Translations under genes and position numbers: made by a program | Notes under the pieces: model-generated | The model's database searches: none | Told to the model about the DNA's origin: nothing | What the model saw: only the letters and a program-made list of their open reading frames with translations | Part shown: piece by piece, positions 1 to 48,328 of the stretch | Numbering within the stretch: position 1 is the stretch's first letter | Layout of the letters: each line of letters starts with the position of its first letter | Assembly: GCA_019118645.1 (NCBI GenBank) | Contig: DWYN01000173.1 | Span: 1 to 48,328, forward strand | Origin: Candidatus Blautia excrementipullorum | GTDB lineage: Bacteria; Bacillota; Clostridia; Lachnospirales; Lachnospiraceae | Length of the DNA stretch: 48,328 nt | Reading direction: 5' to 3'

Positions 1-402
1 CTCATAGACGACTGTCATATCGATCTCGTATGTGTCTTCATCTGCAGCCGTTACCTCAAGGGCTTTCTCTCCGCTTGCCTCGTCTGCTCTGATCAGCGGA
101 GCGCCTGTTTCATCTACCTCAAGGCTTCCCAGATCCTCTTTTACAGATTTCCAGGATGACAGCGCTGTAGCAATTACGGTGTTGTCTGTCTTTTCTGCTC
201 TCTTAATCTGCTCGTCCAGCTCCTCGTCACTGTATCCGGCAAAGGTTGAAAGATACTGTCCCGCTCCGTTTACGAGCGTCTCCCGTATCTCATCCGTGAG
301 CTCAGCTGAGCTGGTTTCCTCGCTTTTCGTGCAGCCGGACAGAACAAAGAAGCAGGTTATTGTGCATAATACAAGCAGTAACCGTTTAATATTCTGTTTC
401 AT
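1..402 (-). CDS. OadG-like lipoprotein of a Na+-pump decarboxylase (partial)
   Basis: The gene runs off the left edge; 134 codons are visible. It starts at an ATG behind GAGGTG. The N-terminus is a lipoprotein signal: basic start, hydrophobic stretch and lipobox LSGC with the cysteine near residue 24, so the protein should be anchored outside the membrane. The following region (polar helix, then a SSWKS motif) resembles the extracellular domain of clostridial OadG-family proteins, small subunits of sodium-pumping decarboxylases. It lies 17 bp downstream of a carboxyltransferase gene, the usual order in such clusters. The membrane segment expected further on is outside the window, so the assignment rests on context and N-terminal character. 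Confidence 0.6.
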   Translation of the reverse strand, partial: MKQNIKRLLLVLCTITCFFVLSGCTKSEETSSAELTDEIRETLVNGAGQYLSTFAGYSDEELDEQIKRAEKTDNTVIATALSSWKSVKEDLGSLEVDETGAPLIRADEASGEKALEVTAADEDTYEIDMTVVYE

Positions 403-419
403 AGATTTGTCACCTCGTC

Positions 420-1871
420 TTAGACTGTGCCATGCTTCTTGGATGGACGTCCCTCTCTTTTTGTGAATAACATCTCAAATGCGGCAATTACGCGCTGTCT
501 TGTCTCCTCCGCCTTGATAATATCGTCCACATAACCTCTCCTTGCTGCAGCCTCAGCGCTGGACTGGAGCTTTTCATACTCGGACGCCTTCTCGGCAATC
601 AGAGCAGCGGCATTGTCAGACGCCTGAATCTCCTCTGCATACATGATCTTGGCTGCTGCTGTTTTGTCCATCATTCCGATCTTTGCAGACGGCCATGCAT
701 ATACAATATCGGCTCCGATGGATTTGCTGTTCATGGTTACGTAAGCACTTCCATATGCCTCTCCCACTACCACAGTTACCTTCGGAACATCTGCATTGGC
801 AAACGCGTATGTCAGCCTTCCTGCTGCCTTCGCGATTTTCTTTTCCGTGCACTTGCACTGCTTGTAGCCTTTTGCATTTACAAGCGTCAGCACAGGGATT
901 CCAAAGGCATCACAGAAGTTCACAAACTCTGCCGCCTTCTCACATCCGCGGGCGGAGAGAGCTGCATCAAATTCCTCAGTTTTCTCGTTTTCATCATTCA
1001 AAATTTCTGTGCGGTTAGCCACACAGCCGACAGTTGTGCCATTTAAGCGGATAAATCCAACTGCCATATCCGGGCCGTAATTTTTCTTCACCTCGAAGAA
1101 GAAGTAATTGTCGGAAATCATGGAGAGAGCCTTTCCTGTGTCTCCCCTGAATCCCTCAATATTTTCGCAGAGGCGGTTTAAGTCGTCGCTGCACTCGTCA
1201 TAGGACATGTCATCCTCATTGTTTGCCGGAAGGATGGATACGAGGGTCCGCATCTTTTCTAAGATCTCCTCCTCTGTTCCAACCATATCCGCCAGACCGC
1301 ACTCTCTGCTCTGGAAGTCTGCTGAGGCTGTATCGCACTTGGAATCGTCATTGCCGGAAAGAGCATTGGGGGAGTTGACAAACAGTTTTCCCTTCTCCTC
1401 CATAAATACAAAGTCAGCAAGAGCAGAAGAGACGGCCATCCCGCCTCCGCAGGTTCCAAATACCGCACAGAGCTGAGGCACCACGCCTGAGGCCATTGTC
1501 TGATTAAGATACATCTGCCCGAAGCCGTCCAGAGCATCTGTGCCCTCCTGAAGTCTTAATCCCGAGCAGTCTAATAGTCCAATCACCGGCGCGCCCATCT
1601 TCATGGCCATGCGGTAGATATTCGCAATCTTTTTTGCGTGCATCTCACCTACAGAGCCTCCCATCACAGACGCATCCTGGCTGTACACGTACACAAGGCT
1701 GCCCTCAATGGTTCCGTAGCCTGTGATTACGCCGTCTGCGCTGGTCTCCTGTGCCGTCATGTTGAAGTCTGTGCTTCTCGCTGTCACATAAGAACCAACT
1801 TCAACAAAACTGTTATCATCAAGTAAAGCTTCGATTCTTTTACCTGCTGATGTTTTTGCTGAATTACTCAT
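420..1871 (-). CDS. Acyl-CoA/oxaloacetate-type carboxyltransferase subunit
   Basis: A 483-residue carboxyl transferase (AccD/MmdA superfamily) with two crotonase-like halves. The first carries the loop GTCGGGMAVSSALADFVFM, and the second has VVVGEAYGSAYVTMNSK and WPSAKIGMM, the glycine-rich oxyanion-hole regions of biotin-dependent carboxyltransferases. The start is the ATG behind GGAGG at about 1880; in-frame sequence to 2012 lacks a ribosome site. With the OadG-like gene downstream it should be the cytoplasmic subunit that moves CO2 from a carboxy-acid or acyl-CoA to a biotin carrier, feeding a Na+ pump. The exact substrate (methylmalonyl-CoA, glutaconyl-CoA or oxaloacetate) cannot be told from sequence. 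Confidence 0.85.
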   Translation of the reverse strand: MSNSAKTSAGKRIEALLDDNSFVEVGSYVTARSTDFNMTAQETSADGVITGYGTIEGSLVYVYSQDASVMGGSVGEMHAKKIANIYRMAMKMGAPVIGLLDCSGLRLQEGTDALDGFGQMYLNQTMASGVVPQLCAVFGTCGGGMAVSSALADFVFMEEKGKLFVNSPNALSGNDDSKCDTASADFQSRECGLADMVGTEEEILEKMRTLVSILPANNEDDMSYDECSDDLNRLCENIEGFRGDTGKALSMISDNYFFFEVKKNYGPDMAVGFIRLNGTTVGCVANRTEILNDENEKTEEFDAALSARGCEKAAEFVNFCDAFGIPVLTLVNAKGYKQCKCTEKKIAKAAGRLTYAFANADVPKVTVVVGEAYGSAYVTMNSKSIGADIVYAWPSAKIGMMDKTAAAKIMYAEEIQASDNAAALIAEKASEYEKLQSSAEAAARRGYVDDIIKAEETRQRVIAAFEMLFTKREGRPSKKHGTV

Positions 1872-1953
1872 TTTGCAGTCCTCCATTTTGAAATAGTTTG
1901 ACATGGAATGCTTTCGTAAAAGATACCTTTTCGTTGCAGTCCCATTTTCGCCT

Positions 1954-1982
1954 AGTATATATTGTATATGGTTATCCCTCAA
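1954..1982 (-). promoter_or_regulatory. Promoter of the carboxyltransferase cluster
   Basis: Read on the minus strand: -35 TTGAGG (1977-1982), a 17-bp spacer and -10 TATACT (1954-1959), about 80 bp upstream of the chosen start. Both boxes are near consensus for the housekeeping sigma factor. Confidence 0.6.
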
Positions 1983-2283
1983 ATTGCAAGTTTTATTAAA
2001 CATATCTGACATATTTTTGTTGTTTTGTTACACTTTTCCATATGGAACTCTTTAAAAAGACTACTCGCTTCATATAAACTCCGCAGGCGGCTGCAGACAT
2101 CCTGTTTCCAGTCTGCTCCCCAACTTACATATTTTATCAATATAACTGCCGGACAGACCGCTCATACTACTAAGGAATCAGATTCCGGTGATTTTGTGCA
2201 GCCGGTATTTCAGAATCACAGCCGGCAGCTGCAAAATCCCATTATTTACTATTCAAATATTCAAAGAAAGGAAGGTGGAACAG

Positions 2284-2481
2284 ATGACTGCAGCATTCAG
2301 CAATGAAACAGCAGCCTGCCGATGCCATTTGAGCCTTGCCATTGCTTCCGTGCCGTCCCAGCCCTGGGAAAAGCCGATGGAGCTTGAAAAAGCCCTCTGC
2401 AGGGGAACCGTATTTGAAAGTCTTGACATGCCGTTTTTTATAGGAGGTGAGAAGCATGACCAGCAGCACAGCATCATCTGA
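2284..2481 (+). CDS. cotJA: Spore coat-associated protein CotJA
   Basis: A 65-residue protein in the CotJA family position: first of three tightly coupled genes followed by recognisable CotJB and CotJC. It contains the short region LSLAIASVPSQPWEKP and a segment ending VFESLDMPFF, typical of CotJA, where a run of early residues precedes a phrase like 'G(T)xFxxLdmPF'. The start is the ATG behind AAGGAAGGTGG. The 3' end overlaps cotJB by 26 bp, so translation is probably coupled. In Bacillus the operon is made in the mother cell and its products form part of the coat; the same role is inferred here. Confidence 0.85.
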   Translation: MTAAFSNETAACRCHLSLAIASVPSQPWEKPMELEKALCRGTVFESLDMPFFIGGEKHDQQHSII

Positions 2482-2737
2482 CCGAACCTCTCTGCTGAGG
2501 GAGATCGATAAAATCAGCTTTGCAGTCAATGAGTTTACGCTCTTTTTGGACACCCATCCCGACTGTCAGGAAGCTCTCCTTGCTTTTAACAGTGCAGCCA
2601 AAACCCGAAAAGAGCTTATGAAGCAGTACGCCGATGCCTACGGTCCTCTGACCGTCGACTGTATAAGTGCCGAGGGCCCTGCCGATCACTGGAGCTGGCA
2701 GGATGGCCCCGCGCCCTGGGAAGGAGGAATCATCTGA
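2456..2737 (+). CDS. cotJB: Spore coat protein CotJB
   Basis: A 93-residue acidic and aromatic protein matching CotJB: an N-terminal helix (LLREIDKISFAVNEFTLFLD) then HPDCQEAL and a C-terminal GPLTVDC..W.WQDGPAPWEGG tail, the family hallmark. Its ATG follows AGGAGGTGAGAAGC inside the end of cotJA, and its stop overlaps the start of cotJC (TGATG). It has no known enzymatic role; it is thought to assemble with CotJA and CotJC in the spore coat. Confidence 0.9.
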   Translation: MTSSTASSDRTSLLREIDKISFAVNEFTLFLDTHPDCQEALLAFNSAAKTRKELMKQYADAYGPLTVDCISAEGPADHWSWQDGPAPWEGGII

Positions 2738-3354
2738 TGTGGAATTATGAAAAACGGCTTCAGTTTCCCGTAAAAATTACGAATACCTGTCCCAAAACAG
2801 CCCAGCTCATCATCAGCCAGTTTGGCGGGCCGGACGGAGAGCTGGCCGCTTCCATGCGGTATTTGTCCCAGCGCTATTCCATGCCCTGCAAAAAGATCGG
2901 CGGTCTTCTCACCGACATCGGCACGGAGGAGCTGGCCCATCTGGAAATGATCTGCGCCATTATCTATCAGCTCACTAAAAACATGACAGTGGATGACGCC
3001 AGAACTGCAGGCTTTGACGCTTACTATATCGATCACACAGCAGCAGTCTGGCCTCAGGCTGCAGGAGGAATTCCCTTCAATGCCTGTGAATTTCAGAGCA
3101 AGGGAGATGCCATCACAGATTTAACGGAGGATCTGGCGGCTGAACAGAAGGCACGAACCACTTACGACAACCTGCTGCGCATTATTACCGATCCCGACGT
3201 GCGCGCTCCCCTTCAGTTTCTGCGCGCAAGGGAGATCGTTCATTTTCAGCGTTTCGGTGAGGCCTTAGAGAATCTCAAGGATTCCCTTGACTCGAAGAAC
3301 TACTATTATTTTAACCCTGAATTTGACAAGCAATTCAATAAACCCACCCTTTAG
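2737..3354 (+). CDS. cotJC: Spore coat manganese catalase CotJC
   Basis: A 205-residue manganese catalase-like protein. The four-helix metal-ligand pattern is visible: Glu35, EELAH at 64-68, Glu in LAAEQKARTTY, and E/H in REIVHFQRF near the end. Mn-catalases convert hydrogen peroxide to water and oxygen; in this short coat form the protein is part of the spore coat and may give peroxide protection. The ATG overlaps the cotJB stop, and a strong hairpin follows about 135 bp downstream. Length and ligands are complete, so it looks functional. Confidence 0.92.
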   Translation: MWNYEKRLQFPVKITNTCPKTAQLIISQFGGPDGELAASMRYLSQRYSMPCKKIGGLLTDIGTEELAHLEMICAIIYQLTKNMTVDDARTAGFDAYYIDHTAAVWPQAAGGIPFNACEFQSKGDAITDLTEDLAAEQKARTTYDNLLRIITDPDVRAPLQFLRAREIVHFQRFGEALENLKDSLDSKNYYYFNPEFDKQFNKPTL

Positions 3355-3486
3355 CAGAGGTTCCTGGCAGGAATGCGGGTATAAAATCCCACCACGCCGG
3401 CGCAAAGCTGCTAAGGAGACCTTTTTCCTCCGTTCGAAGATCAGAGCCTGCCAGCTGTCTTATGCCATGAGGCACTTCGCGGAAGT

Positions 3487-3537
3487 AAAAACGGCCGCCG
3501 GATTCCTTATTCAGAATCCGGCGGCCGAACCGTTTTT
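3487..3537. terminator. Bidirectional terminator between cotJC and the BI-1 gene
   Basis: A 14-bp GC-rich perfect stem (3492-3505 with 3514-3527) and 8-nt loop, with A and T runs on the two sides. It can end cotJABC transcription rightward and the opposing gene leftward. The 3355-3486 stretch between cotJC and this hairpin shows no gene. Confidence 0.75.
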
Positions 3538-3621
3538 CGATGCCGAAGTATCACGTACATCTGAATGCTCCGAGCAGAAATTTATTTTAACACTCTTTCC
3601 GCTGCGGCAGCGTGCCAAACA

Positions 3622-4332
3622 CTAATTCCTGTTCCTCGCAAACAATCTTAACAGATATAAAAACAGGTTGATGAAATCAAGGTAGAGCTGAAGGGCTGAG
3701 AATATGGACGCCTTGGCAAGCAGCTCGCTGTTGCTGGAAAAATACTCATAGTTTCTGCGGATCATCCCCACATCGTAAGCGGTGAGAGCCAGGAATATGA
3801 TAATTCCCAGGTAGCAGATGCCTGTCTCCATAGCAGTCAAATTTAAAAACATGGAGAGCAGATTAAACACAATCAGAAACAGAAGACCTCCTATTAAAAG
3901 GGGGCGGATTCTGGACAGATCGATCTTTGCCACATAAGATACCGCAGCCATCAGTCCAAAAAATACCGACGTCGCTCCGAAAATAAAAATCAGCATTCCT
4001 GAGCCGATAAGCAGAAAATAGGCGGAAAATACGATCCCGTTTAACGCTGCGTAAAAGAGAAACATGGCTCTGGCCGCTGACACAGAAATCTTGTGAATTC
4101 TGGCAGACATACTGATAACCACAAAAAGCTCAATTCCCGTGATCACAAAAATACCATAGGGATTTGAGAATACCAGCATCGTAATCCCTGTTGCATATCC
4201 CGTGTATGCCATCGCAAAGGTGACGAGAAGCCCTGCAAACATCCACAGAAATGTTTTAGCCGTGTATGTAGAAAGACTTTCCCCGGCGAAACCTTCAGCC
4301 TGGCCGTACTGGTTCATAGAATTGTACTCCAT
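3622..4332 (-). CDS. Bax inhibitor-1/YccA family membrane protein
   Basis: A 236-residue integral membrane protein with about seven hydrophobic segments after a polar N-terminus. The end motif ALQLYLDFINLFLYLLRL matches the signature C-terminal helix of bacterial BI-1/YbhL/YetJ proteins, and LTAYDVGMIRR carries the conserved acidic residue in the sixth segment. Family members are pH-sensitive calcium leak channels or stress modulators in the cytoplasmic membrane. The start used is the second ATG (Met-Glu-Tyr), six bases behind AAGGAAGG; the ATG at 4338 lies too close to that site. It is probably monocistronic. Confidence 0.88.
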   Translation of the reverse strand: MEYNSMNQYGQAEGFAGESLSTYTAKTFLWMFAGLLVTFAMAYTGYATGITMLVFSNPYGIFVITGIELFVVISMSARIHKISVSAARAMFLFYAALNGIVFSAYFLLIGSGMLIFIFGATSVFFGLMAAVSYVAKIDLSRIRPLLIGGLLFLIVFNLLSMFLNLTAMETGICYLGIIIFLALTAYDVGMIRRNYEYFSSNSELLAKASIFSALQLYLDFINLFLYLLRLFARNRN

Positions 4333-4384
4333 ATGCATCCTTCCTTTCTTAAAAAACGCTTCAGATACCCATAGATTAGCACAA

Positions 4385-4424
4385 CAGCCGGAATGTGTCT
4401 ACTGTTTTCTCACATTTCCGGCTG
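4385..4424. terminator. Hairpin downstream of the MATE gene
   Basis: A 13-bp near-perfect inverted repeat (4385-4397 with 4411-4424, one bulge). A T run follows on the plus strand only, so for the leftward MATE gene it is a strong hairpin without a good U tract. The rest of 4339-4524 shows nothing coding. Confidence 0.4.
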
Positions 4425-4524
4425 TTTTTCTGCAGCAGTCCAGCCCCTGCTCTCTGCCGGCAGCTTGAACTGTCCCGTTTTCCGGTATTTTACAGCGTCC
4501 CGGAAGAAACTGGGGAGCAGAATT

Positions 4525-5949
4525 CTATGCTCTCCTGCGGCGTTTTCTCCGCAGTCCAGGCAGCTTTACATTAAATTTTTTCAGTGAACTGAAACAATAA
4601 AAATAAATCAGGAACAGGATACTTGTAATGCTCCATGTCAGCGGATAGCTGAAAATTACCGTCATGATATTGGGGCTGATCGGGACTGCAATTAAAATCC
4701 AGATCACACGGAGAGCGCATACGCCGAGAGCCGTCATTATCATGGGAATCCAGCAGTCGCCCGTTCCGCGCAGGGAGCCGGAGAGAATCTCAATACAGAC
4801 ATAGGTCACAAAGGTGGGGACCAGGAAATGGAGAATCTGCATTCCCTTTTCAATTACTGCCGCATCTGTCGTAAACATGAGATAAATGTAGCCGCCTCCC
4901 AGATAGAGGGAAACGCTCAGTAAAATTGTGATGAGGAAGCTGAGCCCCAGGCAGACATAAATTCCTCTCTTCACCCGATCCATCTTCCCTGCACCGTAAT
5001 TCTGTCCTACGAATGTGGTGACGGAAATTCCCAGGGCGCTGATAATCATCCAGTAAACACTGTCGATTTTGCTGTAGGCTGTCCAGGCAGCCACGGTATC
5101 TGTACCCAGGGAATTCACGCTGCTCTGAATGATGATGTTGGATGCAGAGTACATGACAGACTGAAGGCCGGCAGGAAGACCGATCCGCACAATCCTCATT
5201 ACCATATAGAGGTTCAGGCGTATCTTTTTGATGACCAGCTTGTATGTATCCTCAGTCTTCAGGAGCCGCCTTGTAATCAGCACCGCGCTGACAAGCTGGG
5301 ATGCAATCGTGGCTATCGCCGCTCCTCTCACATCCATCTTAAGTCCGACTACCAGCGCCAGGTCGAGAACAATGTTTGTCAGACAGCTGGCCATCAGGTA
5401 ATAGAGCGGACGTTTGGAATCTCCCACTGCACGCAGGATTCCTGCACCCATATTGTAGATCAGGTTGGGGATAATTCCCAAAAAGTAGATTCTGATATAG
5501 GACAGAGAATAACTCATAATGTCCTCTGGTGTCCCCATGGCACGCAGAGCAATCGGTGAACAGAAAATACCGATCAGCATCAGTCCCACACCGCAGGCCA
5601 GGGAAAAGGCAATGGCCGTGTGAACCGCCTCGCTGACACGCTTCGCCCTTCCGCCGCCGTAAAACTGCGCGATGATTACTGTAGCTCCTGATGAGAGTCC
5701 CACGAAAAAGCCGACCAGAAGGTTGATCAGCGTTCCCGTGCTGCCTCCAACTGCCGCCAGGGCCTCCTTGCCGACAAAGCGTCCCACTATAACAGCGTCC
5801 ACGGTATTGTAAAGCTGCTGAAAAAATGTACCGAACAGAATGGGGAAGAAGAAAATAAGGAGCTGCTGCCAGATAACCCCCTCTGTTATCCCGTTGCCGC
5901 GCCCTGATTTTTTCTCCTCCATCCTCTGACTTTCTGCCGTAGCTCTCAT
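4525..5949 (-). CDS. MATE family multidrug/Na+ antiporter
   Basis: A 474-residue MATE transporter with twelve predicted membrane segments in two six-helix halves. First-half signatures are LFGTFFQQLYNTVDAVIVGR and GFFVGLSSGATVIIAQFYG. The second half has GLPAGLQSVMYSASNIIIQ and TFVGQNYGAGKMDRVKRG, as expected for the repeat. MATE proteins export cationic drugs or metabolites in exchange for Na+ or H+. The start has GAGGAGA eight bases upstream; a later Met-Glu-Glu at residue 10 is possible. The C-terminus is very basic (GLRRKRRRRA). Specificity cannot be predicted. Confidence 0.9.
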   Translation of the reverse strand: MRATAESQRMEEKKSGRGNGITEGVIWQQLLIFFFPILFGTFFQQLYNTVDAVIVGRFVGKEALAAVGGSTGTLINLLVGFFVGLSSGATVIIAQFYGGGRAKRVSEAVHTAIAFSLACGVGLMLIGIFCSPIALRAMGTPEDIMSYSLSYIRIYFLGIIPNLIYNMGAGILRAVGDSKRPLYYLMASCLTNIVLDLALVVGLKMDVRGAAIATIASQLVSAVLITRRLLKTEDTYKLVIKKIRLNLYMVMRIVRIGLPAGLQSVMYSASNIIIQSSVNSLGTDTVAAWTAYSKIDSVYWMIISALGISVTTFVGQNYGAGKMDRVKRGIYVCLGLSFLITILLSVSLYLGGGYIYLMFTTDAAVIEKGMQILHFLVPTFVTYVCIEILSGSLRGTGDCWIPMIMTALGVCALRVIWILIAVPISPNIMTVIFSYPLTWSITSILFLIYFYCFSSLKKFNVKLPGLRRKRRRRA

Positions 5950-6140
5950 ACTCTTCTCCTCTTTCAGTCTCAGGATTTTTCTCTTGTTTTGAATCGTTTC
6001 TCAATTTAAGTTTTTAAACTTTTTCTCTCTTTGGATTTCAGGCCTCCTCAGCCCTGCTCTGATTTCCTCCATGGGAAATCTTTATAAAACAGCTTCCGCA
6101 ACAGTTTCCGGCTCACGTCCATTGGTTTCTCTGCCATCCG

Positions 6141-7412
6141 TCAGTTCAGCTCAGCAATCCTTGTAACTGCCACATAAATATGTGAAATCTTATACCAGGT
6201 AGCAAAATCCACTACTCCCGTCTGCGGGAGTCCGAAAATAGACTGGAAGGTTCTCACGGCCTCCGCTGTAGCCGGGCCATAAATTCCATCGGGCTGTATT
6301 CTCGGAATGGCTGTATAGATTGTGGCGATCGCATCGAGCTGCTCCTGCATCTGGCGCACCTTGCTGCCGCGTGAGCCGATGGTAAGATCGGTTCCGGGAA
6401 AAGATGCAGGAATTCCCGATATCTGCTCTGCTGTATTGATATACATATCATTTCCGTAGAAGCTTCTCAGAATTTCAATCGGGCTGTAGCCCTGCTCCCC
6501 GAGGGCACAGGACCCCCACTGTGTCATCCAGTTAGGGCAGCTTACTCTTACTCCGTCACAGTACTGTGTCAGGATTGGCTGCTTCACATCCGGTCTGGAC
6601 AGATAGCTGTCAAAAATATCATCTACCACCACAGAGATCGTGTCGAAAATGTCTCTTCCGTAAATCCACTTGTGGTCAAAGGCTGTGGAGGAAGTAATGG
6701 TAAAATCGTAGCCCTGATTTCGATACCATTCTGTGTATACACGGTTCAGGGTAAAGGACATTATTGCCAGCACGTTGGCCACGATTGTGGCCTGCGGCCA
6801 GGTGGCGTAAATCTCGCTGCAGGCCACATTCTTTATGTAGTCGCGGTAAGGCACGTAATAATCCTTTGCGCTCCTGTCGGTAGGCACTCCGTCGTGAACA
6901 ACGATAGTCTGTGGGACCACCACCCGGCTCAGGACAATCTCGCCGCTCTCGGTCACTGGCTTAATCTCTGCTTCCGCAATCTTGGGCGGATAGGTCTCAT
7001 ACAGCGTATGCCCCGGAATATTGATATTGGCCATCTGATCGGTATTCACCACAATCGGCCGCATCCGCACCGGCTGTATGGCCGTAATGCCGGGCAGAAC
7101 CTCCGTGCCCGTAATGTCCACCGCTTCATATCCTGGAGCTGAAATGTGAAGATTATAAACGCTGTATGGGCGCACTGTATTCTCGCTTTCAAGGCTCAGA
7201 GCAAGAGGAGGAGTATCCAGTTCCACGCTCTCCGTCTGCCCGGAGTTGTCTGTGGCCAGCTCTTCAAGAACTCTGCCGTCCTCCTCCTGAACAGTCACCA
7301 CCGCATCCTGTATGGGAAAATTGTTCTCCTCATTGACTACATCCACCTGTAAATACCCGCGTCCTCCGGCTGCCGCCTCGCAGGCCCTAACTCCTGTCAT
7401 ATATCCGCGCAT
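6141..7412 (-). CDS. SpoIID-like protein with peptidoglycan-binding domain
   Basis: A 423-residue protein with three parts. Residues about 15-130 are a carboxypeptidase-regulatory-like beta sandwich (GYLQVDVVNEENNFPIQDAV). Residues 185-320 resemble SpoIID, with YVPYRDYIKNVACSEIYATWP and VLAIMSFTLNRVYTEWY. Residues 345-415 are a peptidoglycan-binding repeat (GSRGSKVRQMQEQL, GIYGPATAEAVRTFQ). SpoIID domains cleave glycan strands without stem peptides during engulfment; this wider family is common in Lachnospiraceae, and its exact job is not established. No signal peptide is evident from the chosen ATG (AGAGAGG eight bases upstream), so export is unclear. 5950-6140 shows no gene. Confidence 0.7.
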   Translation of the reverse strand: MRGYMTGVRACEAAAGGRGYLQVDVVNEENNFPIQDAVVTVQEEDGRVLEELATDNSGQTESVELDTPPLALSLESENTVRPYSVYNLHISAPGYEAVDITGTEVLPGITAIQPVRMRPIVVNTDQMANINIPGHTLYETYPPKIAEAEIKPVTESGEIVLSRVVVPQTIVVHDGVPTDRSAKDYYVPYRDYIKNVACSEIYATWPQATIVANVLAIMSFTLNRVYTEWYRNQGYDFTITSSTAFDHKWIYGRDIFDTISVVVDDIFDSYLSRPDVKQPILTQYCDGVRVSCPNWMTQWGSCALGEQGYSPIEILRSFYGNDMYINTAEQISGIPASFPGTDLTIGSRGSKVRQMQEQLDAIATIYTAIPRIQPDGIYGPATAEAVRTFQSIFGLPQTGVVDFATWYKISHIYVAVTRIAELN

Positions 7413-7506
7413 CGCAATAACCTCTCTTAAATATTCTTCTCTGGTTACTATATGATATAATCCGGTCCGCGAACATATGACTTCGCCTGATTTTTTGTTT
7501 TCTGTC

Positions 7507-9303
7507 CTACTCTACCGGTCTGGTGGCAGCCTCAAGCCACTTTCTGTCATCCTCCTCAAGATGAGGTGCCATCACCTCGTATACCTGTCTGTGGTAGGTG
7601 TTCAAAAGTTCAATATCACGTTTTTCCATCCACTTTGTGTCAATGGCGTCCCGATCAATCGGAACCCAGGTGAGGTTTTCAAACTGCATGAACTGGCCGT
7701 ACTCGTTTTTCTCTGCCTTTACGCAGAGCATCAGATTCTCCGTCCTGATTCCGAATTTTCCCTCAAAATACAGGCCGGGCTCGTCAGAGGTCACCATTCC
7801 CTCCTCAAAAACGGCGTTGTCCTGGCGTTCCGGAACGACCCTCCAGCGCACTCCGTTGGGACGCTCGTGCACATTCAGAAGGTATCCTACTCCGTGGCCC
7901 GTTCCGTGGTTGAAATCAAGTCCCTCTCTCCAGAGAAGCTCCCTGGCAGCCAGATCGAAGTTATACCCATGGCAGCCATAGGGGAATTTCACATTCAGAA
8001 GCCTCAGCATGCAGGCCGCAACCAGAGTAAAGTACTTCTTTTCTTCCTCCGTCACCGGTCCTAAGGCGATCGTTCTCGTAATGTCTGTGGTTCCCTCATA
8101 GTACTGACCGCCGGAATCTACCAGATAAAGCCCCCTTGGCTCCAGCTTTTTATTAGTCTCCGGTGTCGCGGAATAGTGGCAGAGAGCCGCATTTTCCCCG
8201 TATGCGGAGATGGTGTTAAAGCTCAGGCCCAGGCAGCCCTCGGTCTCCATTCTCAGGCGATCCAGATGCGCCTCAGCAGACATCTCGTCCATCTCGGTCT
8301 TGCCCACATTTTCCTTCATCCAGCGCAGGTGGCGAATCATGGCCACAGCGTCCTTGATATGGGCCTTTCTTATATTCTCCATCTCTGTCGGATTCTTTAC
8401 GGCCTTGGCGGCTGATGTGGGATTCATCTGATTCAGAATCTCATTTGTCCCGTCCAGGCTCTGGCAGATGGAAAAGTTCACATGACTCTTTTCCAGAAGA
8501 ATTCTCTCGTTCCGGAAAGCCTTCACCAGTACATAGATATCATTGTACGGCATAATTCTGACTCCCAGGCCCTCCAGGTACTCCCGTACTGCCTGGTCCA
8601 TCGTCTTCTCATTGATAAACAGGAACAGCTTTTCCTCCGTAATGACCATATAGGAGAGTACAACCGGATTGCAGGGAACGTCGTTTCCGCGGATATTGAG
8701 GAGCCATACAATGTCGTCCAGAGTTGTCAGGATATGGACTGTGGCCCTCTTTTTCCTCATCTCTTCCCTGAGCTCTGCAATCTTCTGTGCTGCTGTTTTA
8801 CCGGCATATTTCACATCCAGGACCCACACCTTTTCTGCCGGAAGCTCCGGGCGTTCCTTCCACAGAAGGCCGATCAGATCCTCCTCGCTGGAAGCCGTTA
8901 CGGCTTTCTTTTTCAGGCGGCTGAGCAGTTCCTCTCCCATCTCGTCATTCACTACGCGGCCGTCAAAGCCCAGCACACCGTTTTCCGGCATCTTATCTGA
9001 CAGGTACTCTTCGATGGTGGGCACGCCCTCCTGTCCCATCCTGAAGAGCTTCACCTCGCTGCCGTCAAGCTGTTTGCCCGCCTGGACAAAATAGCGGCCG
9101 TCTGTCCAGAGCCCTGCCTCGCTGCGGGTAATCACGGCTGTTCCTGCTGAGCCTGTGAAACCTGTAATAAACTCTCTGCACTTAAAATGATCCCCCACAT
9201 ACTCAGACTCATGGAAATCTGCTGTGGGTACCAGGTAGGCATCGATTCCGCGCTCCTCCATCAGCCCGCGGAGAGCCTCAATTCTTTCATTCACTGTATT
9301 CAT
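7507..9303 (-). CDS. Aminopeptidase P family protein (Xaa-Pro aminopeptidase)
   Basis: A 598-residue M24B peptidase of the long, three-domain aminopeptidase P type. Two creatinase-like N-terminal domains precede the pita-bread catalytic domain. All five metal ligands are visible: Asp in YLVDSGGQ (about 396), Asp in TTDITRT (about 407), His in GTGHGVG (about 470), Glu in SDEPGLYFEG (about 508) and Glu in IRTENL (about 522). It should remove N-terminal residues preceding proline from cytoplasmic peptides with two Mn2+ ions. The ATG follows CAGGAGG; in-frame codons upstream to 9351 lack a ribosome site. Confidence 0.92.
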   Translation of the reverse strand: MNTVNERIEALRGLMEERGIDAYLVPTADFHESEYVGDHFKCREFITGFTGSAGTAVITRSEAGLWTDGRYFVQAGKQLDGSEVKLFRMGQEGVPTIEEYLSDKMPENGVLGFDGRVVNDEMGEELLSRLKKKAVTASSEEDLIGLLWKERPELPAEKVWVLDVKYAGKTAAQKIAELREEMRKKRATVHILTTLDDIVWLLNIRGNDVPCNPVVLSYMVITEEKLFLFINEKTMDQAVREYLEGLGVRIMPYNDIYVLVKAFRNERILLEKSHVNFSICQSLDGTNEILNQMNPTSAAKAVKNPTEMENIRKAHIKDAVAMIRHLRWMKENVGKTEMDEMSAEAHLDRLRMETEGCLGLSFNTISAYGENAALCHYSATPETNKKLEPRGLYLVDSGGQYYEGTTDITRTIALGPVTEEEKKYFTLVAACMLRLLNVKFPYGCHGYNFDLAARELLWREGLDFNHGTGHGVGYLLNVHERPNGVRWRVVPERQDNAVFEEGMVTSDEPGLYFEGKFGIRTENLMLCVKAEKNEYGQFMQFENLTWVPIDRDAIDTKWMEKRDIELLNTYHRQVYEVMAPHLEEDDRKWLEAATRPVE

Positions 9304-9450
9304 CTGCAAAACCTCCTGTTCCTTACTGTAATGATGGGCCGAAGTCCACACTCTGCCTCTGCATTTTCTGTCTTCCTGCCCAGAAAACTGACAGGTTCCC
9401 CCTGCTTTTCAGGCGGAAGAACAATTCCCGGTGTAAGTAAACCTTCCGTT

Positions 9451-10461
9451 TTAGAGCAGAAAAATATTGTGCTTCTCTGCCTCTGCCCGGATTCCATCGG
9501 GCCAGACGGAAGACTGCACCTCTCCGATGTGAGCCTTTCTCAGATAAAACATGCAGATTCTGGACTGGCCAATACCGCCTCCTACTGTGCAGGGAAGCTT
9601 GCCCTCCAAAAGTTCCTTCTGGAAAGTGAGCTCTGCCCTCTCCTCGCAGCCTGCCTTCTTTAACTGTTCTCTGAGCGTCTTCTCATCCACGCGGATTCCC
9701 ATGGAGGAGAGCTCCAGCGCGATATCAAGAACAGGATAGTACACGATAATATCACCGTTCAGCTTCCAGTCATCATAGTCCGGGGCCCGGCCGTCATGTC
9801 TCTCGCCGGAACGGAGCTTGTCACCTATCTGCTCAATAAACACTGCCTTGTGGAGCTTTGCAATCTTATATTCCCTCTCCTTGGGCGTGCAGTCCGGATA
9901 CATGTCCTCCAGCTGCTGTGTTGTAACAAATTCGATGTGATCGGGAAGATATCTTCCTATATATTCATATTCATACGCCATGTAGTCCTCTGTCACCTTG
10001 AGAGCCTTGTACACAGCCTTTACGATAAGCTCCAGGGTCTCCCTGGTGCGCTCCTCTCTGGCAATGATCTTTTCCCAGTCCCACTGATCCACATAGATCG
10101 AGTGGATATTGTCGGTGTCCTCATCGCGTCGGATCGCGCTCATATCTGTGTAGAGTCCCTCACCGACTCCAAACCCGTACTGCTTCAGCGCCATTCTCTT
10201 CCATTTGGCAAGGGAATGGACAATCTCAGCCGGTCTGTCGCTTTGTTCCTTGATTCCAAAGGAAACGGGGCGTTCCACACCATTCAGGTTGTCGTTGAGT
10301 CCCGACTCAGGCAGCACGAACAGCGGCGCAGACACGCGCGTTAAATTTAGCTGCTTCGCAAGCTCCCTCTGAAAAAAATCCTTGATAATCTTGATAGCCA
10401 CCTGTGTTTCCCGAAGGCCGATGGCAGGTTCGTAGTTCTCTGGTACTATTAAGTGCTCCAT
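9451..10461 (-). CDS. asnA: Aspartate-ammonia ligase (asparagine synthetase A)
   Basis: A 336-residue AsnA, close to the usual 330. Family signatures are present: [25 protein letters not shown] near residue 44, [47 protein letters not shown] and the C-terminal [23 protein letters not shown]. It makes asparagine from aspartate, ammonia and ATP through an aspartyl-adenylate, related to class II tRNA synthetases. The start has AAGGGG upstream. The 5' region was searched for a T-box antiterminator (GGTGG..CCGCG element) and none was seen. The gap to the aminopeptidase gene (9304-9450) shows no gene. Confidence 0.96.
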
Positions 10462-10609
10462 GCTGCATTCCCCTTATGTCTTTTATTTTCCCAGACAGCT
10501 CTGCTGTATGGGGGTCAGCGCTCCCGGTGTCCTTCATGATGCCTGCTGATTCTCTTCTGAGCCGCATCCTGACCTCCGTAAGCCGGAAATCTGACCTGTT
10601 TGACAATCA

Positions 10610-10638
10610 ATTATATCACTGGTCCTTTGTTTTGGGAA
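10610..10638 (-). promoter_or_regulatory. Candidate asnA promoter
   Basis: Minus strand: -10 TATAAT (10610-10615) and a weak -35 TTCCCA (10633-10638), spaced 17 bp. It leaves a leader of about 140 nt before asnA, in which no known riboswitch is recognised. Confidence 0.4.
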
Positions 10639-10724
10639 TACACTACTTTTCCTAATTTTCTGCTGAAATCTTTCGTCTTTTTTACATCCCTGCAGCCCGT
10701 CCTCCGGCACCTGCCATCGGCCTT

Positions 10725-11507
10725 CTATTCCTCAAAAAGGCCAAGCCTGATGCATGCATTCCAGATTCCGTCCTGCTCAATTGGATCTGTCACCAGATCC
10801 GCACACTTCTTCAGCTCCTCTATGGCATTTCCCATGGCTACCCCTGTGCCGGCCTCCTGGATTACCTCCATATCATTCATGCTGTCGCCGAAAGCCACTG
10901 TATCCCTGAGATCTGTGTCCTCTCCGAAATATTCTGCCAGGCATCTGAGTCCGTCTGCTTTGGAGTATCCCTTTTCAATCACATCTGCCCCATGCTTTCC
11001 TGCAAACAGAGGAAGCCGAAGCTGATGAAATCTGTGTTCGATCTGGGCCGCCTGCTCTTCATTTCCAACAAAGGCCAGAGTCCTCACCTTCATCTCCAGA
11101 AGCTTCCAGGGATCACAGAATCTTCTTCCCGTGATTCCCCACAGTCTTCTGTCGCTCTCCTCCACTACCTCCGGATGAATATAGTAGTCCTCGTCGCCCA
11201 CTGTCACTCCCACGGCAAATCCGCAGGCATCGCAGTAGGTGAGAAGCTCCCTCAAAAGTTCTTTGTCAAACTCATGCTCATAGAGGAGCTTTTCTCCCAC
11301 TGTCACCTTTGTGCCGTTTAAATGTACGATCGCATCCGGCTTTACTATATCCCTGAATTTTGAGCTGTAGTAATTGTCCATGTCCCTGCCTGTGGCCAGC
11401 ACTATTTTGTGTTTTTCCCTGAGCCGTCTGATCGCCTGCAGGGCGCTGGGTGTTATCTCCCCGGTCTTATGATCTAAAAGTGTCATGTCCAAATCGAAGC
11501 TAATCAT
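10725..11507 (-). CDS. Cof-type HAD superfamily phosphatase
   Basis: A 260-residue HAD hydrolase of the Cof/YidA type (cap C2). Motif I is DLDMTLLD with nucleophile Asp5 and acid/base Asp7; motif II is VLATGRD; motif III is the lysine in EKGYSKADGLRCLAEYF; motif IV is FGDSMNDMEVI. Such enzymes dephosphorylate sugar phosphates, nucleotides or flavin precursors with Mg2+; the substrate is not predictable. The start is the ATG behind AGGAGG. A TATAAT lies about 50 bp upstream, without a clear -35. Between it and tRNA-Pro (11508-11742) nothing else is seen. Confidence 0.9.
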   Translation of the reverse strand: MISFDLDMTLLDHKTGEITPSALQAIRRLREKHKIVLATGRDMDNYYSSKFRDIVKPDAIVHLNGTKVTVGEKLLYEHEFDKELLRELLTYCDACGFAVGVTVGDEDYYIHPEVVEESDRRLWGITGRRFCDPWKLLEMKVRTLAFVGNEEQAAQIEHRFHQLRLPLFAGKHGADVIEKGYSKADGLRCLAEYFGEDTDLRDTVAFGDSMNDMEVIQEAGTGVAMGNAIEELKKCADLVTDPIEQDGIWNACIRLGLFEE

Positions 11508-11742
11508 ACTGCGCCTTCCTCCTGAGGTAATTCTTATCTTTTGATACTTTCATTATAGCATAGACAGACTTTCCGGTATATTTTTATTTGCGCTGCATTT
11601 TGCCGGCTCTTTCACGGCGCCATCCCTCCTTCCTGAGGCGGAAAGGACAGGAATTGTTTAAATTTACCATGTTTTTCAAAAAAATTAAAATTAGGGCTTC
11701 CCTTTTTTTTATTTTGTGGTATAATGAATTAGGATTTCCAAT

Positions 11743-11816
11743 CGGGGTATGGCGTAGCTTGGTAGCGCGCTCGGCTGGGGGCCGAGAGGTCGCAGGTTCA
11801 AATCCTGTTGCCCCGA
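11743..11816 (+). tRNA. tRNA-Pro (GGG)
   Basis: A complete cloverleaf: 7-bp acceptor stem with one G-T pair, D arm, anticodon stem CTCGG/CCGAG with loop CTGGGGG (anticodon GGG, proline), TTCAAAT T loop and discriminator A. No CCA is encoded. A TATAAT lies at about 11720. Confidence 0.95.
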
Positions 11817-11830
11817 TTAATTATGAGGGA

Positions 11831-11870
11831 AGAGTTTCCAGCGGCTTTTGCCGCGGGAAGCTCTTTTTTT
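11831..11870 (+). terminator. Terminator after tRNA-Pro
   Basis: A long hairpin (AGAG.TTCC.GCGGC / GCCGC.GGAA.CTCT with TTTT loop) directly followed by seven Ts: a classic intrinsic terminator. Confidence 0.85.
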
Positions 11871-12028
11871 AACTGTATCCGTTGATTTCCGGCAGCGGCT
11901 GCTGTCTGGTACTGTTTTTCTGTACCTGTTCATTTTCCATACTTTCACGGTTTTAACTTTTTATAGCCAAGGCACTGTACTGTCTTATTTTAGAAATTAT
12001 TTTATCAGCGAAAAAGGAGGAACTTGTT

Positions 12029-12463
12029 ATGACTGAAAAAAGAACGGAGGAACTTGTGGAGAGGGCTGTCAGGCTCCACCGGATGGGCTATAACTGCGCC
12101 CAGTCCGTTGCCTGCGCTCTCAGCGAAGAGGTGGGAGTTGATGAAAATATCTGTTTCAGGCTGATGGAAGGCTTCGGTCTCGGCATGGGACAGATGCAGG
12201 AAACCTGCGGAGCCGTGTCAGGAGCAGTGGCTGCTCTGGGCTTTTCAAACAGCATCGGAACCCAGAGCCCTTCCACAAAGGCTTCCACCTACGGTCTTGT
12301 ACGGCAGGTGAGGGAACAGTTTCTTCAGAAGAACGGTTCTACAGTCTGCAGTGAACTCAAGGGGCTGACAGGAGGCAGCATGCTGAGAAGCTGTCCCGGC
12401 TGCATTGAAGATGCCGTAAGAATCGCCTGCAGCCTGATGAAGGATGCAGACGGCCAGCCGTAA
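12029..12463 (+). CDS. C_GCAxxG_C_C family redox protein
   Basis: A 144-residue protein with the motif that names the family: Cys in YNCAQSV (about residue 28), ETCGAVSGAVAALG near 62-75, and a C-terminal Cys pair in RSCPGCIEDAV. The spaced cysteines suggest binding of a metal or iron-sulfur/heme cofactor ('split-soret' relatives), but no function is proven. The ATG follows AGGAGG at nine bases. It stands alone between tRNA-Pro and a convergent gene. Confidence 0.85.
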   Translation: MTEKRTEELVERAVRLHRMGYNCAQSVACALSEEVGVDENICFRLMEGFGLGMGQMQETCGAVSGAVAALGFSNSIGTQSPSTKASTYGLVRQVREQFLQKNGSTVCSELKGLTGGSMLRSCPGCIEDAVRIACSLMKDADGQP

Positions 12464-12494
12464 GATTCTCTTTAAAGCAGAAGATTCTTTCTCA

Positions 12495-13424
12495 TCACAC
12501 CTTCAGAAACCGGCGAAGCACACACAAAAAGAGTCCCCAAACAGATACCTTTAAGATTATCTCTGCTTCCGGAAGCATGATGTCAAGAAAGCGCTCCGTT
12601 CCTGCAAGCAGTGCCTGTCCTTCCAGAAACAGTTCTGCCCTGGGCGCTGCCCAGGAAATGGCAGCCAGCAAAAGGAAAGCGGTGAACCCTCTTCCCAGAT
12701 CCGCGCTGACTACTTTATCTCCTGATGCAAAATGGCGTTTGGTCATAATCCAAAGTGCTGAAATGCAGGTAAAGAACAGATAGCCTCCCGACAGCGCCAG
12801 ATAGCTTGCCAGACTGACATTCCTTTCTGTGATCAGCACTCTTATGGAGCCAAGCCCCTCTCTTCCTGTCCAGAGCCCGGGGAGGGCATGGAAGGCAAGC
12901 CAGAGCATGATCAGAGCGCAAAACAGCTGCGAAGCCCTGGAACAGAACTTAGCAAGCCCTCCCGGCAGATGAAGCCTTGGAAGTGAGAGGGAGGGCAGTT
13001 TCGCCTTCTTCTTTTTCGCCTTATCAGACGCCTTTCCGGATTTTTTCAGGCTCTTATAGCTTTCACGCTTCTCCTGCGTGTCCGGTTCTTTTCTCGCCCT
13101 GCTCCTTCCTCTTTCCCGCCCGGCACTGCTCTCAGACTGCCGCTCTCTTTTCACCGAACGGCGGTATTCCCAATCCCGGCCGGAATGCCGGCTAAGCTCC
13201 CGGGCACTCTCCTCTCTCTGCTCCCTTTCCTTTTCAGTTATTTCAGCCCTCTCCTGTCTGCCGTGGAAGCTGTCATCTGCGAGGGCGCCGTCTCTCCAGC
13301 CGCTTTCTCTCTGCTTTGGTTCAGCTCTCCGGATTTCTTCTGTTCTTTCTCCTGAGACCAGGTATATTCTGCACTCGCTGCAGTAATTTCCCTTTATTTT
13401 TCTTCCGCACTTTGGACAAATCAT
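12495..13424 (-). CDS. Zinc-ribbon membrane protein of unknown function
   Basis: A 309-residue protein. The N-terminus is a zinc ribbon (CPKCGRKIKGNYCSEC), followed by about 130 residues of highly charged, Arg/Glu/Lys-rich low-complexity sequence and then about four hydrophobic segments with a short cytoplasmic end. The start is the ATG before Ile-Cys-Pro, with GGGAGA upstream; in-frame sequence to 13490 has no ribosome site. The layout (zinc ribbon, disordered linker, membrane domain) is frequent in Firmicutes envelope proteins, but I recognise no family. Confidence 0.7.
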   Translation of the reverse strand: MICPKCGRKIKGNYCSECRIYLVSGERTEEIRRAEPKQRESGWRDGALADDSFHGRQERAEITEKEREQREESARELSRHSGRDWEYRRSVKRERQSESSAGRERGRSRARKEPDTQEKRESYKSLKKSGKASDKAKKKKAKLPSLSLPRLHLPGGLAKFCSRASQLFCALIMLWLAFHALPGLWTGREGLGSIRVLITERNVSLASYLALSGGYLFFTCISALWIMTKRHFASGDKVVSADLGRGFTAFLLLAAISWAAPRAELFLEGQALLAGTERFLDIMLPEAEIILKVSVWGLFLCVLRRFLKV

Positions 13425-13594
13425 ACTCTTCTCCCGTATTTTTCTATCCTCTTCGGATTTCACTCGTCTTTTATCTGTCTGAAAATCCATTTGCCATATT
13501 TTTACAGTTTCTGCTTACAGGATTTTCAGTTATACCTTATCACAGAATTGTGAAAATTCAGAGTCCTTTCCCTTATTTTTTCCTTACAGCTCAC

Positions 13595-13822
13595 CTACCG
13601 CTCATCCTGCAGTGGACTGTTCAGAATCTCCACCAGCTCTCCCGGCGTCATGTTTCTCTCCTCCATAATTTCCACAATCTGGCGAAGCTCCTCCTCTTTT
13701 TTCTGCCTCAAAAGCTCCTTTTCCTGCTGCCTCAGCTCCCTGAGCTGCGCCTCCTGGGCAGAGATGGCCGTCCTGAGCTCTTCCAGCTTTTCTGTACATG
13801 TTTTTTTTCTTCCTCTGGGCAT
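13595..13822 (-). CDS. Small basic coiled-coil protein
   Basis: A 75-residue protein starting PRGRKKTCTEKLEELR, then an almost continuous coiled coil rich in Glu, Gln, Lys and Leu up to about residue 60 and a short polar end. The ATG has AAAAGGAG eight bases upstream; an extension to 13861 lacks a ribosome site. It resembles small coiled-coil proteins of the DUF4315 type only in general character. Function unknown. Confidence 0.6.
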   Translation of the reverse strand: MPRGRKKTCTEKLEELRTAISAQEAQLRELRQQEKELLRQKKEEELRQIVEIMEERNMTPGELVEILNSPLQDER

Positions 13823-14036
13823 GTTTCTTTCTCCTTTTCCATTACAATCTATTGACGGCAATATGCCTGTCGCCTGTCAGTCCCCTGTCCGTCTTATGCT
13901 TTTCTTTTCAGCAGTCATTTTGAACAGTGAAATGGCGGATCATGATTATGAATATAATTAATTTATATGTACAAGGAGGCTGGAATAGAACAAAGGACGG
14001 CTCTGAATACTCCCTGAAGCCTTTTTCCAGGCTCTC

Positions 14037-15014
14037 TCAGCGCAGCACCGGTGCAGCATTGTAAAAAGCCTGGTTTTTCTCTCCGCCTGTGACCAGCTCC
14101 ACGAAGCCCTTCATGGGGGCAGAAAGGTATCTTCCCCTGGGAAGCGCCAGATGGTTTTCATTTCGCAGCTCAACTCCCTCTATTTCAAAGGTGACCAGGC
14201 TGCCGTTTTTCAAAAACTCCTCCGCCATTATATCCGGAAGGAAGGTGATCCCAAGACCCGATACAGCAGCACTGATAAGCGACTGGGAATTGACGCTGAC
14301 CCAGGATGCCGGAAGCTCCAAATCCTGCTGGAGCATTGCACCGTCCAATACATCACGTATCGCGCTCCCCTTTTCCCGAAGAAGCAGGCTTTCCCCTGAC
14401 AAGGCTTTCGCGGGCAGCACCAGCTTTCCCGCCATTTCCCCCGTCTTCTCCCTGTCTCCGCCTGCCCTTTCGGCTGCAGCCGGCCTTAACCGTTCCTCCA
14501 TATATTTTCTGGAACAGAGAGGAATCACCCGGTAGGAAGAAAAGGGGATGCTTTCAAACTTCTCCTGATAGGAAGCCCCCTCAATCAGAGCCAGATCGAT
14601 TTCACTGTCCTCCAGACACCTGGCAATAGAACGGGCGCTGTCTACCGTCACCCTGACCTGAATACTCCCAAAAGCATCCGTAAACTTCCGGATCAGCCCG
14701 GGCAGCCAGAAATTGGCGATGGTTATACTGGAACCAATCCGAAGAGCCAAGCGGTGTTCCAGATCCTTCATGCTCTTTTGCAGGTCCCCATACACCTCCA
14801 GCACAGTGCAGGCCTTTTCGTAGATCAGCTCTCCTCTCCTGTTCAGTCTGATTTTTCTGCCGACACGGTCAAAAAGCGGCGTGCCGGCCTCCCCTTCCAG
14901 CTCGGCAACCGCGTGAGATACAGCCGGCTGTGTCATAAACAGCTTTCCCGCTGCCCCTGTGATGCTTTCTTCCTCACAGACGGTCTTGAATATAAAGAGA
15001 TGACGGATCGTCAT
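14037..15014 (-). CDS. LysR family transcriptional regulator
   Basis: A 325-residue LysR-type regulator. The N-terminal winged HTH is clear (FKTVCEEESITGAAGKLF, then MTQPAVSHAVAELE), followed by a linker helix and a periplasmic-binding-like effector domain from about residue 90 (RIGSSITIANFWLPGLIRKF). It lies divergent from the chromate-type transporter pair with 202 bp between, the usual layout for a LysR regulator of its neighbour. The start is the ATG behind AAGGAGG. The ligand is unknown. Confidence 0.92.
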   Translation of the reverse strand: MTIRHLFIFKTVCEEESITGAAGKLFMTQPAVSHAVAELEGEAGTPLFDRVGRKIRLNRRGELIYEKACTVLEVYGDLQKSMKDLEHRLALRIGSSITIANFWLPGLIRKFTDAFGSIQVRVTVDSARSIARCLEDSEIDLALIEGASYQEKFESIPFSSYRVIPLCSRKYMEERLRPAAAERAGGDREKTGEMAGKLVLPAKALSGESLLLREKGSAIRDVLDGAMLQQDLELPASWVSVNSQSLISAAVSGLGITFLPDIMAEEFLKNGSLVTFEIEGVELRNENHLALPRGRYLSAPMKGFVELVTGGEKNQAFYNAAPVLR

Positions 15015-15070
15015 GGAAATATCCTCCTTTTGCATTCCGGTCATATATTACTATTTAGTTATTAATATGA

Positions 15071-15088
15071 TAAAATTATATAATTTTA
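15071..15088. promoter_or_regulatory. 18-bp palindrome, candidate LysR operator
   Basis: A perfect 18-bp AT palindrome (TAAAATTATATAATTTTA) lies in the divergent region between the LysR gene and the transporter pair, 57 bp upstream of the LysR start. It has the dyad expected of a LysR binding site (T-N11-A type). Confidence 0.5.
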
Positions 15089-15216
15089 CTTATATATTTT
15101 CAAGCATTATAATAGGCAGGTCTGACAATGAGTCCCGAAACCGGACAAAAAACGGCTCCGGCAGACGGGATTTTCAATTTCTCTGAGACAGCACATGAGA
15201 TATAGGAGGTGCTTTT

Positions 15217-15807
15217 GTGGCTGACGGAAAGCTGAAGCGGCTTGCATGGCTGTTTTTCATAAACCTGTTCATCAGTTCATTTACCTTTGGCGGCGGATAT
15301 GTGGTGATTCCCATGATCCGCAAATATTTTGTCCAGAAAAAGAAATATCTCTCCGAGGAGGAGGTGATGGAGCTGGCCGCCATCTCTCAGTCCTCCCCCG
15401 GCGCGATTGCCGTAAATCTCTCCACCCTGGCCGGGTACAAGACAGCCGGAATGGCGGGAGCCGCAGTGAGCTGTATCGCCTCTGTCATTCCGGCCCTGCT
15501 CATCCTGTCTGTGATCTCCGCCTGGTATGCGGCATTTTCCCAGAATCAGCTGGTGGGGGCAGTGTTAAAGGGAATGGAAGCCGGGGTGGCCGCTCTGATT
15601 GTAGATTTGATTATCGACATGGTGCGGATGGTTATGCAGGAAAAGTCACTGCTTCTCACTGCCATGATTCCAGCTGCCTTCATCAGCAGCTTTTTTCTGA
15701 ACATCAATGTGGCCGTTATTCTGATTTTCTGCTGTGTCATCTGCATCGGAACTGTATGGCTCAAAAACCACAGAAGCAGCAGACAGGAAAGCGGCACAGG
15801 GGCTTAA
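15217..15807 (+). CDS. Chromate transporter family protein, first half-size subunit
   Basis: A 196-residue short-chain CHR protein. It has the family motif FTFGGGYVVIPMI near the N-terminus and AAISQSSPGAIAVNLSTLAGYK, with about six membrane segments. Short CHR proteins work as pairs of about 190 residues instead of one fused 400-residue transporter. The start is a GTG, seven bases behind AGGAGG. It is followed after 14 bp by its partner. The true substrate (chromate, sulfate or another anion) is uncertain. Confidence 0.88.
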   Translation: MADGKLKRLAWLFFINLFISSFTFGGGYVVIPMIRKYFVQKKKYLSEEEVMELAAISQSSPGAIAVNLSTLAGYKTAGMAGAAVSCIASVIPALLILSVISAWYAAFSQNQLVGAVLKGMEAGVAALIVDLIIDMVRMVMQEKSLLLTAMIPAAFISSFFLNINVAVILIFCCVICIGTVWLKNHRSSRQESGTGA

Positions 15808-15821
15808 TTTGGGAGGATGAA

Positions 15822-16415
15822 ATGAATACTATTTTAGAACTTCTCACAGATTTTCTTCAGATAGGACTGTTCAGCATCGGCGGAGGATACGCAGTTATCC
15901 CTCTTATCCAGGAACATGTCGTCGATCTGAGAGGGTGGCTTTCCATTCAGGAATTCACAGACATTATCACGATTTCACAGATGACGCCCGGTCCTCTGGC
16001 TGTCAATACCTCCACCTTCGTGGGACTGCAGATAGGCGGCATCCCCGGAGCCGTCGCGGCGACTCTGGGATGCGTGTTTTCCGGCTTCGTGATATCTCTT
16101 ATACTCTGCCGCGTCTTTGACCGCTATAAAAAATCAGAGTATGGGCTGAAACTGTTAAAGGGGCTGAAGGCGGCATCTGCGGGACTTATCGTCTCAGCCG
16201 CCATGACGATTATCGTTATGGCCTTTTCCTGGAGCGGTGAAAACATGGCGGGAAGCACAGACCCACTTGCTAAAATTTCAAATATGATGCAAAATCTGAA
16301 CTGGATTGCAGCCGCCATTTTTTTATCTGCTCTGATTCTTGTCAGAAAAGTGCATCTGAATCCCATACTCGTTATGGGAATCTGCGGCCTTGTGGGCGCA
16401 GCGGTTTACCGGTAG
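15822..16415 (+). CDS. Chromate transporter family protein, second half-size subunit
   Basis: A 197-residue partner of the previous gene. It shows the matching motifs GLFSIGGGYAVIPLI and TISQMTPGPLAVNTSTFVG, and about six membrane helices. The ATG follows GGGAGG. The two genes together make the equivalent of a long-chain ChrA. Control by the divergent LysR protein is inferred from layout. Confidence 0.9.
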   Translation: MNTILELLTDFLQIGLFSIGGGYAVIPLIQEHVVDLRGWLSIQEFTDIITISQMTPGPLAVNTSTFVGLQIGGIPGAVAATLGCVFSGFVISLILCRVFDRYKKSEYGLKLLKGLKAASAGLIVSAAMTIIVMAFSWSGENMAGSTDPLAKISNMMQNLNWIAAAIFLSALILVRKVHLNPILVMGICGLVGAAVYR

Positions 16416-16487
16416 GGTACTCCCCGGCACAGGCAGGATGCCGGCAGAAGCCAGGCGGCCGGTGCATTTACAGATACAGCCCGCCAT

Positions 16488-17918
16488 CTAGTCTAAAAAG
16501 GTTCCGAGAAACTCTTCCCTGACGTTTGCCGGCACCAGACTTCCACCTGTCGCCCACACGATATGAACCGCGCTCTCTCTGTTTTTTCTGTACGCCCGAA
16601 GAAAGGCCGGAAGCTCCTTCTCCTGTTTTTCTCTGCAGGCCTCCAGCATGGCATCTAAAAGCTGAGGCCCCAGAAATCCTGCACAGGCGCTGGGTTCTGC
16701 AAAAATGCCCTCCGTCCTCATAAGCGCCCTCATGTAGTGATACAGTCTAAAATCTTTGACTGTAAAAATCCCATCCAGCATTGGCTCCATCACAGTTCCC
16801 ACAAAGCCGGACGGGCGTCCCACAGCCAGCCCATCGGCGTGGGTTTTCCCCGTAAGTCCGATGTCCTGCACGCTTATTCTGCTGTGAAGTCCTGTGGCCA
16901 TGCCTGCCAGCATACAGGGTGACTGCACTGGTTCTGCAAAAAAACAGTGCACAGAATCGCCGAAAATCATTTTCAGTCCAAAGGCAATTCCCCCCGGCGC
17001 GCCGCCTACTCCGCACGGAAGATAGACAAAAAGCGGTCTCTCCCTGTCCGGCTCCACTCCCTCGTCTAAGAGCTGGCGCTTCAGCCGGACAGCCGCGGCT
17101 GCGTACCCCAGGAACAGTTTTCTGGAGTTTTCATCATCTACAAAGTAGCTGGACGGATCGAGAGCGGAAAGCCTCCTGCCCTCCCTGACAGCCCCGCTGT
17201 AGTCTGAACTGTATTCTCTTACTGTTACTCCATGTTTTCTCAAAAGCTCTTTTTTCCATTCCCTGGCATCGGATGACATATGAATTACTGTTTTATATCC
17301 CAGGGCAGCGCTCATAATCCCGATACTCAGCCCCAGATTTCCCGTTGAACCGGCCTGAACTGTGTGGCTGCCGAGAAACTCCCGGCACCTTTCTGACAGA
17401 AGTATCTCGCTGGAGTCCCCTTTTCTGAGAAGTCCTGCCTTCCCGGCAATTTCCTCCGTATGTTTCAGAATTTCATAGATGCCTCCCCGCGCTTTGACAG
17501 AACCTGCGATGGGAAGATGGCTGTCCTCCTTCAAAAAGAGCCTGCCTCCAAAGCCTCTAAAAGGCAGAGCCATCTCCTCTTTTGGCAGAAAGCAGGAAAA
17601 TCCCTCTGCATCTTTCCTGTTATCCGACTTCAGGAACTGCTCCATCCCCCGAATGGGAACAAGGGGGGACTCAATGATCCCTCCCTCCTTGGCCGTCTCC
17701 GGAAAACAGCGGGCAATCAGCGGCCCAAAATAAGACAGCCTTCTCTCTGCGTCCTCTATATCTTCATATCCCAGTATCCTTCCCTGTCCATCCTTAAATT
17801 CCCGGCACATCTCCTCTGCCGGCTTCTTTTTGGGATTTGCCCAGAAAAGTTCCCCAGCCTGTGACGCCCTGCGGATCACCGGAATTCTGAATACGGTTGT
17901 CTCAAATGCTCTGTCCAT
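16488..17918 (-). CDS. dsdA: D-serine ammonia-lyase
   Basis: A 476-residue fold-type II PLP enzyme. The PLP lysine is in AGSVKARGG (about residue 142), the substrate loop is AGSTGNLGLSIG and the phosphate-binding glycine loop is CGVGGAPGG. FAEPVQSPCMLAGMATG and GLAVGRPSGFVG are D-serine dehydratase signatures. It converts D-serine to pyruvate and ammonia, detoxifying D-serine. The start is the ATG behind AAAGGAG; in-frame codons to 18020 lack a ribosome site. It is transcribed toward the transporter pair, ending 72 bp from it. Slightly longer than the E. coli enzyme (442). Confidence 0.93.
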   Translation of the reverse strand: MDRAFETTVFRIPVIRRASQAGELFWANPKKKPAEEMCREFKDGQGRILGYEDIEDAERRLSYFGPLIARCFPETAKEGGIIESPLVPIRGMEQFLKSDNRKDAEGFSCFLPKEEMALPFRGFGGRLFLKEDSHLPIAGSVKARGGIYEILKHTEEIAGKAGLLRKGDSSEILLSERCREFLGSHTVQAGSTGNLGLSIGIMSAALGYKTVIHMSSDAREWKKELLRKHGVTVREYSSDYSGAVREGRRLSALDPSSYFVDDENSRKLFLGYAAAAVRLKRQLLDEGVEPDRERPLFVYLPCGVGGAPGGIAFGLKMIFGDSVHCFFAEPVQSPCMLAGMATGLHSRISVQDIGLTGKTHADGLAVGRPSGFVGTVMEPMLDGIFTVKDFRLYHYMRALMRTEGIFAEPSACAGFLGPQLLDAMLEACREKQEKELPAFLRAYRKNRESAVHIVWATGGSLVPANVREEFLGTFLD

Positions 17919-18020
17919 ATAGGTTCTCCTTTTTCCTTCTTTCCTGTGTATTGAATCCTTCGTTCCCTGCTGTATCTGTCCGAAGCCTCCGCTTCTTCCT
18001 GCACTCCGCCATTTTATCAT

Positions 18021-18695
18021 ACAGCCTACAGGGGTTCAACAGGAAAGACCTCTGAATACACCGGGAGGATTGGCCTTGGAGCTTTCCAGATTGTAATTCC
18101 GGAATGGGCTCGCAGCTTCTCTAATCTATTTTATCTGAGGAAAAAGGGAAAAAGACTTGAAATCTCTGCCGGAAGCGTATAAAAAACACATGAAGATCTT
18201 AAAGCGTCAGTGACAGCGCCGGCGGTAAAATGCCCTGAAATGAGGAGGAGCCGGGCAGCTATGGCCGCCCGGCTTATTATGAAAAAAATATTACTCTCTT
18301 GTCGAGATGTATCTGTTCTTTACAGTTATAGTATAGGTATCATTTATGTACCTGATTTGTAGAAAATGTAAACAAAATTTGAACGAATGGTAAGGAATCT
18401 ATGAATAACTGTGAAGTCCGCCCCTTCATTTTTGTTCCCACCCTTTTTGTAAAAATTCTGTTTTGCGGGAGAGAAAAAAGTATTTTGCCCTCCCGCCAGA
18501 AAAAAATCAGCTGGAACTGTCCGCCCCCGGATTCAGGGGGCAGGGCCGTGAGCGATGGCAGCCTCGACAGTGCAATTTTTTTGTTTCTTTGATTTCAATT
18601 ATTTCTGTATTTTTCCCCACATCTTTCTTCCGGCATTCTTTTCCTTCGTGGCTCACTCAGGATTTTCCTTCTGGAGCAGAGAAAAAACGGGTCGC
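18021..18695. other. Gene-free intergenic stretch
   Basis: 675 bp without a convincing gene: open frames here are short, lack ribosome sites and are not protein-like. It contains a 7-bp GC hairpin at 18250-18273 and a second possible hairpin (GCGGGAG..CTCCCGC) at about 18466-18496. No promoter-terminator pair that would define a small RNA was found. Confidence 0.5.
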
Positions 18696-19064
18696 CTAGT
18701 AAAAGCCGCCTGACGCGGAAGCGTCAAAAAAAGAGGAAGCGGTTGTGCCGGAGCTGCACCCGCAGCCGCCTGCAGAGGCGGAACCGCTAAGAGGCATCAC
18801 GCAGTTGGCAATTCCTGCGTCAAAGCCGCTCTGGTAGCCTGCTGAAAAACCGTCATTGAAGCCATTTCTGTAATCAGAATTTCCGCAGCGGCAGGAGTTG
18901 GAGTTTCCGCAGCAGGTATTGGAATTTCCACAGCAGGAATTAGAGTTTCCGCAGCAGGTATTGGAGTTTCCGCCGTCGTCGCAGCATACTGTACAGCAGC
19001 GGCAGCACCTTCTTCTGCATCCGGAATTGCATCCACAGTTATTACATCTTCTAAAACAACACAT
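18696..19064 (-). CDS. Cysteine-rich tandem-repeat protein
   Basis: A 122-residue protein with over twenty cysteines. Residues 1-30 are Cys/Arg-rich. Residues 35-60 are tandem seven-residue units of the form CCGNSNT/CCGNSNS (21-bp DNA repeats, about 18900-18975). Then comes a Gly/Phe/Asp region (YRNGFNDGFSAGYQSGFDAG) and a Gly/Ser/Ala tail. The ATG has AAGGAG nine bases upstream, so the gene is real. The composition recalls spore coat or crust proteins, or a metal-binding protein. No export signal is seen. Upstream on the minus strand is CATACCAT, close to a mother-cell sigma-E -10 box, but no firm -35 was found. Confidence 0.65.
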   Translation of the reverse strand: MCCFRRCNNCGCNSGCRRRCCRCCTVCCDDGGNSNTCCGNSNSCCGNSNTCCGNSNSCRCGNSDYRNGFNDGFSAGYQSGFDAGIANCVMPLSGSASAGGCGCSSGTTASSFFDASASGGFY

Positions 19065-19163
19065 ATTTAATATCTCCTTGATTAATTTCCATTTATAATA
19101 TATGGTATGTACAGAGGGACAATAGGTTCCTTGATTTTTGGAAATGCTTTAAGGAGGCTGTCC

Positions 19164-19676
19164 ATGGGATTTAAAATAATTTCAGGTGATATTACAAAGT
19201 GCTGCACAGATGCCATTGTCAATGCGGCCAACACCTCTCTGCTCGGCGGCGGCGGGGTAGATGGAGCCATTCACCGGGCGGCAGGGCCTGAACTCCTCGC
19301 CGAGTGCCGGACGCTTCACGGCTGCCGGACGGGTATGGCCAAAATCACAAAGGGCTACCGGCTTCCTGCCAGGTATGTCATTCACACTCCGGGCCCCGTC
19401 TGGAACGGGGGCTCCCACGGAGAGGAAGAGCTTCTGGCTTCCTGCTACAGAAGCAGTCTTAAACTGGCTGTATCCTACGGCCTTTCTTCCATAGCTTTTC
19501 CTTCCATCAGCACCGGGATCTACCGTTTTCCCGTCGACCGGGCCGCGCGGATTGCCGTCTCCGTCATTCTGGGCTTTCTCGGGGAAAACCCATCTCTCAG
19601 AGAGGTCTTTATGGTCTGCTTTGATGCGCATACCCGCCAGGCATATGAACAGGCCCTGTGTGAACTGGAAAATTAA
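19164..19676 (+). CDS. Macro domain protein (ADP-ribose/O-acetyl-ADP-ribose hydrolase)
   Basis: A 170-residue single macro domain of the MacroD/YmdB type. It starts [21 protein letters not shown], followed by [17 protein letters not shown] (ligand loop), [15 protein letters not shown] and [19 protein letters not shown], the second ADP-ribose loop. Such enzymes remove the acetyl group from O-acetyl-ADP-ribose or mono-ADP-ribose from proteins. The start is the ATG behind AAGGAGG. It sits 21 bp before a small gene, probably one operon. Confidence 0.93.
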
Positions 19677-19697
19677 AATATCTAAGGAGAAAAATCT

Positions 19698-19940
19698 ATG
19701 TTTAATACGGAAGCTATCATATGCTCTGAAAACGGCGTCTGGACTGCCCGCGCCTGCTGTCCGACCGTTCAGAAAGCTGAATCTGTCCGTGCAGGCTTTA
19801 TAGGTCCTGTGCGCCAGATCAATATGTTCGCCGATCTCTATCGGGAGGGAAAAGATCTCGTGATAGAAGGGCCTGACAGAGAAACAGTAGAAAAAATAGC
19901 AGATATCTTAAATCATGCTGCCTGGGATCAGAAAGATTAA
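19698..19940 (+). CDS. Small protein cotranscribed with the macro domain gene
   Basis: An 80-residue protein with TAAGGAG before the ATG, 21 bp after the macro-domain gene. It contains an ARACCPTVQKAESV segment with a Cys pair and a C-terminal DRETVEKIADILNHA helix. I recognise no family. Coupling to an ADP-ribose hydrolase is the only functional hint. Confidence 0.6.
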   Translation: MFNTEAIICSENGVWTARACCPTVQKAESVRAGFIGPVRQINMFADLYREGKDLVIEGPDRETVEKIADILNHAAWDQKD

Positions 19941-19952
19941 CAGACGAGATTT

Positions 19953-19987
19953 AAAAAGGGGCTGGAAGATTTCTTCCGCCCCTTTCC
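19953..19987 (+). terminator. Terminator of the macro-domain operon
   Basis: A strong hairpin: AAAGGGG(CT)GGAAGA / TCTTCC(G)CCCCTTT with a 2-nt loop, right after the small gene. The T run is only three bases. Confidence 0.6.
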
Positions 19988-20186
19988 GGGAATTCTCCAG
20001 AAGTTTTGCGACAGCGGACTTGAGATGCGCACTTCCGGCCGTCCGGTTGTCTTCGGGTTTTCTTCCAATGGATAAACGGTATACAAATCTCAAAAAGAAC
20101 ATAGAAAAAAGAAAAATTGATTTAATTTGGAAAAGTTTTTATAAATTTCTTGCTTTTTTTGATATTAATGCTATAATAATAGACAT

Positions 20187-20260
20187 GGAAGCATAGCTCA
20201 GCCGGGATGAGCGTTCGCCTCACACGCGAGAGGTCATGGGTTCGAGCCCCATTGCTTCCA
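20187..20260 (+). tRNA. tRNA-Val (CAC), prophage integration site
   Basis: A complete 74-nt tRNA: acceptor GGAAGCA paired with TGCTTCC, D arm GCTC/GAGC, anticodon loop CTCACAC (CAC, valine), TTCGAGC T loop, discriminator A. The promoter TTGCTT-16-TATAAT lies just upstream (about 20151-20178). Phage genes begin directly downstream and run to the window edge, so its 3' end is the probable attachment site. Confidence 0.93.
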
Positions 20261-20385
20261 TTTTTTTGCGCCCTTTTATTGGCAGGTAAAATGGGAGTTT
20301 TGCTTGTAAATACAAGGGGATTGCTCATTTCTGGTGATTAATTCATATTATGCTGTGATACTAAAATATCATGGCGTAATCATAT

Positions 20386-20467
20386 AAATATCACACGAAA
20401 TATCACACGATTTTCTTTATTTTTCCTGGTATTTTCCGGGTTTTTAGGAGAAAAATATCACACGAAA
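20386..20467. repeat. Three copies of AATATCACACGA near the prophage end
   Basis: The 12-mer AATATCACACGA occurs at about 20387-20398, 20399-20410 and 20454-20465, the first two in direct tandem, all in the same orientation, about 130-200 bp from the tRNA. Spaced short direct repeats at a prophage end are the usual form of integrase arm-binding sites. 20261-20516 contains no gene. Confidence 0.5.
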
Positions 20468-20489
20468 CTTTCCGAAGATGATACAATCC

Positions 20490-20509
20490 GGGCGGCCCGA
20501 TGGCCGCCC
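20490..20509 (-). terminator. Hairpin ending the leftward late operon
   Basis: Perfect 8-bp GC stem (GGGCGGCC / GGCCGCCC, 4-nt loop), 8 bp past the stop of the giant ejection gene. No T run follows in the leftward direction; a T-rich stretch is on the plus side. Confidence 0.5.
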
Positions 20510-20516
20510 TCTTTCT

Positions 20517-23500
20517 TTACTCTTCTTCTTCCTCTTCCCAGTTTCTGAAATCCTCGTTGGTGTAAAGAGCTTTTCCTTTCACTCGAATTTTTTTCAGATT
20601 CCTTTTTATTTCCTCTTTTTCTTTTGAACTGCCGTTCCGGTAGTCTTTTTTATATTTTCGTGTGATCGAGCTTTTAATGCTGCTTCTAATAGTGGATTCT
20701 TTTACATGCGCCCTGGTCTTTTCCATAAAAATTTTGTCAGCTATTTCATTAGCCTGCTTATAATCCCCCGCTTCCATGGCTCCTATCACATCGCTGCTTT
20801 CGTACATATATGCCGGCTCGTTATCTTCTTTATTTTCTTTCTCATCTTCCTCCTCAATCTCTTCCCCCTCTTTTTTTATTTTATTGATGGCAGAGTTAAT
20901 GGATGATAATACCTGTTTTCTTGTAACTCCCTCTTTTTCTACTTCCTCAACAATTCTTTCATATGTTTCAAAGTCCCCGTTTATTTTTGCTTCTGCTGCC
21001 TCTACAATCTCATCCGAATCTTTTAAAGCCGTTTTTATGGATCGATCTATTTTTTCCTCATCGATTCCAGCCTTCTTCAGATCATCTATAATTCTGTCCC
21101 CTTTTGTTTTATTTCCCTTCAGGTACTCTGATACAGCTCCTGTGACAAAGGCTGTTGTATTCTCCTCATTCTTTATGTCAAGGCCCACTGTGCCTAATCC
21201 GGTTTCGTTTCCAAAAGCCTGCATCCCCTGATTGATTATTGCCGACGCATCTCTCTTTAAATTATAGAGTGGGACTCCTGTTAATGAGCTCGCTGTTCGT
21301 AAAATCTTGTCTGTGATTCCTAACGCATTCAGCTTTGATTCCCCGGTTGCTGCTTTTTCCAATTCTTTGGTTAAGTTGTAAATATCCTCCACTGCCTGAA
21401 CATCCGTTCTTTTTACCTCGTATCCGGAAAAGATACTTACCACGTCCCTGAGATAAGGAATCATATTCAATGGATTCAGGTTGTCAGAAAGGTTTCCTAA
21501 GACCGCGTTTACATAGCGCTCCTGATAAGGTTCTTTCTCCTTGTCTCTCAGTGCATCCACTACAGCCGCTGCCATCGCCGTCGCCACTGCCGTCTGCACA
21601 TATACCATTAAGACTTTTCCGGCCTTTTTTCTCGCTTCCTTGCTTTTGGGATTTTGGTTCAGATCGTACATTGCACGATAAAGCATATTGTAGGTCTGAG
21701 TCGGCTCTCCCATAAAGGCTGTGGCCATTTGTTTAAAAATGGTTTTCTCCCTCATAATCTGGCTTCTGTTCAGCACAGAATCTACTACCTGGGTCTTATC
21801 AATGATTTCCGTCATTCGTTCTCCAACCCTCTTGTAATATTCTTCTGTTCCTGCTTTTAATTCCGGCATTTTTTCATCAGTTTCTGCTTTGGCCGCCTCC
21901 CAGATTCTTTTCCACGTCGCTTCATCTCCCTTAGAAGCAAGCATCATGGAAGTTTCGATCAACCGCTCTCTTACCGTATCTGAACCAGTCAAAATGTTTC
22001 TAAGGGTCCTTCCCGTATGTACATCGAAAAATCCCCAATCTTTCCATTGGGCAATCGGCGCGTACTTCTTAATCATATCCCATGAGTCAGTACGGACTTT
22101 CAATCCTTTTATCAGATATTTCGGATCGATTTCTGCCGCTGCTCTTATATAGGCTGTCGGCTGCTGAATTGCCGTCCTTAAATTCGCTCCAACCGCCGCG
22201 CTCTTCATGGCTCTGGTCAGTTCTTTTGTGGTAGCCGTTTCCGAATTGCCCCCGCTGTTTATATCCAGCATCAGATTTTCAATATACCTGAGTGCTCCTT
22301 TTCCCAGCCTTCGATCCAGCATTTCTTTTATGTTTCCTGTTCCCGGCACATTATAGTTGTACCATTTCTGCAGATCGGAAAGCGGGAGCATATACGCATT
22401 GTAAACGGCCATCTTGGCAGTTCGATCCGAGAACACTTCAAAAATGTCCTCCACGTCGATTGGTTTATATGCGCCTTTTTGTGTTGACTTTGTAAAACCT
22501 AAATTTTTCAATGTCTGCGGCCGGCCCAGCGCATCTGTAGTGGTTGCGATCTGGTGCTTGTCCACAGAAATCGGAAAATAATCCCTTGCATTATACTTTT
22601 TGTAGCCGTAAAGTGTCATTGAGATCTCATTGCCCCAATCTGTTGTGACCGTCTGGAAGAAATTTGCAATCCCATCCGCTACGGCTTTTTCCTGTTCAGA
22701 CAGGGTATCGGTGATTTTTTTAACCATAGCTCTTGATAAAGGAATCGGATCCGGCGTCTTTCCTTTATAGGTTCCGACTCTTCCTTTTACGTCTCTATCC
22801 AGAAGCCTGATGCCTCTTTTTCTTTCTGCTTCCCCTTTTTCGTTATAAATGTGCAACTGCGCCTGTCTTCTCTTGTTCAGCTCATATAAAGACATGATTT
22901 CGGCGGTTGTCATCGAGAATTCTTTCCCTCCGAATTCAAATTCATGCAGTTTTGCTTTTTCTCCGCTCCACTCTTTATATTGCTGAGGGCTTACGCCATG
23001 CTCCTTTAAGAGATTTTTAAACATCGTCTCTGCCTGTCTTAAATTAACTGTTTCTTTATCTCTTCCGGATTTCAACTCCTGGTAAAGGCTCATTCCCTGC
23101 TCTCCCAGCTGCCAGAAAAAACTTAACGAATTCAGCATATCCTCTGTAAAAAGTCTCTGAAGATGCCCTATTCTTCCGGTATACTCTTTTCTCTCTTTTT
23201 TCTGTGCCTTTACCATATCTTCCGCCAGCTTTGTGACCGTTTCATAGCGCTCATTGGCATGCATCGTATTAATGCCTACAATCAGCTTCTTGATAGCAGT
23301 AACCGTTTCTTCCACCCGTTTCAGTTCTGCTTTGCTAAGATTTTCCAGCTTATCAATATTTTCTACGGTCTTTGTTAATTCTTCCATCTTGGCAGCCAGA
23401 TCCGGATCTATTTCCAAGTAATTGCCGTCCTGATCCTTGCTTTCGTTATTGATAATCCTTTCAAAGGCCGTTCTTGCTTCCAGCCACGCCTGCGTCCTCT

Positions 23501-26500
23501 TCGTGGGCTCTCCTTCATTGTTCAGACGGTTGGAAGAAAAGTCAATCATGGAGAGAAAGTTGGCCATCGGGACTTTCAGTTCTTCCGGAATATGCTTCTT
23601 ATCATTTGGTTCAAGCATCCACCTTCTTAATTCAGTGACAGTCTTAATGATCCTTTGCTTAGATTTTGAAGATTCAAGCCGATCGTTTCTCTCTCTAAGT
23701 ACCTCTTTATGATGTTCCATCAAATCTCTCAGCTTTTCGTTCTTCCGTTCGGTTAATTCCTCTATCCTTTTTTTGTAATAAGCCTTCTGTTCTGCAGATG
23801 CTTTTTCGTATTTTTCTTTTAACTCCCGAATCGTCTGTTCCCTTTTCAAAGTGTCCTGCTGCCTTTGTGCCTCATACCTGGCTTTCAGATTTTCCTTAAA
23901 GCGGTTCATCTGTTCCTGGTATTTCCGAACTGTTTCGTCGGCCTGGGCCTGAATCTTATCCGCCAGTGTGCGCGGCATATTCCTGGTATCGAAATAGCTT
24001 TCAAAAATCTCCTGTCCCAGAATAAACGATAACTCATCTATATCTGCTTCATACGGATTTTGAATCTGAGGTTTCAGGCTGTCTACAACTTCCGCAATCT
24101 GGAGAGCCTGATCTGCCGGATGCGTAATGTTCTCCGGGAATAAATCGGGGTATTTTCCAGACCACTCCTGATAAACGGTATCAATATCCGTTCCATTATT
24201 GGAAAAACGGATTTTCCCGAAATATTTTTTTCTAAACGCTTCATATCCCCCTTCTATATCCAGTTCAGAGCGGTCTGTTTCCGGAATCTTTATTGTCGTG
24301 CTGCGTATCGTCTGGAGGATATCCCTGTAGGCATTCGCCAGTTCTACGTCTTTTACTTCCGCTTTATTTAAGACAGCTCTGGCAATCGCTGTAGCCGTTT
24401 TGGTAACCTCTGCTCCGTCCACCTGCTCGCTGTCATGGATATAAGCGTATAATTTTGACAGGTTTTCTTCCAGGATTTCCTTTGAATACGTTGAATTGTA
24501 CTCTTTTAGCAGCTTTCCGGAAATTCTCCGAATATCTTCGTTTCGTGGTAAATAATCTCTGGAAAGAGTAAGCTGTTTGGCCAGAGATTCATTTATCTGT
24601 TTTAATTCCGCATTTTCTTTTACCAGAGCTTCAATATCCACATTTTCGTCCACATTTTTAAGCTGGTAGCGGAACTGACCCAGTTCTGAAATGTACGGTT
24701 TTTTCCCGCGTTCAATATAGTTATCAATATCCGTAAGAATCTTCGATGCAGAAGTCCTTTTAGGATATTTAAAATTTTCTACCGCTTCTCCCCGTTCATT
24801 TGAAAAATCAATATAGATTTCGCCGTCAAAATGATTGATGAAAGTCCTCAAACTGCTTTTTTGCTTTTCGTTCGGTTTATGAATTAAATTAATTCCTCCG
24901 CTTTCCGGATTCAAACGGATATTTCCTTCCTTCATAAACTCTATCATCGCGTCCGTTCCGCTTTCCATTTCTTTTCCATTCTCTTCATAGATATCTTGTA
25001 TATCCCGATGGTCCATCCCTCTATGCCTTGGATTTCCACTATCCTGTTTTCCGGAAAAATCGAGAAATTTCCCGTCCACTGTGAGATATCCGGCCGCCTC
25101 TATGTATCGAGTAGTTCCCAGCGTCTTTAAAGCATTTTTATACATCGTTTCCCTGGGTAATTCTTTTTTTGACAATTCTTTTTTCTGGCTTCCTTCCCCA
25201 AGTAATACCTCATAAGTTATGTCATTTCTCTCATCGCCAAAATCATATTTTCCAAGGATTTCGACCATAATATTCACCGAATCTTTCAGCTGCTGGACGT
25301 TCTTATAATTTGTAAATCCCGCCGCCTTGAATCCTTTCAGCATCCCCTGCCACTGTTTCTGTTTAATTTTGGACGGTTCTGTAAATACCACTTTCTCACC
25401 GTCCAAATAATATCCGTTATCTGCCTCCTCTATCTTTTTCTGATATCTGACTTCACTTTCCGTTTCCAGTCCAGATTTATACGTCTCCCCAGCCTTTTCC
25501 AGTCCACTAATCCAAAACTCCCGCGCATCTTCGTAAAATCTCATCTGTTCTCTCAGCTGCTTCGCCACTTTCCTTGTGCTTTCCTTGTTAATCAGGGACT
25601 TGATGGAGTCTATCATATCAGACAGAAAATCAATCACCTTTTGTGCGATGGTCTTGTCTTTCCGAACTACTTTCTCAATGAATGCCTCGTCATTTAAAAA
25701 CTCTCCGGTTGCATCTGCAACAATTTCCTCTATGAGCTGTTCGCGGGAAAGATTCTGGCCTTCGTAAGCTCTGGCATACCGCTCAATGGTTGCTTCCAGA
25801 TCTTCGGAATGAGATTCTGCCAGTGCCCATACAGCTATGTCCTTATAAACAGAGTATTCCTGCGGAGCGTACTCTTTAATGAAATGAGTCAGCTCATGGG
25901 AAGTGGTCTGAAGGAAATTGTCGCTCTTTGCAGAGATCCGGATCTGGCCAGAACCATAGGAACCCTCCGCATCTCCCATTTCATCTTCCAATACGAAGGT
26001 TAATCCCGTCTTCGTCCCCAGAGCCTCTGTAAGCCCTATCTGGCCCTTCGTTGCTGCCGATGAATGATTTACCATCCCTCCTGTTTTCGGCTGTCCCTGA
26101 GTATACTGAGGCCTCACATTCAGGGATAATCTTCGATCCATCGTTCCTGCATTCAGCGCAGCTTCCTGCTGTGCCCGATTCAATACAGCAGTGTATGCTC
26201 CCCCATCTTTAAATCCATCCGCTTCGATTCCATATCTTCCCATGTCATAGTAGCGGTTAAATGCACGGATATAATCCGGAAGCTCTACACTCGGATCATA
26301 GTTTTCTGCCGCCGCCCTCTTTCCATTCTCCTCCAGACCTGAGAACATTTCCTCCAGTTCCGCGTCTTCGCCTGTCTTTTGGGTTACATACTCCTCTGCT
26401 GCCCGTTCAATCATCGTTTGCTTTTCTGCCGCCGGATCTGTTCTTTCCTGATTTTCCAGTCCCTCCTCTTCCATTTTTTGCACTGTATTCTCCTGCCCGG

Positions 26501-27983
26501 GCAGACTCTCTCTGTCCTGAACCTTTGTTCCGGTTTCCGCTTCCTTTGTGATCGGTTCTGTCCGGTCTGCAAATCGCATGCCGGCCGCCTGCATCCCGGC
26601 TCCCATCACCCCGCCGGAAAGCGCCCCGCCGGCGGCGGACAGAAGGACATTTCCCGCCATGTCTGCCGCTGCCAAAAGACGGGCCTGCGATTCATTCTGC
26701 CCCTGTTCTCTGTAATACTGGTAGGCCTGGCTGTAGTTGGATTTTTCTCCCATAATCAGTCTGTCTGTCAATGTGTTGGAAATCTCTGTTGCCGCTTCCT
26801 CAGATCCTTCTATCAGCCCCTGCTTCGCCAGATTTTTGGCAAAATTTTTAACCCCTTTTCCAGGAGTCTGTCTTAAAGCATTCAGGTTACCAAGACTTAT
26901 TTTTTCAAACAGCCCTTCCGCTGTTCCCTGGGCTGCTCCCTGCAGTAACGCCTGTCTCTGTGTTCCTCCCCGTTCTCTGGCATCCAGATAGCCGGATGAA
27001 GCGGCAGAAAGGCCTGCGCTGAGGCCTCCCACACCGACGCCGAGCGGAATCCTTGCCAGGCTTTGTGCCATGGAAAGTCCTGTATCTGCGAGAAAATCCT
27101 TCACCGGCCCCCTTCCCAGTGCATCCTTTATTCCCTCCCTAAGCTCCTGTTCTCCCGTTACCGGCGAAAATACTGGATGATTGATATTCAGTTCATTCCC
27201 TGTCGCTTCTGCTGCCAAGGCGGCCACATACGGCTCATAAGAAGCAATCGGGGCTATCGCGTCTATTGCGGTTCCTAAGACCAGATGTTCTTTTGCCAGT
27301 TTCCTTGTTTTTTCTCTTTCATCCCGCATCCATTCTTCGTCCAGGCGTTCCCGGATAGAATCAAAATAGTCTGTAGCTGCACGGCTTCCATACTTTCCGA
27401 GGATATAATTGTAATAATCTTTTTCCTGGTCCGTCATTTTTTCCAGAGACTGGAGTCCTGCCTTGTCGAAAACATTCCTTGCAATGGACTGTGCTTTCCC
27501 TCTCCACCCTCCATCTGTTTCGCCCATCAAAATATTTTTCTCACCTTTTTCCCGATATTTTTCATAGTCCGGATCCTCGGCTGGTGAAATTGATCTGCTT
27601 TCTTTCCCGCTTCCTATGAAGACTCTTTCTCTCTGCCCGGAAGTTTCTTTTTTCTTCCAGTCCATGTATTCATTAACCATTTTCCTGCCCGGTGAAATAT
27701 CAGGCTGGGTTTTCCAGGCGTTAATTCTGCCGGTTTCTCTTCTCGAACGGTTGAGATATTCTTCAAACAGCCTTTTTCCATTTTCTAACCGATCATTTTT
27801 GTACTGAAGCGTACTCTTTTTATAATCAGGTGCTTCCCATCTCTCCTGCCCCGACGTTTTTACAATACTCGCTCCCGTTGTCTTTGTATCATTGGTTTCC
27901 TTTTTGTTTTCAAACAGCTGCGGCAAATATTCCCTCGCCGCTTTCTCCCCCTGCTTCTTCCGATCTATTTTATACCTTTCCAT
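20517..27983 (-). CDS. Giant virion (ejection) protein with zinc-protease motif
   Basis: 2,488 residues, the last gene of the late operon. Layout: charged N-terminus; an Ala/Gly-rich, partly hydrophobic region at about 290-460 that could insert in membranes; a zincin motif SHELTHF (His696, Glu697, His700); a region around 960-1080 like domains of large polyvalent phage/mobile-element proteins (VDGKFLDFSGK, RGMDHRDIQDIYEE); a long coiled coil at about 1330-1480; and helical C-terminal parts with a hydrophobic stretch (VYVQTAVATAMAAAVVDAL). The size, coiled coils and last position fit a protein packaged in the head and injected with the DNA, as P22 gp16/gp20 or T7 gp16. The ATG follows GGAGG and overlaps the upstream gene by 19 bp. 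Function inferred. Confidence 0.75.
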   Translation of the reverse strand: MERYKIDRKKQGEKAAREYLPQLFENKKETNDTKTTGASIVKTSGQERWEAPDYKKSTLQYKNDRLENGKRLFEEYLNRSRRETGRINAWKTQPDISPGRKMVNEYMDWKKKETSGQRERVFIGSGKESRSISPAEDPDYEKYREKGEKNILMGETDGGWRGKAQSIARNVFDKAGLQSLEKMTDQEKDYYNYILGKYGSRAATDYFDSIRERLDEEWMRDEREKTRKLAKEHLVLGTAIDAIAPIASYEPYVAALAAEATGNELNINHPVFSPVTGEQELREGIKDALGRGPVKDFLADTGLSMAQSLARIPLGVGVGGLSAGLSAASSGYLDARERGGTQRQALLQGAAQGTAEGLFEKISLGNLNALRQTPGKGVKNFAKNLAKQGLIEGSEEAATEISNTLTDRLIMGEKSNYSQAYQYYREQGQNESQARLLAAADMAGNVLLSAAGGALSGGVMGAGMQAAGMRFADRTEPITKEAETGTKVQDRESLPGQENTVQKMEEEGLENQERTDPAAEKQTMIERAAEEYVTQKTGEDAELEEMFSGLEENGKRAAAENYDPSVELPDYIRAFNRYYDMGRYGIEADGFKDGGAYTAVLNRAQQEAALNAGTMDRRLSLNVRPQYTQGQPKTGGMVNHSSAATKGQIGLTEALGTKTGLTFVLEDEMGDAEGSYGSGQIRISAKSDNFLQTTSHELTHFIKEYAPQEYSVYKDIAVWALAESHSEDLEATIERYARAYEGQNLSREQLIEEIVADATGEFLNDEAFIEKVVRKDKTIAQKVIDFLSDMIDSIKSLINKESTRKVAKQLREQMRFYEDAREFWISGLEKAGETYKSGLETESEVRYQKKIEEADNGYYLDGEKVVFTEPSKIKQKQWQGMLKGFKAAGFTNYKNVQQLKDSVNIMVEILGKYDFGDERNDITYEVLLGEGSQKKELSKKELPRETMYKNALKTLGTTRYIEAAGYLTVDGKFLDFSGKQDSGNPRHRGMDHRDIQDIYEENGKEMESGTDAMIEFMKEGNIRLNPESGGINLIHKPNEKQKSSLRTFINHFDGEIYIDFSNERGEAVENFKYPKRTSASKILTDIDNYIERGKKPYISELGQFRYQLKNVDENVDIEALVKENAELKQINESLAKQLTLSRDYLPRNEDIRRISGKLLKEYNSTYSKEILEENLSKLYAYIHDSEQVDGAEVTKTATAIARAVLNKAEVKDVELANAYRDILQTIRSTTIKIPETDRSELDIEGGYEAFRKKYFGKIRFSNNGTDIDTVYQEWSGKYPDLFPENITHPADQALQIAEVVDSLKPQIQNPYEADIDELSFILGQEIFESYFDTRNMPRTLADKIQAQADETVRKYQEQMNRFKENLKARYEAQRQQDTLKREQTIRELKEKYEKASAEQKAYYKKRIEELTERKNEKLRDLMEHHKEVLRERNDRLESSKSKQRIIKTVTELRRWMLEPNDKKHIPEELKVPMANFLSMIDFSSNRLNNEGEPTKRTQAWLEARTAFERIINNESKDQDGNYLEIDPDLAAKMEELTKTVENIDKLENLSKAELKRVEETVTAIKKLIVGINTMHANERYETVTKLAEDMVKAQKKERKEYTGRIGHLQRLFTEDMLNSLSFFWQLGEQGMSLYQELKSGRDKETVNLRQAETMFKNLLKEHGVSPQQYKEWSGEKAKLHEFEFGGKEFSMTTAEIMSLYELNKRRQAQLHIYNEKGEAERKRGIRLLDRDVKGRVGTYKGKTPDPIPLSRAMVKKITDTLSEQEKAVADGIANFFQTVTTDWGNEISMTLYGYKKYNARDYFPISVDKHQIATTTDALGRPQTLKNLGFTKSTQKGAYKPIDVEDIFEVFSDRTAKMAVYNAYMLPLSDLQKWYNYNVPGTGNIKEMLDRRLGKGALRYIENLMLDINSGGNSETATTKELTRAMKSAAVGANLRTAIQQPTAYIRAAAEIDPKYLIKGLKVRTDSWDMIKKYAPIAQWKDWGFFDVHTGRTLRNILTGSDTVRERLIETSMMLASKGDEATWKRIWEAAKAETDEKMPELKAGTEEYYKRVGERMTEIIDKTQVVDSVLNRSQIMREKTIFKQMATAFMGEPTQTYNMLYRAMYDLNQNPKSKEARKKAGKVLMVYVQTAVATAMAAAVVDALRDKEKEPYQERYVNAVLGNLSDNLNPLNMIPYLRDVVSIFSGYEVKRTDVQAVEDIYNLTKELEKAATGESKLNALGITDKILRTASSLTGVPLYNLKRDASAIINQGMQAFGNETGLGTVGLDIKNEENTTAFVTGAVSEYLKGNKTKGDRIIDDLKKAGIDEEKIDRSIKTALKDSDEIVEAAEAKINGDFETYERIVEEVEKEGVTRKQVLSSINSAINKIKKEGEEIEEEDEKENKEDNEPAYMYESSDVIGAMEAGDYKQANEIADKIFMEKTRAHVKESTIRSSIKSSITRKYKKDYRNGSSKEKEEIKRNLKKIRVKGKALYTNEDFRNWEEEEEE

Positions 27984-29206
27984 TTTTTCCTCCAGGCATC
28001 TGCCGACTCAGCCATTTCCTCCAGTTTTCCTTCCGGATTCTTTAAGAGCCAATCATTATAGGCTATCGCTCCCGCATTCTCGTAAAGATCTGGCGTCCTG
28101 ATATTTTCTTTGTCCTCCTTGTACATGTCCACGGCTCCTGCGCTTTCAAGGTAGTTCATGATATTGTCGGCCACTTCTTTTCCTTCAGTTTTATAAGCGT
28201 CCATGTAAGCGTTAGCAGCTTCTGTCCAGGAAATTCTCGCGGAGTCCGGATCCTTCAAGGCATTTTTCCCGGATGAGCTGCTGCTTTTTGACCTGCTCCT
28301 GGAACTTCCCCCCGAACTTCTGGAACGTGCCGCCGCCTGCTGCTGAAGAGCAAACTCTTTTTCCCAGTTTGCCTGTGCCTGGTCCGCCTGGTCCTTCTGA
28401 AACTGCATTTCTTCCAGCCACTGTTCATAAGCCAGATCATCCTGATACCTTCCGTAATCGTAGCCGTACTCCTGATTGTAACGGTTATTAAAATAATCGC
28501 GATTTGCAAAATAATCGCTGACTTCGTCGCGGTATCTGTCGTAATCCCTGTCGTCCAGCCCTGTCACCAGGCCAATCTGATTATACAGTTCCTGTCCGGC
28601 GTCCTGATATCTCTGATAGGCTCTGTCGTAAAAATCAAGCACTTTTTCGTTCAGAGCAGCAATCTGATTGTTATACGCCTGCTGCCCCACCGCCGCCGCA
28701 TAGGAATTTCCATATCCGCCGGACAAGGCCGAAGCCGCTCCTATCGTATCTCTCATAGCCCGCTCCGCGTTTCTGGTATACTGATCCCGATACATTTTAT
28801 AGAGATCATCATCGGCCATATCTTCCCCAGTATAGGAAAAATCAGGCCGGTTCATGATATCTCCTAAAATATCCTGGATCATATCATCATATCTGCTGTC
28901 AAACTCGTCTGGGTAATTATCTTCTAAATCCTGTACCTTTCCCTTATAATCGTTCACTGTCTGTGACGGGGTATATGGATTTCTTGTCGACTTACTCTCT
29001 GCTCCCGCCGTCACATTCGTTGACACGCTGTTCTGATTTGTGCTCTGGGCATTCCTTTCTGACTGAAGCTGATTCAGCAGCTGCGTGTTCTGCGCCGCGG
29101 TTCCTGTGTATCCTGAAATTCCGTGTTGCTCTGCCAGTTTTTTTCTGTTTGCGTAACTCGAGTCCTGCCCGTTCTGTTTCATCCAATCTACAATTCCTAA
29201 CGCCAT
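27965..29206 (-). CDS. Ejection/internal virion protein
   Basis: A 413-residue soluble protein. The middle contains many Asp/Tyr/Arg units such as DDRDYDRYRDEVSDYF and YDYGRYQDDLAYEQWLEEM, then a Gln/Ala coiled coil and a Ser/Arg-rich linker (about 290-315), and a C-terminal helix domain. A Gly/Ala-rich helix (IGAASALSGGYGNSYAAAVGQ) may interact with membranes. Repeats of this type are common in structural proteins of Lachnospiraceae phages encoded just before the giant protein. By position it corresponds to P22 gp7/gp20. The ATG follows AAAGGAG; its end overlaps the next gene. Confidence 0.65.
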   Translation of the reverse strand: MALGIVDWMKQNGQDSSYANRKKLAEQHGISGYTGTAAQNTQLLNQLQSERNAQSTNQNSVSTNVTAGAESKSTRNPYTPSQTVNDYKGKVQDLEDNYPDEFDSRYDDMIQDILGDIMNRPDFSYTGEDMADDDLYKMYRDQYTRNAERAMRDTIGAASALSGGYGNSYAAAVGQQAYNNQIAALNEKVLDFYDRAYQRYQDAGQELYNQIGLVTGLDDRDYDRYRDEVSDYFANRDYFNNRYNQEYGYDYGRYQDDLAYEQWLEEMQFQKDQADQAQANWEKEFALQQQAAARSRSSGGSSRSRSKSSSSSGKNALKDPDSARISWTEAANAYMDAYKTEGKEVADNIMNYLESAGAVDMYKEDKENIRTPDLYENAGAIAYNDWLLKNPEGKLEEMAESADAWRKKWKGIK

Positions 29207-29339
29207 CTTTTTTCTCCTTTCCCGTTTCCAAAAGAGCTGCTATCATTACCAGATTTTTCGCCTGCTCTGTTCCTGTCACCTGAACCTGTTCCAAACATTT
29301 TTTAATCCGTATTACAGCTGCCTCGTCAAATTCAATCAT
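28992..29339 (-). CDS. Small phage protein, C-terminus uncertain
   Basis: Starts at an ATG overlapping the previous stop (GATGA). The first about 45 residues (MIEFDEAAVIRIKKCLEQVQ, then an Ala/Leu helix) look like a genuine short phage protein. The frame then stays open for about 70 more codons inside the next gene, where the protein becomes Arg/Glu-rich low complexity and looks like out-of-frame translation. Either the gene really overlaps its neighbour by 215 bp or an original stop near 29210 has been lost. Confidence 0.45.
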   Translation of the reverse strand: MIEFDEAAVIRIKKCLEQVQVTGTEQAKNLVMIAALLETGKEKKDGVRNCRLDETERAGLELRKQKKTGRATRNFRIHRNRGAEHAAAESASVRKECPEHKSEQRVNECDGGSRE

Positions 29340-30100
29340 CCTTCTAATGCCTCCAGTCTGTCGTAAATATCTGCAATGCTTTCAGCCACTCCCCAATAAT
29401 GACTGCTTCCTTCAAAAATGCTGTGGTTTAAATATAATTCCTGCGCATAAGCATCGTCCGGTGTCAATACGCACCCATAATGCCTCAGTACCTGTTCCGG
29501 CCCTCCATCCGTATTGTGGCTGCCGTCCCATCCTGTCCAAAAACAGAAGAAATTATTTTCTCCCATTCCCGTTTCCTGATCCAATGTTCCGAGATATTTT
29601 CCATAGCGCGTATCAAAGGTATAAAATCCGCCGATATAAACCGCCTCATCATTCGCTTCAAACTCCCCATCCTTGCAGATGATGGAAGCTCCAATTACAT
29701 CTCCTGAAAAAACTGCATCTCCATTCGCTTTCAGTTTAAAATTACTGGATTCTACCACTAATCGGTTTGATTTTAAGACAACCTGCCCCGGCTCCAAAGA
29801 CAGTTCACTGGAAATCTCTCCTTTGCTGACCTTCATTTTAATCTTTCCATCTAATACAGAAAATTTTGTCTCTGTATCGTCTCTCAAATTTTTTAAGTCT
29901 ACTCGAAGCCCATCTACACCAAAAATCAGAGAAGCGATTTTTTCATCTGTTTCATAATATTTTTTCAGCGCCTCTGAACTGTAATTATCCTCCGGAGTCA
30001 TATTTTCAAACATGTACTTCAACTGTTCGTTTAAACGAAACAGCTGATCCCTTATTTCATTCTGATCGCCTTTAAAATCCATTCCACGGTATACAGACAT
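29336..30100 (-). CDS. Tail protein (needle/tail accessory position)
   Basis: A 254-residue protein. The N-terminal third is helical coiled coil (IRDQLFRLNEQLKYMFENM, then LRVDLKNLRDDTETKFSVL). A stretch like the end domain of phage tail proteins follows (LVVESSNFKLKANGDAVFSG), and a C-terminal globular domain with aromatic residues (FFCFWTGWDGSHNTDGGPEQ). It follows the stabilization gene, where P22 has its tail needle. The ATG has GGGAG upstream and overlaps the previous stop (TGATG). Confidence 0.6.
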   Translation of the reverse strand: MSVYRGMDFKGDQNEIRDQLFRLNEQLKYMFENMTPEDNYSSEALKKYYETDEKIASLIFGVDGLRVDLKNLRDDTETKFSVLDGKIKMKVSKGEISSELSLEPGQVVLKSNRLVVESSNFKLKANGDAVFSGDVIGASIICKDGEFEANDEAVYIGGFYTFDTRYGKYLGTLDQETGMGENNFFCFWTGWDGSHNTDGGPEQVLRHYGCVLTPDDAYAQELYLNHSIFEGSSHYWGVAESIADIYDRLEALEG

Positions 30101-30354
30101 CAAATTTCACTCCCTTCTCTTGTATATTTTCCAATACCCAGAAGTTTTGCTCTTCCCATTCCTTCAATTCGGTATCGGTATCTGGAGCACCGGCGAGGAA
30201 TCACTGGCACAGTGTAAACTCTTTTTTCTTTCGCCGTGACGCTGTAAAGATGTTCCCACATGGGAGAATTGTCATACTGAATCAAGATGTCTGCCTGCGA
30301 TCCCTGTTCCAGCTCCAGATAAAACTGAAGTTTCTGGATAAACTTTTTTTGCAG
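30100..30354 (-). CDS. C-terminal part of stabilization protein, behind an amber codon
   Basis: 84 codons in the same frame as the preceding gene, separated from it by one TAG (30367-30369) and four codons. The protein (FIQKLQFYLELEQGSQ, PMWEHLYSV, YTVPVIPRRCSRYRYRIEG) looks like the end domain of a phage stabilization or tail protein. Two readings are possible: a CAG-to-TAG mutation or readthrough in one 503-codon gene, or a separate gene starting at the CTG at 30354 with AGGAGG eight bases upstream. No ATG or GTG start with a ribosome site exists. Confidence 0.55.
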   Translation of the reverse strand: MQKKFIQKLQFYLELEQGSQADILIQYDNSPMWEHLYSVTAKEKRVYTVPVIPRRCSRYRYRIEGMGRAKLLGIGKYTREGSEI

Positions 30355-30366
30355 GCTTCCTTCCTC

Positions 30367-31626
30367 CTAATCTCCCGATTCCAAATACCAGAAGATTTTC
30401 TCGGTTCGATTTCCCTCCAGCGTAAATAATCGGTTTTCTGAATCAATTATGTAAAGTTCTCCTTCCCCGCCGGCGAGAAACTTGACGTCCATACTCTCTT
30501 CCCGCGTCCAAATCCTTCTTTCCGGCGAGTAGACCAAAATCTCTCCTGCAAACAGGTAGTAGTTTCCCTTGAATGTTCCCGCCATTCCTGAAGACACTTT
30601 ATTTCCCAGCAATTCAGAAATCAGATAAGGAACTCCGCCTGTATAGGCGCACACGCCTTCCGGAGCCACATAATAAAGTGTTCCATTGATACTGCAAAGA
30701 GAATCCGCGCACCCTTCCTTCACTCCCATAGCCTCTTGGCTGGTAATCTGAATATTGGACGGTTTGTTTCCCTGTACTTTATGAATCTTGTCTTCCTTGA
30801 AAAATACCACATATCCCTGGCCGGAGGCAGCTCCTGTAAAATTCCCGTCACTTCCTATTGTTGCGGCATAGGAATCTGTAGAAATCCCTTCAAATACATT
30901 AAAGTTCATAGGATCTCCTAACTTGGATGCGTATACCTCATGTTTCGCATTGGAACACCCCCAAAGTCTGTTTTCATTTTCTACGATAAAATCCATATCC
31001 GGAATCGTTCTTGTCAATTTTAAACCGCTTGCCTGGGTAAACTGTTTTTCCAGCGTCGAAATTACAGTAATGGAATCATTTGTTTTCCCTTCGATGATAA
31101 ATGTCCCGTTAAACGCTGCATTCGTACAGCCGGAAATTGTAACTCCATCTTTTTCATTGAAATTTTTCCCGATCCCTGTACAGGAAATCTTCGTGTATAC
31201 TGACGCGGCATAGGTAGGGGTAAATGTTGCCTGCGCTCCCTGCGTCCAGGTCTTTTCCATCGTTCCAAATTCCCCGGTATGAGTATTGAAATATTTTTTA
31301 TCCGGAAAGATTAAGATGTAGGCTCCCATTCCCACCATGTTTTTTTCCGTATTAGAAACATCCCCCTTTTTAGCATCTTTGTAATAAAAAGAGGTTCCGT
31401 CCACATAGGCCAGCCCATTTTTCCAAAACAGGCCGTTTGGCTTCGATAAAGTTTTTATAATCTCTCCTCTCGGCTTTCTCACTCCCATTACCGGGTAATC
31501 CTCCAGGGAAATGTTTTCCATATCCGCAAACGCATTTTCCTGCGTAATAATCCGCCTGTCCAGCCCCATGAATGTGCCAATCTGTTTCCTCTGCATCCGA
31601 ATTGGGTTAATGTACGGCAGTTTCAT
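30367..31626 (-). CDS. P22 gp10-like packaged-DNA stabilization protein
   Basis: 419 residues starting at an ATG behind AGGGAGG. The protein is mostly beta strands with repeated short blades (NGLFWKNGLAYVDGTSFYYK, LCSINGTLYYVAPEGVCAYT, GGEGELYIIDSENRLFTLEG), consistent with a propeller as in P22 gp10, which plugs the portal after packaging. It follows the small adaptor gene, the same order as in P22. It ends at a TAG that appears to interrupt a longer frame. Confidence 0.6.
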   Translation of the reverse strand: MKLPYINPIRMQRKQIGTFMGLDRRIITQENAFADMENISLEDYPVMGVRKPRGEIIKTLSKPNGLFWKNGLAYVDGTSFYYKDAKKGDVSNTEKNMVGMGAYILIFPDKKYFNTHTGEFGTMEKTWTQGAQATFTPTYAASVYTKISCTGIGKNFNEKDGVTISGCTNAAFNGTFIIEGKTNDSITVISTLEKQFTQASGLKLTRTIPDMDFIVENENRLWGCSNAKHEVYASKLGDPMNFNVFEGISTDSYAATIGSDGNFTGAASGQGYVVFFKEDKIHKVQGNKPSNIQITSQEAMGVKEGCADSLCSINGTLYYVAPEGVCAYTGGVPYLISELLGNKVSSGMAGTFKGNYYLFAGEILVYSPERRIWTREESMDVKFLAGGEGELYIIDSENRLFTLEGNRTEKIFWYLESGD

Positions 31627-31635
31627 GTTCCCTCC

Positions 31636-32007
31636 CTAATAATTGTAAAAATGTCCTCTCTGCTTTGGCATATGCGTCCGGATATAGTATTTTTTAAACT
31701 GTTCCATCGACGCCTCAAACATCGCCACATCGTTGTTATACTGTTCTGTTTCCATATTTTGAAAATCAATCTTTGCATTTATATAGTTTATATAAATATC
31801 AGAAAATCGCTCAGGAACCAAAAGTTCCTTTTCCATATCGTTTTCATACTCATAAGATGTAAATTCAATATCATTTCCTTCGTAGTTGTTTAACACATCA
31901 TCTACTACGATTCCTTCTATCTCCGACAGCCATCTTACCTTCTGTTCCTTCGTGTACTGGTTTGGTTTTATCTCATCTATTGTTGCAATTAATTCGGCTA
32001 AAAGCAT
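31636..32007 (-). CDS. Head-tail adaptor protein
   Basis: A 123-residue acidic, mostly helical protein (LLAELIATIDEIKPNQYTKE, YINYINAKIDFQNMETEQYN). The size, helix pattern and position directly before the gp10-like gene fit the adaptor that binds the portal ring (gp6/P22 gp4 type); the motif YINAKID is common in such proteins. The ATG follows AAGGAGG; a TAG stop runs into the ribosome site of the next gene. Confidence 0.7.
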   Translation of the reverse strand: MLLAELIATIDEIKPNQYTKEQKVRWLSEIEGIVVDDVLNNYEGNDIEFTSYEYENDMEKELLVPERFSDIYINYINAKIDFQNMETEQYNNDVAMFEASMEQFKKYYIRTHMPKQRGHFYNY

Positions 32008-32084
32008 TATTCTCCTCCTTTTTCTTATCGTATCATTTTAAAATATGTTTTTCGCCCGTCAAAAAAGGCAGCGTTTCCGCTGCC

Positions 32085-32903
32085 TTAAATCACTTCTCCA
32101 TCCGGCTGAATCCTATCTCCTGTAATCATCCATCCAGCATAATCAAAACTGTAGCACTTGCCATCGATTATCTCAAGCCGGCCTGTTGGGTAGATATATC
32201 CAGGCTGCAGATACCACCAGCGGCCATCCTCCAGAATCCACCCCTGGAGATAATCGGCGCTGATCCATCCTCTGTCCGTCTCAAACCACCTCTCAGAGCC
32301 TGACAGGGCCTTTTTAAGAGGTGCAATCCTATCCCCCTTGTAATATCTGCCTCCTGTATCCTTCCCGCCCGGCGCATCCCTGATTATCAGGGAGGAGGCT
32401 GTTATCTCTACCCGTGCGGCTCCTGTTCCGATTGTCTGATAGCTCCACACTTTATGGCTCGCCTCCCACGTCTGCTTGAATTTATCAAATGTCCCATACT
32501 GCTGCTTTAAGATATTGGTGCCACTTCCCCAGTCCGGCAAATACAGGTGGGGCTTGTCGATGATGCTTGTCCAGTCACCGCCCCAGCCAAGTCCAAGACT
32601 TTTTGCAACCTGCCCAACACGCCGGAAGAAATCTCCTGACTCATTATAGGCTCCCTGGCCGTCGTTACGGTAAAAATCAAAAGCAATCCCCCACTGATGC
32701 TGGGATGAATAGCTGGATCCCCTAGCATTGGTGACAATGTTTCCCGGCTTTGTTCGGCCCTGCTCATACAAAGCATCCTGCTCCGCTACTGTCCTGAAAC
32801 ACTCTCCCAGCCCGATAGTCAGGCCCTGAGCATTACATTTTACTGCCAGCTGCTTAAAAGCCTCCTGAAGGCGAGGATGGCACTGTGTAATATCTCTTCC
32901 CAT
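32085..32903 (-). CDS. Endolysin: M15 peptidase with cell-wall binding domains
   Basis: A 272-residue lysin. Residues 1-140 are a VanY/L-Ala-D-Glu endopeptidase-like M15 domain with zinc ligands His69 and Asp76 (SSQHQWGIAFDFY) and His119 (DKPHLYLP). Residues about 160-215 form an SH3-like domain (ITASSLIIRDAPGG), and 215-272 aromatic wall-binding repeats (GWILEDGRWWYLQPG, YSFDYAGWMITGDRI). It should cut peptide stems or cross-links in the peptidoglycan at the end of infection. No signal peptide, so release depends on the holin encoded just upstream. The ATG has GGAAAGG upstream. Confidence 0.88.
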   Translation of the reverse strand: MGRDITQCHPRLQEAFKQLAVKCNAQGLTIGLGECFRTVAEQDALYEQGRTKPGNIVTNARGSSYSSQHQWGIAFDFYRNDGQGAYNESGDFFRRVGQVAKSLGLGWGGDWTSIIDKPHLYLPDWGSGTNILKQQYGTFDKFKQTWEASHKVWSYQTIGTGAARVEITASSLIIRDAPGGKDTGGRYYKGDRIAPLKKALSGSERWFETDRGWISADYLQGWILEDGRWWYLQPGYIYPTGRLEIIDGKCYSFDYAGWMITGDRIQPDGEVI

Positions 32904-32993
32904 GTTTCCCCTTTCCGGCCCTCTGCCTGAATATGTATCTCAGTTGTTTTCGCCAGGATTCCGCCTGGCCCGGAGATGGTGGATCACCTCCTT

Positions 32994-33476
32994 CTAATTG
33001 TTTTCCTGTGGCTCTGTGTCTATCTTATTTTTCAGTATAGCGATATAATTACACAGCCATCCTGGTACATCTGCTCCCATGCGGCCTGCGTTTTCCACGA
33101 TGGATAAAATTTCATTCAGCAAATACCATACAGTCACCAGTAGCCCGAAAATCGCCGATGCCGGCGCCTGGAAACCAAGCTGTCCCGCCGTTTTTACTAC
33201 CACATAGTCTAAAATCATGGCTGCTGCAATTACACAGACATACCCCACTTTTTTGATGATCCCCTTAGCTCCCTTTTTGGAGCTCCATCCGTAATTTGGA
33301 TCCCCTGGGTGGTCGATGGCTTCCCGCTTGCTTGCCAGCATGCCTGTGATATAGTCCACCACCATGGCAGTAAATAACAAACTCAGCAGAGGGAATAAAA
33401 TCCCCAGCTTATTGCTCAAAAACGCTCCTACAGCTGCCAGCACTCCCTGAATAGATATTACAATTTCTCTTTTCAT
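32994..33476 (-). CDS. Phage holin (toxin secretion/phage lysis family)
   Basis: A 160-residue class of Phage_holin_4_1 proteins. It has three to four hydrophobic segments (VLAAVGAFLSNKLGILFPLL; VGYVCVIAAAMILDYVVV) and the family loop VDYITGMLASKREAIDHPGD..GWSSKKGAKGI. It forms the membrane lesions through which the endolysin escapes. The start is the ATG at 33476, five bases behind AGGAGG; the ribosome site overlaps the stop of the upstream small gene, so translation is coupled. An in-frame extension to 33509 is less likely. Confidence 0.88.
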   Translation of the reverse strand: MKREIVISIQGVLAAVGAFLSNKLGILFPLLSLLFTAMVVDYITGMLASKREAIDHPGDPNYGWSSKKGAKGIIKKVGYVCVIAAAMILDYVVVKTAGQLGFQAPASAIFGLLVTVWYLLNEILSIVENAGRMGADVPGWLCNYIAILKNKIDTEPQENN

Positions 33477-33487
33477 GTCATTTCCTC

Positions 33488-33595
33488 CTACGGATTTTCT
33501 TTCATCCATTTTTCAACCGATGCTTTCCAGAGCTTCGGTACATCTTCGAGCGTTATATTTCCAGCTTTGATCTGCATCCCGTAAAATGCTCCCAT
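33488..33595 (-). CDS. XkdX family small tail protein
   Basis: A 35-residue protein with the XkdX pattern: short hydrophobic start with Phe-Tyr-Gly, then YG-X-AG-like MQIKAGNITLEDV and KLWKASVEKWMKE. The ATG overlaps the upstream stop (TAATG). XkdX proteins are encoded just before holins in many Firmicutes prophages; their role is unknown. Confidence 0.75.
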   Translation of the reverse strand: MGAFYGMQIKAGNITLEDVPKLWKASVEKWMKENP

Positions 33596-33984
33596 TATTC
33601 TCCACCTCCTATCTGCTCTGCAATCGCACTTGTTACCGAACCCAGATCGGATATTGCACCGTTCTGGATCTCCTGCCCTGCTTCCAGAGCTTCCAGGCGC
33701 CTTTCTGTGTCCGTTTTTTCCCGCAGGCTATAAGTTGTAAGGACAGATCCGTCAGAAGCCACTACAGAGGTTTCAGAGAGCAGCACAAGTTCCTTATAGA
33801 TTCCAATGGTAAGTCCGTCCCCATTCTGTACTTTTACCTCCTTCAGGTTTTCCGGCGTCAGCATCTCCCACTGCTTCAGCATAGTTTCCCGGTTTTCTGT
33901 CGCTGCCTTAATGGCATCGAGAGAAGATCCAGATTCCAGTTCGATGGTTGTTCCGTCCTTCAAAATTAATTTATCTTTGCTCAT
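33595..33984 (-). CDS. Conserved phage protein upstream of xkdX-holin
   Basis: A 129-residue protein with a beta-rich N-terminal part (DKLILKDGTTIELESGSSLD), a central region and a C-terminal helix (DTERRLEALEAGQEIQNGAI), a form often found in the tail-lysis interval of Firmicutes phages. The start is the ATG eight bases behind AAAGGAGG; a GTG three codons upstream is also in frame. It is the first gene left of the invertible region. A hairpin GCCCT..AGGGC (34023-34040) lies between them. Confidence 0.7.
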   Translation of the reverse strand: MSKDKLILKDGTTIELESGSSLDAIKAATENRETMLKQWEMLTPENLKEVKVQNGDGLTIGIYKELVLLSETSVVASDGSVLTTYSLREKTDTERRLEALEAGQEIQNGAISDLGSVTSAIAEQIGGGE

Positions 33985-34055
33985 TATGAGCACCTCCTTT
34001 ATAAAAATTTTTGTATATTAAAGCCCTTTATGATCAGGGCAGGATTATCTGGTTT

Positions 34056-34064
34056 AAATAGCGA
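34056..34064 (+). repeat. Recombination site A (AAATAGCGA)
   Basis: Leftmost copy of the 9-bp core, plus orientation, flanked by TTT and TACAG. It opens cassette A in the frame Asn-Ser-Asp. It marks the left limit of the array. Confidence 0.7.
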
Positions 34065-34266
34065 TACAGTCCATAAAGACATACAAGGCGCAATATATAA
34101 AGATATATTTGCCTATGCTACTGATGACGGAGCCGTCCTTGGAATATCTCATAAAACTGGTGATTCCATTAATCTGTCTTTTAAACCAAATGGATATATT
34201 TCAATCACGCGAAAGCATAACGGCTCATGGCTCCCAGAAATCAAACTTGCCGATGCTTGGACATAA
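34057..34266 (+). pseudogene. Silent fibre-tip cassette A
   Basis: A 69-codon segment without ribosome site, opening Asn-Ser-Asp at site A and closing with TAA at site B. The protein is beta-rich (AVLGISHKTGDSINLSFKPN, GYISITRKHNGSWLPEIKLA), like the end of a receptor-binding protein. It faces the expressed fibre gene and can be translated only after an inversion that joins it to the fixed 5' part. Not a decayed gene: it is an intact storage copy. Confidence 0.7.
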
Positions 34267-34274
34267 AATAGCGA
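34266..34274 (+). repeat. Recombination site B (AAATAGCGA)
   Basis: Identical 9-mer in plus orientation at the junction of cassettes A and B; its first base is the last base of the TAA stop of A. Confidence 0.7.
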
Positions 34275-34557
34275 GTTAGGCGTCCTGAAAAACACCGATA
34301 CAGCAGCCACACTGGATGATGTTAAACGAATTTTGACAAATGAGTTTAACAAATTAAGCCTTGGCCACTATTCGCTATTAAGGTTACCCTTTTCAGCAAG
34401 TTTTTCTCCTTTTTATGGTGGCTCTCATGCCGTTTTTATAACCCGGTTATTGGATAAATACGGAATAGCCCAGTTCCTGTGCTACCAAAATTCAGGAGTA
34501 CGTTTAATTTATATGAGTTTTAATAACGGAAGTTGGAATGACCCCATGGCAAAATAG
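34267..34557 (+). pseudogene. Silent fibre-tip cassette B
   Basis: A 96-codon segment opening Asn-Ser-Glu at site B and ending with a TAG that lies within site C. It starts with a helical stretch (LDDVKRILTNEFNKLSLGHY) and continues with a beta-rich aromatic part (PFYGGSHAVFITRLLDKYGI, FNNGSWNDPM). No start codon with a ribosome site precedes it. Intact storage copy, opposite to the fibre gene. Confidence 0.7.
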
Positions 34558-34560
34558 CGA
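34552..34560 (+). repeat. Recombination site C (AAATAGCGA)
   Basis: Plus-oriented 9-mer between cassettes B and C. The stop TAG of B is inside the site itself. Confidence 0.7.
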
Positions 34561-34804
34561 GTTCCAATCCGGGAGGAATAGTATTGAGCGAACCATAGGA
34601 GGGATTACATCCAAAGAAATTATCTTTCCAAAAGCATTTTCGTCTGTGCCGGCTGTTACGGTTGCCGCTGAAACAGGTTCGGTAGAATCCGGAATAATGA
34701 CGATCCGAGATGTTTCCAGCACGGGTTTTACTGCATATACTCACTCAAAGGACACTAATTCTCCCATGGGGTTTTGCTGGATCGCGGTAGCGCTGAAATC
34801 ATAA
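34553..34804 (+). pseudogene. Silent fibre-tip cassette C (H-type lectin fold)
   Basis: An 83-codon segment starting Asn-Ser-Glu. The protein has the pattern of an H-type lectin tip: IIFPKAFSSVPAVTV, TIRDVSSTGFTAYT and a C-terminal GFCWIAVALKS. Such domains bind sugars in tail fibres. It has a near-copy in inverse orientation (cassette E, 36042-36293), from which it differs at nine of 83 residues, mostly in the first half. Confidence 0.75.
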
Positions 34805-34894
34805 TTTTACTGCCAAATTCTTACTCCATTTTGCCCTTCCCGTGTCTTCTCCCATCCACTCTTTTTACTCTTCATTGTTTATCTAACCACAAAA

Positions 34895-34916
34895 AGGCCA
34901 CCCCGCAGGCCGGCCT
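34895..34916. terminator. Symmetric terminator beside the recombinase gene
   Basis: AGGCC / GGCCT stem with 12-nt loop and A/T runs on both sides, 26 bp past the recombinase stop. It can work in either direction, which matters because it lies in invertible DNA. The rest of 34805-34941 shows no gene. Confidence 0.65.
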
Positions 34917-34941
34917 AAAAAATCTTATTTAACCGGCCTTT

Positions 34942-35964
34942 TTACGCTGCCGATAAACGTCTGAAAGACTCTCTGACGTTATCTTGCTTGATATTGCAGT
35001 AGATCAGCGTCGTCTCCATCTTAGTATGTCCCATGAGTACCATGACCTCTTCTATCCGCATCCCTCTTGCTAACAGATCCGTCGCAAATGTCCTTCTAAA
35101 CCGGTGTGGATGAACATTCCCCACTCCTGCGGCCCTTCCTATCTGTTTTAACAGGTACTGCACTCCTGCCGGAGTCATACGATTATAGGGTTTCTTGGTT
35201 GCTACAAACAGAGGTTTCTCTGAGAGTTGTTCCAGAGTCAGCCCTTCTTTTTTCATTCGCTCTTGCAAGTACCTGAACAGATGGAAGCAGGCCGAATCTG
35301 TTACATACAGCTTCCGTTCCTTGCGTCCCTTTCCCATTACTTTAAACTCCTGCTTGTACAGGTCAATGTCTCCAACATTAAGGCTGCACAGTTCTGAGAC
35401 TCGAAGCCCTGTGCTTAAAAGAAACTCTATCAAGGCTCTATCCCTTGTTCTGGTGCAGGAAAGACGCATCGCTTCCAAATCCCTGCTTGTATATGCCTGC
35501 TTGATTGTACTTTCAATTTTCAATGTGCCAATTCGCTTGATTGGGTTTTCTTTTGCCATTTTTTCGGCCGTCAAAAACTCCCAAAAGCTGTTGAGATAAC
35601 GCATCCGGTTCTGAAGCGTTACCATGCTGATTCCCTGCCGCTCTCTTAGCATCCCGAAATACCAGCGCAGATCCATAACCGTCATATCATCAAAACACTT
35701 GTTGATTGCTGTCCGGCAGCTGCTGATCTCTCTGAGATACTGCTTTAAGGTATTATCCTGCCTGCCACAGATTTTTTTGCTGGCAACAAACAGCTTAACT
35801 TTATGTGTATCTCCGTCAGTCCCTGTGTTCTGCAGCTCATATTTGTCCTCTGCAATTTTTTTGCCGTGGAACTGGATGTAAAGGACATTCTGAAGCCTGT
35901 CCAACTGTTCCTCATCCAGATATTCCGCCATCTGTCTTACTACATTCATTAACAATTCTTCCAT
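34942..35964 (-). CDS. Tyrosine recombinase of the fibre inversion array
   Basis: A 340-residue tyrosine recombinase. The N-terminal part (about 60-135) is a core-binding SAM-like domain. The catalytic set is complete: Arg188 (STGLRVSEL), Lys in GKGRKERK (212-215), His287 and Arg290 (HPHRFRRTFAT), His313 (LMGHTKMETT) and nucleophile Tyr322 (LIYCNI). It lies in the centre of the tail-fibre array, flanked by the inverted cassettes C and E, and not at the prophage end, so it is probably the invertase for the AAATAGCGA sites and not the integrase. The ATG follows AAAGGAG. No clear promoter of its own: transcription may come from the fibre operon. Confidence 0.88.
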   Translation of the reverse strand: MEELLMNVVRQMAEYLDEEQLDRLQNVLYIQFHGKKIAEDKYELQNTGTDGDTHKVKLFVASKKICGRQDNTLKQYLREISSCRTAINKCFDDMTVMDLRWYFGMLRERQGISMVTLQNRMRYLNSFWEFLTAEKMAKENPIKRIGTLKIESTIKQAYTSRDLEAMRLSCTRTRDRALIEFLLSTGLRVSELCSLNVGDIDLYKQEFKVMGKGRKERKLYVTDSACFHLFRYLQERMKKEGLTLEQLSEKPLFVATKKPYNRMTPAGVQYLLKQIGRAAGVGNVHPHRFRRTFATDLLARGMRIEEVMVLMGHTKMETTLIYCNIKQDNVRESFRRLSAA

Positions 35965-36041
35965 TTTGCTCTCCTTTCGCGCTTAAGCATAACAAAAAAG
36001 CGGAAAAAGAGCTGCTGTTTTGTAAGATTTCAATGGTAAAA

Positions 36042-36293
36042 TTATGATTTCAGCGCTACCGCGATCCAGCAAAACCCCATGGGAGAATTAGTGTCCTTTG
36101 AATGAGTATATGCAGTAAAACCTGTGTTGGAAACATCTCGGATCGTCATTATTCCGGATTCCACCGAACCCGTCTCAGCGCAAACCGTAACAGCTGGTAT
36201 AGACGGAAATGCTTCCGGAAAGATAATTTCTTTGGATGTAACCCCTCCTATGGTTCGTTCAATGCTATTCCTCCCGGCTTGGATATCGCTATT
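36042..36293 (-). pseudogene. Silent fibre-tip cassette E (H-type lectin fold)
   Basis: An 83-codon segment on the same strand as the fibre gene, opening Asn-Ser-Asp at site E. It is the inverted near-duplicate of cassette C (EIIFPEAFPSIPAVTV, GFCWIAVALKS). Together they form an inverted repeat of about 250 bp around the recombinase gene. No ribosome site; it can be expressed only by joining to the fixed fibre part. Confidence 0.75.
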
Positions 36294-36294
36294 T
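36286..36294 (-). repeat. Recombination site E (AAATAGCGA)
   Basis: Minus-oriented 9-mer between cassettes D and E; the TAA stop of D overlaps its first two bases. Confidence 0.7.
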
Positions 36295-36640
36295 ATCGAA
36301 GCTGGATGGCCATTAAAGTACCCATGTATTTGTAGGTTTTGCCGGAGTATCCATAGCCATATAGGTTAATAGTTACATCTACTGTAGGCTCTACAAACAT
36401 CCAGTTAGCACAACCTCCTCCCGAGTGCATCGTTGTTCGCGCCGTTGCTCCTCCAATAACACGAGCATCACCGACACATTTAAGGGATGCGCCCATAATG
36501 CTACTACTGTCACTGTCCGACGTTGTCAGGTTACACAAAATGAGGTATTGATGCCCCGGCTTAAGGGTAAGCGAACATATTATTTTGTCTGTACCGTAAA
36601 CAGCATCGATCTCATTATACGCGGTTATAATATCGCTAAT
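36293..36640 (-). pseudogene. Silent fibre-tip cassette D
   Basis: A 115-codon segment directly behind the expressed fibre tip, in the frame Ile-Ser-Asp. The protein is beta-rich (KIICSLTLKPGHQYLILCNL, ..GGGCANWMFVEPTVDVTINL, YGYSGKTYKYMGTLMAIQL), resembling the head domain of a fibre tip. The stop TAA is in site E. Same strand as the fibre; reaching the fixed part needs two inversions, or a deletion of cassette F. Confidence 0.7.
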
Positions 36641-36641
36641 T
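36633..36641 (-). repeat. Recombination site D, variant (AATTAGCGA)
   Basis: One-base variant of the 9-mer (third position T), minus orientation, at the end of the expressed tip. The flank CTCAGTTAA before it is identical to that of the expressed junction. The stop of the expressed fibre overlaps it. Confidence 0.6.
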
Positions 36642-37467
36642 AACTGAGATAGACAGCATTTATGCTAATGTGTTTATTAGTTAAATCATCAGTATAAGTA
36701 GATGGTTTATTTATATTAATGAGGCCATCACTGCCAATGTATACATAGAGTATTGTTTCTGGAACCCCCCATTGCGAACTTGCAATATATCCATAAATTT
36801 TAATAGAACGATATGGTTTATTTTTGATAATAGTTGCTACAACATTAGGAAGATCATTTCCTGTAACGATTAAAGCGAGCTGAATCTCAATGATTCTTCC
36901 GTATTTGAGCATGTAATTTTCAGCTTTTGAATCAGTAAAATCATACCCGTTTTTTAACTCTATGAAATTTGTAGTGTTGGAAATGTACTCCAATTCAAAC
37001 TCGCTATTTAACTGAGCAAATTTATCCGCCAATATTTTACCCTGAGTTGCGTCCAAGGGATTTCCTGGCTGCGTTGCAAGGAGGTTATTGACGATCTGGC
37101 TTTTCAGAATATAGTTTGCCAGTTTATTTTGAAGCGCAGTATTCGTGACCAACTCTTTCGTCATCTTATCAGCAATCTTGTCCATCAGTGTCTGGGCGCT
37201 TACTACCCCTCCCGGTTCCCCAAGCAAACCGCTTGTATCCTTAGCATTTACCGTATCCAACATATTTTGAATAAAACCTTTTGCCAGATACATCCAATTT
37301 GCTCCATCTGCAGTCGGGACTCCTTCTGGATGCTCTTTTAGTGCAACGTATGTGGATCCCTCGTAATATACCGCGTTCATTATGTGGTATTCCGTTTCAG
37401 GGTCATACTCTCCTTTGTATGCAATCCCTATTACCGCCAGTTTTTCATATCCTTCTGGTATCGCCAT
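36640..37467 (-). CDS. Receptor-binding tail fibre, expressed form
   Basis: 275 residues. The first 153 (fixed part) begin with a carbohydrate-binding-module-like segment (YKGEYDPETEYHIMNAVYYE, STYVALKEHPEGVPTADGAN), then a helical shaft (TLMDKIADKMTKELVTNTAL) ending FAQL. At the site (37001-37009, coding Asn-Ser-Glu) the variable 122-residue tip begins, with beta-rich YISNTTNFIELKNGYDF and YRSIKIYGYIASSQWGVPE. The tip should contact the bacterial surface and fix host range. The ATG follows AAGGAGGTGG, 13 bp after the upstream gene. The five other cassettes in the array can replace the tip. Confidence 0.82.
   Translation of the reverse strand: MAIPEGYEKLAVIGIAYKGEYDPETEYHIMNAVYYEGSTYVALKEHPEGVPTADGANWMYLAKGFIQNMLDTVNAKDTSGLLGEPGGVVSAQTLMDKIADKMTKELVTNTALQNKLANYILKSQIVNNLLATQPGNPLDATQGKILADKFAQLNSEFELEYISNTTNFIELKNGYDFTDSKAENYMLKYGRIIEIQLALIVTGNDLPNVVATIIKNKPYRSIKIYGYIASSQWGVPETILYVYIGSDGLININKPSTYTDDLTNKHISINAVYLS
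37001..37009 (-). repeat. Recombination site F at the expressed junction (AAATAGCGA)
   Basis: Minus-oriented 9-mer inside the fibre gene, between fixed and variable parts, encoding the Asn-Ser-Glu link. Right limit of the array. Confidence 0.75.
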
Positions 37468-37480
37468 TTATACCACCTCC

Positions 37481-38413
37481 TTATATAATCGCCCAGCACA
37501 GCACATTATCATCAAATACCTTGAAATCTACTCCAACCCCTGTTTTCATATACAGGCTCATGGATTCTATATCTACATAAAATCCAGGAGCTATAATCTT
37601 GGAATATGTCTCGGCCCTATCCGCTTCTACCTTCGCGCGCTCTGCCTGCATTTCCGATTGGCTTGCATAATATTTGCTGTTGTTTGTATCTTCCCCTTCT
37701 CTGGCCCCTGTTTTTCCAATGGCCCAACTTTCAGAAAGAGTTGCGCTTTCCGCAGAACTGTCTGCCTGTTCCTTCGCGGTTTCCAACTCGCCCTTATAAT
37801 CTTCCAGAAAAGTATCGATCTTTTCGTCTCTTTTTTTATCCGCCTGTTCCCGCTTTATTTCGTTTTGCTGTCTCTGTTCCTCATTCTTCTTCCATTCATC
37901 CTGATTTTTGTCAACTTCTGAAATCTTCCCGTCAACGATTTTTTCCAGTTTTTCCGTCTCGTCTTTAAAATCCTGCTTCAGCTGTTCCTGCTGCTTGATA
38001 ATATCCTGTTCAAGCTGCTCAAACTCTGTCAGCCCTCCCTTATAGTTTCCCGGTGTGTTAATTACATCTTCAATATACACCGGAGCTTTAAAGGAAGCGT
38101 ACTTTACTTCTCCGTTTGAATTATACCCTCTCAGGTTTACCAGAGCCGTCCCCGGAACCTGCAGCATCGGAGACAGAATATTCCAGTGCAGGAGAATGTA
38201 CTCCTCCTGCACCTCTTTTCTCAGAGCCGTTGTATCGTAAGCATCGTTTTTGTACTGCAAATCAAGATAATAATTCAGATCGGAAAGATCGTTCCCGCCC
38301 GACGAGTGACGATCCAGACGAAAAATCCGTTCCCCTACCTGGTTATCATAGGTTGTGCCGATACGATCCTCTCCGGACGGAAACAACAACTTTTGGTTTT
38401 TTACAATTATCAT
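37481..38413 (-). CDS. BppU-like upper baseplate/tail protein
   Basis: A 310-residue protein. The N-terminal about 115 residues look like a BppU-type domain (RIGTTYDNQVGERIFRLDRH, then EEYILLHWNILSPMLQVPGT and VYIEDVINTPGN). Then comes a long coiled coil from about 125 to 210 (QQEQLKQDFKDETEKLEKIV) and a C-terminal segment ESWAIGKTG..NNSKYYASQS typical of fibre shafts. It probably links the fibre to the tail. It precedes the fibre gene by 13 bp. The ATG has AAAAGGAG upstream. Confidence 0.75.
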   Translation of the reverse strand: MIIVKNQKLLFPSGEDRIGTTYDNQVGERIFRLDRHSSGGNDLSDLNYYLDLQYKNDAYDTTALRKEVQEEYILLHWNILSPMLQVPGTALVNLRGYNSNGEVKYASFKAPVYIEDVINTPGNYKGGLTEFEQLEQDIIKQQEQLKQDFKDETEKLEKIVDGKISEVDKNQDEWKKNEEQRQQNEIKREQADKKRDEKIDTFLEDYKGELETAKEQADSSAESATLSESWAIGKTGAREGEDTNNSKYYASQSEMQAERAKVEADRAETYSKIIAPGFYVDIESMSLYMKTGVGVDFKVFDDNVLCWAII

Positions 38414-38426
38414 ACCGGCTCCTTTT

Positions 38427-38795
38427 CTACAGCAGCTTTCCTAAGCCTTCTTCGTATTGCTCCTCCTTTTTCTCCATGTAGAGATCCGCTAACTCTCTCT
38501 GTGACATGGCATTCTCCAGCACCTCTGCAACAGATTTCGGTACCATTACTGTCTTTCCTCTCGGAACAATCGTTGTTTTTCCGTTTACCGTCACTCTCTC
38601 GTCATCACGGTAGCGCTCTCCGTCACGGAACAGACGGATCGGAACCATTTCCTCCCCTTTCTTTCCGGTTTTTCCAGTCTCCTCTGCTGCCATTTCTTTC
38701 TCTGCTGCCATTTCTTTCTCTGCTGCCACTTCTTTCTCTGTTGTCATATTTTCTGTTCCGGCTTTTACTCCCTCTGATTTTGTTCCTCTTGCCAT
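38427..38795 (-). CDS. Small neck/head protein with Glu-Lys-Ala repeats
   Basis: 122 residues. The N-terminal part has six-residue repeats EKEVAA/EKEMAA/EKEMAA (18-bp DNA repeats, about 38690-38745). The rest, VPIRLFRDGERYRDDERVTV and VPRGKTVMVPKSVAEVLENA, is a form common in phages with N4-gp56 capsids, directly after the capsid gene. A structural or assembly role is likely but unproven. The ATG has AGGAGG upstream. Confidence 0.65.
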   Translation of the reverse strand: MARGTKSEGVKAGTENMTTEKEVAAEKEMAAEKEMAAEETGKTGKKGEEMVPIRLFRDGERYRDDERVTVNGKTTIVPRGKTVMVPKSVAEVLENAMSQRELADLYMEKKEEQYEEGLGKLL

Positions 38796-38804
38796 AGCTT
38801 CCTC

Positions 38805-39848
38805 CTAATTCGCCTCGTGAATATTGTTGGATGATCCGGTCTCAATTCTGACCATAAAATCGTTCTGAAGAATCTCAGCGGTTTTTACCGCTTTCCAGCC
38901 TGCAGTTGCCCTCTGATTCAGCGGATCTGCCGTTCCTCCGGAACCTAACTGTTTCACAATCGTTTCCAGTCCGCCCCCTTCTACGCTTGTAATTCCGTAG
39001 GCATCACGACCGATAATCAGCGTAGAATACACATCTGCCTTGTCTGGGCCTTCTCCAATCTGCGCTCCTGCACTTGGGAAGATCTTCGCTTCTGTAGTTT
39101 CTGACAGACGCACACCCGCAACTTTTCCGATCTCGTTTTTCCACATTTTCTCTGGCGTCGTGTATTTGTTCCATTCAACAAAGGCTTCGTCATCCATCAG
39201 ATCGAACGCAATGTCCGAATGGATGATTCCCGCATATTCCTGGCCCTCAATCGGTCTGGCATTTTTTCTCTTCAGTGTCCTTACCGCCAGGCGAATCGCC
39301 CGAACCGTCAGTTTCATTTCTGGCGTAAGCTCATCGCGGGAATCCACCTGTCCCTCTGCGTACTGGACGTTGGTGCCCGCATTGATTACCTCTCTTGTAA
39401 CCGTGTCAAGCGTCTGAGCCGCCTGAGGTCCAAGCAGATTCAGAGCCTCTACCAGGTTGTTATCAATCGCAGTTAAGAGCAGCATGTCGGACAGACGGAT
39501 ATAATTTCCGTACTGTTTCACCGTTGCTTTCACTACGCTTACATCCAGCTTGTCACCTTCCGGCGTTACGCCCTCCGTTAATGGCGTCAGCGCCTTATCA
39601 AGCGGCGTGTATTTCCTGAACTCAATCGTTTTTCCTCCGTTTTTGGGAATCGGCTTCTCCTGTCCAAACTGGTCATGGATCAGGTTTGGCCCCACGTTCT
39701 CCAGAAGGTATCTGTAGTAATAGGTTTTCATCTCATGGGACAGCTCGTTCCCGCTTCCCGTCGATTCCGTTGTATTTGTCACATCAAATAACTGCAGCCG
39801 AATTTTTACCATTTTTCTATCTGCATAAATCAATCTTCTGTCCTTCAT
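38805..39848 (-). CDS. Major capsid protein, N4-gp56 family
   Basis: 347 residues. The N4-gp56 signature is clear: SHEMKTYYYRYLLENVGPNL, IPKNGGKTIEFRKYTPLDKA, LTEGVTPEGDKLDVSVVKAT and YGNYIRLSDMLLLTA, with the HK97-like core. It forms the icosahedral shell; the scaffold and a Prp-like protease are encoded upstream. The ATG follows AAGGAGG at four bases. There is one copy in this module. Confidence 0.93.
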   Translation of the reverse strand: MKDRRLIYADRKMVKIRLQLFDVTNTTESTGSGNELSHEMKTYYYRYLLENVGPNLIHDQFGQEKPIPKNGGKTIEFRKYTPLDKALTPLTEGVTPEGDKLDVSVVKATVKQYGNYIRLSDMLLLTAIDNNLVEALNLLGPQAAQTLDTVTREVINAGTNVQYAEGQVDSRDELTPEMKLTVRAIRLAVRTLKRKNARPIEGQEYAGIIHSDIAFDLMDDEAFVEWNKYTTPEKMWKNEIGKVAGVRLSETTEAKIFPSAGAQIGEGPDKADVYSTLIIGRDAYGITSVEGGGLETIVKQLGSGGTADPLNQRATAGWKAVKTAEILQNDFMVRIETGSSNNIHEAN

Positions 39849-39857
39849 ATGTCCTCC

Positions 39858-40721
39858 TTATAATTCTACACTCTCTCCTCGCTGTGCTCTTCTCGCAAGC
39901 TCAAAGATTTCTTCCCGGCTCATATCCTCCACCCGCTTTCCTGTATTCTCCACCGGCTTTGTGTTCATTCCTGCCTCGCTCGGCCGGCTCTGACTGCTTT
40001 TTACCGCATCTGCCTGGGCTTTTGCTACGTTCTGAGCCGTCTGCCTGGCAAGCGCCTGCATCATCTCCTCATGGTGGACTGTTTCATAAGCCGTTTTCAT
40101 GTCAATTCCATTTCCCAGGAGCCTGGTAAAGGTCTCATTCTGCCCCTCTACTTCCATGTCAAAATTGGGATAGAGGGTTTTTAACTCTTCTGCTTCCCGG
40201 TTCCATTTCTGGAAGATACGTTCTCTCTGGCTTGCTTTCTGGGCTTCCTCCATCCGCCTTAATAACCGTTTGTTTTCCACCTCAAGGTTTCTTCTGTAGC
40301 GGTATTCCTCAACCGTTAAGCCTGCCTTCGCAGCCTCCTCCTCCCATAAGCTATTGTCGCTTTCAATAGCCTTCCTCAGTCCTTCCAGATCTTCTGTCCC
40401 GTATCTGGAACTGAGCAGTGTGATTAATTCACCCTGGGAGGATAACTGAGCTTCCATTCCCTTGTAGCGTTTCAATCTTCGGTTAATTGTATCTTTCATT
40501 CTGGCCTCATACAGATCCTTGTACTCTGTTGAGATCAGTTTCTCAAATTCTGCAGCCCGCTCCTCCGGCGTCTTGTCAGTTTCAGCGTTCCCCTGCCCGC
40601 CAGCGGCGCCCTGGCCTTCTCCGCCCGTTTCTGCTGCCTGTCCGTCTCCGGCTGCTCCTGCTGCCCCAGCTGCTCCTGCTGCTCCAGCGTCAAATAAAGT
40701 CAAATCTAATCTCTTCTTCAT
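39858..40721 (-). CDS. Scaffolding protein
   Basis: 287 residues, acidic, nearly all helical. After a short start come Gly-Ala-Ala repeats (about 12-25, 9-bp DNA repeats) and a Gly/Gln/Glu linker. Then a coiled-coil body (EERAAEFEKLISTEYKDLYE, VENKRLLRRMEEAQKASQRE) and a charged C-terminal helix (DMSREEIFELARRAQRGES) that could bind the coat protein. It sits directly before the capsid gene, 9 bp apart, as usual for scaffold genes. The ATG has AGGAGGG upstream. Confidence 0.82.
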   Translation of the reverse strand: MKKRLDLTLFDAGAAGAAGAAGAAGDGQAAETGGEGQGAAGGQGNAETDKTPEERAAEFEKLISTEYKDLYEARMKDTINRRLKRYKGMEAQLSSQGELITLLSSRYGTEDLEGLRKAIESDNSLWEEEAAKAGLTVEEYRYRRNLEVENKRLLRRMEEAQKASQRERIFQKWNREAEELKTLYPNFDMEVEGQNETFTRLLGNGIDMKTAYETVHHEEMMQALARQTAQNVAKAQADAVKSSQSRPSEAGMNTKPVENTGKRVEDMSREEIFELARRAQRGESVEL

Positions 40722-40804
40722 TTTCCCTCCTGCCGTCTCTCCGGCGCGTCTTTTTTTCTGCCGTCTTTCCGGCGTGTCTATCTTTCCAAATCACTATATC
40801 AGGT

Positions 40805-41134
40805 TTAAAAACAGATTTCGCCTGCCATAAAAATCTGTTCCGGATACTCCGCTTTCAGCAACTCAAAACCTGTCTCTATTGCCTTTGCTCTCTCTTTAAA
40901 TTTTCTCATTCCCTCTTTCGATGCTGACACTTTCACCCGAATGAAGCCCTTTTCAATATTTATTGAGGCTTTTGCCTCCCCTTCTGCTTCTATGTCCATG
41001 GCTATCTGAGCAAGGGTCTGCCCCAGAACAGATACCGCACAACACAGTAAATTGTCCTTGCCTTCGTTTATCTTTTCTGCATGCCCAATAATGGAAATGT
41101 CCATTCCATCCTGTAATATAAGTACTTTTGTCAT
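40805..41134 (-). CDS. Prp-like cysteine protease in the head module
   Basis: 109 residues resembling Prp, the cysteine protease that trims ribosomal protein L27 in Firmicutes. Conserved features: GHA with catalytic His18, an acidic loop (GKDN) and Cys31 in CCAVSVLGQ, matching the Prp pattern GHA..G.D..CA..S. The C-terminal helix (GFELLKAEYPEQIFM) also fits. It overlaps the portal gene's end and precedes the scaffold. In Staphylococcus phages host Prp cuts scaffold and capsid proteins, so this copy may be a dedicated prohead protease. Confidence 0.7.
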   Translation of the reverse strand: MTKVLILQDGMDISIIGHAEKINEGKDNLLCCAVSVLGQTLAQIAMDIEAEGEAKASINIEKGFIRVKVSASKEGMRKFKERAKAIETGFELLKAEYPEQIFMAGEICF

Positions 41135-41135
41135 A

Positions 41136-43022
41136 TCAGCTCTTTGGCGTAGAGGCCGCTGCTGCCTTCTGCCTTGCCTTTCCCGCTGTCGCGTTTAATT
41201 CTTCCCTGACTCCTCCCACAGAGTCTGTTTTCGTATCCCTGCTTGCTCCTGAAGCCTTCACAACTGGCTGTGAAAGATTCTGTTCCGCTGTAGCATCCAG
41301 CAGTCTTGTATCGCCCGTTGTCTGTGCGATTAAAGCCGCCATCTTTTGAATAGTTGCCTGCATCTGGAGCACCTGCTGGTACAGCGTTCCATTTCTCTCA
41401 ATTTTCTGAATTACCTCTTCCTTCCCGTCAAACATCATCATGTCCAGGCAGGCGAGAGCTTGATCTGAAAACTGAGGGTTAAAAAATCCAAGATTGTACA
41501 TCTCTTTTGCCAGCTCATTCTGCGATACCTTTACGAACGGAGACGCTTTCTGCGGAGAGATGGAAATGTCAAAATAGGGCATCCGGCCTCCTATCATAAT
41601 TCCAAAATTGTTTGTTTCCGGTTCCCCTTTTAACAGGGAGTTGTCAAAACTTAAAAACTCCATCTGTCCCAGTTTGTTTGTGATCCTAAAAGCCCTCGGC
41701 ACATCATAAAACTGCCGGATCAGCTCGATCACCTGAAAAACCACATCTTTGTAAGCCCTGAAGGAAGACTTAATCATATCTCTTGAAAGTTTTGATCCGG
41801 CCTCCTGAAGAGCAGCAATCGCAGAAGCCGCAGTCACTCCACTGGCAGTGGAACCCTGGGAAAAATCACGGTTCCCAGAAGTTTCTTTCAGCTCTTCAAT
41901 TTTTCCCTGGTATACCTGATAGTACGTGCCATTTAACGGAAATACCTCGATTGGCTTCAAATCGTCCGGCTGGCCTTCGTAGTGTACGATATCTTTTGAA
42001 AGATCCTGAAACTCCTCTTCATTGATTCCTGCTGCCATCTTGCAAAAATAGCGCGGCCTTGAACCCGCCAGTGTATTTTTCAGAATTGCCTGCCCCATTC
42101 GGTCTATGTAGGCCTGACAGTCTTTCATCGCATCCAGGTATCCAAAGGCTGCCGGAGAACCTTTTTCCGGAAACATCGTGTCAAGCACAAAGGGATATTG
42201 GCCGTGAGAGTACCAGCTGTCCTCTCCTTCATTTTCCGAAGAATAAAGGATAATTCCCTCTGCAAACTTGCAATAATGCAGCACGGTCCTGACTTTTGGT
42301 ATTTCAAATTCATTTTTGGGGAGTGTCTTGTATCGCTTTTTATAGTACCAGTCAACCACCAGGGTTTTCTCACTGTTATCTATATAATCTTCTGTAATAT
42401 ACTCTTTAATGTCCAGCAGCCCGCCTGTAGTTTTCTGCTCTAATGCAGGATATTGTCTTTTCAGAGCATCACTGTCTACTGCTTCCAGATAAAAAATTTC
42501 CTTAGAGTCCTGGAGCTTTTCTACTCCCGGCTCCCAGTACAGTCTAAGCAGATCACAGGTCTTAATCTCCACATCTCCCAGGCCGTTCAGCTTTTCCGGA
42601 TTCCAGAATACTCCCTGAACCCCGGTTCCTGTCTTCAGCTTGTCCCATGTTTGCTCTGAGTAGGTTTCCTCGTAGCCGTTCTGTTCCAAAATGTACGGAA
42701 CAATATCCGAAAGGATCTGAGCTGTCTCTTTGTCTGTTTCTTCTCGCGGCAGAATATTGGCTTCCGGGTAATTGTCCATAAAATCTGCGTGTTTATTGAT
42801 GATCGAATTAAACAGCCATGCGCTGGCTGGTTCCGGTTCTCCCTTGTTTTCTTTTCTCATCTCGTCCCAGTGCCGCATTTTCCACCACTGTTCGTTGGAC
42901 ACAATCCGGTTATCCAACATCTGTTTTCCCTGTTTATACTTCTGCAGCCTGGCTTCCGCTTTCCGTATCGTTTCTTCTGTTACCGGTTTTAACCCGGCCG
43001 CTTTTACTCTCTCTTCTTCCAT
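41136..43022 (-). CDS. Portal protein, P22-like
   Basis: 628 residues, the size of short-tailed phage portals. It begins with a helical clip-stem part (QKYKQGKQMLDNRIVSNEQW) and contains NSIINKHADFMDNYPEANIL, WDKLKTGTGVQGVFWNPEKL and TASGVTAASAIAALQEAGSK, motifs of the P22/phage 'portal protein' group. The C-terminal end is a Gln/Ala-rich helix, as in barrel-bearing portals. It forms the twelve-fold DNA channel and docks the terminase. The ATG has AGGAGG upstream; 9 bp separate it from the terminase gene. Confidence 0.88.
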   Translation of the reverse strand: MEEERVKAAGLKPVTEETIRKAEARLQKYKQGKQMLDNRIVSNEQWWKMRHWDEMRKENKGEPEPASAWLFNSIINKHADFMDNYPEANILPREETDKETAQILSDIVPYILEQNGYEETYSEQTWDKLKTGTGVQGVFWNPEKLNGLGDVEIKTCDLLRLYWEPGVEKLQDSKEIFYLEAVDSDALKRQYPALEQKTTGGLLDIKEYITEDYIDNSEKTLVVDWYYKKRYKTLPKNEFEIPKVRTVLHYCKFAEGIILYSSENEGEDSWYSHGQYPFVLDTMFPEKGSPAAFGYLDAMKDCQAYIDRMGQAILKNTLAGSRPRYFCKMAAGINEEEFQDLSKDIVHYEGQPDDLKPIEVFPLNGTYYQVYQGKIEELKETSGNRDFSQGSTASGVTAASAIAALQEAGSKLSRDMIKSSFRAYKDVVFQVIELIRQFYDVPRAFRITNKLGQMEFLSFDNSLLKGEPETNNFGIMIGGRMPYFDISISPQKASPFVKVSQNELAKEMYNLGFFNPQFSDQALACLDMMMFDGKEEVIQKIERNGTLYQQVLQMQATIQKMAALIAQTTGDTRLLDATAEQNLSQPVVKASGASRDTKTDSVGGVREELNATAGKARQKAAAASTPKS

Positions 43023-43031
43023 CTATACCTC

Positions 43032-44471
43032 CTATATTCTGTAAAATCTTGTATTTCTTCTGTCTTTGTACAAATCAAGCGGATCTTCTTCCGGAACCAC
43101 CCACTCCTCATTTTTTCGCGGGGAAATCGGGTGTTCCATCAATACATAACGGCATTCATCGTAGATATGATCCTCACAGTCCGTGTCAATATCCTCTACC
43201 TTCTTTTCATCGTATACCAGGGCCGGAATTGTCCTGATAAAGTCCTTGCAGGTATTAAATACATAAAGCATTGGACGGCCATTTTCTCCGAACGCCAGGC
43301 GATAGTGGAATTGCATCTTTCCGGCCAGCCTCGTATGATCTGCCGGTGAGAAATAAACTCCCTGCCGTTCCATCATCGCCGCTACAGATTCCCCTCTGGA
43401 CTCGTCATAGATAGCCGGATCGGCAATCCCTATAATTTTCTTTCTCTTGAGCAGAGGATCTGTATTTTCTATCTCCTTAATCCTCCTGGCAATCTCTGTC
43501 GGCTCCATCTTAACTCCTTCGTTCGGCGTTCCGGTGCATCCATAAAACTCCCGTATTCGGTAAATGCAGCCGTCATGATCCACCGCGTGCCAGCCCACAG
43601 AAAAGGGCTTTGCATATCCAAAGTCGAATCCGCGATAGATCAGCCAGTCATGCGGTATCTTAAACGGCTCTATCACGTGAGTCATAATTTGACTTTTATA
43701 TCCATCCGGATTGTCCCTAAACTCTCTAAATACCTGTCCGGCGAATACATTCCAGTCCCCATATAACAGGGCTTTTCTCTCCTGCTCCGGAAGCGTTGCA
43801 AGCCTGGCCAGATATCCCGGATCGTTTTCCAGCAGGATTTTGTTGTCAAATACTGTGGATGGGACAAATACCTTTGTCCGGTAAAAGATTTTCTGTTTGC
43901 CATCCGGGAATCTTACCTTTTGCTTAAACACCACCGTCTCGTATGGCTTTCCGGCAGTTACAAAATAGTCTTTTACCCAACCGTGGCCAATCCCTCCGGG
44001 GTTTGCTGTCGCTCTCATGTAGATCCGAGTTCCCGGCCCCGATGGACGGTTACGGGACAGCATATAAGAGTATTCGTCCCAGGTAAAATGCGTCAGTTCA
44101 TCGAATCCGATAAAATCATAATGTTTTCCCTGATAATTTGTCCTGTCTGACACGTGCTGCATATTCCCGAAATAAATTTTTGCTCCGCTTTTAAAACTCC
44201 AGCAATGCATTGTTCCGTTATATCTTGCCCCCGGACAGTTTTTATACAGCTCATGACTCCGGTCAATTAACTCTGTGAGCTGCGGAAATGTCTTCCTGAA
44301 AATAATTCCCCTGTAATGGGGAATCTGGATCTGGCGCAGCGCCTCCACCAGAAGAAAATCTGATTTCCCGCCTCCTGCTGCCCCTCCGTACAGCCCTTCA
44401 TCCTCCCCCCGGTTCATCATAATGATTTGCTTCGTTTGAGGAATCCAGCTAATTTTCCTTTTCTTTTCCAC
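43032..44471 (-). CDS. terL: Terminase large subunit
   Basis: 479 residues. The ATPase half has Walker A GGAAGGGKS (29-37) and Walker B FIGFDELTHF (Asp124, Glu125), with ATANPGGIGHGW as the coupling motif. The C-terminal nuclease half starts near residue 275 (YRGFDFGYAKPFSVGW) and has IGIADPAIYDESRG near 325. It drives DNA into the prohead and cuts it. The ATG lies 23 bp inside the small-subunit gene. Confidence 0.94.
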   Translation of the reverse strand: MEKKRKISWIPQTKQIIMMNRGEDEGLYGGAAGGGKSDFLLVEALRQIQIPHYRGIIFRKTFPQLTELIDRSHELYKNCPGARYNGTMHCWSFKSGAKIYFGNMQHVSDRTNYQGKHYDFIGFDELTHFTWDEYSYMLSRNRPSGPGTRIYMRATANPGGIGHGWVKDYFVTAGKPYETVVFKQKVRFPDGKQKIFYRTKVFVPSTVFDNKILLENDPGYLARLATLPEQERKALLYGDWNVFAGQVFREFRDNPDGYKSQIMTHVIEPFKIPHDWLIYRGFDFGYAKPFSVGWHAVDHDGCIYRIREFYGCTGTPNEGVKMEPTEIARRIKEIENTDPLLKRKKIIGIADPAIYDESRGESVAAMMERQGVYFSPADHTRLAGKMQFHYRLAFGENGRPMLYVFNTCKDFIRTIPALVYDEKKVEDIDTDCEDHIYDECRYVLMEHPISPRKNEEWVVPEEDPLDLYKDRRNTRFYRI

Positions 44472-45015
44472 CGTTTTCCTCCTGCATATCCTTTAATTTT
44501 TCTTTTTCTATTTCTTTCTTCGCTGCTTCAATGTCAGCCGGTGCCAGAAACGGAATCCCCTCCTCCTCGTCTTCTGCATCTTCAATTGCAACTGGGAATC
44601 TTTCTTTCCACTCTTCTCTGTTTCTGTTTGCCAGCCAAAACTTGATCGCCGCCGTGTCCGGAGGAATGTAAATCTGTTCAATTCCCTCTTTTAACTCTTC
44701 CTTTTCTCCTATCTTTTTTCCCGTATCCTCGTTATAGGTAACTGTTTTTACTTTAAATGTCTTTTTTAAGTTTATATAAAATCCAGTACACTTCTTGTAC
44801 AGGGAATTTTCTACTTCTGTGTTACAGATCTCCTTATTTTTCTTTAAAGCGTCCGAAATGACCGGAAATTTTTTCCGCCACTCATTCAATGTGGAGCGGC
44901 GGATTCCCATGTTCTTTGCTATTTGTTCATCGCTCAGGCCCTTTCTGGCCCATCCGGCCAGCAGGGTGAGCTTGTCCGGATCATTGATCCAGGCGTCATA
45001 CTTTCCTTTCGCCAT
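44449..45015 (-). CDS. terS: Terminase small subunit
   Basis: 188 residues. An N-terminal HTH (LAGWARKGLSDEQIAKNMGI, then RRSTLNEWRKKFP) for binding the packaging start site, a middle helical region (CNTEVENSLYKKCTGFY) and a linker, then IYIPPDTAAIKFWLANRNRE, a motif common in small terminases. The C-terminal end is strongly charged. The ATG has GAGGAGG upstream. It is the first gene of the late operon in this window. Confidence 0.88.
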   Translation of the reverse strand: MAKGKYDAWINDPDKLTLLAGWARKGLSDEQIAKNMGIRRSTLNEWRKKFPVISDALKKNKEICNTEVENSLYKKCTGFYINLKKTFKVKTVTYNEDTGKKIGEKEELKEGIEQIYIPPDTAAIKFWLANRNREEWKERFPVAIEDAEDEEEGIPFLAPADIEAAKKEIEKEKLKDMQEENGGKEKEN

Positions 45016-45082
45016 GCCGGCCCTCCTCTCTCATAAGATTATGGCATATTTCTTTTCTCTTTTCGCCTGCCATAAAATAGCA

Positions 45083-45120
45083 TAAAAAAACAGCGAGTTT
45101 TTTTCTTCTCGCTGGTTTTT
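45083..45120. terminator. Terminator before the terminase operon
   Basis: Hairpin CAGCGAG / CTCGCTG (45091-45097 with 45108-45114) with seven Ts on the minus strand and five Ts on the plus strand. It separates the upstream gene from the terminase operon. Confidence 0.75.
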
Positions 45121-45127
45121 GTTTATA

Positions 45128-45625
45128 CTATTTTTCGATTTTCTTTATATCCTCTTCCGTTGGAATGACTCTCCATCCTTTGTAGGTCGTGCAGCCATAC
45201 CGGCCGCCAAGCATCGCCCGCTTTGCTCCGCTTAATCCGCTACGCGCGTTTAAAAACTCTCTGCTGTCCGGCTCTATGCAAAACAATTCCCGGCAATTTT
45301 CGCGGAGCCAAAAATTAAGCGAATGGAAATAATAATGCTTACCCTCTGGGCTTATCAAATGCCAGTCTATAGCATTTATATTTGTCTCAAAACGCCCCGA
45401 TTCTGGGCTTTTTTTAGCTGCGTCTGTGCCAATCTTTAGATTATCGGTTTGCCCTAAATCTCTGAGTTTTTGTCTACTCTCATCCGTCCATTTATTAGAT
45501 TTACCTTTGTGCGTCCGGCTCCTGTTGATCCGGCTGCACTCTTTCGAGCAGGTAACCGTTTTGTCAGACGGCGGGCAGTCAAAAGGCCTCCCGCACACTA
45601 CACATATTTTTTGATTTTTACTCAT
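45128..45625 (-). CDS. Zinc-finger, NUMOD-like DNA-binding protein
   Basis: 165 residues. The N-terminus is a Cys4 zinc finger (CVVCGRPF and CSKECSR), followed by a NUMOD3-like segment (SNKWTDESRQKLRDL) and a C-terminal domain (WHLISPEGKHYYFHSLNFWL, ending YKGWRVIP) seen in proteins near phage terminases and related to homing-endonuclease DNA-binding modules. No HNH or GIY-YIG catalytic centre is seen, so nuclease activity is not claimed. The ATG has AAGGA upstream. Confidence 0.6.
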   Translation of the reverse strand: MSKNQKICVVCGRPFDCPPSDKTVTCSKECSRINRSRTHKGKSNKWTDESRQKLRDLGQTDNLKIGTDAAKKSPESGRFETNINAIDWHLISPEGKHYYFHSLNFWLRENCRELFCIEPDSREFLNARSGLSGAKRAMLGGRYGCTTYKGWRVIPTEEDIKKIEK

Positions 45626-45749
45626 TTAATCAATCCTTCTAAATTCGTTATTTTGATATTGTTTTAAGTGTAAATAATTTCATTCTCCCGTCTCTGTCGT
45701 AGGTACTAAAAAATGGAAGCTCATTCTCCGTGGTAAGAGTCAGGGAGGA

Positions 45750-45778
45750 TTGACATATTATTTATGGCATGATATATT
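45750..45778 (+). promoter_or_regulatory. Promoter of the candidate small RNA
   Basis: Perfect -35 TTGACA (45750-45755), 17-bp spacer, -10 TATATT (45773-45778) on the plus strand, facing away from the gene to its left. Confidence 0.7.
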
Positions 45779-45784
45779 ATATTT

Positions 45785-45904
45785 GTCGGTGATGCAGGAT
45801 GCAGCATCATCCGGAGCCGCCAGCAATCCGGTGGCCGCGGGTTGAAATATCTTATTCTTTTTTATTTATGCGAAAAGGGGCTGAATTATTCAGCCCCTTT
45901 TTTG
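45785..45904 (+). ncRNA. Candidate phage small RNA, about 120 nt
   Basis: The strong promoter at 45750 is followed, without an open frame with a ribosome site, by three hairpins. Hairpin 1 is an 8-bp stem GGTGATGC/GCATCATC. Hairpin 2 is GCCGCC/GGTGGC, with one G-T pair. Hairpin 3 is the terminator. Promoter, structure and terminator within 155 bp define an RNA gene. The family is not recognised. It lies just upstream of the packaging genes, on the opposite strand. Confidence 0.55.
45873..45903. terminator. Bidirectional terminator ending the small RNA
   Basis: Perfect 11-bp stem AAAAGGGGCTG/CAGCCCCTTTT with 7-nt loop; T runs in both directions. It also ends leftward transcription from the 46021-46308 gene. 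Confidence 0.85.
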
Positions 45905-46020
45905 TTTGCTTTACCTGCTAAATAATAATCACGGAACTGATCCGTCAAGTTCCCAAGTTCTTCAGGGCTTAATTTATCTTTAAGCTCATTCGGGATCCAA
46001 CCATAACACGCCGATATGTT
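45886..46020 (-). pseudogene. Start-less reading frame after the 46021 stop
   Basis: 45 codons in the same frame as the gene ending at 46021, directly after its TAA, with no ATG, GTG or TTG start. The protein (CYGWIPNELKDKLSPEELGN, then LTDQFRDYYLAGKANKK) looks like a real small phage protein. It may be a gene that lost its start, or one using AUA. Confidence 0.4.
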
Positions 46021-46308
46021 TTAAATTACTTTTAGTTTAAATAACCGTGTCTGCATATTTTTATCATAGGCTCTAAAATATGGATGTACAGCACCGCTTA
46101 AAACTTCATTGATATCATAATTCCAGCCCCAAGGAGCCGTTACCATCGTCTGCCCCGCCTGGTTCTGGTAGATCTCCCATCCATCCGGAACAACCACGGT
46201 CATTTTGTCGCTGCATGTAGCGTGCGGATGCTCCGCGCCGAACGTGTAAACGTTTCTCTTTTCCGCCGCCAAAACTCCATAATTGCAATAAATTTCGATC
46301 GTTTTCAT
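46021..46308 (-). CDS. Small conserved phage protein
   Basis: 95 residues, beta-rich, with the phrases TIEIYCNYGVLAAEKRNVYT, MTVVVPDGWEIYQNQAGQTM and TAPWGWNYDINEVLSG, as in a group of small Clostridia phage proteins of unknown role. The start is the ATG five bases behind AAAGGTGG; an in-frame GTG three codons upstream lies within the ribosome site. It is transcribed from the operator-bearing promoter at 46402-46430. Confidence 0.7.
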   Translation of the reverse strand: MKTIEIYCNYGVLAAEKRNVYTFGAEHPHATCSDKMTVVVPDGWEIYQNQAGQTMVTAPWGWNYDINEVLSGAVHPYFRAYDKNMQTRLFKLKVI

Positions 46309-46401
46309 AACATCCACCTTTCCTCGGCTCCTGCCGGTATTGATTTTATTTTAACCTTTCTTCCTTTCGGGTTATTGTCCTTGTTCCCTTTGGACAATTA
46401 T

Positions 46402-46430
46402 AATATATCACACATTTGTGTGATTGTCAA
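46402..46430 (-). promoter_or_regulatory. Promoter with 18-bp operator palindrome in the spacer
   Basis: Minus strand: -35 TTGACA (46425-46430), 17-bp spacer, -10 TATATT (46402-46407). The palindrome ATCACACA-AA-TGTGTGAT (46407-46424) fills the spacer exactly, the classic place for a repressor. It also overlaps the last codons and stop of the XRE gene. Confidence 0.75.
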
Positions 46431-46680
46431 TGCTTTTTTCACATATTTTTGAGATTATTTTTTCTCTGTCTTCGTCCGTCTCTACGTATTTTAAAATATC
46501 CCGTGGCTGCATCTCCAGCACCGCACAAAGACGATTTAAAACCTCTAATGATATTTTTGTGTCTCCGATCCTGAATTTACGCATTGTGTCTTGCCCAAAA
46601 ATTCCGCTTTTCTTCGCCGTTGTTGTATTTATTCCAACTCTTGACAGCTCTTTTATAACGTCTATCTTGTATTGTAACAT
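46408..46680 (-). CDS. XRE family transcriptional repressor
   Basis: 90 residues with a Cro/CI-type HTH: IDVIKELSRVGINTTTAKKS, GIFGQDTMRKFRIGDTKISL and VLNRLCAVLEMQPRDILKYV. The start is the ATG behind AAAGGAG; an in-frame extension to 46731 crosses the promoter and is rejected. Its last codons form half of the operator of the next gene. Probably controls phage genes nearby; whether it is the main lysogeny repressor cannot be said. Confidence 0.85.
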   Translation of the reverse strand: MLQYKIDVIKELSRVGINTTTAKKSGIFGQDTMRKFRIGDTKISLEVLNRLCAVLEMQPRDILKYVETDEDREKIISKICEKSIDNHTNV

Positions 46681-46710
46681 CTTCTCTGCTCCTTTCGAAG
46701 TCCTATTTAT

Positions 46711-46739
46711 ACTATATAATATCACGCTCATATTGTCAA
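46711..46739 (-). promoter_or_regulatory. Promoter of the XRE gene
   Basis: Minus strand: -35 TTGACA (46734-46739), 17-bp spacer, -10 TATAGT (46711-46716), about 30 bp before the start. ATCAC and GTGAT half-sites, like those in the operator at 46407, lie at 46721-46725 and 46760-46764. Confidence 0.7.
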
Positions 46740-46810
46740 TAAATTTTTCTCATAAAAATGTGATTATAATATCAACAAAAGGAACAGAGCCATAAACAGG
46801 AGGTAAAGAT

Positions 46811-46942
46811 ATTATAAAAAACACATTTACATTATTCGACATACCGCAGTTGATGAAATCATTTGGGGCAACGTCAATCATATATTGGGAAAACGGTAAC
46901 CCCGTGATTTTGGGATATAATGACCTGATGAAAATAGCGTAA
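46811..46942 (+). CDS. Small phage protein with AUU start
   Basis: A 43-codon frame divergent from the XRE gene. AGGAGG (46798-46803) lies exactly seven bases before an ATT; no ATG, GTG or TTG is near. The protein (FTLFDIPQLMKSFGATSIIY, ending NPVILGYNDLMKIA) has good hydrophobic periodicity. A TATAAT at 46765-46770 could serve as -10. A strong terminator follows. Likely a real gene with a rare start. Confidence 0.55.
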   Translation: MIKNTFTLFDIPQLMKSFGATSIIYWENGNPVILGYNDLMKIA

Positions 46943-46970
46943 ACTCTGCCAGCCCAGATGCAAGAGCAGA

Positions 46971-47001
46971 AAAAGCCCAGGGAGCTTTTCCCTGGGCTTT
47001 T
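46971..47001. terminator. Bidirectional terminator
   Basis: Stem AAAAGCCCAGGGA / TCCCTGGGCTTTT with a 5-nt loop. It serves the AUU-start gene rightward and overlaps the end of the leftward 47000-47281 gene. Confidence 0.85.
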
Positions 47002-47281
47002 ATCCATTCTTTTCCTGAGAGAATATCGTCTTTCCCGTTTCCGGTTCATATTTAGCCATTATGCTTCTCTCTTTCTGCCATTCAGAGTTTTCGACTTCTA
47101 CCTCTCCCCCCAATCTTTCAATTAAAATTTGATTCAACCTTTCAGAGGCTGCTGCCCTGGCTTCTGCTGCCGCTGCCTTTTCTTCCCTCTCCCTGCACAT
47201 TCTCTTGCACATTTCTTTCATTAATGCTCTTTTTCTTTCAGCGTTTTCTGCCTGTTTTCTTAATTTATTTACAATTCCCAT
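47000..47281 (-). CDS. Small charged coiled-coil protein
   Basis: 93 residues: a basic helix (VNKLRKQAENAERKRALMKE, then MCKRMCREREEKAAAAEARA) forming a coiled coil, and a polar C-terminus (YEPETGKTIFSQEKNG). The ATG has GAGAGG upstream and lies inside the end of the previous gene by 17 bp. Function unknown. Confidence 0.6.
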   Translation of the reverse strand: MGIVNKLRKQAENAERKRALMKEMCKRMCREREEKAAAAEARAAASERLNQILIERLGGEVEVENSEWQKERSIMAKYEPETGKTIFSQEKNG

Positions 47282-47510
47282 GTTTCCTCTCCTTATATTT
47301 TTTGTATACTGTTTTGTAATAAGGACATTCTTTGTATCTGTCCTCGCAAAATAATTCCATCCAGTCCTTTCTCTCTTCCAGCGAATTAAACCAAAGCATA
47401 TTTTTGACCTCAAACCCCATGTTGTTTTCTATATTTTCGCACAATATCGTTACATTTCTTTGTTTTTGGTTATGGCTTATGTAAAAAGGACACTTGATTG
47501 TCTCTCCCAT
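47265..47510 (-). CDS. Small Cys-containing phage protein
   Basis: 81 residues with spaced cysteines: IKCPFYISHNQKQRNVTILC near the start and LFCEDRYKECPYY near residue 60, a form common in early phage genes of Clostridia and possibly metal-binding. The ATG has only GGAG at 12 bases upstream. It overlaps the next gene, so the two are probably cotranscribed. Confidence 0.65.
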   Translation of the reverse strand: MGETIKCPFYISHNQKQRNVTILCENIENNMGFEVKNMLWFNSLEERKDWMELFCEDRYKECPYYKTVYKKYKERKHGNCK

Positions 47511-47543
47511 GGTGTTTTATTTCTCCGCAAAATCTTTGATTGG

Positions 47544-47690
47544 CTATTTTAATTTCCTCACTGCCTCATACAAGGCATCACAGGCCGCATCCCAGCCCTT
47601 TGCTTCTGCATCCTGTGCATCACAGCCGCTCATTTCTTCGATCAGCTTCAGCACATCTTCCCTAAAAATTTTGTCTTTCTTCTTGTTCAT
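47544..47690 (-). CDS. Small phage protein, 48 residues
   Basis: A 48-residue helical acidic protein (KIFREDVLKLIEEMSGCDAQ, ending WDAACDALYEAVRKLK) with an ATG after CAGGAGCAGAAAAAA. A typical early phage gene of unknown function. Confidence 0.55.
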   Translation of the reverse strand: MNKKKDKIFREDVLKLIEEMSGCDAQDAEAKGWDAACDALYEAVRKLK

Positions 47691-47743
47691 TTTTTTCTGC
47701 TCCTGTATTATAATTTTTCCAAATAATCTTATCTGGAGGTCAT

Positions 47744-47914
47744 ATGTACTATCTTAACTTTAGTTCAATCGAAACGGCCGAATCCTATTTCTTCCTTTTG
47801 GGCCAGTCTCTTCGCGTTACTTTTGATTTTCCCTCAGGCTTTCTGGTTACTCAGAAGGTTCTTGCTGACTTATTACAACTCAATCGTTATCACAGCAAAG
47901 AGATTTTATCCTAG
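47744..47914 (+). CDS. Small phage protein, 56 residues, divergent
   Basis: A 56-residue protein starting at an ATG behind GGAGGT (YYLNFSSIETAESYFFLLGQ; LVTQKVLADLLQLNRYHSKE). It runs opposite to its neighbours and starts 53 bp from the start of the leftward 48-residue gene. A TATAAT lies at about 47708. A GGGCGGC/GCCGCCC hairpin (47959-47980) follows at 45 bp. Function unknown. Confidence 0.55.
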   Translation: MYYLNFSSIETAESYFFLLGQSLRVTFDFPSGFLVTQKVLADLLQLNRYHSKEILS

Positions 47915-47991
47915 CCCCCTGCTCTTCCTTAATACTGCTTTTTCTTCTTTCCTTTAATGGGCGGCCGGTCAGTGCCGCCCTGTATGTAACA

Positions 47992-48029
47992 CCAATGGCG
48001 AGTGTATGTGATATATTATTGGCCATTGG
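47992..48029. repeat. 8-bp inverted repeat with AT-rich loop
   Basis: CCAATGGC (47992-47999) and GCCATTGG (48022-48029) flank a 22-nt AT-rich loop that includes GTGATATATTAT, the same 12-mer as in the operator-promoter at 46402-46424. Regulatory site or RNA hairpin. Confidence 0.4.
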
Positions 48030-48036
48030 GAGGTTC

Positions 48037-48328
48037 TTAGTTTATGATAGCTTGCCCACACCATTTACAGTATCCCGCAAATATGTCCACTCCCATTAAG
48101 GTTTCCCCGCACTCTGGGCATCGATATTTTTTCTCACCATATCCGTATATTGTTTCAATAAGTGCTTTTTGGGGCTTCTGCTTCTCCACCGCTTCCTGGC
48201 ACTCTTCCACGGTACCGACTGCTCGATAAGCATCCCACATATCTGCATCCTCATTAGTCAGCAGGCGAAGTTTTCTGTCCATTTCCCGATACTGCTGGAT
48301 TTCTGTCAACGCTTTAGTACAGCATTCT
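48037..48328 (-). CDS. Zinc-ribbon phage protein (probably cut by window edge)
   Basis: At least 96 codons are open to the right edge with no stop, so the gene probably starts outside. Visible parts are a helix (LTEIQQYREMDRKLRLLTNE), a phrase common in Clostridia phage proteins (VGTVEECQEAVEKQKPQKA) and a C-terminal zinc ribbon (CPECGETL, then CKWCGQAI). An internal TTG at 48309 could be a start but has no ribosome site. Early phage gene of unknown function. Confidence 0.65.
   Translation of the reverse strand, partial: ECCTKALTEIQQYREMDRKLRLLTNEDADMWDAYRAVGTVEECQEAVEKQKPQKALIETIYGYGEKKYRCPECGETLMGVDIFAGYCKWCGQAIIN

Follow-up and report, generated by a model that had tools for sequence, protein, structure and literature searches.

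The window analysed here, a stretch of 48,328 nucleotides from Candidatus Blautia excrementipullorum, corresponds to one complete contig (G000:C126). Its initial 20 kb is in large part occupied by bacterial genes and is followed by a minus-strand prophage, in which a terminase, a P22-like portal, a capsid protein and an internal virion protein were recognised and which appears to run past the contig end. The P22-like portal and the internal virion protein match suggest, rather than establish, the short tail that the original prediction had attributed to this phage. A tRNA-Val gene (window 20186-20261) lies near the left end of the prophage, the other end being seemingly beyond the contig, and is a possible integration site. 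A phage protein of 2488 aa encoded at window 20517-27983 matched no Pfam family and one PHROG of unknown function, phrog_22978.

Within the prophage, positions 34056-37467 of the window hold an array made up of a fibre gene, six C-terminal cassettes and a recombinase gene. Its features, together with the gene upstream, are the following:

37481..38413, minus strand: upstream gene in phrog_25888, to which the fibre gene of relative L115 has a match as well
37010..37467, minus strand: constant N-terminal part of the tail-fibre gene (ORF), 153 codons, ending ...AQL
37001..37009, minus strand: site F, AAATAGCGA, joining the constant part and the expressed tip
36640..37008, minus strand: cassette F, the currently expressed tip, 122 aa from the site, stop included
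36633..36641, minus strand: site D, AATTAGCGA, one base different
36293..36640, minus strand: silent cassette D, 115 aa
36286..36294, minus strand: site E, AAATAGCGA, by sequence match
36042..36293, minus strand: silent cassette E, 83 aa, gp53-like C-terminal / H-type lectin-like (Pfam, PHROGs)
34942..35964, minus strand: tyrosine recombinase, putative invertase, 340 aa (PF00589, E 1.3e-34)
34552..34560, plus strand: site C, AAATAGCGA, by sequence match
34553..34804, plus strand: silent cassette C, 83 aa, gp53-like / H-type lectin-like
34266..34274, plus strand: site B, AAATAGCGA, by sequence match
34267..34557, plus strand: silent cassette B, 96 aa
34056..34064, plus strand: site A, AAATAGCGA, at the outer end of the array
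34057..34266, plus strand: silent cassette A, 69 aa

The fibre ORF (37467-36640) begins with a fixed part of 153 codons that precede the site, as had been predicted, and the last of these codons shares its third base with site F. Cassettes A, B and C are located on the plus strand and F, D and E on the minus strand, with the recombinase gene between C and E; coordinates and strands thus bore out the prediction of three silent cassettes on the opposite strand and two on the same strand, with a tyrosine recombinase between them. The claim of six same-frame cassettes starting at a 9-mer, one copy of which carries a 1-bp change, also held. All six cassettes are open and in one phase throughout, their starts at the site encoding N-S-D/E or I-S-D, and in A, B, D and F the stop codon overlaps the site that follows. 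Five of the six sites are identical, and the one-base variant is the copy located just after the fibre gene. As for the predicted six tips, six open cassettes are present and they represent five kinds of tip, since C nearly duplicates E (89% aa identity; inverted repeat of 273 nt at 90%, 34552-34824 / 36022-36294); apart from this pair, the cassettes of the window are mutually dissimilar at E 1e-3.

The fibre gene matched phrog_30004 over residues 72-221 (PHROGs, 5e-16) and, weakly, Phage_fiber_rpt in Pfam. Neither Pfam nor PHROGs produced a match for cassettes A and B, nor did Pfam, PHROGs or the phage collection for cassette D, and Rfam gave none at 33000-38500. A structure model of the fibre reached a mean pLDDT of 35 and, being useless, was set aside.

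Chance tests on the repeat showed that the 9-mer count taken alone carries modest weight: one Markov-1 sequence out of 1000 and two real control windows out of 74 also had five copies within 3.5 kb, on both strands. When each copy additionally had to be followed by a 60-250 aa ORF, all of them in one phase, none of the 74 control windows reached four copies and the window reached five. Matches with one mismatch were not significant alone (22 in the whole window vs 14.6 expected, a number reached in 4 of 100 shuffles), so that site D rests on its frame and stop placement. The TAATAGCGA at 34372 is probably a chance occurrence. The fibre start codon sits inside AAATGGCGA (37461-37469), which has the same letters as the array site of Clostridium transplantifaecale described below; this copy is out of cassette phase, was rejected as a true site and is probably also due to chance.

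The recombinase gene is full length, and the Pfam domains of its product were confined to Phage_integrase and the integrase N-terminal domain, not those of the resolvase (serine recombinase) family. Residues R188, H287, R290, H313 and Y322, which we take to be the catalytic ones, were invariant across the aligned relatives. No HsdS match was found within 4 kb of the gene in the window. Scans of the viral contigs, for which two recombinases and the constant fibre part served as queries, yielded one partial match of 31% and two blanks, with no close relative, and searches of the phage collection with the constant part, the C. transplantifaecale array L031 and cassette D gave no match. In 15 viral loci with a related portal (L149-L163), several of them short, neither the recombinase nor the constant fibre part was matched. 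The gap between the capsid protein and gene 419 measured about 0.8-1.7 kb in the ten of these loci that matched both, and about 7 kb in the window, where it is occupied by the fibre array and lysis genes, as if these had been inserted.

The nearest recombinase (74%) belongs to C. transplantifaecale Marseille-P8228 (L031). The sites there read AAATGGCGA and occur five times in L031 and eight times at the end of another contig (L035), and at least 11 distinct cassettes were counted in all (X, c2, c3, c4 and seven in L035). Sheath_initiator and Baseplate_J matches point to a contractile tail for this prophage. A contig break at which 201 bp of X start one contig and the first 127 bp of X end another was considered as a sign of a mixed population and rejected as proof of switching, because a second, fixed copy of X accounts for it equally well or better, given that the last L035 cassette was nowhere seen joined to c4. 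A more distant recombinase (about 35%; G004, locus L036) accompanies seven cassettes at AAATAGTAA in a prophage whose SPP1_Dit and Prophage_tail matches indicate a siphovirus-type tail. Relative to its fibre gene, this recombinase points the opposite way compared with the window, as inversion of a central segment would give. The arrays span from 6 to at least 11 cassettes.

With profile A1 at E <= 1e-40, at least 62 of 397 family genomes matched (at most five candidates were scored per genome), and six of those, the window's own included, formed a close group above 450 bits (G000, G484 twice, G473, G657, G746 twice, G541). At E <= 1e-80, profile A2 found matches in 15 of 391 genomes of the class sample and in 3 of 299 of the phylum sample, counting the window's own genome, and no other match above 293 bits was found in these two samples. 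In the recombinase tree, the close clade contains nine loci including the window, eight of which have at least four sites T[AG]G[CT]GA and cassettes in one phase; the ninth, L113, has no comparable array. One cassette of L110 is shortened to 44 codons. A detector of 9-mers plus ORFs was passed by 13 of the 61 relative loci, window included, so most distant relatives are not arrays like that of the window. A strict half-site detector selected 7 of the 61 loci, and of ten control half-sites one selected a single locus and nine selected none; the matches in L115 and L120 were discarded as sites, since they look like shared coding sequence. When the fibre genes of ten relatives were scanned against PHROGs, five matched tail families, those of L110 and L031 had no match beyond phrog_30004 and families without known function, that of L111 matched one weak family of unknown function, and those of L112 and L036 matched nothing.

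Two relatives provide a natural comparison of array states. L109 and L110, whose recombinases are 54-55% identical to that of the window, are two copies on one single contig (G484:C1, 6.9 Mb) of an assembly rated 8% contaminated. Between them, a 563-bp segment bounded by sites at 8166 (plus) and 8697 (minus) runs in opposite directions at 98.8% identity, while the flanks stay collinear (97.5% on the recombinase side and 84% on the far flank), and the breakpoints of the inversion fall inside the shared ...ATATAGTGATTTAGCT site. The sequence shared by both copies starts at another such site, so that sites may also mark cassette exchange between prophages. Related prophages had been proposed as a source of other array orders; they yielded the same layout and this clean inversion, and no other order of the window's own phage, for which a single arrangement was seen (one contig). 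In another genome (G459), three related recombinase modules (L128, L129 and L130) carry segments in differing orientations.

The best explanation for the locus is, with high probability as judged from sequence, a shufflon-like inversion array that switches the fibre tip, with the adjacent tyrosine recombinase as inverter. The anatomy, the layouts of the relatives and the L109/L110 inversion all support this part of the original prediction; the novelty attached to it was too strong a claim, as discussed below. The recombinase would pair two oppositely oriented copies of the short site and the DNA between them would invert, the site being composed, in our model, of a left arm (TAAAT or near), a 4-bp centre that is AGCG in the window, and a right side with at best part of ATTTA. 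Inversion between F and A, B or C would bring a silent cassette in frame with the constant part in one step, and D and E would reach it only after two inversions. The same numbers of steps were obtained in a label-only simulation in which opposite sites recombined, which gave 240 arrangements with all six tips reachable and no cassette joined by the wrong end. The tip is probably the receptor-binding end, given its position and the lectin-like nature of C and E; a lysogen or a burst would mix phages with different tips, and the switch would probably let the prophage change the bacterial surface that is bound. For this phage we infer the switching activity, the exact crossover, receptor binding and the effect on host range. 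One consideration against the array model is that directly repeated sites should carry a risk of cassette loss.

An inactive remnant, in which fibre fragments gathered by past recombination no longer invert, would agree with the single arrangement seen, with the changed base in one site and with the broken cassette in the relative L110. We consider it improbable, since decay should have damaged at least part of the array and none of the six frames is interrupted, the full-length recombinase retains its conserved residues and five sites out of six are the same. It is less probable still that the recombinase is the integrase of the prophage or a stray XerC/D-type enzyme and that the repeats mark only homologous exchange of cassettes between phages. 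PHROGs does name the family of this protein integrase, no other integrase was found among the prophage proteins scanned (a partial ORF set from a prophage apparently cut by the contig end), and the start of the L109/L110 shared sequence at a site is what cassette exchange would give. However, the protein scores below the XerA, XerC and XerD cut-offs, its gene lies inside the fibre array across phages of different tail types, and a clean inversion at the site is seen between relatives.

Diversity-generating retroelements and serine-recombinase switches are both described for phage receptor-binding proteins in the sections consulted of PMC8778435 and PMC6109161, respectively. Either is highly unlikely at this locus, where the recombinase is a PF00589 protein and not a resolvase, and where the cassettes, C and E excepted, are too dissimilar to be point-varied copies of each other. 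Inversion of a multi-cassette array by the tyrosine recombinase remains the preferred reading.

The original prediction held such a tyrosine-recombinase fibre shufflon to be undescribed, which was wrong, since Rin (PMC6109161) and a locus of Eggerthella lenta (PMC8778435) precede it according to the excerpts used of both papers. Rin (Mavrich et al. 2018, PMC6109161) is presented in those excerpts as a tyrosine-recombinase shufflon of Bifidobacterium breve/longum prophages that acts on a receptor-binding protein through an 11-bp site, and its inversions were observed. As far as the excerpts describe it, Rin shares with the window a tyrosine recombinase encoded within the fibre locus (with a presumed receptor-binding role in the window), a constant N-terminus with alternative C-terminal cassettes in one phase, and a short asymmetric site that occurs inside the gene, just past its end and before each cassette. 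It differs, on the same basis, in its hosts, in its site (TTCCCTAACCC, compared with AAATAGCGA in the window), in the recombinase being at the array end, whereas that of the window is mid-array with three cassettes on each side, and in that its inversion was seen, whereas the window is known from sequence. The Rin recombinase, taken from viral contigs, is about 25% identical to that of the window over 190 residues and sits on a very long branch, and hence the window recombinase is not of the Rin lineage. The E. lenta clade 1 prophages carry, as described in PMC8778435, a Rin-like shufflon with an 8-bp asymmetric site, ttccgtat; it has in common with the window a tyrosine recombinase, a short site and small tip genes, which often encode an H-type lectin domain, and it differs in site sequence and host, the two being set side by side by description only. 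Among openly licensed literature, we found no Clostridia fibre shufflon and no array with a mid-array recombinase. The category is known from Rin; the window looks to work like Rin in a separate lineage, and its enzyme group and DNA site look new. Tyrosine-recombinase fibre shufflons are thereby extended past the two published Actinobacteria cases found here to prophages of three tail types, and a testable site and centre, together with a natural inversion pair, are now in hand.

The target of the R64 shufflon is a pilus adhesin. Its recombinase Rci, as outlined in the portions used of PMC11852207, resembles the window system in being a tyrosine recombinase with a one-sided site and several segments between sites, and differs in being a plasmid system whose sfx site has 12-bp arms and a 7-bp core, a comparison made by site description. 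Gin, Cin and Min, as mentioned in PMC6109161, likewise switch a fibre tip by inversion; those are serine recombinases, unlike the window enzyme. From the text available of PMC5903667, inversions occur at hsdS genes, and four Proteobacteria species invert prophage structural genes, chiefly tail fibres. The sections consulted of PMC11318856 made no mention of inversion. PsrA of Streptococcus pneumoniae is an invertase switching HsdS, according to the extract of PMC11709252.

HsdS also appeared among the relatives of the window recombinase. Outside the close clade (nine of the 61 loci examined), HsdS was matched within 4 kb in 25 of 52 relative loci, and both of the HsdS loci that were tested contained PF01420. 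TAAAY-N4-ATTTA sites on both strands, mostly four in +-+- order, were present in 17 of the 25 (L012, L046, L048, L121, L123, L126, L132-L134, L137-L140, L142-L145), which are likely phase-variable restriction systems. A palindromic-site detector selected 21 of the 61 loci compared with 12 of 183 Markov-1 controls, namely the 17 HsdS loci, three fibre loci (L111, L122 and L131) and L041, whose match looks like background. In a tree of 60 loci plus Rin (L051, of 219 aa, was too short and was excluded), the HsdS-associated enzymes fell outside a 30-row set (100/100) containing all 14 enzymes labelled fibre-associated, the label being provisional for L113, which lacks a comparable array, and for L120, whose fibre gene was outside the scan; the other 16 rows of the set are without an assigned target, and support for a narrower 22-row set was weaker (91/79). 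The HsdS-associated relatives have the same layout of left arm and 4-bp centre as the window site. They differ in their target, a restriction specificity subunit, in their near-palindromic sites and in their separate part of the tree; PsrA was compared by the description in its source extract only.

In the fibre sites, the left arm is shared and the 4-bp centre is constant per element and varies between elements (AGCG, GGCG, AGTA, AGTG). Mean numbers of bases agreeing with ATTTA in the right arm were 3.2 (window), 2.25 (L031), 2.1 (L035), 1.1 (L036) and 3.0 (L114) in arrays, and 5.0 (L109), 5.0 (L110), 4.75 (L111), 4.0 (L112) and 2.5 (L115) in paired modules. Agreement of the left arm with TAAAT was, in the same order, 4.5, 4.25, 4.4, 4.7 and 4.0 in arrays and 3.75, 3.75, 4.5, 2.75 and 3.5 in paired modules. 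The arrays thus keep the left arm better and the paired modules, L115 apart, the right arm, and only HsdS sites are clearly two-sided.

It is possible, although we hold it doubtful, that one group of tyrosine invertases serves both HsdS switching and phage fibre-tip switching with one site design (TAAAY, 4-bp centre, ATTTA), which would be translated as N-x-N-L in HsdS and as N-S-D-L in the paired fibre modules. The right arm would have decayed in multi-tip arrays, leaving a one-sided site that, by analogy with Rci, would favour inversion over deletion, so that long rows of directly repeated cassettes could exist. In the parts consulted of PMC11852207, Rci is proposed to be restricted to inversion by its one-sided sites, and sites that had been made symmetric supported excision as well as inversion; that one-sidedness acts likewise in the fibre arrays is a hypothesis. 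Against the joint reading, the right-arm trend has an exception in L115 (paired, 2.5 of 5), and the left arms of paired modules are weaker (2.75-4.5 vs 4.0-4.7 of 5 in arrays), so these modules are not fully two-sided either; coding constraint is a confounder of both arm trends. We recognised no work linking fibre and HsdS recombinases in the openly licensed literature. Were the link true, phages and bacteria would vary attack and defence by related enzymes, and a comparison of one-sided and two-sided sites would bear on how such systems avoid deletion.

A near-duplicate pair of cassettes in opposite orientation was also observed in three of the four multi-cassette arrays, at 89% aa identity in the window, 100% in L031/L035 (L031 7115-7315 / 9472-9672) and 91% in L036 (6180 / 8763), and not in L114. 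Such pairs perhaps arose from recombination between replicating copies.
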